This document shows positions 1-64,000 of a stretch of DNA of 64,000 nucleotides, in pieces (within the stretch, counting starts at the first letter, position 1; the number at the start of each line of letters is the position of its first letter). The position numbers were made by a program, and so were the translations under genes. This DNA is from Balneola sp. EhC07 (GTDB taxonomy: Bacteria; Bacteroidota; Rhodothermia; Balneolales; Balneolaceae): the NCBI RefSeq assembly GCF_001650905.1, contig NZ_LXYG01000003.1:1-64000 (forward strand), in the 5' to 3' direction. The notes under the pieces were generated by a model. It saw only the letters and a program-made list of their open reading frames with translations, did no database searches and was not told where the DNA came from.

Positions 1-29
1 TTGGTGCGTTGAAAGGTCTCTTTTGCCAT
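1..29 (-). CDS. tuf: Elongation factor Tu, N-terminal fragment (cut by window edge)
   Basis: Only the first nine codons lie in the window. Read on the minus strand they give MAKETFQRT, the usual start of bacterial EF-Tu. EF-Tu delivers aminoacyl-tRNA to the ribosome as a GTP complex. The gene starts 28 bases after the fusA stop, which is its normal place at the end of the rpsL-rpsG-fusA-tuf (str) operon. The call rests on this short peptide plus the gene order; the rest of the gene lies outside the window. Confidence 0.9.
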
Positions 30-57
30 GTCTTTGTCTTGTTTTTATTAAATTTCT

Positions 58-2196
58 TTATGATTGACTTTCGATAATTTCCTGAGCAATCTTTTCAGGA
101 ACAGCAGTGTACTCTTCGAATTCCATTGAGTAAACCGCACGACCTTGAGTCAAAGATCTAACGTCAGTTGAGTATCCGAACATTTCTGAAAGAGGTACAT
201 TTGCTTTCACAACAGAACCGTCATTTCGGTTGTCCATACTCTGAATGATACCGCGACGACTGTTAAGGTCACCGATAACATCACCCATATATTCTTCCGG
301 AGTAGTTACTTCTACTTTCATAACCGGCTCAAGTAGTTGAGGCTTTGCTTTTTTAGCTGAATTTCTAAATCCTAACTTAGCTGCAAGCTCAAAACTCAAT
401 TGATCAGAATCCACATCGTGATAAGAACCGTCAAAAAGTCTTACACCAATGTTTTGTACAGCGTAGTTAGCTTGAATACCATTTTCTAACGCTGCTTTGA
501 ATCCTTTTTGAACTGAAGGGATAAATTCTCTAGGAATATTACCACCTACAATCTCATTGATGAACATAAATCCATCTTCTTCTGAAATACGATCTTTTTT
601 ACCATCGTAATCAGCAAAATACTCAATTGGAGCAATTTCAAACTGAATATCAGCAAATTTACCACGTCCACCAGATTGCTTTTTGTAAAGCTCTCTGTGC
701 TCAACTGCTTTAGAGATTGTTTCCCTGTAAGATACCTGAGGAGCACCAACGTTTGCCTCAACTTTGAATTCACGCTTAAGACGATCAACAATGATCTCTA
801 AGTGTAACTCACCCATTCCGGCGATAGTAGTCTGACCAGTTTCATCGTCAGTTCTAACCTGAAATGTTGGATCTTCTTCTGCAAGTTTTTGAAGTCCTGC
901 AGAAAGCTTTTCACTGTCAGCTTTAGTTTTTGGCTCAACAGCAAGCTTGATCACCGGCTCAGGGAATGTAATCTGCTCCAGGATAACCGGATCATCAAGA
1001 TCACAAAGTGTATCACCGGTATAAACTTCTTTTACACCAACTACAGCAACAATATCACCAGCCTGAGCTACTTCAATATCTTTCTTAGAGTTTGCGTGCA
1101 TTTCAAGCAGACGCCCAACTCTTTCTTTTTTACCTGTTGAAGAGTTCAATACATATGATCCTTTTTCCAACGTACCTGAGTACACTCTGGCAAAAGTTAA
1201 CTTACCAACATAAGGATCGGTCATGATTTTGAATGCAAGTGCAGAAAAAGGAGCGTTTACATCTGCTTCTCTGATCACTTCATCTTCAGTATGAGGCTTA
1301 ACACCTTTTACAGCCTGAACATCTAGCGGAGATGGCATGAATGAAATAACTCTATCCAACATTGCCTGCACACCTTTATTCTTCAGTGCAGTTCCACACA
1401 TTACAGGAGTAATATCTTTTGCAATAGTTGCCTTTCTGATAGCTGCAAGAATTTCATCTTCTGAAATCTCTTCTTCCATCAAATACTTTTCCATCAACGA
1501 CTCATCATGATCAGCAATAGCTTCGATCAACTGAACTCTGTAATCTGCAGCTTTTGTTGCAAGATCTTCAGGAATATCAACTTCGTCGTACTTAGCACCC
1601 AAAGAAGCATCATCCCAAACAATTCCTCTCATGTTGATCAAATCAACAACACCCTTGAAGTTCTCTTCAGAACCAATAGGAATTTGAATTGGAATCGGGT
1701 TAGCATTTAATTTCTCATCTAGTTGGCCAACTACATTATAGAAGTCAGCTCCGGTACGGTCCATTTTGTTAACAAATGCCATACAAGGAACTTTGTATTT
1801 GTTAGCCTGACGCCATACAGTCTCAGATTGAGGCTGAACAGCACCTACAGAACAAAGCACAAAAACCGCTCCATCAAGAACACGTAATGAACGCTCTACT
1901 TCTACAGTAAAGTCAACGTGACCAGGAGTGTCAATAATATTAATACGGTGATCTTTCCAGATACAGTGAGTTGCAGCAGAAGTAATGGTAATACCACGCT
2001 CTTGCTCTTGCTCCATCCAATCCATAGTTGCTGCACCATCGTGCACCTCACCAATACGGTGGCTACGGCCGGTATAAAAAAGAATACGCTCTGTAACAGT
2101 GGTCTTTCCGGCATCGATATGAGCCATAATACCAATGTTACGCGTTCTGCGCATCTTGTCGATAACTTTTGGGTCTTGTTGTTTTACTTCTGCCAT
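58..2196 (-). CDS. fusA: Elongation factor G
   Basis: The 712-residue protein is full length for EF-G, the GTPase that drives translocation of tRNA and mRNA on the ribosome. The G domain is intact: the P-loop AHIDAGKTT is at residues 25-33, the G3 motif DTPGH at 89-93 and NKMD at 143-146. Domain II and the C-terminal domains III-V follow, with [12 protein letters not shown] and the domain V stretch [10 protein letters not shown] visible. It is third in the str operon, 18 bases after rpsG and just before tuf, so it is probably co-transcribed from the rpsL promoter. Nothing suggests the divergent EF-G2 type. Confidence 0.98.
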
Positions 2197-2214
2197 GATA
2201 ATCTTGAAATACTA

Positions 2215-2682
2215 TTAAAATCTAAAGTGAGCGAATGCTTTGTTTGCTTCAGCCATACGGTGAACTTCGTCTTTCTTACGAACTGCTCCACCTTCATTGT
2301 TTGAAGCATCCATCAATTCACGAGATAACCTCAATGACATTGACTTATCGTTTCTGGAACGAGCAGATCTAATCAACCATCTCATTCCTAATGCAGTACC
2401 ACGCTCCTGACGAACCTCCATAGGAACCTGATACGTCGCTCCACCAACTCTGCGAGATTTAACTTCCACAACCGGAGTTGCATTCTGCATTGCTGATTTA
2501 AAAATGTCTATACCGGTTTCGCCGGTTTTCTCTTCAATAATTTCAAATGCCTGATAAACAATTTTTCGAGCAACGTTCTTTTTACCGTCTCTCATCAAGT
2601 TGTTTACAAAACGTGTAATTAGCTTATCCTCAAAAATTGGATCCGGCTGTACATCTCGTTTTTCTGCTGTCTTTCTACGCAT
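2215..2682 (-). CDS. rpsG: 30S ribosomal protein S7
   Basis: The 155-residue protein starts MRRKTAEKRD and has the S7 signature region DPIFEDKLITRFVNNLMRDG near its start. It ends with the conserved basic segment around EVHRMAEANKAFAHFRF. S7 binds the 3' major domain of 16S rRNA and nucleates assembly of the small-subunit head. It lies between rpsL (25 bases upstream) and fusA (18 bases downstream), the standard str operon order. In other bacteria S7 represses its own operon; I did not identify a binding structure here. Confidence 0.98.
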   Translation of the reverse strand: MRRKTAEKRDVQPDPIFEDKLITRFVNNLMRDGKKNVARKIVYQAFEIIEEKTGETGIDIFKSAMQNATPVVEVKSRRVGGATYQVPMEVRQERGTALGMRWLIRSARSRNDKSMSLRLSRELMDASNNEGGAVRKKDEVHRMAEANKAFAHFRF

Positions 2683-2707
2683 CGTCGGTCAATCTAAAAT
2701 TCTGGTT

Positions 2708-3082
2708 TTACCCTCTTGGGCGTTTAGTTCCGTACAAACTACGGCTTTGAGTTCTTCCATCTACACCTGCAGTATCAAGTGTACCACGGATTATATGGTA
2801 ACGTACACCAGGTAAATCCTTCACACGTCCACCACGGATAAGCACAATACTATGCTCCTGCAGATTGTGACCTTCACCCGGAATGTATGCTGAAACTTCA
2901 ATTCCATTAGTTAAGCGAACACGAGCTACTTTACGAAGAGCTGAGTTCGGCTTTTTAGGGGTAGTTGTATAAACACGAGTACAAACGCCACGCTTTTGAG
3001 GGCATCCCTGCATTGCAGGAGCAGTTGTCTTACGAGTCTTGCTTTTTCTACCTTTTCGAATAAGTTGTTGTATAGTTGGCAC
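2708..3082 (-). CDS. rpsL: 30S ribosomal protein S12
   Basis: The 124-residue S12 protein contributes to decoding accuracy at the A site. It starts [12 protein letters not shown] and contains the decoding loop [11 protein letters not shown] (K43-K44 region) and the second conserved loop [13 protein letters not shown]. Both lysines linked to streptomycin resistance when mutated are present, so this looks like the wild-type drug-sensitive form. It is the first gene of the operon, with a good TAnnTTTG-type promoter about 40 bases upstream. Confidence 0.98.
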
Positions 3083-3123
3083 GGTTCAAATTGTTTGGTT
3101 ATTGCCATCAAATCTAGAGCTTG

Positions 3124-3154
3124 CAAATATATAGCTTTTTTCTGTACTTCTAAA
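3124..3154 (-). promoter_or_regulatory. Promoter of the str operon (Bacteroidota-type)
   Basis: On the minus strand, 3131-3124 reads TATATTTG, an exact match to the TAnnTTTG -7 element of Bacteroidota primary sigma factors. About 20 bases upstream is a T-rich stretch (TTTTTA) that could serve as a weak -33 element. Transcription would begin near 3117, leaving a leader of about 35 bases before rpsL. The assignment is by motif and position only. Confidence 0.6.
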
Positions 3155-3302
3155 AATAATTCTAAACATTATTTCTTAAATATTTCAGAACACCTCGTGA
3201 AACATCAAATTAAAGGATATTCTTTTCTATTTTGATTCAATAATTTATCAACTGATACATAGCATTATATCAATTTATTATTTACAGGTTTGAATTTTTT
3301 TG

Positions 3303-6300
3303 CTAGTTATCTGTATTCAAATACTCCTGAGGAGGGAGCCCATACATTTTTTTAAAGGCTCGGGAAAAGTATGAAAGGTTTGTGAACCCAACGGCATAAG
3401 ATGCTTCTGAAATATTGAGGCCCTCATCCTTTATAAGTTTTAATGCCTCTTCAAATCTAAACCTATTAATAATTTGATTTATAGTTTCATCATTTTCGTT
3501 CTTCCACTTCCTATACAACGATGCGCTACTCATTGATAGAGCTTCAGCTATCAGGTCTATATTAAGATCCGGATTACCAAGATGTCTTTTAATAATATCA
3601 GTTGTTCTGGTAGTAAAAGTATTCTTAACAGTTTGTTCTAATTTTTCCCCGCTTGCTTTGAGCATTCTTTCTCTTCTCAACAAAACTTTGATCTGGGCTA
3701 ACAAAAGCTTGTTTTGAACGGGTTTGGTTAGGTAAATGTCCGCCCCCATATTCAGTCCCTTTTGCACATCGTAATCACTATCTTTTGCTGAAAGAAAAAT
3801 AAAAGGGATATGTTTATATGAATCTATCCCTCTTATTGCGTTCATCATTTCAAATCCATCCATCTCAGGCATCATAATATCAGACAGAATGATATCAGGA
3901 TGAAAATCTTCTAAGGCTTCTAGTCCTAATTTACCATTTGAGGCAACCTTCACATTGTAATGTCTAGAAATCAGAGACTGGAGGTAAATTCTGAAGTCCT
4001 CATTATCTTCTACAAGCAGCACTTTCGGAGCAGTTTCAGAAATGCTTTTACTCTCTATTAATTCATCATTAATATTTACATCAATAAATGCAGGTTCCTT
4101 TTTGTCGATGTTTTTATATGACTCACTTACGATTTGGTGATTTTCTGAAATGTGCTCTTTGCCTTTCTTTACAATAACATCAAAAGTAGTACCCTCATTT
4201 TTTACTGAATGAACAAATATTTCACCTCCCATTTTTTCTATCATCCCTTTCACAATTGCCAAACCAATTCCTGTTCCTCCTGATTTTTCTATTGATGAAT
4301 CCCCCTGATAATATGGATCAAAAATAAATGGTAAATCCGCTTTTGCGATTCCCGATCCGGAATCCTCAAATATAACTTTAACAAAGTCATCTTCATTATT
4401 TATACAAACAAATACATTTCCTCCATCAGGAGTGAATTTTAGTGCATTACCCAACAGGTTAGTACAAATATGCTCCCATGCGCTTACATCCAGAAACACA
4501 AAGTTTGATTGATTGGTAGATTCTATTGAAAACTTGATCCCCTGTTTCTCAAAAGCGTATTCAAACTGTGCGGAAATACGCTTTGTCATTTCTACAATAT
4601 CTACTTCTTGAAAGGTTAAATTTATTTCTCCTGAACTAAGCTTTGATACATCTAGTAACTGGTTTACTAAACTTTTAAGACGATTTGCACTCCGCATCAT
4701 TAAAGAAAGTGGAGCTTTATTTCCGTTAGTTTGAATTGAATTGTTCTCCAGCATTTCTTCTAAAGGACTTAGAATTAAAGAAAGTGGAGTTCTTAGTTCG
4801 TGAGTAAAATTTGTGAAAAATTGAGACTTTGATTCATCCAACTTCTTGATTATTTGAAGAGCCTCTACCGTTTTCTCTTTTTCTTCCAATAATTCTTTTG
4901 TTCTGTCATTTACAAGCTCTTCTAATTTCATTTCTCGAAATTTGGACTGCTTTAACAAAGCTTTATAACCGAGGTAAAACACTCCGCCCAAAAAACATAG
5001 TGAAAGAACCAAAAACCAACCTGTTTCATAAAAATAGGGGGCCACATTTATCAGCATTGAAGCTTCAGAGTACTCATCAGAGCTTTTCAATTTACCTCTA
5101 ATCGACAGTTTATTCTCACCCGATGGGATATTCGTAAACACAGCTATCCTTTCATAGCTGGCATTTTCCCATACTTCATTGACACCCTCCATCTTATATT
5201 GAAGTTCCAGATTTTTAGTGCCGCTAAATGTGGGTAAAGTAAACTTCACCTGAATATTTCGAACATCTCTTGAGAAATTAATTTCCGATAAATTCCATAG
5301 GGTTTTAACAGAATCTGAAAAAGAAACAGTTTCAAACATAGGCATGGCCAGCTCTTTTTTATTTTTTTCAACATGCCATTCGGGTCGTGTATAGACCAAT
5401 CCTGATTGATTCGAGAAGATCAGTTTATTGTCTTTGGTTAAAAGACCTGCATTTTGTACTCCACCATTTCCTTCAATATTATTTAAACCATCTTCCTCTG
5501 TAAAACTTTCTACAGTTAAATTATTTATTTCACCATCTAAATATTTATTTAAGTTTCTTTGGCTTATTCTCATTATTCCACTATTTGAGTTTATCCAGAA
5601 ATAGCCGGACTTATCATCAATTAGTTTGTGCAAAGAGTTATCGATTAAGCCATCGCTTGCCAACACATATTCAATCTTTTTTATATCCCTGTATTGGTAG
5701 TGAACTATTCTGTTCAGGCCTCTGTCTTCGCTAACAACCCATGCTGTGTCATTGCTTGATTCATAAAAGTCACGGATAAGATTACTGCTCAACCCCTGTT
5801 CTTTGTTTATATATCTGAACAATGTATCCGTGCCTAAGATAACCAAGCCAAAGCCTGCTGTAGAAATTGCAAGTTCACCGGATTTAAGTTCTTTAATACT
5901 TCGAATCCCTTCTAAACGCTCTCCTGAATTGTCTTCAAATGGAACATAACTTGTACCATCAAATTTATATAAATATTTAGCAGTACCTACCCATTCTCTT
6001 TGTTTAGAATCTTTAGCTATTACATCAATTAAATTACGATCGTTTTCAAAAGCCGTGTTTTTTTTCCATTTCTGACCCTGATACTCCCAAAGATCAAAAT
6101 TGCCTGCCATAACGGTTTCATTTTCATCCACAAATACTGATCTAAAAAAAGTATAAGCAAGTTCGCTATTTGATCGGTTCCAATTTGTAAACCCTTCATC
6201 GGAAATCTTAAATATGTTGTTTTCAAAACTTGTTGCCCAAATATTATTCCCATCCTCATGCAACCCATATGTATTGAATAATCCCGGTATTTCATCTTCT

Positions 6301-7418
6301 CCAATAGTGATGATCTTTTTTTGAGTGATGTGATAAATACCGTCGCCATTTGTAGCAGTCCAAATTCCACCTTCCTTATCGATTGTTAAATAGACTATTC
6401 CACGTTGAGTATTCAGTACTTTTTTCCCACTAACATAAATACTGTTCTGAAATCGTATAACTGATTCAGAACGCTCTACCTGTTTCCAATCAATATTTTC
6501 AACATGTTCACTTAATGTTGATTCACTATCAATTTCTTTGAAATAGCCGTTTTCTCTGTTAAAACTCAGATATTTTTCTTTTGTATCAACTAAAAGCTCC
6601 TTATCGCTTACTTCAATGAAATCCCAAAGTATAACTGAGTTTTCTTGTTCATATATATAGAGTTTCTGATTGTTATTACTATCTACTTTTAATAATTGAT
6701 TGTGATATCCTAAAAGCCATCTAACTCCATCTTTTGTCATTTTCATTTTGAATACATCCTCAACCGGAATTAACAATGACTCAGCATCCATTACTTTTGT
6801 TACTTTCTTATCACGTACATAAAACCATCCATTCTCTGTAAGAAAGTCTAATCTGCCCCCATCAACTGAAAAGCTATTTTTTATTTCTGCTTGAGTATTT
6901 TCATCGTTGAACTGTACGAATTCAATTCCTTCTTTCTGCAGGTAGAGTCCTTTACTTGTTGTAATGATGACGCTTCCATCCGCTGTAACATCCAATTTCA
7001 AAACTTCTATATCTTTAAAAGCCTCTTTTTTTTGGAGCCATACAACCTCACCATATTTTAACATGTAGAGATTACCATTTACATCAGTAAACCATAACTC
7101 ATCATTTCCCCCACTCTCTAGCCATAAAATTCGATTACTCTGCATTGTTGGATCGGAGTTCGTATCAAAAACTACAAAACGATCTCCATCAAATCGGACA
7201 AGCCCGTCATTCGTTGCTACATAAATAAACCCATCTGTCTGATGAGTAATCTGATTCGCGGAATTGATAGGTAGCCCATCCTTTATAGAATAATTCCGAA
7301 TTTGATATTGGCTTGAAATATCATCCCAATTAAATGGAACAGGCGTTGGCTGAAAGGCAAGAACCTGCACTGAAGAAAACAGTAAAAAAAACAAACCAAC
7401 GCCTTTTGACACTCGCAT
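3303..7418 (-). CDS. Hybrid two-component system regulator (propeller sensor, kinase, receiver, AraC-type HTH)
   Basis: This 1371-residue protein carries a whole signalling pathway. An N-terminal signal peptide (residues 1-21) leads into a long periplasmic part with two-component-regulator propeller repeats, recognisable from IKDGLPINSANQI and DGLVRFDG. A Y_Y_Y domain (about 725-790) and one membrane segment (about 797-818) follow. The cytoplasmic part has a HisKA domain with phospho-acceptor His873 in FTHELRTP, an HATPase domain (NLLGNALKFTPDGG, GGTGIGLAIV), a receiver domain with phospho-acceptor Asp1180 in LSDIMMPE, and an AraC-type DNA-binding domain at the C-terminus (GFTNLSYFSRAFKKMYG). 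In Bacteroidota such proteins sense an extracellular ligand, often a glycan breakdown product, and activate neighbouring genes. It faces the GLUG-protein gene divergently across 307 bases, an obvious candidate target. The ligand is unknown. Confidence 0.95.
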   Translation of the reverse strand: MRVSKGVGLFFLLFSSVQVLAFQPTPVPFNWDDISSQYQIRNYSIKDGLPINSANQITHQTDGFIYVATNDGLVRFDGDRFVVFDTNSDPTMQSNRILWLESGGNDELWFTDVNGNLYMLKYGEVVWLQKKEAFKDIEVLKLDVTADGSVIITTSKGLYLQKEGIEFVQFNDENTQAEIKNSFSVDGGRLDFLTENGWFYVRDKKVTKVMDAESLLIPVEDVFKMKMTKDGVRWLLGYHNQLLKVDSNNNQKLYIYEQENSVILWDFIEVSDKELLVDTKEKYLSFNRENGYFKEIDSESTLSEHVENIDWKQVERSESVIRFQNSIYVSGKKVLNTQRGIVYLTIDKEGGIWTATNGDGIYHITQKKIITIGEDEIPGLFNTYGLHEDGNNIWATSFENNIFKISDEGFTNWNRSNSELAYTFFRSVFVDENETVMAGNFDLWEYQGQKWKKNTAFENDRNLIDVIAKDSKQREWVGTAKYLYKFDGTSYVPFEDNSGERLEGIRSIKELKSGELAISTAGFGLVILGTDTLFRYINKEQGLSSNLIRDFYESSNDTAWVVSEDRGLNRIVHYQYRDIKKIEYVLASDGLIDNSLHKLIDDKSGYFWINSNSGIMRISQRNLNKYLDGEINNLTVESFTEEDGLNNIEGNGGVQNAGLLTKDNKLIFSNQSGLVYTRPEWHVEKNKKELAMPMFETVSFSDSVKTLWNLSEINFSRDVRNIQVKFTLPTFSGTKNLELQYKMEGVNEVWENASYERIAVFTNIPSGENKLSIRGKLKSSDEYSEASMLINVAPYFYETGWFLVLSLCFLGGVFYLGYKALLKQSKFREMKLEELVNDRTKELLEEKEKTVEALQIIKKLDESKSQFFTNFTHELRTPLSLILSPLEEMLENNSIQTNGNKAPLSLMMRSANRLKSLVNQLLDVSKLSSGEINLTFQEVDIVEMTKRISAQFEYAFEKQGIKFSIESTNQSNFVFLDVSAWEHICTNLLGNALKFTPDGGNVFVCINNEDDFVKVIFEDSGSGIAKADLPFIFDPYYQGDSSIEKSGGTGIGLAIVKGMIEKMGGEIFVHSVKNEGTTFDVIVKKGKEHISENHQIVSESYKNIDKKEPAFIDVNINDELIESKSISETAPKVLLVEDNEDFRIYLQSLISRHYNVKVASNGKLGLEALEDFHPDIILSDIMMPEMDGFEMMNAIRGIDSYKHIPFIFLSAKDSDYDVQKGLNMGADIYLTKPVQNKLLLAQIKVLLRRERMLKASGEKLEQTVKNTFTTRTTDIIKRHLGNPDLNIDLIAEALSMSSASLYRKWKNENDETINQIINRFRFEEALKLIKDEGLNISEASYAVGFTNLSYFSRAFKKMYGLPPQEYLNTDN

Positions 7419-7725
7419 ACAGCAATTTTGATAGAATAAGTAAAATAATTGAGAGGATAGTATAAGATAAATCCAGTTTCAATTTTCTATCATTTGGAAA
7501 AATTAATACTTCGGCTACATAATTAAAGGTTAGTATTTGTTGATGGTTTATTATTAAGGGGTACAGAACCTTTTTAAATAGATTAATTAAAGCTCCATCA
7601 GATTGCAGCTGTCCATATTTATTTAAGAAGTTCAATTCGATGCTATCCCTATTGATACAACTAATAACATTTCTTAGATAAAAATATGCCGGGGTTTACT
7701 GATAAAACTAAGACGGATATTGGTG
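7419..7725. other. Divergent intergenic region, no gene seen
   Basis: This AT-rich gap separates the hybrid two-component regulator (leftward) from the GLUG-repeat gene (rightward). I see no convincing gene, RNA structure or perfect TAnnTTTG element. Both promoters should lie here, and so should any operator for the AraC-type domain of the regulator. A leftward open frame from 7635 into the regulator start has no recognisable product. Confidence 0.6.
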
Positions 7726-10700
7726 ATGAAAAACAATTCAAGAATTACCCGGCATACAAAACTTCTATTAACATTTTTACTGACTTTCTTAGTATCTAAC
7801 TATGGATACTCTCAAACAGCAATTGCGCCATCAGGAAGCGGAACTTCAGGTTCTCCATACCAAATTTCTTCCTTAGAAAATCTCTATTGGATTTCCCAAA
7901 ACACTTCTAGCTGGAATTCATACTTCGAGCAAACCGCAGATATTGACGCATCATCAACAGCCAACTGGGACGATGGCAATGGCGGGGATGCCGAAGGTTT
8001 CTCACCCATTGGTATAAGTTTTTCCGATGATTTTGGGGGAACTTACGATGGCGCCGGATACACTATTTCTGGCTTAACCATAAACCGAACTGTGGGCGAT
8101 GCCATCGGTCTTTTTGGAATAGCTTACAGAGCCAATGTCTCAAATCTTACCTTACAAAATGTAGATATTTCCTGCACCGCAAGTACGTATTGCGGAGCGC
8201 TTGTGGGACTTACAGGTTCAAGTTCCGAATACTCGAACATTTCAGTATCGGGCTCAGTAACAGGAAACAGCAATTTGGGTGGTATTATTGGTTGGATTTC
8301 CCAATCCCAAATAAGTCATAGCCACTTTAATGGAAGTGTAACTGGTGTGCGCACCCTTGGTGGATTGGTGGGCAATGTGAGTTCGTCTACCGTAACCAAT
8401 AGCTCGGCATTGGGATCGGTTACGGGCAACACCACAGGTTCATCAAGCAGTATTGGGGGTTTGGTTGGTATGAACGACCAAAGCGGAGTTATAAATCTTT
8501 CGTTTGCGGATGTTGATATTCCCGTTGCATATTCATCAGTAGGTGGGCTTGTGGGTACCAACAATCAATCGTCATCCATAAGCAACAGTTATGCTTTGGG
8601 TACGGTGAATGGCACGGTGAATATTGGTGGGCTAGTGGGTACCAACAATAGTTCTTCAAGTATAACCGATAGCTACTCTACCGGTGCTGCGAGCGGCTCT
8701 TTTAATTTTGCGGGATTGCTCGGTAGCAACAGCGGTGGAACCATTACAGGTAGTTTTTGGAATACCGAAACCAGTGGGCTCTCGACAGGAATTGCCAGCG
8801 ACAACAACTCGCAAAGTGCCACGGGATTAACCAGTGATGAAATGCTGGATGAATCCTCGTTTACGGGGCTTGATTTCTCCTCCACTTGGAATATCTATGA
8901 AGAATTAAGTTATCCGTTTATACAATCGAATGTACCAGACACACTTCCCGGGGGAGCAGTTCGACCGCTCGGCTCTGGAACCGAAGCCGAACCGTTTCAA
9001 ATAAGCAATCTAAGTCAACTTCGTTTAGTTAGTGCAGATACTTCCTATTGGAACGAGCATCTCATCCAAACTGCAGATATTGATGCTTCGGAAACATTAA
9101 ACTGGAATTCTGGCAGTGGTTTTTCGCCCATCGGAAGTAGTTCACATCCATTTACAGGATCATATAATGGTCAAGAGCACAGTATTTCTAATCTTTACAT
9201 TATTGCTCCCCGTTCAGGGCGAGGATTTATCGGCCATGCTGATGGGGCTTTGGTCAAAAACATATCCCTGTCGAATGTCAACATTACTTCAAGTTTTTGG
9301 TCGGGAGGTCTTATTGCTTTTGGGAATAACATTTCCGTTGATAACGTATTTGTATCAGGGCAATTAACTGGAAAATCATACGCGGGAGGTCTTGTGGGGT
9401 GGATTCAGGGGCTGGTTCATATTTCAAATAGCTCAACCAATGTAAGTGTATCATCTTCCTCTTCTAACGTAGGAGGTCTCATTGGCCAATCAGGAAGCAT
9501 ATCGGAAGGCTCTTATATCTCAAATAGTTATGCTAGTGGCAATGTAACTGGCATTGACTATGTAGGAGGGTTGATAGGAAGTTCGCGTATCGAAATAACA
9601 AAAAGCTATGCAACGGGCGATGTTTCCGGAACAAACTATATTGGAGGATTAGCTGGATTTTCAAGAGCTTTGGCATCTGAAAATTATGCTTTGGGAAATG
9701 TAAGTGGAACAGAGTATGTAGGGGGTCTTATTGGCCATGCTGATACATCTCCTATAAATAATAATTATGCTGCTGGCGAAGTTAGTGGTATAACAAAGGT
9801 TGGAGGGCTAATTGGCCGCGTTTGGGTCGGAGCTTCTGGCAACTATTCTACAGGACTTGTAACGGGCACTAATGAGGTTGGAGGGCTATTTGGGTATACT
9901 ACTCGAGCAACTCAGGATAATTTTTGGGATGTAGAAAATAGTGGCCAGACCGATGCTGTCGGTGCAGTCAACGGAAACGTTCATGTAGCAACAGGATTAA
10001 CTACCTCGCAAATGTATCAAAAAAGTAGTTTTTCGGGCTTTGATTTTGATTCTACGTGGGCGGCTCACTCAAACTTTACAAAACCTTACTTGCAATCTAA
10101 TCATAAAGATACGGTGGATGGTTATTTTGTAGATGATCTTAAAATGGATGGCAATGGAACCGAAGCCGATCCCTTTCAAATAAAAAACCTCATTCAACTT
10201 CGCCTCATAAGTGCTGATACTTCATTTTGGAACGAACACCTAATACAAACAGCAAATATAAATGCATCAGAAACTTCTTCGTGGAATTCAGGCAGCGGCT
10301 TTGTTCCTTTAGGCACAGCGTTCAACGAATTTACAGGGGCTTATAATGGTCAAAACTATACCATAACCGGACTTTATATTTCTAGGGGCTCAGGGACTGG
10401 ATTTTTTGGACGTACAAATGGCGCTAATATTTCAAATGTGATACTTGACCAGGTGGATATAACAGGTTCCAGTCAAGTTGGTGGATTGATCGGACAAGGT
10501 AAAAAAACAGTAATTTCGAATGCTCATGTTTCAGGAAGTATAACGGGTACGATATTAATTGGAGGACTAGTTGGCGATTTAGTGACCGAGGTTTCCGTTT
10601 CAAATAGTTCTTCAAGCGCTACAGTAACCAGTACTTCTTTATCGAATCAAAGTTCTCTAGCTGGCGGTCTAATCGGACGAGCGAGTGACTTGAGCGATTC

Positions 10701-13700
10701 TACGCTCTATTTTATTTCTACTAGCCATGCAACGGGTAATGTAACAGGCGAAAACTTTGTTGGTGGATTAGTGGGCGAACTAGAACTTCCAGTAAAAAAC
10801 AGTTATGCAACAGGTAATGTTTCAGGAGGAGATTGGACTGGAGGGCTTGCAGGACGATCTTCACAAGACTCTATTCTGATAAGCTACGCTACTGGAGATG
10901 TTTCTGGTAATAACTATGTGGGCGGGCTTATTGGGCATGCGAATAGCACCGTTTTTGATGCTTATGCAACCGGCAATGTTGATGGAAATGAATATGTAGG
11001 TGGACTTATCGGAAGAAATGGATTGGGCTTCATCATCAATACTTACTCCGGTGGAGCAGTAACCGGCAACCTTAATGTGGGCGGAATTGCTGGTTACTCT
11101 ACTCGCCCTATTACTAGCGCTTATTGGGATATTGAGAATAGCGGGCAAACTGTTGGGGTTGATAATTCTGGCAGTTCAAACGTAATAGGATTGACTTCCT
11201 CCAGCATGAAGCAGAAAAATAATTTTTCGAGCTTTGATTTTGATTCTACGTGGGCGATTCACAATAACTTCACCAAGCCGTATCTGCAATCAAATCATAC
11301 AGATTCTGTGGACGGATATGATCTAGATTTTTTCACTTTGAACGGGGCTGGAACCGAAGCCGACCCATACCAAATTGCAACCTTGCCAAACCTTTCATGG
11401 CTTAGCGAAACCGATAGCGTTTGGGATAAGTACTTTGTGCAAACAGCAAATATTGATGCTTCCCCAACCATAACTTGGGATGATAGCGCTGGATTTTCGC
11501 CCATTGGTTCTTGGCCACATTTTAGGGGTTCTTACGATGGAGATAATCATACGATTTCAGGACTTTATATAAATCGTCCATCCAACGAAGTCGGTCTATT
11601 TGTAAATGCTGGAACAGGAAGTATCATTCAAAATTTGGGTGTAACAGACATTGATTTCACAGGAGAACATGTAGCAGGTATGGCAAGAAATAATAGAGGG
11701 ACGATTTCCAACAGCTACTCTACGGGAAGTATTACTGCTTCCAGTACAGCAGGGGGGTTTGTGGGGCAAAACATAGTAGAGATTACAAATAGTTATTCAA
11801 CCGTAACTGTAAACAGCAGTGGTAGCGCTGGCGGATTTGTTAGATATAATTTTCCAAGCGGTTCTATTTCAGGCAGCCACTACTCGGGAGAAGTAACCGG
11901 AGCTACTTATGCGGGTGGATTTGCGGCAGAAAATGCAGGCACCATAACAACAAGCTATGCCATGGGTACCGTACAAGCAGGAACATATGGGGGTGGCTTT
12001 GTTGGGTATAGCAGTGGTTCCATTGATGATAGTTACTCGACAGCGGATATTTCCGGAACAGAAAGGGTTGGGGGTTTTATTGGGCGAAATCATGATGGAA
12101 CTATTTCTAGAGGGTATGCCACAGGAGTTGTATTTGGCACTACCACAGTTGGGGGGCTTATAGGGCTTAACGAAGGCGGAACCGTAGCGGAAGCGTATTG
12201 GGACTCAACCGCAAGTGGGCAATTACTCGCTTTTGGAAGTGACGACAATTCCCAAATGGCAACAGGTTTATCTACCTCTCAAAGTAAAACGAAAGTAAAT
12301 TATTCAGGATTTGATTTTAGCTCTGTATGGACAATTCATAGCAATTTTACAAGACCATACTTGCAATCTAACCATAAAGATTCTGTGGACGGGTTTGACT
12401 TAGATTTCTTTACCGTGAATGGAATCGGAACCGAAGCAGATCCCTACCAAATCGCAAACTTAGCCAACCTTTCGTGGATAAGTGATAACGAAACCGAATG
12501 GAGTAAGCACTTTCAACTAACGGACAATATTGATGCAAGCCCAAGCCAAACTTGGAACGATAGCCTTGGCTTTTCACCCATTGGGAATTCATCCACAAAA
12601 TTTACCGGAAGTCTTGATGGTCAGAATCACTACATAAACGGGCTTACCATTAACCAGCCAAGCTCTAATTTTTTGGGCTTGTTCGGCTATTTTTCGGATG
12701 CCACCATTGCTAACTTACATTTAGAGGATATCGACTATAAAGCCTCTAGTTATGTGGGCGGTTTGGTAGGTTTTAATGCGGGCTCAACCATCACCAATAC
12801 TACCATAAGCGGTAGTTTAGTGGCAAAAGATCGAGTAGGTGGGCTTATAGGCTGGACCCAAACGGCGCATTCCGGGCCAGAACTTAGCGTGGTAAATAGT
12901 TCATCGTCCGTAGATGTAACGGGCGCACTTTATACGGGTGGTTTAATCGGATATAATGGCGGGCCAGCTACCATTTCCAATGCTTATGCAACAGGAACTA
13001 TTGTTGGCACCCGCAATGTAGGTGGACTGATTGGGTATAATTCGGAAGCGACCATTAGCGGAAGTTATTCTACGGGAGATATCACGGCAGATGGACAAGT
13101 TGGGGGCTTGGTTAGCTTTAACCGAAGCAATAGTACCATCATTAATTCTTTTTCGACCAGTGATATTACGGCGGGCTATATTGTGGGAGGCTTGGTTGCG
13201 TACAATGTGCTTAGTTCCACCATCGAAAACAGCTACGCCTCTGGTGCAATTAATGCCACTTCTACCGTTGGGGGATTGGTAGCCAGTTTGGAATCGAATG
13301 CCTCCATCATAAACAGCTACTGGAATACCGAAACCACCAACCGAGCAAACGCCACAGGGAATAGCTTTAGCCCCGGCGTAGTTTCGGTAAAAGGATTTTC
13401 AACCGAGGAACTTAAAAACGATTCGAGCTACACAAATTGGGATTTTGCTGATACTTGGGTGCGTCCAAACGGTTCGGTATTACCAACTTTACAGTGGAGC
13501 GATTATAGATTAGGAGGTCCGGAAATTAAAGGTTCTCAAGGTTGGAGGATGTTTGGTGCTCCGTTTGCTAATTCTACTTTTGCAACTATTACAGATTCAT
13601 TATGGACGCAAGGAATTGAAGGAGCGTCAACATCAAAAGGAAGGTCTAATATATACACATGGAATGAATCCAGTCAATCTTGGGGCATTCCGGACTCAAT

Positions 13701-14916
13701 TAATGCTTCTGCTTCTTCAGGAAAAGGATTTATGATGTACGTTTTTGAAGATGACAGCTATGGCACGCCCGGTACTCAGGGAGGTTTTCCTAAGTCAATT
13801 ATAAGCGAAGGAAATGGTGTTACATTGCCTCAAACTATTCCGTTAAGCTATACAGAAGGAGCCATTTCAAATCTAAACGGAATAAATCTTATATCTAATC
13901 CGAGCTTCTCTACCCTAAATTGGGAAGAAATAACCAAAACAAACACAACCGGTATCTATTACGTTTGGGATGGCGCCAACGGCCATTATGATGCATATCA
14001 GACAGGTGTAGGCGGTACAAATTCTGCAACCAAATATATTGCGCCTTTTCAGGGTTTCTATGTAAAAGCGACAGCAGTTTCAGCTGAGCTAAATATAGAT
14101 TCTACGGCAATTGCTTCTACAGATACTGTCGCATATAAAGTTAACGCCAAGAATGAAATATTTTCTTTGTTATTACATCTCGAAAATAAAAATGGTTTAT
14201 CTGATGAACTTCGTTTGGTTGTAAGAGAAGAGGCTCATATTGAATATGATGAATTTGATGCCCCTGAATTCGGTTCTTTTGCTGAAAGCTTTTTAAATAT
14301 TTCAAGTCAATTAGATTCTATCAATCTTGTTATTGACTCAAGACCTTATGCTGAAATTCTTTCTTTTGATCTTGCTCTTGAAGCTCAAAATACTTCCGGA
14401 CAAACATCACTTTCCATTGCTGAAAACAAGCTTCCGGAAAATTGGACCATTGAACTTGTAAATACAGTAACGGAAGAACGATTCGACCTAACACAAGAAG
14501 AAGTGTCACTTTCTATATCAGAAACAAATGCGAAGCCTTCTTCTGAACCAAAAAAATTGAGAACTAAATCTTCCACTGTTAAACCAATATGGAAAGTAGT
14601 TATAAATACTACCGGAATTGCCACAAATACAGAAGACGAAGTAGGGTTACCGGATAAATTTTCGTTAAGTCAAAATTATCCGAATCCATTCAACCCTTCT
14701 ACAACAATTAATTATGATCTACCAAAAGCTAGTGTAGTAAAACTAACTGTTTTTGACATCCTGGGTAGAAAAGTAGCAACGCTGGCTAATGAAAGAAAGG
14801 AAGCCGGTTATCACCAAGTTGTTTTCGATGCTAGAGCATTAGCCTCTGGAGTGTACTTATATCGCTTAGAAGCAGGAAACAACATATTTATCAAAAAATT
14901 AACTCTCATTAAATAA
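7726..14916 (+). CDS. Giant secreted GLUG-repeat protein with T9SS sorting domain
   Basis: This 2396-residue protein has a signal peptide (residues 1-30, ending near NYGYSQ). It then has five large tandem blocks beginning near residues 37, 416, 809, 1207 and 1566. Each block opens with a G-x-GTEADPYQI-like segment and continues with many GLUG repeats of the form GGLVG...NSYATG.V.G. The first four close with a conserved FDF.STW element. GLUG repeats are expected to form a long beta-helix. A distinct region (about 1925-2300) follows, then a C-terminal T9SS type A domain from about 2310 with QNYPNPFNPST and GVYLYRLEAG. It is therefore predicted to be exported and surface-attached or released, perhaps as an adhesin or glycan-binding protein. 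I start it at the ATG at 7726; an in-frame TTG lies two codons earlier. Function is inferred from architecture alone. Confidence 0.9.
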   Translation: MKNNSRITRHTKLLLTFLLTFLVSNYGYSQTAIAPSGSGTSGSPYQISSLENLYWISQNTSSWNSYFEQTADIDASSTANWDDGNGGDAEGFSPIGISFSDDFGGTYDGAGYTISGLTINRTVGDAIGLFGIAYRANVSNLTLQNVDISCTASTYCGALVGLTGSSSEYSNISVSGSVTGNSNLGGIIGWISQSQISHSHFNGSVTGVRTLGGLVGNVSSSTVTNSSALGSVTGNTTGSSSSIGGLVGMNDQSGVINLSFADVDIPVAYSSVGGLVGTNNQSSSISNSYALGTVNGTVNIGGLVGTNNSSSSITDSYSTGAASGSFNFAGLLGSNSGGTITGSFWNTETSGLSTGIASDNNSQSATGLTSDEMLDESSFTGLDFSSTWNIYEELSYPFIQSNVPDTLPGGAVRPLGSGTEAEPFQISNLSQLRLVSADTSYWNEHLIQTADIDASETLNWNSGSGFSPIGSSSHPFTGSYNGQEHSISNLYIIAPRSGRGFIGHADGALVKNISLSNVNITSSFWSGGLIAFGNNISVDNVFVSGQLTGKSYAGGLVGWIQGLVHISNSSTNVSVSSSSSNVGGLIGQSGSISEGSYISNSYASGNVTGIDYVGGLIGSSRIEITKSYATGDVSGTNYIGGLAGFSRALASENYALGNVSGTEYVGGLIGHADTSPINNNYAAGEVSGITKVGGLIGRVWVGASGNYSTGLVTGTNEVGGLFGYTTRATQDNFWDVENSGQTDAVGAVNGNVHVATGLTTSQMYQKSSFSGFDFDSTWAAHSNFTKPYLQSNHKDTVDGYFVDDLKMDGNGTEADPFQIKNLIQLRLISADTSFWNEHLIQTANINASETSSWNSGSGFVPLGTAFNEFTGAYNGQNYTITGLYISRGSGTGFFGRTNGANISNVILDQVDITGSSQVGGLIGQGKKTVISNAHVSGSITGTILIGGLVGDLVTEVSVSNSSSSATVTSTSLSNQSSLAGGLIGRASDLSDSTLYFISTSHATGNVTGENFVGGLVGELELPVKNSYATGNVSGGDWTGGLAGRSSQDSILISYATGDVSGNNYVGGLIGHANSTVFDAYATGNVDGNEYVGGLIGRNGLGFIINTYSGGAVTGNLNVGGIAGYSTRPITSAYWDIENSGQTVGVDNSGSSNVIGLTSSSMKQKNNFSSFDFDSTWAIHNNFTKPYLQSNHTDSVDGYDLDFFTLNGAGTEADPYQIATLPNLSWLSETDSVWDKYFVQTANIDASPTITWDDSAGFSPIGSWPHFRGSYDGDNHTISGLYINRPSNEVGLFVNAGTGSIIQNLGVTDIDFTGEHVAGMARNNRGTISNSYSTGSITASSTAGGFVGQNIVEITNSYSTVTVNSSGSAGGFVRYNFPSGSISGSHYSGEVTGATYAGGFAAENAGTITTSYAMGTVQAGTYGGGFVGYSSGSIDDSYSTADISGTERVGGFIGRNHDGTISRGYATGVVFGTTTVGGLIGLNEGGTVAEAYWDSTASGQLLAFGSDDNSQMATGLSTSQSKTKVNYSGFDFSSVWTIHSNFTRPYLQSNHKDSVDGFDLDFFTVNGIGTEADPYQIANLANLSWISDNETEWSKHFQLTDNIDASPSQTWNDSLGFSPIGNSSTKFTGSLDGQNHYINGLTINQPSSNFLGLFGYFSDATIANLHLEDIDYKASSYVGGLVGFNAGSTITNTTISGSLVAKDRVGGLIGWTQTAHSGPELSVVNSSSSVDVTGALYTGGLIGYNGGPATISNAYATGTIVGTRNVGGLIGYNSEATISGSYSTGDITADGQVGGLVSFNRSNSTIINSFSTSDITAGYIVGGLVAYNVLSSTIENSYASGAINATSTVGGLVASLESNASIINSYWNTETTNRANATGNSFSPGVVSVKGFSTEELKNDSSYTNWDFADTWVRPNGSVLPTLQWSDYRLGGPEIKGSQGWRMFGAPFANSTFATITDSLWTQGIEGASTSKGRSNIYTWNESSQSWGIPDSINASASSGKGFMMYVFEDDSYGTPGTQGGFPKSIISEGNGVTLPQTIPLSYTEGAISNLNGINLISNPSFSTLNWEEITKTNTTGIYYVWDGANGHYDAYQTGVGGTNSATKYIAPFQGFYVKATAVSAELNIDSTAIASTDTVAYKVNAKNEIFSLLLHLENKNGLSDELRLVVREEAHIEYDEFDAPEFGSFAESFLNISSQLDSINLVIDSRPYAEILSFDLALEAQNTSGQTSLSIAENKLPENWTIELVNTVTEERFDLTQEEVSLSISETNAKPSSEPKKLRTKSSTVKPIWKVVINTTGIATNTEDEVGLPDKFSLSQNYPNPFNPSTTINYDLPKASVVKLTVFDILGRKVATLANERKEAGYHQVVFDARALASGVYLYRLEAGNNIFIKKLTLIK

Positions 14917-14930
14917 AAAACATTAGACTC

Positions 14931-14970
14931 AAGACATAAGAAGTGAGACTTCCTTTAAATCTTATGTCTT
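14931..14970 (+). terminator. Stem-loop after the GLUG gene
   Basis: A perfect 10-base inverted repeat, AAGACATAAG and CTTATGTCTT, lies 14 bases after the GLUG stop codon. A smaller nested stem (GAAGT/ACTTC) sits inside it. The T-run after it is short and broken, so it may be a weak terminator, an mRNA-stabilising 3' structure, or an attenuator before the small gene at 14,993. Confidence 0.5.
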
Positions 14971-14992
14971 TCATCTTAAATATATATCCACC

Positions 14993-15187
14993 ATGAAAAC
15001 TCTACTCTTTACCTTACTAACTCTAACAATCATCTTAATATTAACAACTGTTATCAATGCACAACTACCTGGACTTCCCGGTGATGATCCGGCACAAGCT
15101 CCAATTGATGGTGGGCTTGGTTTACTTGCTGCAGCTGGTGGAGCGTATGCATATAAAAAACTGCGTTTTGACAAAACACAGGAATAA
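14993..15187 (+). CDS. Tiny secreted protein with a PID-CTERM-like sorting signal
   Basis: The 64-residue product has a strongly hydrophobic signal peptide (residues 1-23, ending near INAQ). A short Pro/Gly/Asp-rich mature part follows, then a C-terminal tripartite signal: a PIDGG motif, a small-residue hydrophobic helix (LGLLAAAGGAYAY) and a basic cluster KKLR. As I recall, this matches the PID-CTERM type of putative protein-sorting tail described in Bacteroidota. The mature chain would be only about 41 residues. It follows the giant secreted protein and is closed by a strong terminator at 15,277. The sorting enzyme is not identifiable in this window, and the function of such mini-proteins is unknown. 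Confidence 0.75.
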   Translation: MKTLLFTLLTLTIILILTTVINAQLPGLPGDDPAQAPIDGGLGLLAAAGGAYAYKKLRFDKTQE

Positions 15188-15276
15188 AATTAGCTGACTC
15201 GTATTTACTAACCGAGGACTAGAGTGAAGGGTATTGGAGTAAAACCTCCATAACCATCATTTCTGTCCACTTATTA

Positions 15277-15311
15277 AATACCAGTCCCTGAATAGGGCTG
15301 GTATTTTTTTT
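15277..15311 (+). terminator. Rho-independent terminator after the PID-CTERM-like gene
   Basis: AATACCAG (15277-15284) pairs with CTGGTATT (15298-15305). After a one-base bulge, CCCT pairs with AGGG around a GAAT loop, and a run of eight T residues follows. This is a classic intrinsic terminator for plus-strand transcription. It separates the secreted-protein unit from recG. Confidence 0.85.
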
Positions 15312-15364
15312 GCATCAATGCTCACACTTAAATCTACTTGTAATCTGCTCGCTTATCAGATATT

Positions 15365-17458
15365 TTGACTAAAAATTCTGTCTGTCAATTGTCTATTTCT
15401 AAACTATCCGGATTAAGTACCAAAAGACTCGACGCTCTCGCCTCGGAAGGCGTGCGAACCGAACGTGATCTGCTTAATTTTTTTCCCCGACGTTATTTGG
15501 ACAGAAGTAATGTCCAAAAGATAAATCACCTGATGGGCTCGGGTGAAGAAGTTACTGTAGTTGGTAAAGTAGTGAATCTTCAGGAAGTCGGTTTTAAGAG
15601 AAGTAAAAGATTGGAAGTCGCTATAAATGATGGAACCGGAATTGTGAAAGGTGTTTGGTTTCGAGGAGCTTCTTATTTCAAAAAGATATTTAAGGAAGGT
15701 GATCTGGTAGCTTTTTTCGGTCCGGCTAAACGATACGGTAAGTCCATTACAATCGCTCACCCTGAAGTTGACAAACTTTCTGAAGAGGGCGATGTCAGCA
15801 ATTTCTCCAAGATCGTACCTATATATCCCAGCAATAAAGAGTTCAGTAAAACCCGTCTTACCAATAAAATTGTAGCAGGTTGGATTGAGACACTTCTTAA
15901 TCAGATTACTATTAATGAATTTTTACCGCAGAATCTGGTAAAGGAAATGAAATTTCCCTCCAGAGCTGAAGCTTACAGAATGATCCACTTTCCGGAAGAT
16001 CATTCCGAGCACAAAAGAGCTTTAAACCGATTTAAGTTTGAAGAACTCTTTCTTTTTGAAATGAGTATGGAAAAAATTCATCACACCGTAGAAGAACGAA
16101 AATCAGGTCATGTTTTCTCGGAAACCGGAAACTATACATCAAAGTACTTTAATGAACTTCTCCCCTTTCAGCTAACTGAAGGACAAATTTCTTCTCTTGC
16201 TGATATTAAGAAAGATGTCCGCTCCGGAAAGCAAATGAACAGACTTATTCAGGGCGATGTTGGAGCCGGAAAAACAATAGTAGCTATCGGAGCATTGCTT
16301 ATGGCATTGGATAATGGATTTCAAGCCGCATTTCTGGCTCCCACTGAAATTCTTGCTGAACAGCATTACAGAACTTTAGCTGATCATTTGAAAGGACTGG
16401 ATATTAATGTTCGGCTTTTAGTGGGGGGACAGAAATCAAAACTACGAATGGATGTACTCACTGATCTGGAGGGCGGAGGATGCCAGATTGTTGTTGGAAC
16501 CCACGCTATCATTCAGGAAGATGTAAGATTTCATAAGCTCGGTCTTGCCGTTATTGACGAACAGCATCGTTTTGGAGTGAAGCAAAGGGCCGAACTTCTG
16601 AATAAAGGATCTCATCCTCATATATTGGTAATGAGTGCTACTCCTATCCCCCGCTCTTTGGCGATGACGGTTTATGCTGATCTGGATATTTCCATCATCA
16701 AAGGATTACCTGCCGGAAGAAAGCCAATCAAAACCGCTATCCGCGGTAACAAAAAAAGAGAAGGGGTCTGGGATTTTGTTCGAACCGAAGTTAATGATGG
16801 CGGTCAGGTTTATGTGATCTATCCATTGGTAGAAGAATCTGAAGCTTTAGATCTTAAAGATGCTACCGCGGGATATGAAAAACTCAAATCTCAATTTCCG
16901 GATTTTAAATTGGGACTTTTGCATGGCAGGATGAAAAGCGATGAAAAAGATGCAATCATGAAAGCGTTCATTGCTAATGAAATTCAAATTCTCGTTTCTA
17001 CAACTGTAATTGAAGTGGGTGTAGATGTACCAAATGCTTCAGTGATGATCATCGAACATGCTGAACGGTTCGGATTATCACAACTTCACCAGCTTAGAGG
17101 GAGAATTGGTCGTGGCGAGCGACAAAGTTATTGCATTCTTATGCCTGACGTTAAAGTGAGCAAAGCCGGAGCATTTCGTCTTAAAACTATGGAAGAAACG
17201 AACGACGGATTTAAGATTGCCGAAGCTGATCTAAAGCTTCGTGGACCAGGAGACTTCCTCGGCACTAAACAAAGCGGACTTCCTGATTTCAAAGTAGCTG
17301 ATATTGTGGAAGACCAATTCATTTTAGCTCAGGCTAAGGAGAAAGCTAAAGAATTGATCCAAAAAGATGCTGATCTGAAACTTCCGGAAAACCAATCTTT
17401 AAAAAAGATCTTCGAACCTTATCACAAAGAAAAAGCTGAGTTTTATGGGATGGGGTGA
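15365..17458 (+). CDS. recG: ATP-dependent DNA helicase RecG
   Basis: The 697-residue protein is the normal length for RecG, the helicase that remodels stalled forks and Holliday junctions. It has the N-terminal wedge/OB-fold region (LLNFFPRRYLDRS early on). The helicase core includes Walker A GDVGAGKT near residue 297, the Walker B box DEQH, MSATPIPRSL, and a C-terminal QLRGRIGRGERQSYC. The start appears to be TTG at 15365, because an in-frame stop occurs at 15341 and no ATG lies before the conserved N-terminus. A strong terminator lies 54 bases upstream, so it needs its own promoter, which I could not identify. Confidence 0.95.
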   Translation: MTKNSVCQLSISKLSGLSTKRLDALASEGVRTERDLLNFFPRRYLDRSNVQKINHLMGSGEEVTVVGKVVNLQEVGFKRSKRLEVAINDGTGIVKGVWFRGASYFKKIFKEGDLVAFFGPAKRYGKSITIAHPEVDKLSEEGDVSNFSKIVPIYPSNKEFSKTRLTNKIVAGWIETLLNQITINEFLPQNLVKEMKFPSRAEAYRMIHFPEDHSEHKRALNRFKFEELFLFEMSMEKIHHTVEERKSGHVFSETGNYTSKYFNELLPFQLTEGQISSLADIKKDVRSGKQMNRLIQGDVGAGKTIVAIGALLMALDNGFQAAFLAPTEILAEQHYRTLADHLKGLDINVRLLVGGQKSKLRMDVLTDLEGGGCQIVVGTHAIIQEDVRFHKLGLAVIDEQHRFGVKQRAELLNKGSHPHILVMSATPIPRSLAMTVYADLDISIIKGLPAGRKPIKTAIRGNKKREGVWDFVRTEVNDGGQVYVIYPLVEESEALDLKDATAGYEKLKSQFPDFKLGLLHGRMKSDEKDAIMKAFIANEIQILVSTTVIEVGVDVPNASVMIIEHAERFGLSQLHQLRGRIGRGERQSYCILMPDVKVSKAGAFRLKTMEETNDGFKIAEADLKLRGPGDFLGTKQSGLPDFKVADIVEDQFILAQAKEKAKELIQKDADLKLPENQSLKKIFEPYHKEKAEFYGMG

Positions 17459-17721
17459 GGATATTCAACACCCAACAAAGATATAGTTAGTTTTCTTTTG
17501 GGTTGTTGCTCATTTATTCCTGAGAAGATAATCCGTAAAAATACCTCGATCCGTTTTCAACTTACTTTATCGAACAAATATCAGATCATATCTCTACAAA
17601 TAATCTACATTCAGTAAATGTTTAATTCTTTTCTTGAGATTGTTCGTTCAATTAATAAATTTTAATGTTATAATTAACATCAATATTCTTTCACGCAAAT
17701 AATCTAAAGAATGACGAAATA

Positions 17722-17991
17722 GTGGAATTCCGGGAAACTAAAGAGAAATCAGCTCAGCACTGTGGGATGTGTGGCACCAAGAATGGCCAAGAGCGTCCTG
17801 TTGGTAAAATTATTGTTCAACTAAAGCCTACTATTTATAAAGGTAAACAAGATCATTTATGTCAAACTTGTTTCGTGTTGAACAATAGTGAAATAAACCG
17901 CAAAGAAGGTCATTTAGCTGAAAAAAAGCAATTGAAATGGTATCAAAGGCTTTTGAAGATTGGATTTATAACCAAAAAATCTAATGAATGA
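17722..17991 (+). CDS. Small CxxC (zinc-ribbon-like) protein, unknown function
   Basis: An 89-residue protein with two cysteine pairs, HCGMC near residue 15 and LCQTC near 50, spaced as in a small zinc ribbon. The rest is basic and ends KKSNE. I do not recognise a family. It uses a GTG start, because the ATG at 17711 runs into a stop after two codons. Its reality is supported by the paired cysteines and by a perfect 15-base terminator stem that includes its stop codon. It could be a nucleic-acid-binding or redox-sensing protein; that is a guess from the zinc ribbon only. Confidence 0.65.
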   Translation: MEFRETKEKSAQHCGMCGTKNGQERPVGKIIVQLKPTIYKGKQDHLCQTCFVLNNSEINRKEGHLAEKKQLKWYQRLLKIGFITKKSNE

Positions 17992-18008
17992 CAATTCATT
18001 AGATTTTT
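17975..18008. terminator. Bidirectional terminator between the CxxC gene and typA
   Basis: A perfect 15-base stem with a 4-base GACA loop: the left arm at 17975-17989 and the right arm at 17994-18008. The A-rich and T-rich flanks give a U-tract in both directions. The left arm overlaps the last codons of the CxxC gene, and the structure sits between the two convergent genes. Confidence 0.85.
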
Positions 18009-18029
18009 ATTCATTAAGTTAAAGCCTTC

Positions 18030-19850
18030 TTAAACTCCCGCTTTCTTCTTCTCTTCTCTCTTACGCTCGTTGTGATCTAAATACTTTTTACGAATTCTTA
18101 AGCTTTCCGGTGTTACTTCAAGTAATTCATCGTTGGCAATAAATTCTATACACTCTTCCAAGCTCATCTTTTTAGCTTGTGATATTTTGACTGAGTCTGC
18201 TGTTTGTGTAGCACGGTGGTTCGTTAAATTCTTTTTCTTTACCACGTTTACCACCATATCATCGGTACGGTTATTCAAACCTATAACCATTCCCATATAA
18301 GCTTTATCTCCCGGCTCAACAAAAAAGTTACCTCTGTCCTGAATTCCTTCAAGAGCATATCCTGTCACATCACCTTTTTCAAGAGCAATCAAAGCTCCGC
18401 GATTTCTTCCCGGAATCTCACCAGCATATGGCTCATAAGCATCAAATTGCTGATGCATAATACCAGTACCTCGGGTTTCAGTTAACATCTCACCACGAAA
18501 ACCAATTAAACCTCGGGATGGAACTCTGAATTCTATTCGGTTATTCTCACCCTCCTGGCTCATCCCCTGCATAATACCTTTACGTTGCTGGAGGTTATCA
18601 ATTACTCTGTTGCTGTAATCAGTATGAACATCCACAACTACTTCTTCAACCGGTTCATGAGTAACTCCATCAATTTCCTGCATCAATACTTCCGGCCTTG
18701 AAACTGAGAATTCAAACCCTTCTCTTCTCATTGTCTCAATAAGAATTGCCATTTGTAGCTCTCCACGACCGGAAACTTTGAACACATCAGGACTATCAGT
18801 TGCTTCCACTCTCATTGCAACATTGGTACGCACTTCTCTTTCAAGGCGATCTTTAATTTGATTTGAAGTCACATATTTTCCTTCAAGCCCTGCAAAAGGA
18901 GAGTTGTTTACTCTGAAATACATTGCAATAGTTGGCTTATCTAAATCAACATACTCGAGTGGAGTAGGATCAGATGCCGCAGTTAATGTGTCACCGATAT
19001 TAACTGAATCATAACCTGCTAAAGCAACAATATCTCCTGCATATGCTTCTTCAACCGGCTCTCTGTTCAGCCCATTAAAAGTAAATAATTTTGTAGCGCG
19101 ACCTTTCATCTTTTGGTCACCTTTTCCACTTACAAGAGCAACTTCCTGATTAAGTTTTATAGTTCCTTGCTCTACTCTTCCTACCGCTATTCGGCCTACA
19201 TAATCATTCCAATCAATACTACTTACCAGCATTTTGAACGTTTCATCAACAGGCTGCGCCGGAGAAGGAACATGCTCAACAATGGTATCCATTAACGGAG
19301 CCAAACTGTCGCTTTCTTCTTCCAATTCCAATTTAGCTATTCCATCTCTTGCTACTGCATAGAGAACCGGAAAGTCCAACTGTTCATTGTTGGCATCCAG
19401 CATCACAAAAAGATCAAAGATCTCATCTAAAACCGCATCAGGACGTGCATCTTTTCTATCGATCTTGTTGATCAATACGATTGGCTTGTAACCAAGGCTT
19501 AATGATTTTCTAAGTACAAACTTTGTTTGTGGAAGCGGGCCTTCAGCGGCATCTACTAAAAGAATAACTCCATTTACCATTTTCAGAATTCGTTCAACTT
19601 CTCCACCAAAATCTGCGTGACCCGGAGTGTCCACAATATTGATCTTAGTTCCTTTCCAATTAACCGCTGTATTTTTAGAGCTGATTGTAATCCCACGTTC
19701 TTTTTCAAGATCTCCTGAATCCATTACCCGATCTTCGACTTCCTGATTCTCTCTGAACGTTCCACTCTGTTTTAAAATTTGATCTACCAGTGTGGTCTTG
19801 CCATGATCTACGTGAGCGATGATGGCGATATTTCTTAAATCTTGTGACAT
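18030..19850 (-). CDS. typA: Ribosome-associated translational GTPase TypA/BipA
   Basis: The 606-residue protein matches the length of TypA/BipA, a ribosome-binding GTPase involved in 50S assembly and stress or cold adaptation. The P-loop AHVDHGKTT is at residues 12-20, DTPGHADFGGEV follows, and NKIDR is in the G4 position. The C-terminal region contains SRGLIGFRGE and GRNRGALIALEKG, typical of BipA and not of EF-G or LepA. It is transcribed alone, convergent with the CxxC gene and divergent from hipB. Confidence 0.97.
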   Translation of the reverse strand: MSQDLRNIAIIAHVDHGKTTLVDQILKQSGTFRENQEVEDRVMDSGDLEKERGITISSKNTAVNWKGTKINIVDTPGHADFGGEVERILKMVNGVILLVDAAEGPLPQTKFVLRKSLSLGYKPIVLINKIDRKDARPDAVLDEIFDLFVMLDANNEQLDFPVLYAVARDGIAKLELEEESDSLAPLMDTIVEHVPSPAQPVDETFKMLVSSIDWNDYVGRIAVGRVEQGTIKLNQEVALVSGKGDQKMKGRATKLFTFNGLNREPVEEAYAGDIVALAGYDSVNIGDTLTAASDPTPLEYVDLDKPTIAMYFRVNNSPFAGLEGKYVTSNQIKDRLEREVRTNVAMRVEATDSPDVFKVSGRGELQMAILIETMRREGFEFSVSRPEVLMQEIDGVTHEPVEEVVVDVHTDYSNRVIDNLQQRKGIMQGMSQEGENNRIEFRVPSRGLIGFRGEMLTETRGTGIMHQQFDAYEPYAGEIPGRNRGALIALEKGDVTGYALEGIQDRGNFFVEPGDKAYMGMVIGLNNRTDDMVVNVVKKKNLTNHRATQTADSVKISQAKKMSLEECIEFIANDELLEVTPESLRIRKKYLDHNERKREEKKKAGV

Positions 19851-20237
19851 TATTCTTATTGAAATGAAATTTGCACTACCCGATTCCTACATGCGAAGAA
19901 TTCCTTAAAAGTAGCAAGCCTTAAATATACAGCTATTTTGAACAAATAATGATTATGAAATATTTATTTATTTTTGTTCACAAATAAATTGTTAGAAATA
20001 CTATTTACCCCTTCCACCTAGCTCATTCAAAGAGTTTGAATTATTTAATTTTCGGAATTAGATGAATAATTCCATCACAATATACATACATAATGCTTAA
20101 TGATGGTTAATTACAACATTAAATTTTATAAATTGCCTATCTACTATTCTCACTTATTTTGAGTTTTAAAAATATTTTCCTAAATAAAATGCAATTTTGA
20201 TGGAAAAAACATACATTAATATCATATAATTATATTA
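19851..20237. other. AT-rich divergent gap between typA and hipB
   Basis: No gene is visible in this stretch, which is noticeably richer in A and T than the flanking genes. It should hold the leftward typA promoter and the rightward hipBA promoter. An inverted repeat at its right end is listed separately. Near-consensus TAnnTTTG-like strings occur but none is exact, so I do not place promoters. Confidence 0.6.
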
Positions 20238-20239
20238 AT
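20215..20239 (+). promoter_or_regulatory. Candidate HipB operator (inverted repeat)
   Basis: ATTAATAT (20215-20222) and ATATTAAT (20232-20239) form a perfect 8-base inverted repeat with a 9-base spacer, running into the first hipB ATG at 20238. Known HipB proteins bind inverted repeats upstream of their own operon, so position and symmetry fit autoregulation. The sequence is pure A/T in a very AT-rich region, so chance is a real alternative. Confidence 0.35.
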
Positions 20240-20588
20240 GATGGATATATACAACAAAGAATGGCAAATTTTAAGCGACGCTGCTATTATAGAGTCTCTT
20301 GGCTCGTTCATTAAACATCATCGTTTAGAACAAAATATTACTCAATCAGATCTGGCTCAAAAAGCGAATATCAATCGATCCACATTAAGTGAGTTTGAAA
20401 GAGGCACCCGGGTAAACATGATCACGTTCATCCAGTTGCTTAGAGCTTTGGATCTTCTTCATACTCTGGAAGCCTTTACGGTACAAAAACAGATAAGCCC
20501 TTTGGAGCTTGCAAAGAAAAGTGACGGCCGAAGGCAACGAGCATCAAGATCTTCAGATCAAGTTGAGGAACCCGGAGTAGATTGGTAA
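20238..20588 (+). CDS. hipB: HipB-like antitoxin, XRE-family HTH regulator
   Basis: The 116-residue protein has a Cro/C1-type helix-turn-helix at about residues 18-72, with QNITQSDLAQKANINRSTLS in the recognition region. A polar, basic C-terminal tail follows (GRRQRASRSSD). In HipBA modules HipB binds and neutralises the HipA kinase and represses the operon. Its TAA stop overlaps the hipA ATG in a TAATG junction, so the two are translationally coupled. Two ATGs (20238 and 20241) can start it; the second would free the upstream inverted repeat. The symbol is by family and context. Confidence 0.85.
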   Translation: MMDIYNKEWQILSDAAIIESLGSFIKHHRLEQNITQSDLAQKANINRSTLSEFERGTRVNMITFIQLLRALDLLHTLEAFTVQKQISPLELAKKSDGRRQRASRSSDQVEEPGVDW

Positions 20589-21880
20589 TGATTACGACTG
20601 CTTATATAAATATTTGGGGCAAAAGAATCGGAGCTATTGCTTGGGATCAAAACACCAGACTTGGTTCTTTCGAATATGAGCCTTCTTTTCTTTCTGAAAA
20701 TATAGACCTGTCTCCAATCAAATTGCCGATTAAGAATGCAAAGAAAAGAATTTTTAGTTTTCCGGAAGTAAGAGACAATGAAACCTTTAAAGGACTACCC
20801 GGTTTATTGGCTGACATCCTACCTGATCATTATGGAAATGCATTGATCAATACCTGGCTGACTACCCGAGGCAGACCAACTGATAGTCTAAATCCTGTTG
20901 AGACACTTTGCTTTATCGGCAAAAGAGGTATGGGCGCTCTGGAAATAGAACCTGCTCAGGGAGGATCCGGCAGTGTTTCTAAAAACCTTGAGATCAATTC
21001 TCTAATTGAAGTTGCTGAAAAGATTCTGAGCAAAAGAAAAAATTTCAATCTTTCTACTAATCGAGAAGAACAACGTGCGTTTTATGACATTCTTAAAATA
21101 GGAACATCTGCCGGTGGAGCAAGAGCTAAAGCGGTAATTGCTTTCAATGAGGATACGGAAGAGATTCGAAGCGGACAGTATTTTGCTCCTGAAGGCTTCG
21201 AACATTGGCTGATCAAGTTTGACGGAGTGATGGATAAACAGTTTGGAGCATCCAACGGATATGGTCGTGTTGAAATGGCTTATTATGAAATGGCTAAAGA
21301 TGCCGGGATTGAAATGATGGAATCCCGTTTGCTTGAAGAAAATGACCGAGCTCACTTCATGACCAAGCGTTTTGACAGAACTACGAATGGAGACAAAGTT
21401 CATGTTCAAACATTCTGTGCACTTCGCCATTTCGATTTCAATAATGTACTTCAATACAGTTATGAGCAACTATTTGAGACAATGAGAATGCTTCGTCTGT
21501 CCTACTCTCAGGCAGAGCAAATGTACAGGCGCATGGCATTCAATGTAATGAGCAGAAATTGTGACGACCACACCAAGAACTTTGCTTTTATGATGGAGAA
21601 AGACAGAGAATGGAAGCTGGCACCGGCTTATGATATTTGTCATGCTTATCGTCCGGGAAGTCAGTGGGTAAGTCAGCATTCATTAAGTATAAATGGAAAA
21701 CGTTCTGATATTACCAGACAAGACCTTCTGGATGTAGCCTATCAAATGAATGTGAAAAAAGCACCGAAAATTCTGGATGAGATCAACAATATTGTTTCTG
21801 AATGGAATAGTTATGCTGAAAAGTTCTCCGTTCATTCTGATTTAAAAAAAGCGATAAATAAAACTTTAGTCCTGATTTAG
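20588..21880 (+). CDS. hipA: HipA-family serine/threonine kinase toxin
   Basis: The 430-residue protein has the HipA fold. The N-terminal subdomain contains FKGLPGLLADILPD. A P-loop-like GTSAGGARAKAV segment carries Ser174 at the autophosphorylation-site position. The catalytic loop is CDDHTKN (residues 325-331), followed by the metal-binding aspartate in APAYDICHA (Asp349). All key residues are present, so the kinase is probably active. E. coli HipA phosphorylates glutamyl-tRNA synthetase and causes growth arrest; other HipA relatives have other targets, so the substrate here is unknown. I chose the ATG at 20588 over a TTG at 20582. Confidence 0.92.
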   Translation: MITTAYINIWGKRIGAIAWDQNTRLGSFEYEPSFLSENIDLSPIKLPIKNAKKRIFSFPEVRDNETFKGLPGLLADILPDHYGNALINTWLTTRGRPTDSLNPVETLCFIGKRGMGALEIEPAQGGSGSVSKNLEINSLIEVAEKILSKRKNFNLSTNREEQRAFYDILKIGTSAGGARAKAVIAFNEDTEEIRSGQYFAPEGFEHWLIKFDGVMDKQFGASNGYGRVEMAYYEMAKDAGIEMMESRLLEENDRAHFMTKRFDRTTNGDKVHVQTFCALRHFDFNNVLQYSYEQLFETMRMLRLSYSQAEQMYRRMAFNVMSRNCDDHTKNFAFMMEKDREWKLAPAYDICHAYRPGSQWVSQHSLSINGKRSDITRQDLLDVAYQMNVKKAPKILDEINNIVSEWNSYAEKFSVHSDLKKAINKTLVLI

Positions 21881-21886
21881 AAAACT

Positions 21887-22366
21887 ATGACTCCAGACAT
21901 CAAAATGTTACCTCCCAAAAAACTGATCGGCATGAGTATTGATACTTCAATAGCAGATTATGGAGCTCCGGGACTTTGGCAAAGATTTATGCCTCAGGTA
22001 AAGTCTATCGAAAACAAAGTTGGCAGAGAGAAATACTCAATTCAGATTTATGATAACCTGTTCAGCTATTCTGATTTTCATCCCAAACTGATTTTTAAAT
22101 ACTGGGCTGCAACTGAAGTAAAAAGCTTTGAATCTGTCCCGAAAGAAATGGAAACACTGGAATTGCCGGGTGGAAAATATGCTGTGTTTATTCACAAAGG
22201 TACTATGGCTGACTTTCAGAAGACTTTGAATTTTATTCATCTGAAATGGCTTCCTGATTCAGAATTTGAATTGGATCACCGGCCTCATTTTGAAGTACTT
22301 GATGACAGATATCTTGGCCCTCAAAACCCGGAATCGCTGGAAGAAGTTTGGGTGCCAATAAAATAA
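21887..22366 (+). CDS. GyrI-like/effector-binding domain protein
   Basis: The 159-residue protein resembles the GyrI-like small-molecule-binding domain found alone or at the C-terminus of AraC and MerR regulators. Visible support includes the opening KMLPPKKLIGMSI, a central LELPGGKYAVFIHKG strand segment, and an acidic C-terminal PESLEEVWVPIK ending. It begins 6 bases after the hipA stop, so it is the third gene of the hipBA operon. There is no DNA-binding domain. It may bind a drug-like or hydrophobic ligand; a link to the toxin pair is inferred from position only. Confidence 0.8.
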   Translation: MTPDIKMLPPKKLIGMSIDTSIADYGAPGLWQRFMPQVKSIENKVGREKYSIQIYDNLFSYSDFHPKLIFKYWAATEVKSFESVPKEMETLELPGGKYAVFIHKGTMADFQKTLNFIHLKWLPDSEFELDHRPHFEVLDDRYLGPQNPESLEEVWVPIK

Positions 22367-23248
22367 TCAACTGTTTTCGCTTTCTAATTCTGCGTTTTCT
22401 GAGGTGTTAATTCCTCCTTCTATTTCTTCAGAGTATACAGCTGTAAACTGAGCTCCGAACAAAACGATCATAGAAGAATAAAATATCCAGGTAAGAAGGA
22501 TCACTAAAGACCCTGCTGCGCCATATACGTTGCCGAATGAGCTGACTCCCAGATAGAAGCCTATCATATATTTCCCAATCCCAAACAGAACTGTAGTGAT
22601 AAGTGCACCCATCCATACATTCTTCCATTTTACTTCAGCATCGGGAATAATTTTGAATAAACAGGCAAATACTGATGTTGTTACGATCACAGAAAAGCTA
22701 AAGCTAATTGTGTTAGCTATATAGAATTCTGATTCAGAGAAAATTTCTATCACTTTTGAGTCAAAGAAATTCAATGAAGCTTCTATCACCAATGAAACCA
22801 GAAGCAAAAATCCAACACTTACAGCCATTGCTAAAGAAAGTAATCTGTTCTTTAATACTCTGTAAAGGTTGCTATCCGGTTTAGCTACAATTCCCCACAC
22901 TTTATTGATCCCATCCTGTAATGACACGAAAACCGTAGTAGCACTTACTATCAATGTTATAAAACCAATTATTCGATTTATCACTGAGTCGCTTGCTTCG
23001 TTCACATTTCTAAGGATCTTGTCGATCGCCTCTGCGCTCTGTTGACCAAAAAAATTATTAAACTGCTCAAGGAGGCTATCTCTCACAACTTGATCTTCAT
23101 ATACAGAACCCGCAATATATATAGTGATGATAAGAATTGCGGGCAATGAAAAGATAAGATAGAATGCTATTGAGGAGCTGTAATTCATAGCATCCTGAAC
23201 ACCATATTCCGATAACGTCTTCTTGAATATTTTCCAGTACTTCATCAC
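22367..23248 (-). CDS. YihY/BrkB-family inner-membrane protein
   Basis: The 293-residue polytopic membrane protein has about six hydrophobic segments and the family's typical N-terminal signature SSSIAFYLIFSLPAILII. The central IIGFITLIVSATTVFVSLQDGINKVW segment and the C-terminal GAAGSLVILLTWIFYSS segment are also characteristic. The biochemical role of YihY/BrkB proteins is not established; many were once misnamed ribonuclease BN. Its stop codon directly abuts the stop of the GyrI-like gene with no space for a terminator. Confidence 0.9.
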   Translation of the reverse strand: MMKYWKIFKKTLSEYGVQDAMNYSSSIAFYLIFSLPAILIITIYIAGSVYEDQVVRDSLLEQFNNFFGQQSAEAIDKILRNVNEASDSVINRIIGFITLIVSATTVFVSLQDGINKVWGIVAKPDSNLYRVLKNRLLSLAMAVSVGFLLLVSLVIEASLNFFDSKVIEIFSESEFYIANTISFSFSVIVTTSVFACLFKIIPDAEVKWKNVWMGALITTVLFGIGKYMIGFYLGVSSFGNVYGAAGSLVILLTWIFYSSMIVLFGAQFTAVYSEEIEGGINTSENAELESENS

Positions 23249-23293
23249 TTAATATACAAATCAAGCACTTGAATCATTCAAAATTTACTATAA

Positions 23294-24829
23294 TTAAATC
23301 TTATCTACAGCCAGTTTATACTTCGGGTCTTCCAGTACATTCACATCAATAATAGCTTCTGCATTTTCAAGTAGTGCAATGCAATCTTTGCTCAAATGCT
23401 GAAGGTGCACCTTCTTTCCGACTTTAGAGTAACGTTCTGTGATCTTGTTCAAAGCTTCTATCGCTGACATGTCCACAACCCTGCTTTCAGCAAAGTCTAT
23501 GATAATTTCTTCCGGATCATTCAGCACATCAAATTTTTCATTAAATACTGATACAGAACCAAAGAATAGAGGTCCATATATCTCGTAATGTTTGATTCCG
23601 TCTTCGTCAACATGTTTTCTGGCACGAATCCTCTTTGCGTTATCCCAGGCAAATACTAGTGCCGCAATAATCACCCCAACAATTACAGCCAGAGCTAAAT
23701 TATGAAGGAATACAGTAACTAATGTTACTAACACCATTACAAAAATATCAGAATTTGGCATTCTGTTTATCGTACTGAAACTAGCCCATTCAAAGGTTCC
23801 TATCGAAACCATGATCATTAAACCGGTTAGTGCTGCCATCGGTAACTTTTCGATCAAACCTGATCCAAACATAATGAATACCAAAAGCATCACCGCAGCT
23901 ACAATTCCTGATAAACGAGCTCTTGCTCCTGCCGAAGTGTTTATCAAACTTTGACCGATCATTGCGCAACCACCCATCCCTGAAAAGAAGCCTGACAGAA
24001 TATTTGCTGCGCCCTGAGCTACAGCTTCTTTGTTTCCATGCCCCCTGGTTTCTGTAATCTCATCTACAATATTCAGCGTTAACAAACTTTCGATCAATCC
24101 AACACCTGCCATAATTAACGCATAAGGAAAAATCAGTTTTAGAGTTTCCAGAGTAAAAGGGATTGCAGGAATATGAAATGGAGGAAAACCACCTTTAATG
24201 GAAGCGATATCGCCCACTGTTCTTGTATCGATATTAAAAGTTACTACTACCGCAAAAATTACCAAGATTGCAATTAAAGAAGCCGGTAGGGCTTTACTTA
24301 ATTTGGGCAATCCCCAAATGATCAGCATAGTTAGAGCAACCAAGCCAAGTAGCATATATAACGAATCTCCGGTCATCCATTCACCGGTTGGAGTCTTAAA
24401 CTGAGCTAATTGAGACATAAATATGATCACAGCTAATCCATTTACAAAACCAAAGATCACAGGATGTGGAACCAGCCTCATTAATTTACCGAGCTTTAAC
24501 ATTCCTGCAGTTACCTGAATTAACCCTGCCAGAACTACTGTTGCAAAAATATATTCTACTCCATGCGATTGAGCTAAAGTAACCAACACAACTGCAACAG
24601 CACCTGTTGCACCGGAGATCATTCCCGGACGTCCACCAAAGATCGATGTCACAAGCCCCATCACAAACGCAGCATACAAACCGGTAAGTGGAGACAGTCC
24701 TGCTATTAAAGCAAATGCCACGGCTTCCGGAACCAATGCCAGTGACACCGTTACACCTGATAGAATTTCTGTTTTATAATTTACCGGCTCCGAGAAATCG
24801 AACCGATAGAGGTTAAGTAGTCTTTTCAT
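23294..24829 (-). CDS. SulP-family inorganic anion transporter with STAS domain
   Basis: The 511-residue membrane protein has the SulP N-terminal signature region (VSLALVPEAVAFALIAGLSP). About ten to twelve membrane segments follow to near residue 395, then a cytoplasmic STAS domain (about 410-505) containing IIDFAESRVVDMSAIEAL. Family members carry sulfate or bicarbonate, often coupled to sodium or protons. The short length and GHGNKEAVAQGAANILSGFFSGMGG segment resemble the BicA-like bicarbonate transporters, but substrate cannot be told from sequence. It stands as a single gene downstream of a 389-base gap. Confidence 0.93.
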   Translation of the reverse strand: MKRLLNLYRFDFSEPVNYKTEILSGVTVSLALVPEAVAFALIAGLSPLTGLYAAFVMGLVTSIFGGRPGMISGATGAVAVVLVTLAQSHGVEYIFATVVLAGLIQVTAGMLKLGKLMRLVPHPVIFGFVNGLAVIIFMSQLAQFKTPTGEWMTGDSLYMLLGLVALTMLIIWGLPKLSKALPASLIAILVIFAVVVTFNIDTRTVGDIASIKGGFPPFHIPAIPFTLETLKLIFPYALIMAGVGLIESLLTLNIVDEITETRGHGNKEAVAQGAANILSGFFSGMGGCAMIGQSLINTSAGARARLSGIVAAVMLLVFIMFGSGLIEKLPMAALTGLMIMVSIGTFEWASFSTINRMPNSDIFVMVLVTLVTVFLHNLALAVIVGVIIAALVFAWDNAKRIRARKHVDEDGIKHYEIYGPLFFGSVSVFNEKFDVLNDPEEIIIDFAESRVVDMSAIEALNKITERYSKVGKKVHLQHLSKDCIALLENAEAIIDVNVLEDPKYKLAVDKI

Positions 24830-25218
24830 TCCTGATGTTAATAGGCGAGTAATTCCACAACTTTATTTTAGTATTCTGCCGGAATTCTCGTTGATGAATC
24901 GTTTCTTTTTGAGCTTTATAAGTTAAGGACTTTCCAAATCAGGTATGAGAAATAAGTAATAATTAATACTTAAATGATTTTTAGTATTGGAAGCGGTTTT
25001 GTGGAGAGATAGCCCAGAAATCAATTGTAAAAGCCGAAGCTGTTTAATGAATTTCAGTTGATAAAACCCTTAGTTTTATAAATTTTTGTGCGGGTTTCAT
25101 TTTCTCTCTTTTTAAGAATATGCAGGGGCAAAATCTGATTGGTCCGGATTAAAGACAAGTGGCTCGATGTTTCATCACTTAGCAAAACCTTTCTACATCT
25201 GTTATCTTACCAACAAAA
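24830..25218. other. Divergent gap between sulP and yjbQ, no gene seen
   Basis: Nothing coding is recognisable in this 389-base stretch. A small AT-rich hairpin (ATAAAAC/GTTTTAT, about 25061-25079) followed by a T-rich run is the only structure I noticed. Promoters for the two divergent genes are expected, but no exact TAnnTTTG element was found. Confidence 0.55.
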
Positions 25219-25641
25219 ATGACTTTAGTTCAAAAAGAATTTTCTTTGAAGCCCAGAAGCCGTGGTTTTCATCTTGTTACCCGGGAGATTCTGCAACACG
25301 TACCGGAGATCACAAAGATAAACGCCGGCATTATGCAGGTTTTTATTCAGCATACAAGCGCCGGCTTAACCATTAATGAAAATGCCGACCCTACCGTCCG
25401 TACAGACTTTGAAACATTTTTCAACAGAACTGTTCCGGAAGATATAAGTCTTTACGAACATACTTTAGAAGGCACCGATGACATGACTTCTCACATCAAA
25501 AGTTCACTACTTGGTTCTTCTGTAAGTATTCCTATCACTAATGGTAAATTGAACCTTGGAACATGGCAAGGAATCTATCTTTGTGAGCATCGCAACAATG
25601 GAGGCTCACGCAAAATTGTAGTAACTCTGATTGGTACTTAG
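25219..25641 (+). CDS. YjbQ-family protein (UPF0047; thiamine phosphate synthase-like)
   Basis: The 140-residue protein matches the compact YjbQ family. It has the conserved IQHTSAGLTINENADPTV near residues 44-62, HTLEGTDDMTSHIKSSLLG in the middle, and LGTWQGIYLCEHRNNGG near the end. Conserved His, Asp and Glu residues form a metal site in known structures. Some members complement E. coli thiamine phosphate synthase mutants weakly, so the true function is uncertain. It ends 24 bases before the convergent baeRF3-like gene. Confidence 0.93.
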   Translation: MTLVQKEFSLKPRSRGFHLVTREILQHVPEITKINAGIMQVFIQHTSAGLTINENADPTVRTDFETFFNRTVPEDISLYEHTLEGTDDMTSHIKSSLLGSSVSIPITNGKLNLGTWQGIYLCEHRNNGGSRKIVVTLIGT

Positions 25642-25665
25642 ATATTCTGGTTTATAAAAATCAGA

Positions 25666-26802
25666 TCAGGCATACCTGAAAATAGCTGCCATACCGGACG
25701 TTGCCGGCACTTCGGTCTCTTTAAGTGAATATACATTTCCTCCTTTTTTCAGCGTATATATTGCCGCTGCATTCAGCAGATCTCTTTTATATTCACCGTT
25801 CTCAGAATCCATCATGCTGAATTGATTTTCTTCTACTTTATAACTGCCCCATACAGCTTTACCTGTAGGAATAAAAAGTGTATCTACTTTTCCGAAGTAA
25901 GACGCTTCAATAATTTCATGTAAATCTCCGGAATATCTATCGGTTTCTGACGCGTTTCCTAACCTTTCCAAATCATCATACATGCCTTTCAAAAAGTACG
26001 ATTGTATCAATTCCCAACCTTTATCTTTGAGTTCCTTATTGTTCAGGAGGTCAGGGTTTTCAATAATTGCTTCATCCATTAGCCTGTGATAATGATTTCC
26101 TTTTCGGTAATGAGCTACAGCCTTATCCACTCCTGCAAGAATCAGAGGGTCTTCTTTTTTACGCAGAATTGATGTGACTTCATTTTCGATGTTTCGTAAA
26201 TATTCCTCAACCACTTTTGTATCATCATCTCCACCACCGTGGCCATGAAAAATTGCTCCTCCTCTGTTTTCTCCGGAATGTTGTTGAACACTTTTTTGAT
26301 AAACATCGAATTTTCTGAACTCTTCCATGTTAGAAGGTGCTTCTTCTAATTCTATTTCTTCTACGGTTTCACTAGTGCATTTTAATAGACGAACATTTTT
26401 CTGACTTACTGATAAAATGCAAAAAGTACCTTCCAGAGTCATCATTCGAATCAATGGAGTAACCAGAAAGTGATTATCAATCAGTATTCTCTCATCGGTT
26501 TTGAAAGGCAATCGATAATATCTAAAAAAATCCTCTGTGATGAATAAAGCCAGACCTTCATCATTATACCGCCAGAATTCTGAATCGTTTAGTAATGCAT
26601 CTGCTTCTGATAACAACTCATCAATGTTCTTATCCTCTATTCCTTTTTCGGATAGTTCATTTCTCAGATCTTTTAAAATGTTTTTAAATCGTAAAGAATC
26701 CTGCCCGGCTTCCGGCTCTGATCTATTGGTTGTCATGTATATTGAAATACTAATTTTTCCCGCAATCTCATTTAGTTCCAGTATGGTGTCTCTGTTAATC
26801 AT
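25666..26802 (-). CDS. baeRF3-like protein (bacterial archaeo-eukaryotic release factor family)
   Basis: The 378-residue protein has the layout of the bacterial eRF1-like (baeRF) families: an N-terminal alpha/beta domain beginning ISISIYMTTNRSEPEAGQD, a central region with a Gly/His-rich loop (FHGHGGGDDD) near residue 190, and a C-terminal domain with FIPTGKAVWGSY. Family papers propose a role in ribosome rescue or hibernation, but no activity is established. It is monocistronic. Its start lies 206 bases from the divergent aminotransferase gene. Confidence 0.75.
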   Translation of the reverse strand: MINRDTILELNEIAGKISISIYMTTNRSEPEAGQDSLRFKNILKDLRNELSEKGIEDKNIDELLSEADALLNDSEFWRYNDEGLALFITEDFFRYYRLPFKTDERILIDNHFLVTPLIRMMTLEGTFCILSVSQKNVRLLKCTSETVEEIELEEAPSNMEEFRKFDVYQKSVQQHSGENRGGAIFHGHGGGDDDTKVVEEYLRNIENEVTSILRKKEDPLILAGVDKAVAHYRKGNHYHRLMDEAIIENPDLLNNKELKDKGWELIQSYFLKGMYDDLERLGNASETDRYSGDLHEIIEASYFGKVDTLFIPTGKAVWGSYKVEENQFSMMDSENGEYKRDLLNAAAIYTLKKGGNVYSLKETEVPATSGMAAIFRYA

Positions 26803-26848
26803 TACTATCCCTTTTTTTCTTGAAATTTATATTACTAACACCAATTTA

Positions 26849-26881
26849 TTTCGTTTAATTCAATGTTATCAAATACCTTTG
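26849..26881 (+). promoter_or_regulatory. Candidate promoter of the aminotransferase-sulfotransferase pair
   Basis: TACCTTTG at 26874-26881 matches the TAnnTTTG -7 consensus, and TTTC at 26849-26852 is one base off a TTTG -33 element at a spacing of 21. Transcription would start near 26888, leaving a leader of about 120 bases before the ATG at 27009. Motif evidence only. Confidence 0.4.
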
Positions 26882-27008
26882 ATGGAGTTGTGATCACTTC
26901 CTCTATTTCTGATTTTTGAGTTCTAAAAAAATCCCGATCGGCATGAGTAAAATTAAAAATGAAGTACTCAATAAATCCTGCTACATTAGCAAGAAAATAA
27001 GTTAGAAT

Positions 27009-27932
27009 ATGGTGCACGGAACTCACAATGCAGTAAATGATGATAGAAACGAACATATAAAGATTTCTATAAACGGCGAACTATTTGACAGAAAAGACGC
27101 GAAGATATCCGTTTTTGATAGTGGATACCTTGTGGGAGATGGCATATGGGAAGCATTTCGATTGCATCAAGGTGTTCTGGTATTTCTGAATGAGCATTTG
27201 ACCAGACTTTGGGAAGCTGCTGCTACAGTCGGAATGAAATTGCCTTTTACCAAAGCAGATCTAGTAGCAGATATACGAAAGGTTCTGGATGCTAATGAAA
27301 TGAATGACCATGTTCATGTCCGGGTAATGGTTACAAGAGGTATCAAAAAAACACCTTCTCAAGACCCAAGACTTACTATATCAGGGCCTAATGTTGTAAT
27401 TATTGCCGAACACAAACAAGCCTCTTCTGAAACTAAAGAGCAAGGTATCACTCTTTTTACAAGCACTATCCGCAGAGGATCTCCTGATTATTTAGATCCC
27501 AGATTAAACTGCCATAGTAAACTTCACGAAGTACAAGCCTTGGTACAAGCTATCGAAGCGGGCGCAGACGAAGCATTAATGCTCGACATCCATGGATTTG
27601 TCTCCACTTGTAATGCCACTAACTTTTTTATTGTTAAAGGTGATGAAGTCTGGACCTCAACAGGGCAGTATTGTATGAACGGTATAACAAGAGGAAAAGT
27701 AATAGAAGCCTGTGAAAGATTTGGTATAACGTGTCTCCAAAAAGATTTTTCTTTATATGATGTTTATGGAGCAGATGAAGCTTTCGTAACCGGCACTTTT
27801 GGTGGATTGACTCCTGTTACAAAAATAGATGGAAGAATTATCGGGGATGGTGAATATGGTGCTTCGACTAAAAAACTAAGCTCGTTATACAATCAGCTTA
27901 TTGAAGAAGGAGTTAAAGGAAATAAAGCATGA
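27009..27932 (+). CDS. Aminotransferase class IV (branched-chain/D-amino-acid type)
   Basis: The 307-residue PLP enzyme belongs to fold-type IV, the group of branched-chain aminotransferase, D-alanine aminotransferase and aminodeoxychorismate lyase. The substrate-binding N-terminus ISINGELF and VFDSGYLVGDGIWEAFR are typical. The PLP lysine is predicted at Lys171 in NCHSKLHEV. Downstream come the cofactor loop GFVSTCNATNFFIV and FVTGTFGGLTPVTKIDGR. The amino donor cannot be set from sequence. It overlaps the next gene by 4 bases (ATGA), so the two are coupled. Confidence 0.9.
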   Translation: MVHGTHNAVNDDRNEHIKISINGELFDRKDAKISVFDSGYLVGDGIWEAFRLHQGVLVFLNEHLTRLWEAAATVGMKLPFTKADLVADIRKVLDANEMNDHVHVRVMVTRGIKKTPSQDPRLTISGPNVVIIAEHKQASSETKEQGITLFTSTIRRGSPDYLDPRLNCHSKLHEVQALVQAIEAGADEALMLDIHGFVSTCNATNFFIVKGDEVWTSTGQYCMNGITRGKVIEACERFGITCLQKDFSLYDVYGADEAFVTGTFGGLTPVTKIDGRIIGDGEYGASTKKLSSLYNQLIEEGVKGNKA

Positions 27933-28663
27933 AAAGTAAAGACGGTATTACAAGAATCTGTTTGTGGTCAGGACCAAGAAATATATCTACAGCTTTAATG
28001 TATTCATTTGCTCAACGATCGGATACAAGGGTTTTTGATGAACCTCTTTACGGATATTATCTGTCACAAACTAATGCCGACGAATACCATCCCGGTGCAA
28101 AGGAAATAATGACTGACATGCAAACAGACGGGAATAAAGTTATTGAAATGATGATGGGAAATCATGATAAACCTGTTGTCTTTTTTAAAAACATGACACA
28201 TCATTTACTAGATCTAAATAAAGGTTTTATGCACGATGTTGTTAACGTGATCCTGACCAGAAACCCCAAAGAAATGCTCCCATCTTTTGATAAAGTCATT
28301 GAAAATCCTTCTATGAAAGATGTAGGTTATCAGGATCACACAGAACTTTTGAAGTATTTTGAAAAGGAAAACATTACTCCTGCAGTTATAGATGCTACGA
28401 TTTTTCTTAAAAGCCCGGAGCGGATCCTGAAGAAACTTTGTGAAAAAATATCGATCCCCTATCAAGAAAATATGCTCAGTTGGGAAAAGGGCGCAAGGCC
28501 TGAAGATGGGGTTTGGGCTAAATATTGGTATGGTAATATTCATAAATCAACCGGCTTTATGAAATATCAACCAAAAACGGATCCATTCCCGGAAAATCTT
28601 AACGCTTTGCTAAGTGAATCCCTGACTCATTACGAACGCTTAGAAAAAATTGCTTTGAAATAA
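27929..28663 (+). CDS. Sulfotransferase-like protein coupled to the aminotransferase
   Basis: The 244-residue protein opens with ICLWSGPRNISTALMYSFAQ, a P-loop-like site that resembles the PAPS 5'-phosphate-binding loop of sulfotransferases. VFDEPLYGYYL and VILTRNPKEMLPSF (the 3'-phosphate-binding region) follow. Members of this group are often annotated 'branched-chain aminotransferase-like' because in some organisms the same domain is fused to an aminotransferase IV. Here the two are separate but overlap by 4 bases. Whether it truly transfers sulfate, and to what, is unknown. Confidence 0.8.
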   Translation: MKSKDGITRICLWSGPRNISTALMYSFAQRSDTRVFDEPLYGYYLSQTNADEYHPGAKEIMTDMQTDGNKVIEMMMGNHDKPVVFFKNMTHHLLDLNKGFMHDVVNVILTRNPKEMLPSFDKVIENPSMKDVGYQDHTELLKYFEKENITPAVIDATIFLKSPERILKKLCEKISIPYQENMLSWEKGARPEDGVWAKYWYGNIHKSTGFMKYQPKTDPFPENLNALLSESLTHYERLEKIALK

Positions 28664-28664
28664 A

Positions 28665-28691
28665 AAAGCCCTTCCGAATCGGAAAGGCTTT
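28665..28691. terminator. Bidirectional terminator
   Basis: AAAGCCCTTCCG and CGGAAAGGCTTT pair across an AAT loop with a single mismatch, flanked by an A-run on the left. It stands between the convergent sulfotransferase-like gene and the MscS-related gene. The U-tract is best in the leftward direction. Confidence 0.8.
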
Positions 28692-28718
28692 CAGGGTATT
28701 TTATATTCTAACTATTCA

Positions 28719-29390
28719 TTAATCTCTGTTGCTCATTTTTTCTATCATTTTTGCAGCCCATTCTTTTCCACCTAAACCGAAGGCTAAACCAAGAGCAAGA
28801 CATACCGATCCAAATAGTAAAAGGAATGCATTTGAAACTAGTTCATCTCCAATGTTAAGCTGAGATAGAGAAAGAGACACTACAAAGAATATAATAGCAT
28901 ATTTAGCGACTGCGCCTACAACAGATGCATTCTCTACACCCACATTAGACAGATACGTGGTTACGATCTGAGCAATAAATCCGGCCAGGAATACTCCAAA
29001 AATAAGTGCCAAAACCGCTACAATAACATTAGGAATGTACAGTATTATCTGATTTACAAGCTCAGATGCTACTCCTAAGCCTAAAGTATTCAGCCCTGCT
29101 AATATCACGATCAGCATAATTAACCAGTAAATAATACCTCCTAAAATATCTATGGCTGATTTATCACTTCCACCATCTTTCAAAAATTTATCGATCTTGG
29201 CTTTTTCGGTCACAACATCCAAACGAATTAATTTTAATAATCTTACTGCAGCTGTTTTTACCAATTTTGCTATTATCCAACCGATTATCAGAATCAACAA
29301 TGCCCCAATAATATTTGGAAGAAAGGAAGCTAATTCATTGAAAAAAGTCTCATAGGATTGCACCAAGACCTCTTTGATTTCATCAAACAT
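28719..29390 (-). CDS. MscS-related membrane protein with conserved TM-helix repeats
   Basis: The 223-residue protein consists mainly of four or five hydrophobic segments. It shows the repeated 'TM helix' motif found in small mechanosensitive-channel relatives: IIGALLILIIGWIIAKLV near the N-terminus, VIVAVLALIFGVFLAGF in the middle, and LALGLAFGLGGKEWAAKMI at the C-terminus. It lacks the large cytoplasmic MscS beta domain. It may form a small channel or associate with one. It is likely monocistronic; the next minus-strand gene upstream ends 148 bases away. Confidence 0.8.
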   Translation of the reverse strand: MFDEIKEVLVQSYETFFNELASFLPNIIGALLILIIGWIIAKLVKTAAVRLLKLIRLDVVTEKAKIDKFLKDGGSDKSAIDILGGIIYWLIMLIVILAGLNTLGLGVASELVNQIILYIPNVIVAVLALIFGVFLAGFIAQIVTTYLSNVGVENASVVGAVAKYAIIFFVVSLSLSQLNIGDELVSNAFLLLFGSVCLALGLAFGLGGKEWAAKMIEKMSNRD

Positions 29391-29538
29391 GTTCTGTACC
29401 TCGTAAGTGTTAGTTTTTGGTTGCCTCCTTATTACTCAATAAGATTGTAAAAAACTAATTAGAAGAACTTCTGAGGTCTTCTACTCCTCAGGTATATGAG
29501 CTATTAGAGCTCAACCAAAATTCAAGGCAAAACCATGT

Positions 29539-30117
29539 TTAGATTCCTTTTCGCAAGCCCAGTAGTCTATTGGTAGCTCCACGATCAGAATCAAGCTTAC
29601 TCAAGTCTAAGGATGAGTTTGCGTATGTAACATCTTCAGATGAATAAAAAGCGGCAGGGTCATTCTTTTCTATAATGGAAACAACTTCATTCCAACGTCT
29701 CCTTTTGAGCACAGTAAAAATAATATTCACCGGTCCAAACCCTCCTTCTCCAGCTATGCTCGTTATTGTAAAACCCGCCTCTTTCAAACTTTCTATCAAT
29801 TCTTCTCTTTTATTCTGAGTAATAATGCGAACGATAATGGTCCCTACTTTCACTTTACTCTCAATGTACATACCAACAAAAGTTCCTACAGAAAATCCCC
29901 CGGCATAAGCTACATAATTAACCCAATTGTTAAGGTTCTTCAGCAATTCTGCAACAACAAAAGCCCAGATCAGCACTTCAAAGAACCCTAATAATGCGGC
30001 TTTGTATTTATACCCTCGTGAAACCATTACGATACGAAGAGTACCAAGACTCACATCCATAATGCGAGCAAAAAATATAATTACAGGAATAAAAATTGGA
30101 GAGATCAGGCTGAACAT
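29539..30117 (-). CDS. DUF2179/DUF5698 membrane protein (UPF0316 family)
   Basis: The 192-residue protein has three membrane helices in the first 100 residues (IFIPVIIFFARIMDVSLGT opens it). A cytoplasmic DUF2179 domain follows with GGFGPVNIIFTVLKRRR, the fold shared with bacterial YitT-like proteins. I set the start at the ATG at 30117 because the longer open frame upstream simply translates through the terminator and the tRNA-Ser gene. The family's function is unknown. It may be read from its own promoter after the tRNA terminator. Confidence 0.85.
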   Translation of the reverse strand: MFSLISPIFIPVIIFFARIMDVSLGTLRIVMVSRGYKYKAALLGFFEVLIWAFVVAELLKNLNNWVNYVAYAGGFSVGTFVGMYIESKVKVGTIIVRIITQNKREELIESLKEAGFTITSIAGEGGFGPVNIIFTVLKRRRWNEVVSIIEKNDPAAFYSSEDVTYANSSLDLSKLDSDRGATNRLLGLRKGI

Positions 30118-30131
30118 GATAGATAAATAAA

Positions 30132-30160
30132 AACCCCACACATAAATTATGTGTGGGGTT
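30132..30160 (-). terminator. Terminator of tRNA-Ser
   Basis: A perfect inverted repeat, AACCCCACACATA and its complement around a 3-base loop, followed on the minus strand by a T-rich tract (TTTTATTTATCT). It lies 16 bases downstream of the tRNA 3' end and so ends the tRNA transcript before the DUF2179 gene. Confidence 0.85.
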
Positions 30161-30176
30161 ACTTTACATTGGCTTG

Positions 30177-30265
30177 CGGAGAGGGAGGGATTCGAACCCT
30201 CGTTACATGTTTCCATATAAACTCCCTTAGCAGGGGAGCGCTTTCAGCCACTCAGCCACCTCTCC
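30177..30265 (-). tRNA. tRNA-Ser(GCT)
   Basis: An 89-base tRNA. The acceptor arms GGAGAGG (30265-30259) and CCTCTCC (30184-30178) pair perfectly, with G as discriminator base at 30177. The anticodon arm is CTCCC-CTGCTAA-GGGAG, giving anticodon GCT, which reads AGC and AGT serine codons. A long variable arm and the TTCGAAT T-loop are visible, as expected for serine. The 3' CCA is not encoded. Confidence 0.95.
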
Positions 30266-30278
30266 TTTACAAGGGCAA

Positions 30279-30310
30279 CAAATATACGTTAGTTAATACC
30301 TCTAATCAAT
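30279..30310 (-). promoter_or_regulatory. Promoter of tRNA-Ser
   Basis: On the minus strand, TATATTTG (30286-30279) exactly matches the TAnnTTTG -7 element. ATTG (30310-30307) sits 20 bases upstream as a near -33 element. Transcription would begin about 7 bases before the tRNA 5' end. The same octamer precedes rpsL. Confidence 0.65.
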
Positions 30311-30317
30311 CTAAGAT

Positions 30318-30884
30318 TTAACTTTCCTGCTCAGAATCTAACACATAAATCTGAGCAAGATTTCTTCCTTCCTGTGCGAAGTCCAAACCATAGCCCAAAA
30401 CAAATTTTGTTGGGATCTCAAATCCCACATAATCTATCTGTACTTCGTGTTTTGTAGCATCTTTCTTATGTAGTAAAGTTACTACCGAAACAGAAGCCGG
30501 ATCGTAACTATTCATTCTTTCAACGATATATTTCATAGAAAGCCCCGTATCCACTATATCCTCAACCAAAACTACATGTCTTCCCTTCACCTTGGCGTCA
30601 ATCTCTTTGAGCTCTGTTACCTGACCTGAAGAAACTTTTTCATCACCGTAACTGGAAAGCTTCATAAAATCGACCTCACAAGGGATGGAAACACTCCGCA
30701 TGATATCCGCAAGAAAAATAAAAGCGCCATTCAAGATCCCAATAAAGATCGGTCGCTTGCCTTCAAAATCTTTGTCTAATTTTTTTCCTAACAGAGAGAC
30801 TCTTGCTTCAATCTCCTCTTTGGTAATAAATACTTTAAATGTATCGCCGTTGCAATCAACGGTTTCCGGTAAGTAATAACTCAT
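30318..30884 (-). CDS. hpt: Hypoxanthine phosphoribosyltransferase
   Basis: The 188-residue purine-salvage enzyme transfers phosphoribose from PRPP to hypoxanthine or guanine. The PRPP-binding motif EDIVDTG is at residues 108-114 with the usual VVLV strand before it. ILNGAFIFLADI, near residue 50, is the substrate/PPi loop, and DFMKLSSYG follows. Its start overlaps the tilS stop by 4 bases, a very common hpt-tilS arrangement. It is the last gene of the six-gene minus-strand operon. Confidence 0.95.
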   Translation of the reverse strand: MSYYLPETVDCNGDTFKVFITKEEIEARVSLLGKKLDKDFEGKRPIFIGILNGAFIFLADIMRSVSIPCEVDFMKLSSYGDEKVSSGQVTELKEIDAKVKGRHVVLVEDIVDTGLSMKYIVERMNSYDPASVSVVTLLHKKDATKHEVQIDYVGFEIPTKFVLGYGLDFAQEGRNLAQIYVLDSEQES

Positions 30885-32209
30885 GCCTGCTTTTTTGATG
30901 TTATCGAAAGATAACGTTTTGTTGAATCGGTTGCTTTACAAAGCTCGGAAATTGTTCCCGGGCCCGGATCGTTTCCTTTAAAAATAATTGCGTAAATAGT
31001 ACCATCTGAATCGCTCAATACCAAAGATTTTTCTCTGTTTGCTGTTGAAACTTTCCGATTTGTTAAGTGATCAGATATTTTTTGAGTCCCTGTCATACCA
31101 AGCGGCTGGATCTTATCACCGGCTTTCCATCTTCTGAGAGATAATGGAAATGATAGTTTAGCAGCATCTAAATATAACTCTGATTCAACCTGTTCAGATA
31201 TTCGAAATTCTGTTCCCTGTACCGAAAACACATTCTCAATATCTTCCTCTTTGATTATGACCTCAGTAAACTCTGCTTTTTTTTGCAGAACAATATAATC
31301 TCTGTCTTTTACTAGAATAACTGAATCTGAAACTTTTAACTCTGATCCTGTCTGGGCTGAAAAAAGACTAAATGCTTCATTAATAATTCCCTTTGATACG
31401 ACAGGAATAAATTGCTCTAAAAATCTTTTTATCAAAGACAGAGCTAAAACCTCGTCCATTTTTTTTAATGGCGCCAACTTTAGTCTTTCTTTTTCCAGAT
31501 GCACTTCTGAGAGTTGATCCAGCATTTTTTCATTTAACATTCCAAAGTCTGAAAGTCCCAGTACATTTTGTTGCCAACCGGGAAACAGGTTATTCATTTT
31601 TTCGGAAAACTCACCCCGTAAAAAATTCCTTGAATATTTCGGATCAGTATTACTCTCATCATCTCTGTAAGGAATGGATTTTTCATCGCAATAAGCCAGA
31701 ATCTCTTCTTTGCTGAATTCCAACATCGGACGAAATAACGGAGCATCCCATTCCTTCATTCCTGTCCAGGATTCCGGACTACTCCCTCTGAATAACTTCT
31801 GAACGATGGTCTCTATTTGATCATCCTGATGATGAGCAATGGCAATGGCATCTGCTTTTACTTCTTCGGCTAAATCTTCAAATATCTTATAACGCTCGTT
31901 CCTCGCCCAATTTTGAAAATTTCCAGACTGCATCTCTTCTTTATTTAACCTCACTGAACAGCATTCAAATCCCCATTGAAAAGACATTTGCTCAACTAAT
32001 TCCTGATCTTGATCAGACTCAACTCCCCTTAATCTATAGTTGATATGTACTACAAAACAGGAAATCTTTAATTGCTTGAGCGCATACAACAGCGCCATCG
32101 AATCCGCACCACCGCTTACTCCAATAACGAATTTTGGTGTTCCGGAAAAATATCTGCTTACTTTATTTGAAATTCCTTGTTCAATCAACAAGTACTCTGA
32201 TTTGCTCAT
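30881..32209 (-). CDS. tilS: tRNA(Ile)-lysidine synthetase
   Basis: The 442-residue enzyme modifies the wobble cytidine of tRNA-Ile(CAU) to lysidine, so that it reads AUA. The ATP-binding PP-loop SGGADS is at residues 32-37. The N-terminal catalytic domain contains AIAHHQDDQIETIVQKLFRG. A C-terminal TilS domain carries LRRWKAGDKIQPLGM near residue 358. It overlaps birA by 29 bases upstream and hpt by 4 bases downstream, indicating tight translational coupling. Confidence 0.95.
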   Translation of the reverse strand: MSKSEYLLIEQGISNKVSRYFSGTPKFVIGVSGGADSMALLYALKQLKISCFVVHINYRLRGVESDQDQELVEQMSFQWGFECCSVRLNKEEMQSGNFQNWARNERYKIFEDLAEEVKADAIAIAHHQDDQIETIVQKLFRGSSPESWTGMKEWDAPLFRPMLEFSKEEILAYCDEKSIPYRDDESNTDPKYSRNFLRGEFSEKMNNLFPGWQQNVLGLSDFGMLNEKMLDQLSEVHLEKERLKLAPLKKMDEVLALSLIKRFLEQFIPVVSKGIINEAFSLFSAQTGSELKVSDSVILVKDRDYIVLQKKAEFTEVIIKEEDIENVFSVQGTEFRISEQVESELYLDAAKLSFPLSLRRWKAGDKIQPLGMTGTQKISDHLTNRKVSTANREKSLVLSDSDGTIYAIIFKGNDPGPGTISELCKATDSTKRYLSITSKKQA

Positions 32210-32960
32210 AGGAGAAGGTATCTACTCCAAGTTCTTTATTCAACACCTGAAGAGAACCAAGTTCGTTCATCCCTAGAAATTTATTTTTATCTGATAATGA
32301 TTTTCCGTCGACCTCTAAAGTGATCCAATCGCCATAACCCTGCAGTTTTGGATTGATCTCTTTTATAAGCTCTATACTGTTATTTACCCACCTTTGATAA
32401 TTATACTCTATGCGTACCAACAGATCACATAGCAATTGTTCTCTGGATTCTTCCTTTCCTGAAATTGCTTTCATAGCAGTAGCAATGTCGTTCAACTCTC
32501 CTTCAAACTTTTCCTGATTAACATTCAGGCCGATTCCTACAATAACTCTGTCTACCTTATTTCCGTTATGAATCACTTCTGTAAGTAATCCGGATATTTT
32601 TTTTCCATTGCAAATTACATCATTGGGCCACTTCAGATCTATTGAACAATTATCAAAGTACTTACATACTACATCTTCAATTGCTGAAGCACATGCCAAT
32701 GTCAAAAGCGATATTCTGTCAGCTTGTGTTGGTGTAAAGACTATACTAAAAGTAAGATTTTTTCCGGGTTCTGAAGTCCAGGCCTTTTTGTGCTGCCCTT
32801 TACCTGCTGTTTGATCCTCAGCTAAGACAACTGTGCCGGGAATGGCTTTTTCTATTTGCTTTGCATAGTTATTGGTTGAATCAATTTCTTTGAGAAGTAT
32901 TAATTCGTGACCAACCCAACTAGTGGTAAGCTGCTGTTGAAATAATTTGTTGTCAAACAA
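32181..32960 (-). CDS. birA: Biotin--[acetyl-CoA-carboxylase] ligase, monofunctional
   Basis: The 259-residue protein attaches biotin to the carboxyl carrier protein. It has the biotinyl-AMP loop GKGQHK at residues 53-58 in place of the commoner GRGRxG form, KWPNDV at 110-115 and the catalytic-region KKISGLLTE after it. There is no N-terminal helix-turn-helix, so it is a class I enzyme with no repressor role. The start appears to be TTG at 32960; no ATG lies before the conserved N-terminus. Translation may depend on coupling to the gene upstream, which ends 20 bases away. Confidence 0.92.
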   Translation of the reverse strand: MFDNKLFQQQLTTSWVGHELILLKEIDSTNNYAKQIEKAIPGTVVLAEDQTAGKGQHKKAWTSEPGKNLTFSIVFTPTQADRISLLTLACASAIEDVVCKYFDNCSIDLKWPNDVICNGKKISGLLTEVIHNGNKVDRVIVGIGLNVNQEKFEGELNDIATAMKAISGKEESREQLLCDLLVRIEYNYQRWVNNSIELIKEINPKLQGYGDWITLEVDGKSLSDKNKFLGMNELGSLQVLNKELGVDTFSYEQIRVLVD

Positions 32961-32980
32961 AGCTGAGATTTTAAATATTA

Positions 32981-34030
32981 CTAAACTTCTGCAAGTTTAC
33001 TTTTCAGGATGTCTATTTTTGCAATTGGAGTTGGATCTATTTCATTTAATAATGCTAAATACATACTTACCCAATCTGCCAGTTGTACTAAAGAAAACAT
33101 TCTTTCCAATCTACTGTTTCCTATGGTTGAGATCTCAATAACAGATAAAGCCTGATCCATAACTAATTCTTTTACTATTTCCATCCTTTTAGTAACCCTC
33201 GGATTATCATCCCGATCCTTCAGCATTACTACTGTAAGTCTACCTGCCAGATGAGCAATATGTTCCCAACCCACAATTTCATTATGGTTCATTTCCGGGA
33301 TAAGGTTTCCAAACGCTATCATTTTGGAATTCTCTTCAATCTGTCCTCTCCAACGCAAATTAACCGGTTCCATTAATAGTGCATCGCTATAAATAATTGG
33401 AAGAGATTCATTCAGCTCACGAGCTAAAGCCAAAGCGTCATTATCATCTATATCAATAAATTTTGATACCCCGTCACTCAATAAATTATAAGTATCATCC
33501 AAAACACTATCTGACTCATCCAGATATTCCAATGTTTGAAATATTCTGAAAAGAGGTACAAAACTATATGCTAAAGCTGCTCTTGGAGGCATACCTCCCG
33601 GAATTTGTATATAATCAAACTCATGCTCTATGGCTTGCTTCTTTAATTCTCCGCCGGAAGTAACTCCAATGATCTGTGCTCCTTTTGCCATCGCAGAGTT
33701 CAGAGCACTTAAGGTTTCTTCTGTATTTCCTGAAAAACTGCAGGCTATAAAAAGGGTACTTTCGTCTATGTAATTTGGAATTTCATAATGCCTGTTTACC
33801 TGAACCGGATAAGGACAAGACTTTAAGGAATATGCCCGAATGAGATCCGCTCCAATTGCAGAACCGCCCATACCTGCAAAACAAATATTTTTGATTCTCG
33901 ATCTATCAATATTTAGCTCAACGTCTTCTGTGAGTTTCATCACCTCTTTCCAGTGCTTTGGAAAGTTTGATATCAAATCCCACATGTTTTCGGAATCTAC
34001 TTTGTTTATTAGTTCTTTACTGATCTTCAT
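32981..34030 (-). CDS. Bifunctional phosphoglucose/phosphomannose isomerase
   Basis: The 349-residue protein matches the short PGI/PMI family found in archaea and some bacteria. It has two SIS subdomains with MGGSAIGADL near residues 54-63, SGNTEET at 100-106, PPRAALAYS near 190, and NHNEIVGW in the second half. It interconverts glucose-6-P, fructose-6-P and mannose-6-P. Its position directly after ptsI suggests co-regulation with the PTS phosphoryl carriers. Classic long PGI is not seen in this window. Confidence 0.88.
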   Translation of the reverse strand: MKISKELINKVDSENMWDLISNFPKHWKEVMKLTEDVELNIDRSRIKNICFAGMGGSAIGADLIRAYSLKSCPYPVQVNRHYEIPNYIDESTLFIACSFSGNTEETLSALNSAMAKGAQIIGVTSGGELKKQAIEHEFDYIQIPGGMPPRAALAYSFVPLFRIFQTLEYLDESDSVLDDTYNLLSDGVSKFIDIDDNDALALARELNESLPIIYSDALLMEPVNLRWRGQIEENSKMIAFGNLIPEMNHNEIVGWEHIAHLAGRLTVVMLKDRDDNPRVTKRMEIVKELVMDQALSVIEISTIGNSRLERMFSLVQLADWVSMYLALLNEIDPTPIAKIDILKSKLAEV

Positions 34031-35746
34031 TTAATGAACTCTCCAGTCTTCGAATATTTCTTTTATTTGCGTTGTATTTGATGCCGCCAAAAAGGATTCT
34101 GCAAGTTCGTCAAACTCAGAATCATTATGACTTATAAGTTCTTCTTTAATTCTTGGTATCGCATTTGAGATCATACTTAAATTTCTGATACCTAAGCCAA
34201 CCAGACCGCATGCGCCAAGTACATTACCGGCCAGTTCTCCGCAAACTGCAATTTCAGTATTGGTTTTTGCTGCTGCTTCAACTGTTATCTTAATAAGTTC
34301 CCAAATTGCCGGGTGTTGCTGTTGATACAATGAACATATCTTTTCATTTCCCCTATCCACAGCCATGGTATATTGAGTTAGGTCGTTAGTACCAATACTC
34401 ATAAAATCTAAATGTTTTGCAAGATTTTTGGCATTTAGTGCCGCGCTTGGAACTTCGATCATTGCTCCAAGAGCTACTTTTTCATCAATCTTAATCCCTT
34501 CATTTCTCAATTTACTTTGAAGTTCTTCAATTATGGCTTTCAATGCTATAATTTCTTCCTCAACAGAAATCATGGGAACCAAAATTTTAACTCGACCTTT
34601 ATACTTTCCTGCACAAATCAATAATGCTTTCAGTTGGGTTTCCAACAGTTCTTTTTCATCCAAAAGCATTCTGATTCCTCTCCACCCTAAAAAGGGATTG
34701 GCTTCTTCCGGAATTTTAGCATTTAATTTATCACCACCTACATCAAAAAGCCTAAATGTAACACTACCCTCAGTTGCTAATATCACGGAATCATAAAACC
34801 TGAGTTGTTCATCGAATTCAGTCTTATTGCTGAATAGCAACCCTTCTGTTCTTAGCAGACCAATATTTGTAGCATTATATTTCTTCAATTGGTTCAGTTC
34901 TGACTCAAATTCTATATTTGCAGAAAGAAAAAATTCAGTTCCTGATTTAGTTCGAGATGGCTCATTAATATTTTTGAGTAATCTTCTCTGTGTTTTCTTA
35001 AGCTTTTTAAGTTTGATTTTATATTTATCCAGAATCTCTTTTTCCGGATCAAGAATCAGAACTCCTTCCCGGCCATCCAGTACTCCTTTAGTGTTAAATG
35101 CTTTAGATGTTGCACTCTTAGCGCTGACAATACACGGGATCTCCAGAGATTGAGCTATTAATGCTGCATGCGATGTGATTCCACCTTTTTCCATCACCAA
35201 CCCGGAAAGGCCTTCAGCATGGAGGGACACTAGTTCTGTAGGACTTAGCTCTTTGGTTACAAGAATAGTCCCTTTTTTAATAGAAAAGCTTTTATCGTCA
35301 TCACATATTACATCGATGAACCGATCTCTTAAATTTTCAAGATCCACTATTCGTTGCCGAAATAACTCTGATCCACTTTCTTTTAAACGCTCTATGAAAT
35401 CACAAAATGTTTTATAAACAGCAAAATCACTGGAGAGCAATTCCTCTTTTATCAAAGACTCTACCCTTTTTTCAACTTCAGAATCTAAAACAATTTGTTT
35501 TTGGGTATCAATAATTGATCCTGATTGTTCATCAAGATAATCCAACATACCTGACAATTCATCTAGTAGAGCTGTTCTTCCATCTTTAAATATTTTCAGA
35601 TGATTATCTACTTCCGTTTCAGATATTGATTTGGGAAGCACTTTCCTTCTGTTACTGTTGATACAAACAATATTTCCTATAGCAATACCGGAGTTTGCTG
35701 AAATCCCACTTATAACTTTATGATCAACACTCTCAACTTTACTCAT
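34031..35746 (-). CDS. ptsI: PTS enzyme I (phosphoenolpyruvate-protein phosphotransferase)
   Basis: A 571-residue enzyme I, which takes phosphate from PEP and passes it to HPr. The phospho-histidine is His193 in GGITSHAALIA. The PEP-binding barrel shows NIGLLRTEGLLFSN, FDVGGDK, MIEVPSA and the catalytic-cysteine region near VCGELAG. I set the start at 35746, which overlaps ptsH by 8 bases; an upstream in-frame start at 35770 would extend further into ptsH. No sugar-specific EII gene is present nearby. Confidence 0.95.
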   Translation of the reverse strand: MSKVESVDHKVISGISANSGIAIGNIVCINSNRRKVLPKSISETEVDNHLKIFKDGRTALLDELSGMLDYLDEQSGSIIDTQKQIVLDSEVEKRVESLIKEELLSSDFAVYKTFCDFIERLKESGSELFRQRIVDLENLRDRFIDVICDDDKSFSIKKGTILVTKELSPTELVSLHAEGLSGLVMEKGGITSHAALIAQSLEIPCIVSAKSATSKAFNTKGVLDGREGVLILDPEKEILDKYKIKLKKLKKTQRRLLKNINEPSRTKSGTEFFLSANIEFESELNQLKKYNATNIGLLRTEGLLFSNKTEFDEQLRFYDSVILATEGSVTFRLFDVGGDKLNAKIPEEANPFLGWRGIRMLLDEKELLETQLKALLICAGKYKGRVKILVPMISVEEEIIALKAIIEELQSKLRNEGIKIDEKVALGAMIEVPSAALNAKNLAKHLDFMSIGTNDLTQYTMAVDRGNEKICSLYQQQHPAIWELIKITVEAAAKTNTEIAVCGELAGNVLGACGLVGLGIRNLSMISNAIPRIKEELISHNDSEFDELAESFLAASNTTQIKEIFEDWRVH

Positions 35747-36011
35747 CCTTAAGGCCAAATTTATTATCAATCAACTCAGTAATTGTTTTCATAGCCTCTT
35801 TCTCATCACTCCCTTCAAATTCAAGTTCAAGTTCTGCACCATGTTCAGCGGCTAAGGTCATCACTCCCAGAATGCTTTTCCCGTTAACTTTATAACCATA
35901 AAAATGAATAAAAAAATCCGATGAAAATTTACTCGCAGTTTTCACCAATGCTGCCGATGGTCTGGCATGTAAACCTGATGAATTCTTAATCGTTATTTTC
36001 TTCTTTATCAT
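35739..36011 (-). CDS. ptsH: PTS phosphocarrier protein HPr
   Basis: The 90-residue HPr has the active-site histidine at His15 in GLHARPSAALV. The regulatory serine is at the expected position, Ser46 in NGKSILGVM. This is the site used by HPr kinase in many bacteria. It is the first gene of the operon ptsH-ptsI-pgi/pmi-birA-tilS-hpt. With no EII genes in the window, a regulatory rather than transport role is possible. Confidence 0.95.
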   Translation of the reverse strand: MIKKKITIKNSSGLHARPSAALVKTASKFSSDFFIHFYGYKVNGKSILGVMTLAAEHGAELELEFEGSDEKEAMKTITELIDNKFGLKDE

Positions 36012-36149
36012 ACTTAATGAATTAGCTGTGCGAAAATGAGTATAATTTCAATGATTTCCCAAGCATTAAGTCTTTTTTTGAATATAGAATTAACCTTTCA
36101 CATAATCTTTCTTAAATTCACCCTCATTTAAATTAATAATAAATACTAT

Positions 36150-36437
36150 ATGTCTGTATCAGAAAAAGATGTCCATTATATAGCTAACCTTGCAAGGCTT
36201 CAGGTAACTGATGAAGAAGCGAAGTCCTATGCTAAGGATATGAGCAGTATTTTAGATTATATGGAGCTTTTAAATGAAGTAGATACTTCAAATGTAGAGC
36301 CTTTAGAACACGTAATTGATTTGGACAGCAGATTCAGAAAAGACGAAGCCAAGGAGCCTGTATCTCACGAAGACGCTCTCAAAAATGCACCGGATGCCGA
36401 CTCTGATTATTTCCGCGTACCTAAAGTAATTGAGTAA
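36150..36437 (+). CDS. gatC: Asp-tRNA(Asn)/Glu-tRNA(Gln) amidotransferase subunit C
   Basis: The 95-residue GatC stabilises the GatAB amidotransferase that makes Gln-tRNA or Asn-tRNA by transamidation. Typical features are VHYIANLARLQVTDEEAKSY in the N-terminal helix, LNEVDTSNVEPLEHV in the middle and DYFRVPKVIE at the end. gatA and gatB are not in this window. It lies divergent from ptsH and 3 bases before the YfhO-like gene. Confidence 0.95.
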   Translation: MSVSEKDVHYIANLARLQVTDEEAKSYAKDMSSILDYMELLNEVDTSNVEPLEHVIDLDSRFRKDEAKEPVSHEDALKNAPDADSDYFRVPKVIE

Positions 36438-36440
36438 TTT

Positions 36441-38918
36441 ATGACCGAACAAAACAAGAATACTTCTGAAGACGGTTTCTTTTATAATCTTTCAGAAGTT
36501 AAACAACACCTTATTGCACTGGCTGTACTTTTTTTGGTGCCTTTTATTTTATTCACGGCTACTACAATCGGAGGTAAAGAATTTCAACGACACGATATTA
36601 CTCAGTGGAGAGCCGGAGCTGAATCAATTATTGAATACAGAGAGCAATATGGCAAAGAGCCGCTTTGGGCTGAAAACATGTATATGGGGATGCCCGCCTA
36701 TGTGGTATCCGTAAAGAATGAGATCCCTAATATTGACCGTTTGTCCGGATTTTTTAACAGTATTTATCCAGCTTTTCCATATTGGGTAATGTTATCTGGA
36801 ATGTATTTTTTACTGATCTTGATGGGATTCAAGCCATTAACAGCTGTATTCGGAAGTTTGCTTTATTCGTTAACTACTTATTTCCCAATAATCATTGGAG
36901 CAGGTCATACTTCGAAATTTGTAGCGCTTGCATACGCGCCTTGGGTCCTCGCCGGATATTGGAAGCTTACACACTCAAAAAATAAGCTGGCAGGATTACT
37001 GCTCTTCTCTGTTGCGATGGCCTTAGAAGTGCGCTCCGGACATCCGCAGATCACATATTATTTCATTTACTTATTGGGATTTTTATGGATTGCAAATTCA
37101 TGGAAGCTGATCCAGGAAAAGAACTTAAAGCAATTTGGTATTGTAACCGGATTGCTTGTCCTTGGCGGAGTTATTGGGATTCTTGGTCATGCACAAAACT
37201 TCCTTACTCTACAGGAATATTCCCAATACAGCATTAGAGGTGGTTCAGCTTTAGATGGAACAACGGGACTTTCTACAGGCTATGCTTTCGCTTGGTCTCA
37301 AGGAATTAAAGAATCATTAACTTTATTAGTCCCTGAAATATTTGGAGGGGCGTCTCCAACTTATTTTGGCCCTAAATCTGTGACATCAGGTCCGCACTAC
37401 TTAGGTGCTCTGCTTTTACCCTTTTTATTAATTGCTCTGTTTCGCCAAAAAAGCAGAACTATGTTTGTATTCTTTGGAACCGGTACATTGGCGTTATTGT
37501 TTGCATGGGGAGAAAATTTTGCTTTCTTCAATGAGTTAGCTTTTGATTACATCCCTTTCTTTAACAAATTCCGAGCACCCGAAACCTGGTTAGTCCTTAC
37601 ATCTTTTTGTTATACCGTAGTCGCAGTTTATGGATTAGATTGGTTTTTTGATTTTGTAAAGCAGAAAACTCCTCAACTAAAAGAGTTATATGCTCCACTT
37701 GGCACGGCTGTATTAATATTTGTATTTGTACTTGTTCAGGTTAAAACCATGGATTATACAAAGTCAGGTGAAGTTGCAAATATTGCTAATCAGATTGCTC
37801 AACAAAATAATGTTAGTCCTGATAATCCACAGGTTCAGCAAAGAGCGAGTACTTATGTACAGCAAAACTTTGTGCCTGACAGACAAGAAAGTGCAAATAA
37901 AGATGTATTCCGATTGGGTCTGTTTCTGATTTTTGCAGGAGCACTGATCTGGTTTGCGCTTAAAAAGAAACTATCTGTCACATTAGCCTCGCTCGGGCTT
38001 ATAGTTATTACAGGGTTCGATATGATAAGTGTTGGCAAGCGCTACGTTCCCGAACGAGTAATTGTAAACGCTAACGTAAACCCCGGAAAATACCTGGAGT
38101 CTCAGAAAAGAGACATTGACCAATATATTATCGATAATATATATTCTGAAAATGGTGAATACCGATACAGAGTATTTCCGCTTTTGGTAAGCCCGTTTCA
38201 AGAAGCGACTCCCTCTTATTTCTACCCAACGGTAGGGGGATATACTGGTGCTAAACTTAGCATTGTATCCGATATCACTTCTCCGGGTGGACCGCTTTAC
38301 ACTCAGAGTGGAGGCTTGAATTTAAATCTACTGGGAGCACTAAATGTTAAGTACGTAAACTTCCGCCCGGGACTGCCTTTTCAGGGATTAACACCTGTTT
38401 TCGATGGAAATTCAGGGACGGTTTACGAAAATCAGAAAATACTACCCAAAGCTTTCTTTGTAGACTCTCTTGTTTATGCAGATACTCCAAACGAAGCTTT
38501 TGACTTCGTCAGCAATCCGGAAGTCGATTATTCCAAAGTAGCCGTAGTCGAAAATTCTGATCAAATTCCGATTTCAACAGATTCTACTTCCGAGGTTTCC
38601 ATAACTAATTATACCGGTTCTGAAATAACTCTTAATGTATCAAGATCAACACCCGGTTTTCTGGTGCTCAGTGAGATATACTACCCTGCGGGTTGGGTTG
38701 CTACGTTAAATGGAGAAGAAATTGAAATCTTAAAAACAAATTATGTGCTTCGAGGTATGAAGATCCCAGCCGGAGACCATGAGCTTGTTATGGAATTTAA
38801 GCCTTCTTCTTATTCTTTAGGAGTTACTTTAGGGTGGATTTCTTTGGTTGCTCAAGTACTGATCGCTTTAGCATTTGGAGTAACCTACTTCAGAAATAAT
38901 ACTTCAAATAGTGAATGA
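36441..38918 (+). CDS. YfhO-family membrane protein
   Basis: The 825-residue protein has about a dozen membrane helices and large extracytoplasmic loops. The opening loop FQRHDITQWRAGAESII and WAENMYMGMPAYVVS are recognisable as YfhO-type. The C-terminal domain contains PGFLVLSEIYYPAGWVATL, a segment shared by this family. In Gram-positive bacteria YfhO adds sugars to teichoic acids using lipid-linked donors; in Bacteroidota it is thought to modify surface polysaccharides. It opens the polysaccharide locus and overlaps the following glycosyltransferase by 8 bases. Confidence 0.88.
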   Translation: MTEQNKNTSEDGFFYNLSEVKQHLIALAVLFLVPFILFTATTIGGKEFQRHDITQWRAGAESIIEYREQYGKEPLWAENMYMGMPAYVVSVKNEIPNIDRLSGFFNSIYPAFPYWVMLSGMYFLLILMGFKPLTAVFGSLLYSLTTYFPIIIGAGHTSKFVALAYAPWVLAGYWKLTHSKNKLAGLLLFSVAMALEVRSGHPQITYYFIYLLGFLWIANSWKLIQEKNLKQFGIVTGLLVLGGVIGILGHAQNFLTLQEYSQYSIRGGSALDGTTGLSTGYAFAWSQGIKESLTLLVPEIFGGASPTYFGPKSVTSGPHYLGALLLPFLLIALFRQKSRTMFVFFGTGTLALLFAWGENFAFFNELAFDYIPFFNKFRAPETWLVLTSFCYTVVAVYGLDWFFDFVKQKTPQLKELYAPLGTAVLIFVFVLVQVKTMDYTKSGEVANIANQIAQQNNVSPDNPQVQQRASTYVQQNFVPDRQESANKDVFRLGLFLIFAGALIWFALKKKLSVTLASLGLIVITGFDMISVGKRYVPERVIVNANVNPGKYLESQKRDIDQYIIDNIYSENGEYRYRVFPLLVSPFQEATPSYFYPTVGGYTGAKLSIVSDITSPGGPLYTQSGGLNLNLLGALNVKYVNFRPGLPFQGLTPVFDGNSGTVYENQKILPKAFFVDSLVYADTPNEAFDFVSNPEVDYSKVAVVENSDQIPISTDSTSEVSITNYTGSEITLNVSRSTPGFLVLSEIYYPAGWVATLNGEEIEILKTNYVLRGMKIPAGDHELVMEFKPSSYSLGVTLGWISLVAQVLIALAFGVTYFRNNTSNSE

Positions 38919-40212
38919 AAAAACAAAAGTTCTGATCATCACTTATTACTGGCCTCCAAGTGGAGGTTCCGGTGTTCAAAGGTGGGTTAAATTTGCCAAG
39001 TATTTACCAAAGTTTAATATAGAACCTTTTGTATTAACTGTCGAAAATGGAACATATCCACTAGTTGATGATTCTTTAAAAGACGAAGTTTCATCAACTT
39101 TAAAAGTCTTCAGATCAAAAAGCATTGAACCATATTCTCTGTTTGGCGGATTGACTGGAAAAACGGATAAAGAGGTTTCCACTCCATCAACTGCTTTTTC
39201 AAATGATGGTTCTTTATTAAAAAAAATTGGAATCTGGATAAGGGCTAATTTCTTTATTCCTGATGCAAGAATAGGTTGGGTTCCTTTTGCTTTTAAGAAG
39301 GCTGAAACAATTATCTCTGAATATGGAATAGAACAAGTCATTACAACAGGTCCGCCGAATTCAACTCATCTAATTGGTTTAAAACTAAAAACAAAATATC
39401 CTGACCTGAATTGGATCATGGATATGAGAGATCCCTGGAGTCAAATTTTCTATAACCAGCATCTGCCCAGAACAGATAGAGCTTCAAAGAAAGATATTTC
39501 GTTAGAAAAAAAGTGTTTAACAAAAGCCGATGAAGTGATTGTTGTTTCAGATAGTATGAATAAAGTACAGCAAAGTGTTTTTGACCGTCACTATCACACA
39601 ATTACAAATGGGTTTGATCATGAAGATTTTGAGTTAACTAATGATAAGCGTAATCCTGATGCACTATCCATTAAGTATGTTGGGAGTATGACTGAAGCAG
39701 CAATTCCTCACTCATTTTTTAAAGCTCTGAGTTCACTCGATGATGATCTGAGAAAAAAGATCAAAGTATCATTTTTTGGCTCATTTAATGAAAAAGTAAA
39801 GGAGATCATAAATAGATATGAATTGCAAGATCTGATCAGTTACCATGGATATATTCCTCATAAAGCTGCTAAAAAAGAAATGCAGACCGCTGATCTTTTA
39901 TTGTTGGTAATTCCTGATACAGAAGACAACGAGCTTATAATAACCGGAAAGATATTTGATTACATTGGCGCACAAAAACCCATTTTATTTATTGGTCCCC
40001 AAAAAGGGGACGCAGCTAAACTTATAACTGAGTTTAATCTTGGTTTAACCTTTGGTTATGATGATACTGATAAGCTTGCTGAAAAATTAATTGGTCTCAT
40101 TAAGTCAGGCACAGAACCATACAACAGCTGGAGTAATGATTTAATAAAGCACCCTTTCTCCAGATTTGAATTAACTAAAAAGGTTAGTGGCATATTGAGA
40201 AACAAAAAATAA
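38911..40212 (+). CDS. GT4-type glycosyltransferase
   Basis: The 433-residue protein has an N-terminal GT-B Rossmann domain (TYYWPPSGGSGVQRWVKFAK) and a C-terminal nucleotide-sugar domain with IKYVGSMTE and LISYHGYIPHKAAKKEMQTA. A conserved Glu in the expected position of the EX7E motif is less clear in this branch. The sugar and acceptor are unknown. It uses a GTG start at 38911, with the frame overlapping the end of the YfhO gene; an ATG two bases later is out of frame. Its stop is 3 bases from the stop of the next, convergent gene. Confidence 0.88.
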   Translation: MNEKTKVLIITYYWPPSGGSGVQRWVKFAKYLPKFNIEPFVLTVENGTYPLVDDSLKDEVSSTLKVFRSKSIEPYSLFGGLTGKTDKEVSTPSTAFSNDGSLLKKIGIWIRANFFIPDARIGWVPFAFKKAETIISEYGIEQVITTGPPNSTHLIGLKLKTKYPDLNWIMDMRDPWSQIFYNQHLPRTDRASKKDISLEKKCLTKADEVIVVSDSMNKVQQSVFDRHYHTITNGFDHEDFELTNDKRNPDALSIKYVGSMTEAAIPHSFFKALSSLDDDLRKKIKVSFFGSFNEKVKEIINRYELQDLISYHGYIPHKAAKKEMQTADLLLLVIPDTEDNELIITGKIFDYIGAQKPILFIGPQKGDAAKLITEFNLGLTFGYDDTDKLAEKLIGLIKSGTEPYNSWSNDLIKHPFSRFELTKKVSGILRNKK

Positions 40213-40215
40213 ATT

Positions 40216-41406
40216 TTAGGCTTTCAGGGAATCATAAATAGAGATTAATTTGTCTTCCTCTATTTTCCAATTAAATTTATTTTCCACTGCATTAATTCCG
40301 TTCACCGAATATTTCTTTATTCTTTCGGGATCTTTAAAAAGTTCGGTTACATGTTTAGAAAATCCTATGCTATCACCATCTTCGTAAACAACACCACAGT
40401 TATTCTCCTCAACCATTTTCTTTACAGAAGTGCAATTGGTAGCTAAAATGGGTAATCCGTAATACATATATTGATATAGTTTATTCGAACTTGAATTATC
40501 AGTCTGTGGAGTTCTTTTAAAAGGTACTAAACCAATATCACTGGATAATAAATATGATTTTATCTTTTCCTGAGACTGAAATCCTTCAAACATAACTACA
40601 TCTTCTACTTCATATTCTTTGCTCAGTGCTTCCAAGGTTTCTCTCATTTCACCATCTCCCACCAAAACAAGCCTGATCTTCTTACTTAAATTTTTAAGTT
40701 CGACCATACCTTTTATAACGTGCTCCAACCCTCTGTTGCTTATGAAGCCCCCAATATATATTAAAGTGAAAAAGGGTTTAAATTTTTCAATAATTGATTG
40801 ATCGATACCATATTCATCAAACTGTTTTGTATCTATACTATTGGCAACTACGGTGATGTCTTTTTCATTTACCCCTTTTAAAATATTTTTTTGCCTCATT
40901 CCCTCATTTACCGCTATTAAATGATCAAATAATTGTAACCACTCCTTCTCTTTTTTTTCCCATTTCTTAAATGAAATAAATAACTTATTCGGGTAAGTAG
41001 TGCTCCATTTGTAGTCTCTTAGAGCATCAATATAATTCTCATGAAGATCCCCTATAAAAATCGCTTTTAACTTCTTCCTGAGAATTTTTATAGCACCAAA
41101 CAGATATAAATCATGCATATGAATTACATCATATTTATTAGTTCTAAATATCTTTAATACTTGATTCGCAACATAAATATCTAACCACGGAATCATTGCT
41201 GCCAGACCGTGCATCTTGTTGCCAATGAATTTAGAAAGAGCTACCCTATAAACCTTGACACCTCTGATGGTTACGGTTTCACTTTTATCATAGTCTCCCA
41301 TGGAAAGAATGCTAACTTCGTAACCGGCTTTTAACAAAGATGAAGCTTCTTTTTCTACTCTTAGATCTGGTGGAAACTTCTGATCAAGTACCATTAACAC
41401 TTTCAT
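40216..41406 (-). CDS. GT4-type glycosyltransferase
   Basis: A 396-residue GT-B enzyme. The N-terminus MKVLMVLDQKFPPDLRVEKE and HMHDLYLFGA are typical of family GT4. The C-terminal half has LIYIGGFISNRGLEHVIKGM and the catalytic/sugar-nucleotide stretch SSNKLYQYMYYGLPILATNC. It is the only leftward gene in the polysaccharide locus, nested between rightward genes, so it has its own promoter. The product linkage cannot be predicted. Confidence 0.9.
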   Translation of the reverse strand: MKVLMVLDQKFPPDLRVEKEASSLLKAGYEVSILSMGDYDKSETVTIRGVKVYRVALSKFIGNKMHGLAAMIPWLDIYVANQVLKIFRTNKYDVIHMHDLYLFGAIKILRKKLKAIFIGDLHENYIDALRDYKWSTTYPNKLFISFKKWEKKEKEWLQLFDHLIAVNEGMRQKNILKGVNEKDITVVANSIDTKQFDEYGIDQSIIEKFKPFFTLIYIGGFISNRGLEHVIKGMVELKNLSKKIRLVLVGDGEMRETLEALSKEYEVEDVVMFEGFQSQEKIKSYLLSSDIGLVPFKRTPQTDNSSSNKLYQYMYYGLPILATNCTSVKKMVEENNCGVVYEDGDSIGFSKHVTELFKDPERIKKYSVNGINAVENKFNWKIEEDKLISIYDSLKA

Positions 41407-41538
41407 AAAACCGATATTTTTTTGATGATTAAATTAGCAATCATTGAAGTCATAAAAGAATGAAATTGAGTGATTTTAAATAATTAGTATTATGCTATTT
41501 TGTTATCAATTGATTGATTCAGAAATTCTAAAGTTGAA

Positions 41539-42660
41539 ATGAAAAAAATACTCACAGTCACTCATTCTTTTCCTGATGATTTTCATCCTGCTCGAGGAAT
41601 CTTTATCCTCGATGAGATAAAGCTTCTAGAGCACTCCGCTTCTTTTACAATTGCCGTAGTAAATACTTTTTTTAACAGAATAAAATTAAATCACAAGGTT
41701 TTTACACCAAATATTGATATAAAAAAATTATCCTATTTTTCTCTTCCTTTTAAATACTTTAAAATTAAAAAGGGATATTATATTTCTAAGAAATTAAAAA
41801 ATTTATCACGCTATAAAGACTTTGATATTATACATTCTCACTTTTTAATTCCTGCGGGGCTTTCTGTTTCATATTTGGATAAGCCAACAGTAATAACTAT
41901 TCATGGCAGTGATTGGAACATTCATAAAGATGACTATATCTGGTTTCCAGTTTTGAAAGATTCTCTTAAGAAAGCTTCTGCTATTATAACAGTCAGTAAT
42001 TCATTAAAAAAAGATATTTTAGGCTATATTCCTGAATTAGAGAAAAAGATTTATTCTATACCTCACTCTATTAATCCTTTCTGGCTAGAATCATCGCTCA
42101 AAAAAAACTCCCCATCCGAACCGATCAATATTGTTACAGTAGCAAGTCTTACTCCTATAAAAGGAGTCCTTTTTTTGGTAATGGCTTTAAATGAAATCCG
42201 TACAGAAAAAAAAATAGTGTTAAAAATTTTTTCTATTCAAAAAAATCAGGAATACTTCTCTAAAGTAAATAAAATAGTAGAAAATTTACCTGAAAATATT
42301 TCTGTGAAAATACAAAATGAATCTTCACGAAATGAACTCAGAGATGCTTATGAAAATGCCGACTTCTCTGTTTTACCAAGTTTGAAAGAGGGTTTTGGTT
42401 TGTCTATTATTGAAGCTAATGCATGTGGCGTTCCTGTAATTTCAACTAGGTCTGGAGGTCCTGAAACCATAATTGAAGAGGTGAATGGCATGTTAACTGA
42501 GCCTGGTGACAGCGCTTCTTTGGCTCTTACCATCGATAAAATGATACATTCGCTGGATCAATTTGACAGGAAAAAAATCAGACAGCACGTAATTAAAAAG
42601 TTCTCTCCTGAAATAAAAAAGAATAAGATACTTGAAGTGTATAATGATATTACTGATTAA
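41539..42660 (+). CDS. GT4-type glycosyltransferase
   Basis: A 373-residue GT-B enzyme. The N-terminal domain has LTVTHSFPDDFHPARG and IIHSHFLIPAGLS. The C-terminal domain contains VASLTPIKGVLFLVMALNEI and the EX7E-type PSLKEGFGLSIIEANACGVP. The gene is unusually rich in A and T (many lysine and isoleucine codons) compared with flanking housekeeping genes, as often seen in polysaccharide loci. It lies 20 bases before the flippase gene. Confidence 0.9.
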   Translation: MKKILTVTHSFPDDFHPARGIFILDEIKLLEHSASFTIAVVNTFFNRIKLNHKVFTPNIDIKKLSYFSLPFKYFKIKKGYYISKKLKNLSRYKDFDIIHSHFLIPAGLSVSYLDKPTVITIHGSDWNIHKDDYIWFPVLKDSLKKASAIITVSNSLKKDILGYIPELEKKIYSIPHSINPFWLESSLKKNSPSEPINIVTVASLTPIKGVLFLVMALNEIRTEKKIVLKIFSIQKNQEYFSKVNKIVENLPENISVKIQNESSRNELRDAYENADFSVLPSLKEGFGLSIIEANACGVPVISTRSGGPETIIEEVNGMLTEPGDSASLALTIDKMIHSLDQFDRKKIRQHVIKKFSPEIKKNKILEVYNDITD

Positions 42661-42680
42661 ATGCCTTCTATCCTTAAAAA

Positions 42681-43949
42681 ATGATCTTTAAAAAAACGAT
42701 AGAACGATTTTTAGGTACTTCTTCAAAGAACGTACTTATTTTGATGAGTGGGACAATCTTCTCTCAGTTTATAAGTGTACTATTTTCTCCAATTCTGACA
42801 CGTATTTATACGCCCGAAGAATATGGGATACTGGGAGTATTTGGATCTTTTGTATCAATATTTGCAGCAATAGCTTCACTTAAATTTGATGCGGCTGTAT
42901 TACTTCCAAAAAAAGATTCAGTGGCTTTAAAGCTCTTAAAACTAAGTTCTTTAATCATTATGATTATAGGCTTTGTAATTTTCATTGTTCTCCTTTTTTT
43001 TGAAGACTTGATCCTCAACCTTATCAATACTCCTAATCTGAAAGGCTTTATTTATCTTTCTGTAATATCTATATGGACCATTGGATTTTTCAACCTATTC
43101 AAAAATATTTTAAATCGCTTTGAAAGCTATAAAAGCATTGCATTTTCAACTGTTGCTAAAAGTGTAAGCACAACATCAAGTCAATTAGGGCTTGGGTTTT
43201 TAAGCTTTGGGTTTAAAGGTCTCATTTTTGGAAGGGTATTTGGAGATGTCTTTAGCTTTTTCACCAGCTATTTTTTCCTTAAAAAGGAATCACGATTTAC
43301 ATCAAATTTAGAAGAGCCCAAGACTTTAAAAATGATTGCTCTTGAATATCAGGAGTTTCCAAAGGTTACTGCCCTGCACACCTTCTTTAATACAGTATCT
43401 GCAAGTTTTCCAATTTTAATTTTAGCTTCCTTTTTTACTGCTGATGTTGTCGGAAACTTCAATCAAAGCCTGAAGATCGCCTTTCTACCCATCACGTTAA
43501 TAAGCGCTTCTACCTATCAGGTTTTTAGCAGGAAGGTCACCGAAAGCTTGAATAAAGGTAAAGATATTTATGGTGTTACTATCGAAACTATTAAGAAACT
43601 TTCCTTAATTGGACTTATTCCTTTTCTGATTTTAATGATTTTTGCACCTTGGTTATTTGATTTTGTTTTTGGAAATGAATGGAGAGTTGCTGGTGAATAC
43701 ACTCAATTAATGATCCCTTATATATATTTGGTTTTTGTAGTATCACCATTAGCTTATCTGCCAATCTTGAGAAACAGGCAACGTAAAGCTTTTGTTATAG
43801 AGATTGTATATTTAGTGTTAAGAATATTAGGTTTATTAACTGGTGTATATTTCAATAATGTGTATCTGGCAATCGGCCTTTATAGCTTAACAGGATTATT
43901 AATTCAGTGTTATAATCTTAATTGGTTCTTAAAACTAGCAAAAAAATAG
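42681..43949 (+). CDS. Wzx-type polysaccharide flippase
   Basis: The 422-residue protein has about twelve hydrophobic segments and belongs to the PST/MOP superfamily. The start (NVLILMSGTIFSQFISVLFS, ILTRIYTPEEYG) is typical of Wzx and related lipid-linked-oligosaccharide flippases. It would turn a lipid-linked glycan to the periplasmic face of the inner membrane. It is flanked by a glycosyltransferase and an AsnB-like gene with gaps of 20 and 1 base, so the three form one operon. Confidence 0.9.
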   Translation: MIFKKTIERFLGTSSKNVLILMSGTIFSQFISVLFSPILTRIYTPEEYGILGVFGSFVSIFAAIASLKFDAAVLLPKKDSVALKLLKLSSLIIMIIGFVIFIVLLFFEDLILNLINTPNLKGFIYLSVISIWTIGFFNLFKNILNRFESYKSIAFSTVAKSVSTTSSQLGLGFLSFGFKGLIFGRVFGDVFSFFTSYFFLKKESRFTSNLEEPKTLKMIALEYQEFPKVTALHTFFNTVSASFPILILASFFTADVVGNFNQSLKIAFLPITLISASTYQVFSRKVTESLNKGKDIYGVTIETIKKLSLIGLIPFLILMIFAPWLFDFVFGNEWRVAGEYTQLMIPYIYLVFVVSPLAYLPILRNRQRKAFVIEIVYLVLRILGLLTGVYFNNVYLAIGLYSLTGLLIQCYNLNWFLKLAKK

Positions 43950-43950
43950 T

Positions 43951-45669
43951 ATGGCAGGATTGTATTCCATTTTCAGTTCTATAAAAGAAATTCCTGAAAA
44001 TAATTTTAATAGATTTTTTAGCTCAAAGTTTGAGCATACAATCAATGAAGAATTCCGGGGTGAGGACATTATTTATGGGCGATCAACGATCAATAAGTTT
44101 ACTAACGACCGGTTTCTATATGAAGATGATGAAGTAGTTTTAGGAATAGAAGGTGTTATATACAATTCAAGTGATCCAAAAAAATTCATATTATCTAAGT
44201 ACAAAAATTCGGGACTTAGTTTTATTAGTGAACTAAAAGGCCAATTTTGTGGCTTTATTTATGATAAAAAGAATAGAGTATTTTATGCATTTACTGATCC
44301 TGTATCGTCTAAACCACTTTATTATCACATAAATAAATCTAATAAGCTATTCACTCTTTCTTCTGAAGGGAAGTTTATTTCTTCTTTACTTAAAGATCTC
44401 AATCTTTCTGTCAATCTTGATATTGATGCCATTAAGTCTCTTTTGATAATGGGTTTTCTACTTGATGATTCAATGCCCATAACAGAGATAAAAAAAATAC
44501 CTTACGGCTCTATCTTAAAAATTGACCTGAACACCTTTGAATTAGGCATCAAACCCTTTTTCCGGTTACAAAAACAGTCAACTAATAAATCTAAGAAAGA
44601 GGTGATTGAAGAGCTGGACTTTTTATTAAAATCTTCCGTTCAAAATGAATGGGGTAAAGACAATGAATATAATTACAAGCACTTTTCTTTTTTGAGTGGT
44701 GGTTTAGATTCCAGAGTAAATCTTCTGCTTGCTCTAGAACTGGGGTTTAATGAAATAACTACATTGAATTTTGCCGAAATCGGTACCAGTGATCATAAAA
44801 TTGCTTCAAAAATTTCTAAACGGTATCACACCAATCATAATTTTAATCCTCTTGATGGTTCCTATCTTTTAAATGACATTACAGAGTATATTAAAGCAAA
44901 CGATGGTCTGGCAGCATTTCTAGGAGCAGCACATTTATACAGCTCTGTTAAGAATATAGATTTTAGCGAATACGGGAGTGTTCATTCTGGGCAAATTGGG
45001 GACGTTCTTTTCGGATCATTTTCAAGTAAAGGAAAAATTTCGATTGAGAATGCAAGTAAGTTTGGAATGGTAAGAGATCCATTGCTTACTCAAAGAATAG
45101 ATCGCTTGCCAAAAGTTTTGGATAGATATGATTTTGAAGGTTCAGATGAAATTTTCGCTTTTGAGCAAAGACAATTTAATCTCACTTTTAATGGAGACAG
45201 AACTTCTTCTCATTTCTTTGATATGACATCCCCATTCTATGATAAAGAGTTAATACAATACTGTTTGAATATCCCTCCTGAGTTAAAAAAAGGCGAAGCT
45301 ATTTATCTGGATTGGTTTAATAAAAAACTCCCTCAAGTCTCAGATTTTAAGTGGGAAAAAGCAGGTGTAAAACCAACTTCACTTTTTAAAGTTGAAATGG
45401 GGTATCAAAGAAAAAAAATCTTGAATAAAGTTTATTCTTTTTTCGATAAACAATATGATAATATGAATCCATTTACTGAATGGTTTTCAAAGAGTCCTGC
45501 ACTAGAACAAAATTTCACAAAGCTTTTTTACGAAAACATTTCGGTTCTTCCTGATAAAGAATTAAAAGAGATCGCAATTCTTATTTTTGAAAAAGACAAC
45601 CCTATTAGTAAAATGGTTGCTGTATCAACACTATTTACTGTGAAATTATATCTCAATCAGCTTGATTGA
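43951..45669 (+). CDS. Asparagine-synthase-related protein lacking the glutaminase cysteine
   Basis: The 572-residue protein has the two-domain layout of AsnB. The N-terminal Ntn-like domain begins MAGLYSIFSS, so the position of the catalytic Cys2 holds alanine. The C-terminal ATP-pyrophosphatase domain has the PP-loop SGGLDSR (residues 249-255) and FDMTSPFYDKELI. Glutamine hydrolysis should be lost, while the adenylating/synthetase part looks intact. Such proteins in polysaccharide loci may amidate or otherwise modify sugars or acids using another nitrogen source. Its start is 1 base after the flippase stop. Confidence 0.85.
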   Translation: MAGLYSIFSSIKEIPENNFNRFFSSKFEHTINEEFRGEDIIYGRSTINKFTNDRFLYEDDEVVLGIEGVIYNSSDPKKFILSKYKNSGLSFISELKGQFCGFIYDKKNRVFYAFTDPVSSKPLYYHINKSNKLFTLSSEGKFISSLLKDLNLSVNLDIDAIKSLLIMGFLLDDSMPITEIKKIPYGSILKIDLNTFELGIKPFFRLQKQSTNKSKKEVIEELDFLLKSSVQNEWGKDNEYNYKHFSFLSGGLDSRVNLLLALELGFNEITTLNFAEIGTSDHKIASKISKRYHTNHNFNPLDGSYLLNDITEYIKANDGLAAFLGAAHLYSSVKNIDFSEYGSVHSGQIGDVLFGSFSSKGKISIENASKFGMVRDPLLTQRIDRLPKVLDRYDFEGSDEIFAFEQRQFNLTFNGDRTSSHFFDMTSPFYDKELIQYCLNIPPELKKGEAIYLDWFNKKLPQVSDFKWEKAGVKPTSLFKVEMGYQRKKILNKVYSFFDKQYDNMNPFTEWFSKSPALEQNFTKLFYENISVLPDKELKEIAILIFEKDNPISKMVAVSTLFTVKLYLNQLD

Positions 45670-45759
45670 AAATCTATTGACTTTAATATTCTCTCAGTAA
45701 GAAATTCATCTATATGAACCTTATCTTTGACCCGAATTAGATTTCTTACAAAAACACAA

Positions 45760-47019
45760 ATGGCCAAAGCAAAATATACAACACACCTCGGAATGGTAGA
45801 TATACTTCCGGATGAATCTCCGAAATGGAGAGCGCTGGAAAATATCATTCACGAAGAAGCAGCAAAGTTTAATTTTGAAGAGATCAGAACTCCAATTATG
45901 GAGCAAACTGAATTAATTAAACGAGGCATTGGCCAACTTACCGATATTGTAACTAAAGAGATCTTTGCATTTACCAAAGGGGAAAGTAATTATGTGCTTC
46001 GTCCTGAGTTAACAGCTCCTGTCGTAAGAGCATTTGTTCAACATCACCTGGACCAAAGAGGTGGTTCTCAAAAACTGTATTACATTGGGCCGATGTTCCG
46101 AGCTGAGCGACCTCAAAAAGGAAGACAGCGACAATTCCATCAATTTGGAGTTGAGGTAATAGGTACTGATAATCCGGTTGCAGATGTAGAATGTATTGCT
46201 TTTATGATTCGCATTTATCAAAGAATTGGAATCAAAAATTTCGAATTGAAATTAAACTCAGTTGGTGATCCTGAAAGCAGAGAAAACTATAAATCTGTTT
46301 TAAAAGAATACCTCAAACCACATTTTGACAAACTGAGTGAGCTCTCCCAAAAGAGATTCGAAAAAAATCCTATGAGAATTCTGGATTCCAAAGAACCCGA
46401 AGATCAGGAATTCATCAAGAACGCCCCTGTAATAAGTGATCATTTAAATGAAGAATCGAAAGCCCACTTTGAACAGGTTTGTGAAATGCTCTCTTCATTA
46501 AATATCGAATACACACTTGATCCTCTTTTAGTTCGAGGTATGGACTATTACACAAGAACAGCTTTTGAATTGACAAGCTCTGACCTTGGCTCTCAGGATG
46601 CTCTGGCAGGCGGTGGTCGATATGATCTACTTGTTGAAGAAATTGGAGGCAAACCTACTCCTGCCGTTGGATTTGCAGCCGGAATGGAAAGGCTGTTTAT
46701 TGCTTGTGAAGAACTCGAAATCTCACTGGCAGAAGAGAAAAAAGTTGATGTGTTTATTGTTAGCCTTGGTGAAGATGCTCGAAAATGGGCATTAAAAACT
46801 TTGCCTTTATTCAGGGAAAATGGGGTTTCAGCTACAATGGATTATCTTGACCGCTCGATGAGGGCTCAAATGAAAGATGCGAATAGAGAAAATGCTTCAT
46901 TTACATTGATAGTTGGAGACAATGAGCTGAAGGAACAGAAATTCACTCTCAGAAACATGAAAGAAAGTGAAGAAGCTCAATTATCTATCGATGAAATTAT
47001 CTCCAAACTTTCTCAATAA
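45760..47019 (+). CDS. hisS: Histidyl-tRNA synthetase
   Basis: A 419-residue class II synthetase. Motif 1 and 2 regions are visible (RTPIMEQTELIKRGIG, FRAERPQKGRQRQFHQFG). The histidine-specific motif LVRGMDYYTRTAFEL and the GGGRYD motif follow, with the anticodon-binding domain at the C-terminus (VDVFIVSLGEDA). I start it at the ATG at 45760. An in-frame TTG eleven codons earlier would add a non-conserved tail. It follows the polysaccharide locus by 90 bases. Confidence 0.97.
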   Translation: MAKAKYTTHLGMVDILPDESPKWRALENIIHEEAAKFNFEEIRTPIMEQTELIKRGIGQLTDIVTKEIFAFTKGESNYVLRPELTAPVVRAFVQHHLDQRGGSQKLYYIGPMFRAERPQKGRQRQFHQFGVEVIGTDNPVADVECIAFMIRIYQRIGIKNFELKLNSVGDPESRENYKSVLKEYLKPHFDKLSELSQKRFEKNPMRILDSKEPEDQEFIKNAPVISDHLNEESKAHFEQVCEMLSSLNIEYTLDPLLVRGMDYYTRTAFELTSSDLGSQDALAGGGRYDLLVEEIGGKPTPAVGFAAGMERLFIACEELEISLAEEKKVDVFIVSLGEDARKWALKTLPLFRENGVSATMDYLDRSMRAQMKDANRENASFTLIVGDNELKEQKFTLRNMKESEEAQLSIDEIISKLSQ

Positions 47020-47094
47020 AAAACAAACGCCATACTGGTAAAAAGAGTTATTCCGACTTATACTCCAAATGGATAATTAAACTAACTTTAATTT

Positions 47095-48948
47095 ATGTCT
47101 GAATATATAGCTGTTGGTCTTGCAAGTGTATTGGCATTGGGGATATCTGCTCAATGGCTTGCTTGGAGAACAAAACTTCCTGCAATTTTACTTTTATTAG
47201 GTTTCGGAATTATTGCCGGACCCGTCACCGGTTTACTTGATCCCGATAAACTTATGGGCGATTTATTAAGCCCTTTTGTTTCTATCTCCGTAGCTATTAT
47301 TCTTTTTGAAGGTGGACTCAGCTTAAAAATGTCTGAGTTCCGAAAAATTGGCGGTACGGTAATCAAGCTCATTACTATTGGAGTTGTTGTTACCTGGACA
47401 TTAGCTTCACTGGCAGCACTCTACATTTTAGATTTAGGATTAGAGTTATCCGTTCTGTTTGGAGCGATACTCATCGTAACAGGACCGACCGTTATTGTGC
47501 CTTTACTCAGGCAAGTGCGACCCACAGAAACTGCCGGCTCTGTAGTAAAGTGGGAGGGAATTGTAAACGACCCGATCGGAGCTATGATGGCTGTTCTTGT
47601 TTTTGAAGTCATCATTTCAGGTGGTTTTTCAAATATGGATGGTCACGCCGGTTTAGTAATTATACAAACACTCGCTTACGGTACATTCTTTGGGGCCATC
47701 GGTGCCGGAATTATGTACTTCACTCTCAAAAAGCACTGGATTCCGGATTATCTGCAAAATCCGGTAACTCTGATGGTTGTTGTTGGAGTGTTTGTGATTT
47801 CAAATCATTTACAGCATGAGTCCGGTCTTTTAACCGTAACTGTGATGGGGATCATTCTTGCCAATCAGAAGTCTGCTCGCATTAAACACATCATAGAATT
47901 TAAAGAGAACCTTCAGGTACTCTTGATCTCTGCTCTGTTTATTCTTCTGGCATCAAGATTAGAAGTATCAGCTCTTGAATTCTTTAATCTAAAAGCCGCA
48001 TTATTTTTAGTAGCACTTATTTTAGTAATACGCCCTGCTGCGATTTTTCTTTCAACACTTGGCTCTAATCTTAATTGGAGAGAAAAGACTTTTGTTGCCT
48101 GGATGGCTCCGAGAGGAATCGTTGCCGCTGCAATATCTGCAGTATTTGCTCTCCGATTAGAACAGGAAGGTTATGCCGATGCTGAACAATTAGTTCCGTA
48201 TACTTTTATTGTAATTATTGCTACCGTAACTATTTATGGATTATCAGCGAGCCCGGTTGCAAAGCTCTTAGGTGTTGCCAAAGCTGCTCCAAAAGGCGTG
48301 GTTATTGTTGGTGCCCACAACTGGGCCAGGATGATTGCTCATGCGATCAAAGAGTTTGGATTTAAAGTATTGGTTGCCGATTCTAACTGGGAAAATATAA
48401 CCAAAGCCAGAAAGTCCGGACTGGATACGTATTATGGAAATATACTTTCAGAGTATGCCATGGATGAAATTGATCTGGATGGAATTGGAAAAACTCTAGC
48501 CTTGACTCCTAACGACGAAGTGAATTCATTAACAGCTATTCAGTTTGCAGAGATCTTCGGTAATTCTTCGGTATTCCAGTTACCACCGCTTTCAACAGCA
48601 AGCAAAAAGGAATTAGAATCAAATGATTCCCTTGGTGGGCGTACACTGTTCTCAAAAGAGATGAACTTTGATAAGATCTCAGAATTTTTGAGATCGGGAG
48701 CTGGTATCCGAAAGACCCCAATTACGCCTGAGTTTTCTTTTGAAAATTATGAGAAAAAATATGGCGATAAAGCATTACCTTTATTTGTGGTTTCAAGTTC
48801 AAATACAATAGAGCCTTTTTCGCTGGATAATCCTCCCTCACCTCAGGCGGGAGATACAATCATAGGTCTTGTCTCAGAAGATGCTGATTCGAAGAATCCA
48901 TCAGATAATGAAACGGATCAAAAACCAGATCCTAATTTGCCGCACTGA
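47095..48948 (+). CDS. CPA1-type cation/proton antiporter with TrkA-N domain
   Basis: The 617-residue protein has about twelve to thirteen membrane helices to near residue 395. Among them are ILLLLGFGIIAGPVTGLLDP and ILIVTGPTVIVPLLRQVRP, typical of NhaP/KefB-like antiporters. A cytosolic TrkA-N (RCK) Rossmann domain starts with GVVIVGAHNWARMIAHAIKE and would bind nucleotide for regulation. The last 100 residues are less conserved. The expected role is Na+ or K+ exchange for H+. Its stop shares one base with the lysA start (TGATG), so the two genes are coupled. Confidence 0.9.
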   Translation: MSEYIAVGLASVLALGISAQWLAWRTKLPAILLLLGFGIIAGPVTGLLDPDKLMGDLLSPFVSISVAIILFEGGLSLKMSEFRKIGGTVIKLITIGVVVTWTLASLAALYILDLGLELSVLFGAILIVTGPTVIVPLLRQVRPTETAGSVVKWEGIVNDPIGAMMAVLVFEVIISGGFSNMDGHAGLVIIQTLAYGTFFGAIGAGIMYFTLKKHWIPDYLQNPVTLMVVVGVFVISNHLQHESGLLTVTVMGIILANQKSARIKHIIEFKENLQVLLISALFILLASRLEVSALEFFNLKAALFLVALILVIRPAAIFLSTLGSNLNWREKTFVAWMAPRGIVAAAISAVFALRLEQEGYADAEQLVPYTFIVIIATVTIYGLSASPVAKLLGVAKAAPKGVVIVGAHNWARMIAHAIKEFGFKVLVADSNWENITKARKSGLDTYYGNILSEYAMDEIDLDGIGKTLALTPNDEVNSLTAIQFAEIFGNSSVFQLPPLSTASKKELESNDSLGGRTLFSKEMNFDKISEFLRSGAGIRKTPITPEFSFENYEKKYGDKALPLFVVSSSNTIEPFSLDNPPSPQAGDTIIGLVSEDADSKNPSDNETDQKPDPNLPH

Positions 48949-50111
48949 TGTTTTCTAACTACCAACTCGACTCTTTCAAAGACCGAACTACTCCATTTTA
49001 TTTTTATGATCTGAACCTTTTCAGAAAAACTCTGGATCAGATAAACGAACATGGAGTTTCTAAAGGCTATCATGTTCACTATGCTTTGAAAGCAAATTCT
49101 CACCCTCGGATTTTGAATGAAGTCATTAAAGCCGGCTTATCTGCAGATTGTGTAAGCGGAGGCGAGGTAGAAAGAGCCATCGAATGTGGTTTTTCTCCAA
49201 GTAAAATTGCTTTTGCAGGTGTAGGAAAACGAGATATTGAGATCGAGATCGGTCTGGAAAATAATATTCTATGCTTTAATGTAGAATCGGTTCAGGAACT
49301 GGAAGTAATCAACGAATTAGCTTCGAAGAACAACCAAATTGCAAAGGTTGCATTAAGGATCAATCCTAATGTTGATGCTAATACTCATAAGTATATTACT
49401 ACCGGTTTAAAAGAAAATAAATTCGGTATTAACGAAAAAGATCTTCCGGACATTTTCGAATTATTTCCATCTTTAAAGCATATAGAACTGATTGGAATAC
49501 ATTTTCATATTGGTTCACAGATCGAGGAGCTTGAGCCTTTTAAAAAACTTTGCCTGAGAGCTAATGAGTTGAATGAAGTTTTTGAAAATAAAGGATATAA
49601 GCTTACGATCATTAATGTTGGAGGTGGATTCGGGATAAATTATTCGAGCCCCGACAGTAGTGGAATTCCGGATTTCAAAAAATTCTTCGAAACGTTTGAA
49701 AAACATCTGACGCTTAAATCTCATCAGCAATTACACTTTGAATTGGGTCGTTCTGTTGTTGGTCAATCAGGAAGTCTTATTACCCGTGTACTTTATACCA
49801 AAACAGGGATCGAGAAAAACTTTGCCATAATTGATGCAGGCATGACCGAGCTTATCCGCCCTGCTTTATATCAGGCAAAACATGAAATTCAGATCATTTC
49901 AGATCAATCCGGAAGAACCAACAAGCAATACGATATCGTTGGTCCGATTTGTGAGAGTTCAGACGTTTTCAGAACGGATTATGAGATTCCTGAATTGAAA
50001 CGAGGTGATATTCTTGCCATCAGAAGTTGTGGTGCTTATGGTGAAGTTATGAAGAGCAGGTATAACTTACGTCACGAGATCGGAACTGCTTTCTCGGATG
50101 AGATTGGGTGA
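48948..50111 (+). CDS. lysA: Diaminopimelate decarboxylase
   Basis: The 387-residue fold-III PLP enzyme makes lysine from meso-diaminopimelate. The PLP lysine is Lys48 in HYALKANSHPRI. The glycine-rich phosphate loop is NVGGGFGINY. The active-site segment CESSDVF is present, and SCGAYGEVMKSRYN closes the substrate site. The protein is slightly shorter than E. coli LysA (420 residues). Together with lysC at 51,464 it brings the first and last steps of lysine synthesis close together, separated by an opposite-strand flavoprotein gene. Confidence 0.95.
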   Translation: MFSNYQLDSFKDRTTPFYFYDLNLFRKTLDQINEHGVSKGYHVHYALKANSHPRILNEVIKAGLSADCVSGGEVERAIECGFSPSKIAFAGVGKRDIEIEIGLENNILCFNVESVQELEVINELASKNNQIAKVALRINPNVDANTHKYITTGLKENKFGINEKDLPDIFELFPSLKHIELIGIHFHIGSQIEELEPFKKLCLRANELNEVFENKGYKLTIINVGGGFGINYSSPDSSGIPDFKKFFETFEKHLTLKSHQQLHFELGRSVVGQSGSLITRVLYTKTGIEKNFAIIDAGMTELIRPALYQAKHEIQIISDQSGRTNKQYDIVGPICESSDVFRTDYEIPELKRGDILAIRSCGAYGEVMKSRYNLRHEIGTAFSDEIG

Positions 50112-50134
50112 TTTTAAACAACTCATAGGTATTT

Positions 50135-51343
50135 TTATCTCAGCTTCCCTGCTATAAACCCCGTTGTCCATGCAGCCTGAAAGTTAAACCCTCCGGTTAC
50201 ACCATCTATATCTAAAACTTCACCGGCGAAATAGAGATTTGGCACCTTCTTACTATGCATGGTCTTTATATCAATATCCTGTAGGCTTATCCCTCCACAA
50301 GTAACAAATTCCTCTTTAAAAGTAGTTTTTCCGCTTACGGAATATTCATCATTCATCAGAATATGTACCATTCTGTTAATGTTCTTTTTTCCCATATTTT
50401 GCCAGATCATGTTCTCTCCCACTTCTACTTTTTCAATCAAAAATTCCCAAAGTCGACCCGGCAATTCAAATGGATTCACATTATGGATCCTTTTTTTGCC
50501 ATATTCTTCTACTACTCCTTTCAAAGTCTCCCTGATCTCTTGCTCTGACAATTCTCCAGTCCAGTTTATAAGGGTCTTAAATTCATAATTCATTTCGTTA
50601 AGTTCTCTGGCTCCAAAAGAAGAAAGCTTTAAGATCGCCGGACCACTCATTCCCCAGTGTGTGATCAACAATGGTCCTTCACTTTTAAGTTTTGAACCCA
50701 TGATCTTTACAGACACAGGGTCAGCAACTACGCCCATCAATTTTGTAATAGATTCATCAGGCATATTAAAGGTAAACAAAGAAGGAACGGGCTCTTCGGT
50801 ATTATGCCCCAGTTCACGAAGCCAGTTAAAACCCTCCGTTCGGGGACTTCCTCCGGTTGCTACGACAACTCTTTCTACTTCTTTGGTTTCTCCATTTTTA
50901 AAACCAAGAATCAAACCGTTTTTGCTTTCTTTCAAAGTCTTGATTGCAGACTTCGTTTTAATTCCAATTCCCAAATTATGCACTTCCTTCATTAAGCAAT
51001 CAATGATCGTTTGAGAAGAATCGCTTACCGGAAACATGCGTCCATCTGATTCTGTTTTTAGCTCAACCCCCCGATCATTAAACCAGGAAATAGTATCTGT
51101 TGGGGAAAATATCCCGAATGCTTTTTTAAGCGGCTTCTCTCCTCTTGGATAAAATTTTACTAATTCATGGATCTTAAAACAATGATGTGTGACATTGCAT
51201 CTGCCCCCGCCCGAAATACGAACTTTTGAAAGCAACTTGTCAGATCTTTCATAGATCGTTACCTGTGCATCAGGATTATGCGTTTTAGCAGAAATAGCAC
51301 TAAAAAATCCGGCAGCTCCACCGCCAATAACAGCAACTTTCAT
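50135..51343 (-). CDS. HI0933/YhiN-family FAD-dependent oxidoreductase
   Basis: The 402-residue flavoprotein starts MKVAVIGGGAAGFFSAISAK, the dinucleotide-binding fold. The family motif KVRISGGGRCNVTHH lies near residue 45. The C-terminal cofactor motif NLYFAGEVLDIDGVTGGFNFQ-type (split here for brevity) is intact near 350. Reaction and substrate are not known for this family. I start it at the ATG at 51343 because the 34-residue upstream extension is not part of the fold. It is convergent with lysA and divergent from lysC. Confidence 0.93.
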   Translation of the reverse strand: MKVAVIGGGAAGFFSAISAKTHNPDAQVTIYERSDKLLSKVRISGGGRCNVTHHCFKIHELVKFYPRGEKPLKKAFGIFSPTDTISWFNDRGVELKTESDGRMFPVSDSSQTIIDCLMKEVHNLGIGIKTKSAIKTLKESKNGLILGFKNGETKEVERVVVATGGSPRTEGFNWLRELGHNTEEPVPSLFTFNMPDESITKLMGVVADPVSVKIMGSKLKSEGPLLITHWGMSGPAILKLSSFGARELNEMNYEFKTLINWTGELSEQEIRETLKGVVEEYGKKRIHNVNPFELPGRLWEFLIEKVEVGENMIWQNMGKKNINRMVHILMNDEYSVSGKTTFKEEFVTCGGISLQDIDIKTMHSKKVPNLYFAGEVLDIDGVTGGFNFQAAWTTGFIAGKLR

Positions 51344-51463
51344 GTTTTTAAGTACAAGATAACAGTTCTTTAAGTCATCATTTAATTTTATGGAACTTAA
51401 TCCTGTTTTAAGAATGCAATCCGATTCAATAACCCTTATTTTCATCGCTTAATAAATATCGGA

Positions 51464-52825
51464 ATGGATCTACACGTACTAAAATTTGGCGGCACCTCAA
51501 TGAATGATCACAAAACCTGGAAGCAGGTTTTAGAGATCATCAAGAATTATGAATATCCAATTGTTGTGGTTTCAGCAACTGCGAAAACTACACGTCAGCT
51601 TATAGAAGCAGGCAAACTAGCTGCTGATAATAAGTTAGACGAAGCTTTAGAATTGGGCGACGCTATCAAACTTCGTCATCTGGAAATTATCCAGAATTTT
51701 CTTGAGGAAAACCCACATCCCAAAAAAACACTCATCAAAGAAAGTTGCGAGAAAAAGCTGGATGAAAAAATCGGGTTACTCCACAAATTCTTAACCTATA
51801 CTCACAAGGTAGGAGAACTTACTCCTGCCATGAAAGATGCCATTGCATCCATAGGTGAGCAGATCTCTTCTTACTTGCTCGCTCAATGTGGTTTGGCAAC
51901 CGACCAGCTTACTCAGTTTGTTGACGCTAAAAAGATCATCAAAACAGATAACAACTATGGAAATGCTTTTCCTAATTTTGGATTGATCAATCAAAGGATC
52001 GGCTCACTTGAGACTCTTCTTGATGGTGGATTTACACCTGTTATAGGTGGTTTTTATGGTGAAGCTCCCGACGGAACTACAACAACTCTGGGTTTTGAAG
52101 GTTCTGATTATTCAGCCAGCCTGATCGGCGGAGCGCTCCACTCTAAAAGCATAGAGATCTGGACAGATGTAAGTGGCGTTTTCACAAGCGATCCAAGATT
52201 CATAAAAGACGCAAAGCCGATTCCTGAGCTCAGTTATTTTGATGCCACAGAAATGGCTTATTTTGGTTCTAAAGTATTACACCCATCCACACTGAAACCT
52301 GCCCAAGAACGTAATATTCCTGTTCTTGTTAAAAACATGTTTGCTCCTGAGGAAAGCGGAACAAGAATCATCAGAGAAAGCGCACAGACTCAAAAAGCTT
52401 TGGCTGTTTCTTTCAAAGAAGATATGGCGCTTTTAACTGTGAGCGCCTACGAAACGGTTATGGGATACAATTTTCTTACCCGGGTTTTTAAAGCGCTCGA
52501 AGATCACCGTTTAGCTGTTGATGCAGTCAACACAACGGAAGCTTCGGTTACCATTGCTCTTTCTGATTCGGAAAAGCTGGATGAAATCGCCAAAAGCCTG
52601 ATCGAGATCGGCAACGTTGACCTTGAAAGAGAAAAAGGATTGATCAGTATTATTGGCTATCGATCTTCTGATGCAACAGAACTTAGCAACGATATTTTTG
52701 ATGCAATACAACCTGTCTCTTTAGGCATGATATCTTACACAAAGCAAAAAAGAATTCTGAATTTAGCGGTTGATCAAACAATCATGGTTGAAACAGCACA
52801 AAAGATTCACTCTTCTCTTTTTTAA
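51464..52825 (+). CDS. lysC: Aspartate kinase
   Basis: The 453-residue monofunctional aspartokinase phosphorylates aspartate at the start of the lysine, threonine and methionine pathway. The kinase signature KFGGTSMND is at residues 7-15. The substrate loop is TTLGFEGSDYSASLIG, and VSGVFTSDPRFI follows. Two ACT domains occupy the C-terminal part from about residue 310, where amino-acid feedback inhibition is expected. The layout resembles E. coli LysC (class III). It ends with a 4-base tail-to-tail overlap with the CNNM gene. Confidence 0.95.
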   Translation: MDLHVLKFGGTSMNDHKTWKQVLEIIKNYEYPIVVVSATAKTTRQLIEAGKLAADNKLDEALELGDAIKLRHLEIIQNFLEENPHPKKTLIKESCEKKLDEKIGLLHKFLTYTHKVGELTPAMKDAIASIGEQISSYLLAQCGLATDQLTQFVDAKKIIKTDNNYGNAFPNFGLINQRIGSLETLLDGGFTPVIGGFYGEAPDGTTTTLGFEGSDYSASLIGGALHSKSIEIWTDVSGVFTSDPRFIKDAKPIPELSYFDATEMAYFGSKVLHPSTLKPAQERNIPVLVKNMFAPEESGTRIIRESAQTQKALAVSFKEDMALLTVSAYETVMGYNFLTRVFKALEDHRLAVDAVNTTEASVTIALSDSEKLDEIAKSLIEIGNVDLEREKGLISIIGYRSSDATELSNDIFDAIQPVSLGMISYTKQKRILNLAVDQTIMVETAQKIHSSLF

Positions 52826-53916
52826 GTATTTTCTTTATCTGATTTATCAGGCTGAATTTTTGTAGCTGCTTTGGGCATTACAATACCAAGTGATTTAGCA
52901 CGGGTTCTCCATTTTTCACGAGCGAGTTTTTGCATGTCTTCGATGGCATCGATCTCGTCTACAATTTCCATTCCAAGCAGAGTTTCGACTACATCTTCCA
53001 TAGTAACTACTCCGACCAGCCCTCCATATTCATCTACCACTACTGCAATATGTTCTTGGTTTTCCAATAGTTTTTCGAGCACATTTTTCAATGAAATTAC
53101 TTCTGGAATGATCAAGACTTCTCTTCGAATATCTTTTAATTTTTTATCTCCCTTTCCTTCCGATTGGTTCAGAAATAAATCATTCTTCAAAACATAACCG
53201 GTAATATCTTCCTCATTTTCTCCAAAAACCGGCATTCTGGAAACTCTGAGTTCCTCTTTGTTTTCAAGAACTTCATTGATGGTCATGTCTTCCTGGAATT
53301 TAACCACCACAATTCTGGGAGTCATGATATCAAGAACCTTAAGAGAGCTAAATCGAATCAGGTTTTTAAAAATATTGGATTCCCCTTCCTCAAATACTCC
53401 TTCTTCAAAACCAATTTCTGCCATTGCTCCGATCTCTTCCCGACTTATAGACGGTTGATTTTCTTCTTTGGATAACCATTTTGTGATCCATCTTGACAAT
53501 ACTACAAGCGGGTAAGTAATAACAATTAGAACACCGGTTACTCTTGCTGATGGAACGGCTAAAGTTTTCCAATAAGTGGCTCCTAAAGTCTTTGGGATAA
53601 TTTCAGAAAGCACCAAAATCAATAAGGTGAGCACGGCTGATGTGATGCTAACGTATGCATTCCCAAATACAACCTGAGCCTGAGCACCAACTCCGGCAGC
53701 ACCAACTGTATGAGCAACTGTATTCAAACTCAAAATTGCTGATAAAGGCTGATCTATATCTTGTTTGAGTTTGCGAAGCATTTTACCTGAACTCGCATTT
53801 TTATTCTCTAATACAGCAACATAAGACGGAGTAATTGACAATAAAACTGCCTCCAGAATCGAACACATAAAAGAAACACCTATTGCCAGTATCAAATAAA
53901 ATATCAGTAAAGTCAT
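52822..53916 (-). CDS. CNNM/DUF21 transporter with CBS pair
   Basis: The 364-residue membrane protein has a signal-anchor start and a CNNM (DUF21) membrane domain to about residue 170 (SFMCSILEAVLLSITPSYV, VLSEIIPKTLGATYWK). A CBS-domain pair follows (VLDIMTPRIVVVKF, HIAVVVDEYGGLVGVVT). The CorC/HlyC C-terminal domain seen in longer relatives is absent. Such proteins are linked to magnesium or cobalt export. It has no visible partner gene. Confidence 0.9.
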   Translation of the reverse strand: MTLLIFYLILAIGVSFMCSILEAVLLSITPSYVAVLENKNASSGKMLRKLKQDIDQPLSAILSLNTVAHTVGAAGVGAQAQVVFGNAYVSITSAVLTLLILVLSEIIPKTLGATYWKTLAVPSARVTGVLIVITYPLVVLSRWITKWLSKEENQPSISREEIGAMAEIGFEEGVFEEGESNIFKNLIRFSSLKVLDIMTPRIVVVKFQEDMTINEVLENKEELRVSRMPVFGENEEDITGYVLKNDLFLNQSEGKGDKKLKDIRREVLIIPEVISLKNVLEKLLENQEHIAVVVDEYGGLVGVVTMEDVVETLLGMEIVDEIDAIEDMQKLAREKWRTRAKSLGIVMPKAATKIQPDKSDKENT

Positions 53917-54231
53917 TGATTGGTTTTTAATTCAATTTTAAGCTGAGTTGAGAAAATACAACTCTCATTACACAATGGTCATTCCACAGCGTATGCCTGA
54001 AATCTTGATCTATGTTAGTCAAAGAAATTCAGTTTCAATGTACAATTCAGATTCCTACCCTGCCTATGCCGCAGGCAGGCTTCACAGGAATGACTATCAG
54101 CCCTTTTTCTTCATCTCAAGAATACCATAGTTAAACACTCATCCTAAAAGAATGTATAAAAAATTATCAAGCTTTAGTGTTAAAGGCTTCATTTTATGGC
54201 TATTTTAGAAGTCTTTGAATAAAATGACTAA
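53917..54231. other. Intergenic region with REP pair, no gene
   Basis: This 315-base gap lies upstream of both the CNNM gene (leftward) and the ABC-F gene (rightward). It contains the REPIN-like element described separately, and otherwise only AT-rich spacer. A 60-codon open frame across it (53948-54130) translates the repeat itself and is not a gene. Confidence 0.65.
53978..54094. repeat. REP pair (REPIN-like palindromic element)
   Basis: GTCATTCC at 53978-53985 faces its exact complement GGAATGAC at 54087-54094, bounding a 117-base element. The right half is a REP unit with ATTCCT/AGGAAT arms (54051-54056 and 54086-54091) around a strong GC palindrome, CCTGCCT...AGGCAGG (54059-54079). The left half (GTCATTCCACAGCG...) is degenerate. 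Such elements are dispersed through many genomes and are mobilised by RAYT (TnpA_REP) transposases. None of those is encoded here. Confidence 0.7.
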
Positions 54232-56199
54232 ATGCTCCAATTAGAAAAAATATCTCTTGCCCTTGGCGACAGGGATTTACTTGACGAAATTTCAACCTTG
54301 ATAAATCCGGGTGAACGAATTGGTTTGGTTGGCCCTAATGGTGCCGGGAAATCAACTTTACTCAAAATTATCATGGGTATTCAGGAAAAGGATGCGGGCT
54401 CCATTGTTCTTTCCAATGAAGAAACCCTTGGCTATCTCCCTCAGGATGGTGTTGATCCTGATTTTGAGCTCACCGTGATCGAAGAGGTTGAAACTGCTTT
54501 TTCTGAGATCTTTGATCTCGAAGAAGAAGTAAATCAACTTCAACAAAAACTGGCAGAAACAGATCCTGAATCTGACGAACATGAAAAGTTACTCGAAAGA
54601 TACGGTCTCCTGCAAACCAAACTGGAAGCTTCCGGTCTCTATACTTTGCGTTCTGACGTTGAAAAGATTCTGATGGGTCTTGGATTTAAAGAATCAGATT
54701 TTTCCAGAAATACCACCGAATTCAGTGGTGGTTGGTTGATGAGAATTGCTTTGGCTAAGCTTCTCCTTAAAAAACCTACTTACCTTCTTTTGGATGAGCC
54801 TACAAACCACTTGGATATTGAATCTTTGCAATGGATGGAAAATTTTCTGAATTCCTATGAAGGTGCTGTAATTGTAGTTTCACATGACAGGGCGTTTTTG
54901 GATACCATCACCAATAGAACACTTGCTCTTCGGAAAGGGAAAATGAGTGACTATTCCGGAAATTACTCCTTTTACGAAAGAAAATGGGAAGAAGAGCGTG
55001 AGCTTTTGATCAATGCACAGAAAAATCAGGCTAAAGAACTCAAAGAAACGGAAGAATTTATTGAGCGTTTCCGGTATAAAGCATCTAAAGCTCGGCAGGT
55101 TCAAAGTCGAGTTAAACAACTTGAGAAAATAGATCGCATTGAAGTTGAAGATGAGCTGGCTAATGTTTCATTCAGCTTCCCCGAACCTGAAAGAAGCGGA
55201 CAGGTTGTGATGAGATTGGAAAGCATCAAGAAAAGCTACGGTGATAATGTAGTTTTTGATGGACTGGATTATGAAATCGAACGCGGTGATAAAATTGCCG
55301 TGGTTGGACCAAATGGCGCAGGAAAGTCGACTATGATCCGAATTCTTGCCGGGATAGAATCTATTCAGGGTGGGGAACGAAACGAAGGACATAAAGTAAC
55401 TACGAACTACTTTGCTCAGCATCAGGCAGAAGATCTGGATCTTAAAAAAGATGCACTTGAAGTAATGATGAGTGCGGGTTCTAACGAAAAAGAAAGCCGA
55501 TTGCGTTCTATTTTGGGGAGTTTCCTTTTCCGTGGTGATGATGTCTTCAAAAAAGTTAAAGTTCTTTCCGGTGGAGAAAAAAGCCGGTTGGCACTGGCAA
55601 AGATGTTACTCTCCCCTGCCAACTTTCTCATATTTGATGAGCCTACAAACCACTTGGATATGAGTAGTAAAAACATCCTGCAACAAGCTCTTCAACAATA
55701 TGAAGGAACTTGTGTAATTGTATCTCATGATCGTGCTTTTTTAGATCCTATTGTAGATAAGGTTTTGGAAGTTCAAAAAAACAGAGTTCGTACTTACCTT
55801 GGTAATGTCTCTTATTTCCTTGATAAGAAAAAGGAAGAAGCTGAAGCTCAAAAAAACTCGGGAGCATCAGAGCAATCTAAATCAGCATCTTCAGATGACA
55901 GCTCTCTTTCAAGAAAAGAACAACGACGGATAGAAGCTGAACGCAGAAATAAGATCAGTAAAGAAGTAAATCCCATTAAAAAGAAGTTAGAAAAAGTTGA
56001 AAAGGAGATCGAGCAATCTGAAAGCAGAAAAAATGAAATTGAAGCTTTAATGGCAGAAGTTGATTTCTACGATGATGCGGACAGGGTTAAGAAAACCTCA
56101 TTAGAATATGAGAATATAAAAATGGATCTTACAGACAAATATTCAAAATGGGAAGAATATGCCAATAGAATTGAAGCCATAGAACAAGAAATAGCATGA
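54232..56199 (+). CDS. ABC-F family ATPase
   Basis: The 655-residue soluble protein has two tandem ABC cassettes and no membrane domain. Walker A motifs GPNGAGKST occur near residues 34-42 and 359-367. The signatures are FSGGW and LSGGE, and both Walker B motifs are followed by EPTNHLD, typical of ABC-F translation factors. The linker between the cassettes (about 240-300) is charged and helical, and the C-terminus is a lysine/glutamate-rich coiled coil. Members act on the ribosome as translation factors or in antibiotic protection; which applies here is not clear. Its last codon overlaps the start of the lipoprotein gene (ATGA). Confidence 0.93.
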   Translation: MLQLEKISLALGDRDLLDEISTLINPGERIGLVGPNGAGKSTLLKIIMGIQEKDAGSIVLSNEETLGYLPQDGVDPDFELTVIEEVETAFSEIFDLEEEVNQLQQKLAETDPESDEHEKLLERYGLLQTKLEASGLYTLRSDVEKILMGLGFKESDFSRNTTEFSGGWLMRIALAKLLLKKPTYLLLDEPTNHLDIESLQWMENFLNSYEGAVIVVSHDRAFLDTITNRTLALRKGKMSDYSGNYSFYERKWEEERELLINAQKNQAKELKETEEFIERFRYKASKARQVQSRVKQLEKIDRIEVEDELANVSFSFPEPERSGQVVMRLESIKKSYGDNVVFDGLDYEIERGDKIAVVGPNGAGKSTMIRILAGIESIQGGERNEGHKVTTNYFAQHQAEDLDLKKDALEVMMSAGSNEKESRLRSILGSFLFRGDDVFKKVKVLSGGEKSRLALAKMLLSPANFLIFDEPTNHLDMSSKNILQQALQQYEGTCVIVSHDRAFLDPIVDKVLEVQKNRVRTYLGNVSYFLDKKKEEAEAQKNSGASEQSKSASSDDSSLSRKEQRRIEAERRNKISKEVNPIKKKLEKVEKEIEQSESRKNEIEALMAEVDFYDDADRVKKTSLEYENIKMDLTDKYSKWEEYANRIEAIEQEIA

Positions 56200-56756
56200 A
56201 ATTAAATACTAAGCATCTATTATTATCTCTTTGCATTGCAATCATAAGTATTAGCTGTGGGACATCAGAACCTGCATTACTAAAACCTGAGCTTTCTTCA
56301 GAGATGAATAACACTCAACAATCCGCTGCTAAACCAGATACTTCCCGTTCTATTGCCGTAACCATCAATGAACGTGTTAAATATGAACTCACTAAAATTG
56401 ATACTTCCTGGACAGGAGTTGTTCTGCAATACGACACAAACGACCCGCTAACAAGAAAGATAGTCCGCGAAATCCCTTTGGTTCCTGCTTATGGTTGGTC
56501 TGATTTCGAAAACGTGGTCCAATTTCTTATGATCTATACTATACCTGATCAAAAGGAAATCGAAAATCATACGCCGGCTCCGATTTCAAATCAATCCCGA
56601 TCATATAAAATTGCCGTTTTTGATGGTGAAAATTCCAGAACCTATCACTATTTCAATCCTGAAGGTGAACTTAATGAATATTGGGAATCACGAAATGTAG
56701 TTACTTTTGGAACCTATTTGACTTCTGAGATGAAGGTTATTGAAGAGAAAAATTAG
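56196..56756 (+). CDS. Lipoprotein of unknown function
   Basis: The 186-residue protein has a lipoprotein signal peptide with the lipobox SISC, placing the lipidated cysteine at residue 21. A flexible Ser/Gln/Pro-rich stretch follows to about residue 45, then a compact domain of unknown fold. It overlaps abcF by 4 bases, so it is translated with it. Its stop overlaps that of the convergent SIR2 gene by 4 bases. I do not recognise the family. Confidence 0.75.
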   Translation: MKLNTKHLLLSLCIAIISISCGTSEPALLKPELSSEMNNTQQSAAKPDTSRSIAVTINERVKYELTKIDTSWTGVVLQYDTNDPLTRKIVREIPLVPAYGWSDFENVVQFLMIYTIPDQKEIENHTPAPISNQSRSYKIAVFDGENSRTYHYFNPEGELNEYWESRNVVTFGTYLTSEMKVIEEKN

Positions 56757-57859
56757 ACTCTAAACTCTTCTTTTAAAATTTTTATTGCTTCATCAAATCT
56801 ATTTGGATGATACTTATATCTAAGCTCAGCACCAGGGCCTAACAACTTTTTATATTTAACATCTACTTCTTTTCCTTCTGGTTTAGGATCAAACACCCAG
56901 AGCCTTTGAAAAAGATCTATACCGGCCGTTCCAAGAGCGTACAAATATTTAAAAAAAAGATCTGTCTCTGGCAATGAAAACCCAATTATGAATAAGTTTT
57001 CTGCTTCACTTAAAGCTTTAGAAGCTTTTCTCCATACTTCTCTTATTTCTTTATTGTTGAAAGTTTTATTAAATGTTGGTGGCACTAAAAAAACTTCTTT
57101 CCCAATTTTTTCGTTTTCTTTTTTGAATTCCCCATCTAAAATATGAGATCCTAATGTCAAATAACCACCATCTGTGTGATAACCATATGAACGATTCGAA
57201 AAATAAGAAGCAAAATCCCATGGTATAATCTGATTTGATTCCTCTTCAACTCCCCAGTTCAATGATCCATGGAGTTTATAAATAGGTATCGGATTCCTAG
57301 AACTTGAATAAGCTTTTAAACCATAATCAACACCTATACCTGCTTTTTCAAAACTTAAATCCAACATAAGGTCATAGTTAAAACTTATTATTTTAACATC
57401 ATGGTTAGGCTGTCCTTTTCTTCTTAACCTATTTACTAATTTTACAAAATCAACATAACTACCCATAGGCGTTATGTTTCCATTAGCAATCGGTAATTTA
57501 ATCGACCTTTCTAGCGTGACAATAATCAATTCTTTAAGTGCTTTTACGAATTCAGATGCATGTGTAGTTCTATTCCCTTCATCCGGCTCGTTAAAATAAT
57601 GACCTAAATAAGAGGACATTTCAAAAATTGAAAATACTGATTCTAAATTATTAAGATTTAATTTTGACTTTGAATGTACCCTTTGTAATTCTCCTAATGC
57701 TGAAAAAACTCTTTTAAATGATTTTTCTTGGTCAGGTTGAATGTTGCCAGTTTTCCAAAGCTTCCAAGCTTCATCTAGAAAATTATTTACAAGAGGAGCC
57801 CCGACATCATGTGACGCGCCTGCACCTAATACAAACACCGTTTTTGTTTGCTCACTCAT
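56753..57859 (-). CDS. SIR2-like NAD-binding domain protein
   Basis: The 368-residue protein carries the SIR2 core motifs in order: GAGAS near residues 12-16 (NAD binding), SFNYD with Asn161, YKLHGSLNW with the catalytic-type histidine His197, and [10 protein letters not shown] near 300. The pattern fits the bacterial SIR2-like group that includes NAD-depleting anti-phage effectors rather than classical deacetylases, because no zinc-finger cysteines are seen. No second defence domain is present on the chain. Its start overlaps the VOC gene stop by 4 bases (ATGA). NADase activity and defence function are inferences. Confidence 0.8.
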
Positions 57860-58281
57860 TTAGCAAAGATCTGGCTCTTATCTCCGAATGCCTTGAACTC
57901 TAGCGCATTTCCGCTGGGATCCAGAAAGAACATGGTTGCCTGTTCGCCGGGTTCACCTTTAAAACGGATATAAGGTTCTATGATGAACTCTATTCCGGCT
58001 TCTTCCACTCTTTTTGAAAGTGCCTGCCATTCATCCATTTCCAGAATTACACCAAAATGTCGAACCGGAACTCCTTTTCCATCTACTGCTCCTTTAGCTG
58101 ATTCTTTGGCTTCGTCAGGACTGAGATGTGCTACTACCTGATGTCCCCACATATTAAAATCGATCCAATGATCGGAGGATCGGCCTGTTGAACAACCTAA
58201 AATTTCAGTATAAAAGGTGTGTGTTTCTTCCAGATCTTTAACCGGAAATGCCAGATGAAATGGTGGAATGTTTTTACTCAT
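57856..58281 (-). CDS. VOC-family protein (glyoxalase/dioxygenase fold)
   Basis: The 141-residue protein has the paired beta-alpha-beta-beta-beta modules of the vicinal-oxygen-chelate fold: [20 protein letters not shown] at the start, [16 protein letters not shown] in the middle and [16 protein letters not shown] at the end. Histidine and glutamate residues are in place to bind a metal. The reaction is unknown. I start it at the ATG at 58281; an in-frame start ten codons upstream is possible. It leads the two-gene operon with the SIR2-like gene. Confidence 0.9.
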
Positions 58282-58455
58282 ATCTTGTGTTTTATGAAGC
58301 CAAGGAATCACAAAAACACTAACTAGTTACTTTTAAGATCGTTGGCTTAGCGAAGTTAACTTGATTGATCTAACTTAAAAAAAATAGAGTAATTATTTTT
58401 TGTGATTCTGTGTTTTAGTGGCATTTTTAATATTCATAATCCTTAATAGAAAAGA

Positions 58456-59211
58456 ATGGAATCCAAGAAAATAGAGTTTACAGGATCAACGGGTGAAAGT
58501 TTATCTGCAAAAATTGACCTGCCTGATGGAGATACTAAAGCCTGCGCCTTATTTGCTCATTGTTTTACCTGTTCAAAAGACCTGAAAGCAGTGGGTAATA
58601 TCACAAAAGCATTGGCGGGAATTGGAATTGCTACTTTTCGCTTCGACTTTACAGGGCTTGGACAAAGTGAAGGGGATTTTGCTGATACTAACTTCTCAAG
58701 CAATGTTGATGATCTGGTTAAGGCTTATGAATACATGGATAAAGAATTTTCAGCCCCTTCCATATTGATCGGACATTCCTTAGGCGGAGCTGCTGTACTT
58801 CAAGCTTCTCATAAAATGGAAGCAATAAAAGCAGTTGCAACCATTGCTGCCCCTGCGGAACCTGCACATGTTAAAGAGAACTTTGAAATGAGCCTTGATG
58901 AGATCAACGAAAAAGGAGAAGCAAAAGTAAGCTTAGCCGGACGTCCGTTCACCATCAAGAAACAATTCATCGATGACCTTGAAGAAACCCGCATGAAAAA
59001 ATTTATTCATAATCTTGGTAAAGCTTTGATCGTATTTCATTCTCCTATCGACAATACAGTAGGAATTGATAACGCCTCAAAAATTTTTATTGCAGCCAAA
59101 CACCCGAAGAGTTTTATATCCCTCGATAAAGCAGATCACCTGTTATCTGAAAAAGAAGACAGCCTGTATATAGGAAAAGTTTTAGGCACCTGGGCTGAGA
59201 AATATATTTGA
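58456..59211 (+). CDS. Alpha/beta hydrolase
   Basis: The 251-residue hydrolase has the nucleophile elbow GHSLGGAAV (Ser in the canonical position). The FAHCFTCSKDLKAVGN motif is typical of the group that is often fused to an OsmC domain. Asp and His of the triad are expected in the last third, where a His lies in KADHLLSEKED. Here the protein stands alone, with no OsmC domain. Substrate unknown. It ends at a strong bidirectional hairpin terminator. Confidence 0.88.
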   Translation: MESKKIEFTGSTGESLSAKIDLPDGDTKACALFAHCFTCSKDLKAVGNITKALAGIGIATFRFDFTGLGQSEGDFADTNFSSNVDDLVKAYEYMDKEFSAPSILIGHSLGGAAVLQASHKMEAIKAVATIAAPAEPAHVKENFEMSLDEINEKGEAKVSLAGRPFTIKKQFIDDLEETRMKKFIHNLGKALIVFHSPIDNTVGIDNASKIFIAAKHPKSFISLDKADHLLSEKEDSLYIGKVLGTWAEKYI

Positions 59212-59236
59212 AAAAAATCTCCCTTCGAAGGGAGAT
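59211..59236. terminator. Palindromic terminator
   Basis: A perfect 20-base palindrome, ATCTCCCTT CG AAGGGAGAT (59217-59236), is preceded by an A-run, giving a good U-tract for leftward transcription. It separates the convergent hydrolase gene and the small unknown gene. Confidence 0.85.
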
Positions 59237-59238
59237 GT

Positions 59239-59616
59239 TCACTCATCCAACTCTTTCAATTTCATTTCTGAAAGCTCGAGATTTACTTTGGAAGAAATAT
59301 TAGCAGCGATATCTCTGTTCTTCTTTTTCACTTTCATTGTTCTTGATGTAAGCTCGTCTCCCGGAAGTTCAGAAAGCGCTCTTGCATTTTTTCCATGAAT
59401 GATCAATTTAGTAGAAAAGAGCCCTTTCTTGTATTCCATCATATCAATTTCTGAAAATGGAATTTCTACGGTAGCTAAGTCTGATTTATAAGCTCCCATT
59501 ATCGCATCTTTTTTCTGAAATTCGATGAACAATTTTTGGCCTTTCACGCTCAGGATTCCTTCCACTAACATAAATCCGCCGTTCAATTGATCGATCTCAA
59601 ATGGTAAGCTTCGCAT
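59239..59616 (-). CDS. Conserved-looking protein of unknown function
   Basis: The 125-residue protein has no signal peptide or membrane segment. The N-terminal half alternates hydrophobic and polar residues in a beta-sheet pattern (VEGILSVKGQKLFIEFQ, VEIPFSEIDMMEYK), suggesting a PH-like or lipid-binding beta-barrel. The C-terminal third is lysine-rich and helical. I do not recognise the family. Its 3' end is marked by the 59,211 terminator, which supports it as a real gene. Confidence 0.65.
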   Translation of the reverse strand: MRSLPFEIDQLNGGFMLVEGILSVKGQKLFIEFQKKDAIMGAYKSDLATVEIPFSEIDMMEYKKGLFSTKLIIHGKNARALSELPGDELTSRTMKVKKKNRDIAANISSKVNLELSEMKLKELDE

Positions 59617-59880
59617 ATTTTTAACTGTTTTTTATTGACTTAACTGTCGAAATAATTATTTCTAAAAAGGTACAAAAAATCTGTAAGGACTTCCTCATGA
59701 AACTGTCTAACTATACGGTTGAGGGAAACATTACTAATCATACATTTGAGGGCTCAACCCTCAATGTCCTTCCAGGGGTGAAAGATGGAATATTCTTTTA
59801 CCCTCTTTTTTTTGAACCCTCATTAAGGCATTTTTTTAGCTTTTGTTGATTAAGTGCTTTCACTCTGCTATTCTCTGTGC

Positions 59881-62800
59881 ATGAGAGGTCTCATCACTGT
59901 AATTCTTATATTTATCCCGTCCCTGATTATTGCTCAATCGGCAAATTTTCAGGATGACTTTTCCGATCAGGATATTTCTGACTGGACCGGAGATAATGCG
60001 GACTTTACTTTTGTAACTGAAATCGGCAATGTATTACTTCAGCAAGATGCTGCTTCCGCCGGCTCTTCTCAGTTGAGCATTCCATCAACAAACGTAATTG
60101 GGTTCTGGGAATTCTTTATTCGTTTAGACGGATTCAATCCTTCTGATGGAAACAAATCTGAGATCTACTTAATGAGTGACTCCGCTAACTTCGATCAGGC
60201 TATAGATGGATATATGCTACAGGCCGGAGAAGATGGTTCGGGAGATGTTTTCAGATTATTCCGAATCACTGACGGAACCAAAGACGGAGAAGTACTAACC
60301 GGAACAACCGATATTTCAGATGGTGGCGACTTCAGAGTTCGTGTGAACAGAGATGCTTCCGGAAACTGGGCGCTTTCAGTGGCAAATTCATATTCCAGTG
60401 TAACTGTAGAAGAAGCAACGGGCACGGATAACACCTACAGCTCCACTTCATTTTTGGGGTTCAAAAATACATACACAGCAACCAGAGCTGATAAATTCTT
60501 CTTCGATTTTAAAATTGATATTCCCCCTATACAAATTGCTGATGCTACAGTACTGAACGCTACCACGATCAATGTAAATTTCAGCAAAAATTACAATCCT
60601 GCAACCATACAAAACTCCGATTTTACAATTTCGCCCGGCAACTTAAATCCGACAACTATTGATCAGCCTTCTGGTTCCTCTGTTGAATTGGTATTTGGCA
60701 GCAACTTACCAAGCGGTTCTTTTGATCTTGATATTACTTCCATAGAAGATTCCAACAACCAAACCACCCTGACTGACACCACCATTACTTTATTCAGGTT
60801 TGAAGAATATCAATCAGGTGATATCATCATAAATGAATTTTTAAAAGATCCACCCGGAGCACTTGAAGAATATGTGGAATTGAAAAACACATCATCTCGT
60901 TTGCTCAATTTGAAAGATTGGGAATTAGGTGATAACGGTTCTCTCAGTGTAATCTCCGATCAGGATCTTGCCATTTTTCCTGATAGTTTTGTAGTTATCA
61001 CTTCTGATACTGCCGCTCTGAAAAGTGTTTTCGGAAATGTGTATGCTATACAAATTTCACTTCCGGCGTTCAATAACACAACTGATCAGGTTCGTCTTTA
61101 CGATGAGAATGGTACTACCATTGATTCTTTAGAATACACACCCGATTGGGGCGGCGATAATGTGGCGTTGGAACGCAGAAGCCCAACGGCTCCATCTGTT
61201 TTTATGGAAAACTGGGACGATTCACCCAATCCAAATTCTGGAACAGCAGGAATGGAAAATGAAGTTGATCAGGATAATACATCTCCAAATCTGGAAACTT
61301 TGAGCATCGTTAATGATTCTACATTCATCCTCACATTCACAGAACGTATCAATCCTGATTCGGCCGGCAATCCGGATAACTACGAAATCGCTCTGAACAC
61401 CAAAGCCGTTCAAGGGCAAAACGCTTTTTTTGTCGCAACTTTTCTGGAGCCTGACTCTGTAAAGCTCGTTGTTAAAGGAGGAATCCCAAATACACCCAGT
61501 GGTGGAGAAATTATCATTTACAATCAGGCAGATATATTTGGTAACATAAATCCATCCATAAGCAGAAGTTTTCAATACATACAAACAGAAACAGCCGAAC
61601 CGGGTGACGTATTCATCAATGAGTTTGTATATGATCCTCCGGGGTCGCTTACCGAGTTTGTGGAGATTTATAATCCAACAGATAAAGCATTTAACCTGAA
61701 AGGGTGGACTTTAAGTGACAACTCCGGCAACGAAGTGGTTTTAACAAACGAAGATTTCTTTTTCAGAAAAACAGAACCCACTTCAGGCTTTCCGGATAAT
61801 CCATATATAATTTTAACTCCGGACAGTTCCATTGGCGTAGGTCAACCAAATCGAAGAGTAGTAATGGGAAGCCGTTTTCCAACCTTGAATAATACTACTG
61901 ATGCTATCGTCTTAAAAAATGCGGACGGAGTTGCTATCGACTCACTTACTTATACTCAAGACTGGGGAGGCGATGAAGTTTCTTTGGAGCGACGATCTGT
62001 TTCTGTAACCGGTCAGTATCAGGAAAACTGGGGTGATAGTCCTTCTCCTCAATTTGCCACGCCATCTGAGCCCAACCTTGTGAGCCGGGATAACGAAGCG
62101 CCCGCATTAGAAAATGCTTTTGCTCTAAATAACACTTCTGTTACTCTTGTATATGATGAGCGGCTGGAACAAAGTGCTGCACAAAATGTCTCCAACTACA
62201 CATTTTCACCATCTCTGTCTGTCTCTTCGATTTCTCAGAATAGAAATCAAGTAACCCTGATCTTTAATGAGACTTTGCAAAATGAAACTACTTATTCCAT
62301 AACGATAAACGATCAGCAGGATATTTTCGGGAACACGAATACTCAAATTTCCACAACGGTACGATATCTGGAATTTTCTCCTCCCCAACCTTCTGATATT
62401 GTCATAAATGAGATCCTCTATCAAAAAGAGAATGAAAACTCTCCGGAATTCATCGAGCTGTTTAACAATTCTGACAACAATTTTGATCTGAGCAATTGGA
62501 CCATTTCTGATGCTGCTGATAATTCCGCCACGCTGCCTGAGGGAACTTCTCTTGAAGCCGGAAATTATGTGGTGTTAACGGATCGTCAGAATTTTGCCAG
62601 CTCACTGTCAAACGGGATTTTCCTTTCAGGATTTCCTTCACTCAACGACTCCGGCGATGGAATTATCCTTAAAAATGAATCCGGAGTTACCATAGATAGT
62701 TTGTTTTACACCGAACGTTTTGGTGGAAATCAGGATGGAATTTCTGCTGAAAAAAAAGATCCTAACGGTGCTTCCAACGATCCCAACAATTGGAACAGCA

Positions 62801-64000
62801 ACACTTCCGAATCCGGAAACAGTGCCGGTGTTGAAAATTCAGTTTTTCAGTTAGATACTATTTCTCCTGAGATCATTTTTGCTAAGCTTCAGGAAAACGG
62901 TAATGTGGTTATCGCTTTTTCGGAGTTTGTGGATATTTCAGGAAGTACGATAAGTGCAGGCGGACAACAACGTTCTGTATTAAATTTCTCTCCAACGGAA
63001 GCAAATATAGTAACCGTGGATGGCTCGGGTTTGTCGACGAATGAGCACATTGAAGTTTCAATTACGGATCTTGCAGATGTAGTCGGAAACGTAAATTCAT
63101 CTGCATCCGGACAGATCTCTCAAAAAATCACTCCCGGCTCTGTGGTCATCAATGAGATCTTGTATGATCCGCTTTCTGACGACGAAGACAATCTACCGGA
63201 TCAAACCGAATACATCGAACTGTACAACACTCAGGATTACGCCATTTCGTTGGAAGAGATCTTTCTGAATGACGCTCCCGATGAGGATAATGAAGTCAAT
63301 CGGCTTGATCCCGTTTCATCTGAATTCAAGTGGATTCAGCCTAACGGATATTTTCTGATCTATGCTGAAGATCAAACCTTTGATTTTTCTGAAAGTCAAC
63401 TAGCCGAATATTTTGGCATGGAATCTCAATCGGATCAGTTTACCATGCAGATCGATCGTTCTAGTTTAAGCTTGTCTGCTTCGGGAGATGCGATCTTCAT
63501 TTCTGACAGTTCAGGAACTACTATTGATTCTGTTTTTTATGATGAGAGTTGGCAAAATCCGAATCGTGTAAGCGTTGATGGTGTGGCTCTGGAAAAGATC
63601 AATCCAACCGGACCAAGTAACGATGAAAGCAACTGGAGTTCCAGTACAGAAGTAATCGGAGGAACTCCCGCTCAGCAAAATTCTATTTATCAGGAATTCG
63701 GTTCTGCTCCGGATAACTCAGGAATTACGTTTACTCCAAATCCTTTCTCACCCGATGATGATGGGTTTGAGGATTTCTTAACTATCAATTATACACTGGA
63801 TGAAGCTGATTATTTGCTACGAGTCAGAATCTATGACCGGTATGGCCGAGAAGTCCGTGAATTAGCAGACGGCAAGCCTGCAGGATTTTCAGGTAGTTTA
63901 ATTTGGGATGGGCTAACAGATTCCGGAAACAAAAACAGAGTGGGAATCCACATCGTGCTTTTTGAAGCCTATAACAGCGCCGCCGGAAGAGATCGAACGT
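59881..64000 (+). CDS. Secreted multi-domain protein with lamin-tail domains (3' end beyond window)
   Basis: This open frame has a signal peptide (MRGLITVILIFIPSLIIAQS). The first 1373 residues are visible and the frame runs off the window with no stop. A concanavalin-like N-terminal domain (about 20-215) opens it. At least four lamin-tail domains then begin near residues 313, 575, 838 and 1086, each starting with a V/IINE motif (IINEFLKDP, FINEFVYDP, VINEILYQK, VINEILYDP). They alternate with Ig-like SbsA/Big_5-type modules. Near residue 1282 a C-terminal FlgD-like domain begins (TPNPFSPDDDG, VRIYDRYGREV), as in T9SS or gliding-type surface proteins. Lamin-tail proteins in bacteria are usually extracellular, sometimes with nuclease or protease neighbours. 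The protein is likely surface-exposed or secreted. Confidence 0.9.
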   Translation, partial: MRGLITVILIFIPSLIIAQSANFQDDFSDQDISDWTGDNADFTFVTEIGNVLLQQDAASAGSSQLSIPSTNVIGFWEFFIRLDGFNPSDGNKSEIYLMSDSANFDQAIDGYMLQAGEDGSGDVFRLFRITDGTKDGEVLTGTTDISDGGDFRVRVNRDASGNWALSVANSYSSVTVEEATGTDNTYSSTSFLGFKNTYTATRADKFFFDFKIDIPPIQIADATVLNATTINVNFSKNYNPATIQNSDFTISPGNLNPTTIDQPSGSSVELVFGSNLPSGSFDLDITSIEDSNNQTTLTDTTITLFRFEEYQSGDIIINEFLKDPPGALEEYVELKNTSSRLLNLKDWELGDNGSLSVISDQDLAIFPDSFVVITSDTAALKSVFGNVYAIQISLPAFNNTTDQVRLYDENGTTIDSLEYTPDWGGDNVALERRSPTAPSVFMENWDDSPNPNSGTAGMENEVDQDNTSPNLETLSIVNDSTFILTFTERINPDSAGNPDNYEIALNTKAVQGQNAFFVATFLEPDSVKLVVKGGIPNTPSGGEIIIYNQADIFGNINPSISRSFQYIQTETAEPGDVFINEFVYDPPGSLTEFVEIYNPTDKAFNLKGWTLSDNSGNEVVLTNEDFFFRKTEPTSGFPDNPYIILTPDSSIGVGQPNRRVVMGSRFPTLNNTTDAIVLKNADGVAIDSLTYTQDWGGDEVSLERRSVSVTGQYQENWGDSPSPQFATPSEPNLVSRDNEAPALENAFALNNTSVTLVYDERLEQSAAQNVSNYTFSPSLSVSSISQNRNQVTLIFNETLQNETTYSITINDQQDIFGNTNTQISTTVRYLEFSPPQPSDIVINEILYQKENENSPEFIELFNNSDNNFDLSNWTISDAADNSATLPEGTSLEAGNYVVLTDRQNFASSLSNGIFLSGFPSLNDSGDGIILKNESGVTIDSLFYTERFGGNQDGISAEKKDPNGASNDPNNWNSNTSESGNSAGVENSVFQLDTISPEIIFAKLQENGNVVIAFSEFVDISGSTISAGGQQRSVLNFSPTEANIVTVDGSGLSTNEHIEVSITDLADVVGNVNSSASGQISQKITPGSVVINEILYDPLSDDEDNLPDQTEYIELYNTQDYAISLEEIFLNDAPDEDNEVNRLDPVSSEFKWIQPNGYFLIYAEDQTFDFSESQLAEYFGMESQSDQFTMQIDRSSLSLSASGDAIFISDSSGTTIDSVFYDESWQNPNRVSVDGVALEKINPTGPSNDESNWSSSTEVIGGTPAQQNSIYQEFGSAPDNSGITFTPNPFSPDDDGFEDFLTINYTLDEADYLLRVRIYDRYGREVRELADGKPAGFSGSLIWDGLTDSGNKNRVGIHIVLFEAYNSAAGRDRT

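Follow-up and report, generated by a model that had tools for sequence, protein, structure and literature searches.

Gene and precursor layout of the mini-protein

The window, a 64,000-nucleotide stretch of the Balneola sp. EhC07 genome, carries the gene for a giant T9SS type A cargo, followed on the same strand and after a gap of 76 nt by a very small open reading frame, whose presence was confirmed and which starts with ATG (Table 1). Divergent to the cargo gene lies a gene (3303-7418, minus strand) whose 1371-aa product is a hybrid sensor kinase/response regulator and includes an AraC-type DNA-binding domain. The product of the small frame matches the NCBIfam model NF046080, PID_CTERM, with 39.6 bits (E 3.3e-10, residues 36-58), and given the curated cut-off of 26 bits this match is not due to chance, which bears out the identity proposed in the initial annotation. 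At the protein level there is no difference from this family: sequence and alignment place the motif, the short hydrophobic stretch and the terminal basic cluster all in the protein, and P37, I38, D39, G40 and G41 are invariant across 19 aligned sequences. A Pfam scan assigned the mini-protein to no family, and the NCBIfam scan returned only NF046080 and a sub-threshold DLW-39 match, with no T9SS C-terminal tail.

Table 1. Features of the cargo and mini-protein genes in the window.
Feature	Position	Strand	Basis
Giant T9SS type A cargo (partner), 2398 aa, GLUG repeats	7720-14916	+	TIGR04183 45.2 bits, PF18962 40.8 bits, Glug 16 stretches
Pre-tail domain, homologous to RemA/RemZ region	13789-14631	+	Custom profile; PDB sequence matches; AlphaFold2
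T9SS type A C-terminal tail of giant cargo	14677-14901	+	TIGR04183
Cargo-PID intergenic stretch with stem-loop (about 14925-14976), MFE -14.4 kcal/mol	14917-14992	+	Fold; z -2.9 against dinucleotide shuffles
PID-CTERM mini-protein gene	14993-15187	+	64 aa plus stop; NF046080 match; one of six in genome
Predicted signal peptide, residues 1-23, cleavage between INA and Q	14993-15061	+	Sequence read; paralogues and homologues with same layout
N-terminal mature segment QLPGLPGDDPAQA, 13 residues (24-36), entire	15062-15100	+	Sequence
PIDGG (37-41) and short hydrophobic segment LGLLAAAGGAYAY (42-54), proposed exosortase recognition signal	15101-15154	+	HMM match, alignment
Basic/charged C-terminal tail KKLRFDKTQE, residues 55-64	15155-15184	+	Sequence

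The precursor reads MKTLLFTLLTLTIILILTTVINA/QLPGLPGDDPAQA-PIDGG-LGLLAAAGGAYAY-KKLRFDKTQE, where the slash marks the predicted cleavage site. Judged by eye, its first 23 residues resemble a signal peptide, with an initial MKT, a long hydrophobic core and INA ahead of the Q. With 13 residues between this predicted signal peptide and PIDGG, the precursor is as minimal as first described, and such a minimal size is the norm for the PID_CTERM family. In 76 of 77 homologues, those in which a simple rule could place the signal-peptide site, the equivalent segment spans 5-26 residues (median 11), and in 74 of the 76 it spans 5-20. These homologues, from Balneolaceae, Chitinophagaceae, Hymenobacter, Marinoscillum, Rhodothermia and others, are the distinct loci among the best 80 of 211 matches to the scan pattern [AVT]PIDGG[LA][GSA][LIV]L, which forces conservation at the positions it requires. 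Counted from the P of PIDGG, the helix is conserved at L9 (100%, imposed by the pattern), A11 (90%), G13 (96%) and Y16 (97%). The mature peptide begins with Gln in 68 of 76 cases, a residue that the site rule favours, and its sequence varies between clades, which leaves no evident binding epitope conserved across the phylum.

Several variants of this layout were observed. In Rhodothermia-like genomes (L209-L216) the PID proteins are longer, and their mature part has a second mini-motif like (L/V/I)P(S/D/E/P)WA(E/S/Q). An in-frame CxxC...CxxC module stands 5′ of the PID signal peptide in 5 of 127 peptides and additionally at L217 (L001, L096, L097, L137, L190 and L217), possibly giving a form with a cytosolic, metal-binding-like head, although each copy has an internal Met that makes the start ambiguous. 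The window itself encodes, after recG, an 89-aa frame (17722-17991, plus strand) with the same CxxC...CxxC module and an RPVG(N/K)-I-V-L core; 6 of 28 close genomes have relatives of it, one of which lies directly after the T9SS cargo tail of a 7518-aa frame (L268).

PID genes follow T9SS cargos

The initial reading of the tail as a sorting signal implied further PIDGG-tailed proteins in the genome, and a profile search of the contigs (3.62 Mb, 20 contigs) found six PID_CTERM proteins above the cut-off and a seventh match below it, at 16.3 bits. All six share the core AQAPIDGGLGLLAAAGGAYAYKKL, the best species-assigned matches to them are from Balneolaceae, and no copies were found on plasmids. 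Long PID-tailed proteins, which would have shown that the tail is a sorting signal in general, were also sought, and this line was set aside: the sole long match (973 aa, L228) resembles the MSEP-CTERM protein of XrtK systems, by comparison with a scored protein from L070, and thus looks like a cross-hit.

All six PID genes lie directly 3′ of a T9SS type A cargo gene on the same strand, in a genome that has 61 TIGR04183 tails and encodes PorU. This order extends well beyond the genome. An open reading frame ends at most 950 nt upstream of the motif at 69 of the 77 loci, the other 8 being left out of the neighbour count because an upstream frame or room was lacking, and TIGR04183 is found on 63 of these 69 frames and PF18962 on 57. 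A second set, taken from a genome sample, comprised 55 loci, of which 5 were omitted because the pattern could not be placed on them and 1 because of short room; a T9SS neighbour lies upstream in 41 of the 49 testable loci, and since the two sets partly overlap, their counts are not independent. When a profile grown from the genome's own T9SS tails was applied within 1.5 kb of PID genes, tails were upstream on the same strand 61 times, downstream on the same strand 10 times, downstream on the opposite strand once and upstream on the opposite strand never. Loci with no T9SS neighbour number 6 of 69 and 8 of 49 in the two sets; in some of these exceptions the preceding gene is fumarase-like or SAM-synthetase-like, as judged by sequence reading, and one copy (L029) lies behind an exosortase gene and its accessory gene. 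The cargo-PID pairing is therefore well supported. The initial annotation, which was right about the identity, the minimal size, the further copies and the enzyme described below, missed this link to the giant neighbour, and the link is not incidental.

The pairing also bears on two roles that had been suggested for the mini-protein. As a secreted signal, a short Pro/Gly-rich peptide would be released and sensed by neighbours, which would suit a product that is short, exported, multicopy and clade-specific in sequence. The constant neighbour of the gene, however, is a T9SS cargo, copies within one genome are near-identical, and no receptor or response gene was found tied to PID; with no support found for this role, we regard it as very improbable. 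The other role, that of a subunit in a surface structure, would fit the cargo pairing.

The stem-loop between cargo and mini-protein in the window is predicted by folding and may set the ratio of cargo to PID expression. A conserved intergenic RNA was also considered as a defining part of the arrangement and rejected, as z falls below -2 in 54% of 84 cargo-PID stretches and such stem-loops are missing from the others. At L002, L005 and L006 the stretch folds into stem-loops of -38 to -43 kcal/mol, formed by TTAGCT/CTAAAAG-like repeats that look like repeated palindromic elements.

PID-linked cargos share a RemA/RemZ-like domain

A domain of about 270 residues lies just N-terminal of the T9SS tail in the PID-linked cargos, and most copies of it end 85-98 residues ahead of the stop. 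Our profile of this pre-tail domain came from the six cargos of the genome, each trimmed by its last 85 residues. It recognised 91 of 112 frames upstream of PID genes and 0 of 29 other T9SS cargos that were sampled; four rounds of iteration, the later ones trained on the same set, raised the first figure to 104 of 112 and left the second at 0 of 29. The domain corresponds to no Pfam family; in a scan of 51 members, one weak Gelsolin match was seen. Among PDB sequences, the profile picks out RemA (8gl6_D, residues 1078-1350 of 1436, E 6.9e-43) and RemZ (8gl8_D, residues 745-1027 of 1114, E 1.7e-37), T9SS type A proteins in which the homologous region likewise lies directly ahead of the C-terminal tail, whereas a phmmer search that used just the window sequence missed RemA. 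In the RemZ structure, the tail alone is described as well resolved (PMC10994853). AlphaFold2 predicts an almost all-beta pre-tail domain (mean pLDDT 83.6), for which Foldseek returned no solved structural relative at E <= 0.001 and VIA-align gave Z values of 4.2 or less.

The genome has 12 copies of this domain, 6 of them followed by PID, and 27 of 28 relatives have the domain as well, some of them negative for PID and XrtX, indicating that PID accompanies some RemA/RemZ-like cargos and not others. An exclusive pairing between PID and the domain, as drawn from the 0 of 29, was dropped because that sample of 29 of the 61 tails contained no PID-less, domain-bearing cargos. Among the genome's own 61 cargos, about 49 have no pre-tail domain and PID stands behind none of them; the resulting comparison, 6 of 12 against 0 of 49, assumes one T9SS cargo per domain copy, of which 11 of the 12 are listed. 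Three consecutive giant T9SS cargos with the RemA domain and no PID were seen at G000:C15:33609-50190, with comparable triplets in three other genomes (G001, G002 and G012). At L236, L240 and L243 the gene behind the cargo encodes a protein of 140-173 aa that has a single hydrophobic segment, at its N-terminus.

These distributions also speak to whether recombination simply duplicated PID along with cargo genes, in which case the two would travel together with no functional tie. Three pairs in the genome have near-identical PID proteins and cargo tails and seem to have been duplicated as units, as such hitch-hiking would predict. The same order is nevertheless found again in Balneolaceae, Chitinophagaceae, Hymenobacter and Marinoscillum, where both the cargos and the PID sequences differ greatly, and PID is absent behind the many own cargos that have no pre-tail domain, so we consider passive hitch-hiking improbable.

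PID proteins co-occur with exosortase X

Two exosortase-family genes in the genome exceed the Pfam cut-off. The first, on contig C15, encodes an exosortase K (XrtK, 162 bits) and adjoins a gene for an MSEP-CTERM protein, indicating that XrtK already has a partner of its own. The second supplies the co-occurring candidate sorting enzyme for which the initial annotation had proposed a search. This exosortase X gene (XrtX; G000:C19:55957-56442) encodes a protein that matches NF046081 with 203.8 bits against a cut-off of 170, and it carries the motifs DGCNG, NLVRI and FTHDY, whose Cys, Arg and His we take to be catalytic. It is flanked by a gene for a putative DegT-type aminotransferase, as read from sequence, and by one for a 160-aa membrane protein that has no NCBIfam match; small membrane proteins akin to this accessory follow many XrtX genes.

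Across genomes, PID and XrtX tend to be present or absent together. Among 28 close genomes, PID is found in 21, XrtX in 19 and both in 18, the three with PID only being drafts (78, 86 and 92% complete) that gave no exosortase match at E 0.001. Among 394 genomes of the phylum, with XrtX called at 140 bits or more, 48 have both, 10 PID only, 4 XrtX only and 332 neither (Fisher p 8e-47), and in the window's family these figures are 31, 0, 3 and 11 (p 3.6e-8); the genomes share descent, and both p-values overstate their independence. Raising the XrtX threshold to 170 bits gives 43, 15, 2 and 334 genomes, and lowering it to 100 bits gives 53, 5, 15 and 321; each of the five genomes with PID and no XrtX at 100 bits has another exosortase-family gene. 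Joint absence is repeated inside three genera (g4, g7 and g20), which indicates that PID and XrtX are not one inherited block. SprA is present in 302 of the 394 genomes, and these include all 58 that have PID.

The two genes can also be neighbours. Side-by-side PID and exosortase-family genes were seen in six genomes (L029, L218, L219, L220 and L221, and G058 by coordinates). At L221, a large frame with a T9SS-like end, recognised by eye, is followed in one direction by PID, the exosortase and the accessory protein; at L029, the order is XrtX, accessory, PID and a secreted frame whose C-terminus runs beyond the sequence examined. From this co-occurrence and adjacency we infer that PID_CTERM proteins and XrtX are a pair. 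The adjacent accession numbers NF046080 and NF046081 suggest that the NCBI curators noticed the pairing too.

The main rival to processing of the tail is that PID is a permanent inner-membrane microprotein, whose helix of small residues would aid the cargo on its way through the periplasm or the T9SS, with XrtX perhaps clipping or regulating it. Conservation of the helix at L9, A11, G13 and Y16 is unusual for a sorting tail, there is hardly any mature chain, the cargo pairing suits such an aid, and the in-frame CxxC...CxxC extension on some Balneolaceae copies fits a membrane-resident form. In contrast, the tight co-occurrence and adjacency with an exosortase point to processing of the tail, and we therefore judge a permanent membrane role unlikely, though by no means negligible.

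Discussion

Our analysis favours, with moderate confidence, a reading in which XrtX acts on the PID protein as its substrate and the PID protein partners a RemA-like surface protein of the T9SS, probably in the retention or assembly of that protein. The presence of one enzyme and several tiny substrates, whose genes each stand behind that of a large T9SS surface protein, is best read as a cassette in which an XrtX-processed peptide serves its cargo. The mini-precursor would be co-transcribed and made together with the upstream type A surface protein, with its RemA/RemZ-like pre-tail domain and type A tail, exported by means of its signal peptide and anchored in the inner membrane through its C-terminal helix. 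Processing at the PIDGG region by the only exosortase X of the genome would leave a peptide of roughly 13-17 residues that is probably conjugated to an envelope molecule. This peptide would most likely keep the upstream cargo on the cell surface or complete its assembly. Retention or assembly appears the likeliest service because RemA is a mobile surface lectin, according to a reference title in PMC10994853, and because Flavobacterium johnsoniae xrtF and T9SS deletions have biofilm and colonisation defects in common (PMC10936215). Counting against the XrtX-processed partner are the pre-tail domain, which is not specific to PID, the loci with no T9SS neighbour, the variation of the mature peptide between clades, and the four genomes with XrtX only at 140 bits.

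A bolder reading would make the PID peptide itself the linker. XrtX would fix the new C-terminus of the peptide to an envelope lipid or sugar, and the T9SS sortase PorU would join the trimmed C-terminus of the cargo to the free N-terminus of the peptide, which would thereby replace the amino-acid-bearing linking sugar to which cargo is joined in Porphyromonas gingivalis (PMC7468200). A common theme with exosortases is offered as speculation by the authors of that study (PMC7468200). The linker reading would explain why the mature protein has little beyond a free N-terminus and a sorting tail, and why its gene stands behind that of the cargo. An N-terminal Gln, however, could cyclise and block a joining reaction at the N-terminus, and the frequency of Gln at this position counts against PorU joining; we hold this linker chemistry to be highly unlikely.

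Processing of PID by XrtX would resemble the exosortase/PEP-CTERM (EpsH) system in its N-terminal signal, its C-terminal arrangement of motif, helix and basic tail, and the handling of many substrates by a single enzyme. The proteins that bear PEP-CTERM tails are varied and sizeable, whereas the PID tails found here are almost only on small ones. The XrtX of this genome is of the same type as the NF046081 enzymes, and it also passes TIGR04128 (93.7 bits, cut-off 90), which brings it close to the XrtF system of F. johnsoniae. There, xrtF and its neighbour have phenotypes in common with T9SS genes, and the XrtF substrates are left to future work (PMC10936215).

The PID_CTERM family is already known and was named before, and a link to T9SS cargos is not part of the name of its model. 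What is new here is the XrtX pairing, with numbers, and the partnership with T9SS; in the openly accessible literature searched, we found no mention of PID-CTERM, of its XrtX pairing or of the T9SS partnership. An orphan class of mini sorting-signal proteins thus acquires a specific enzyme and one particular kind of secreted partner, and two secretion routes that are usually treated separately become linked. If the partnership holds, Bacteroidota exosortases may serve T9SS surface display, the phenotypes that xrtF and T9SS mutants of F. johnsoniae have in common would have a reason, and the purpose of proteins that are mainly a sorting signal would become testable with single-gene deletions.
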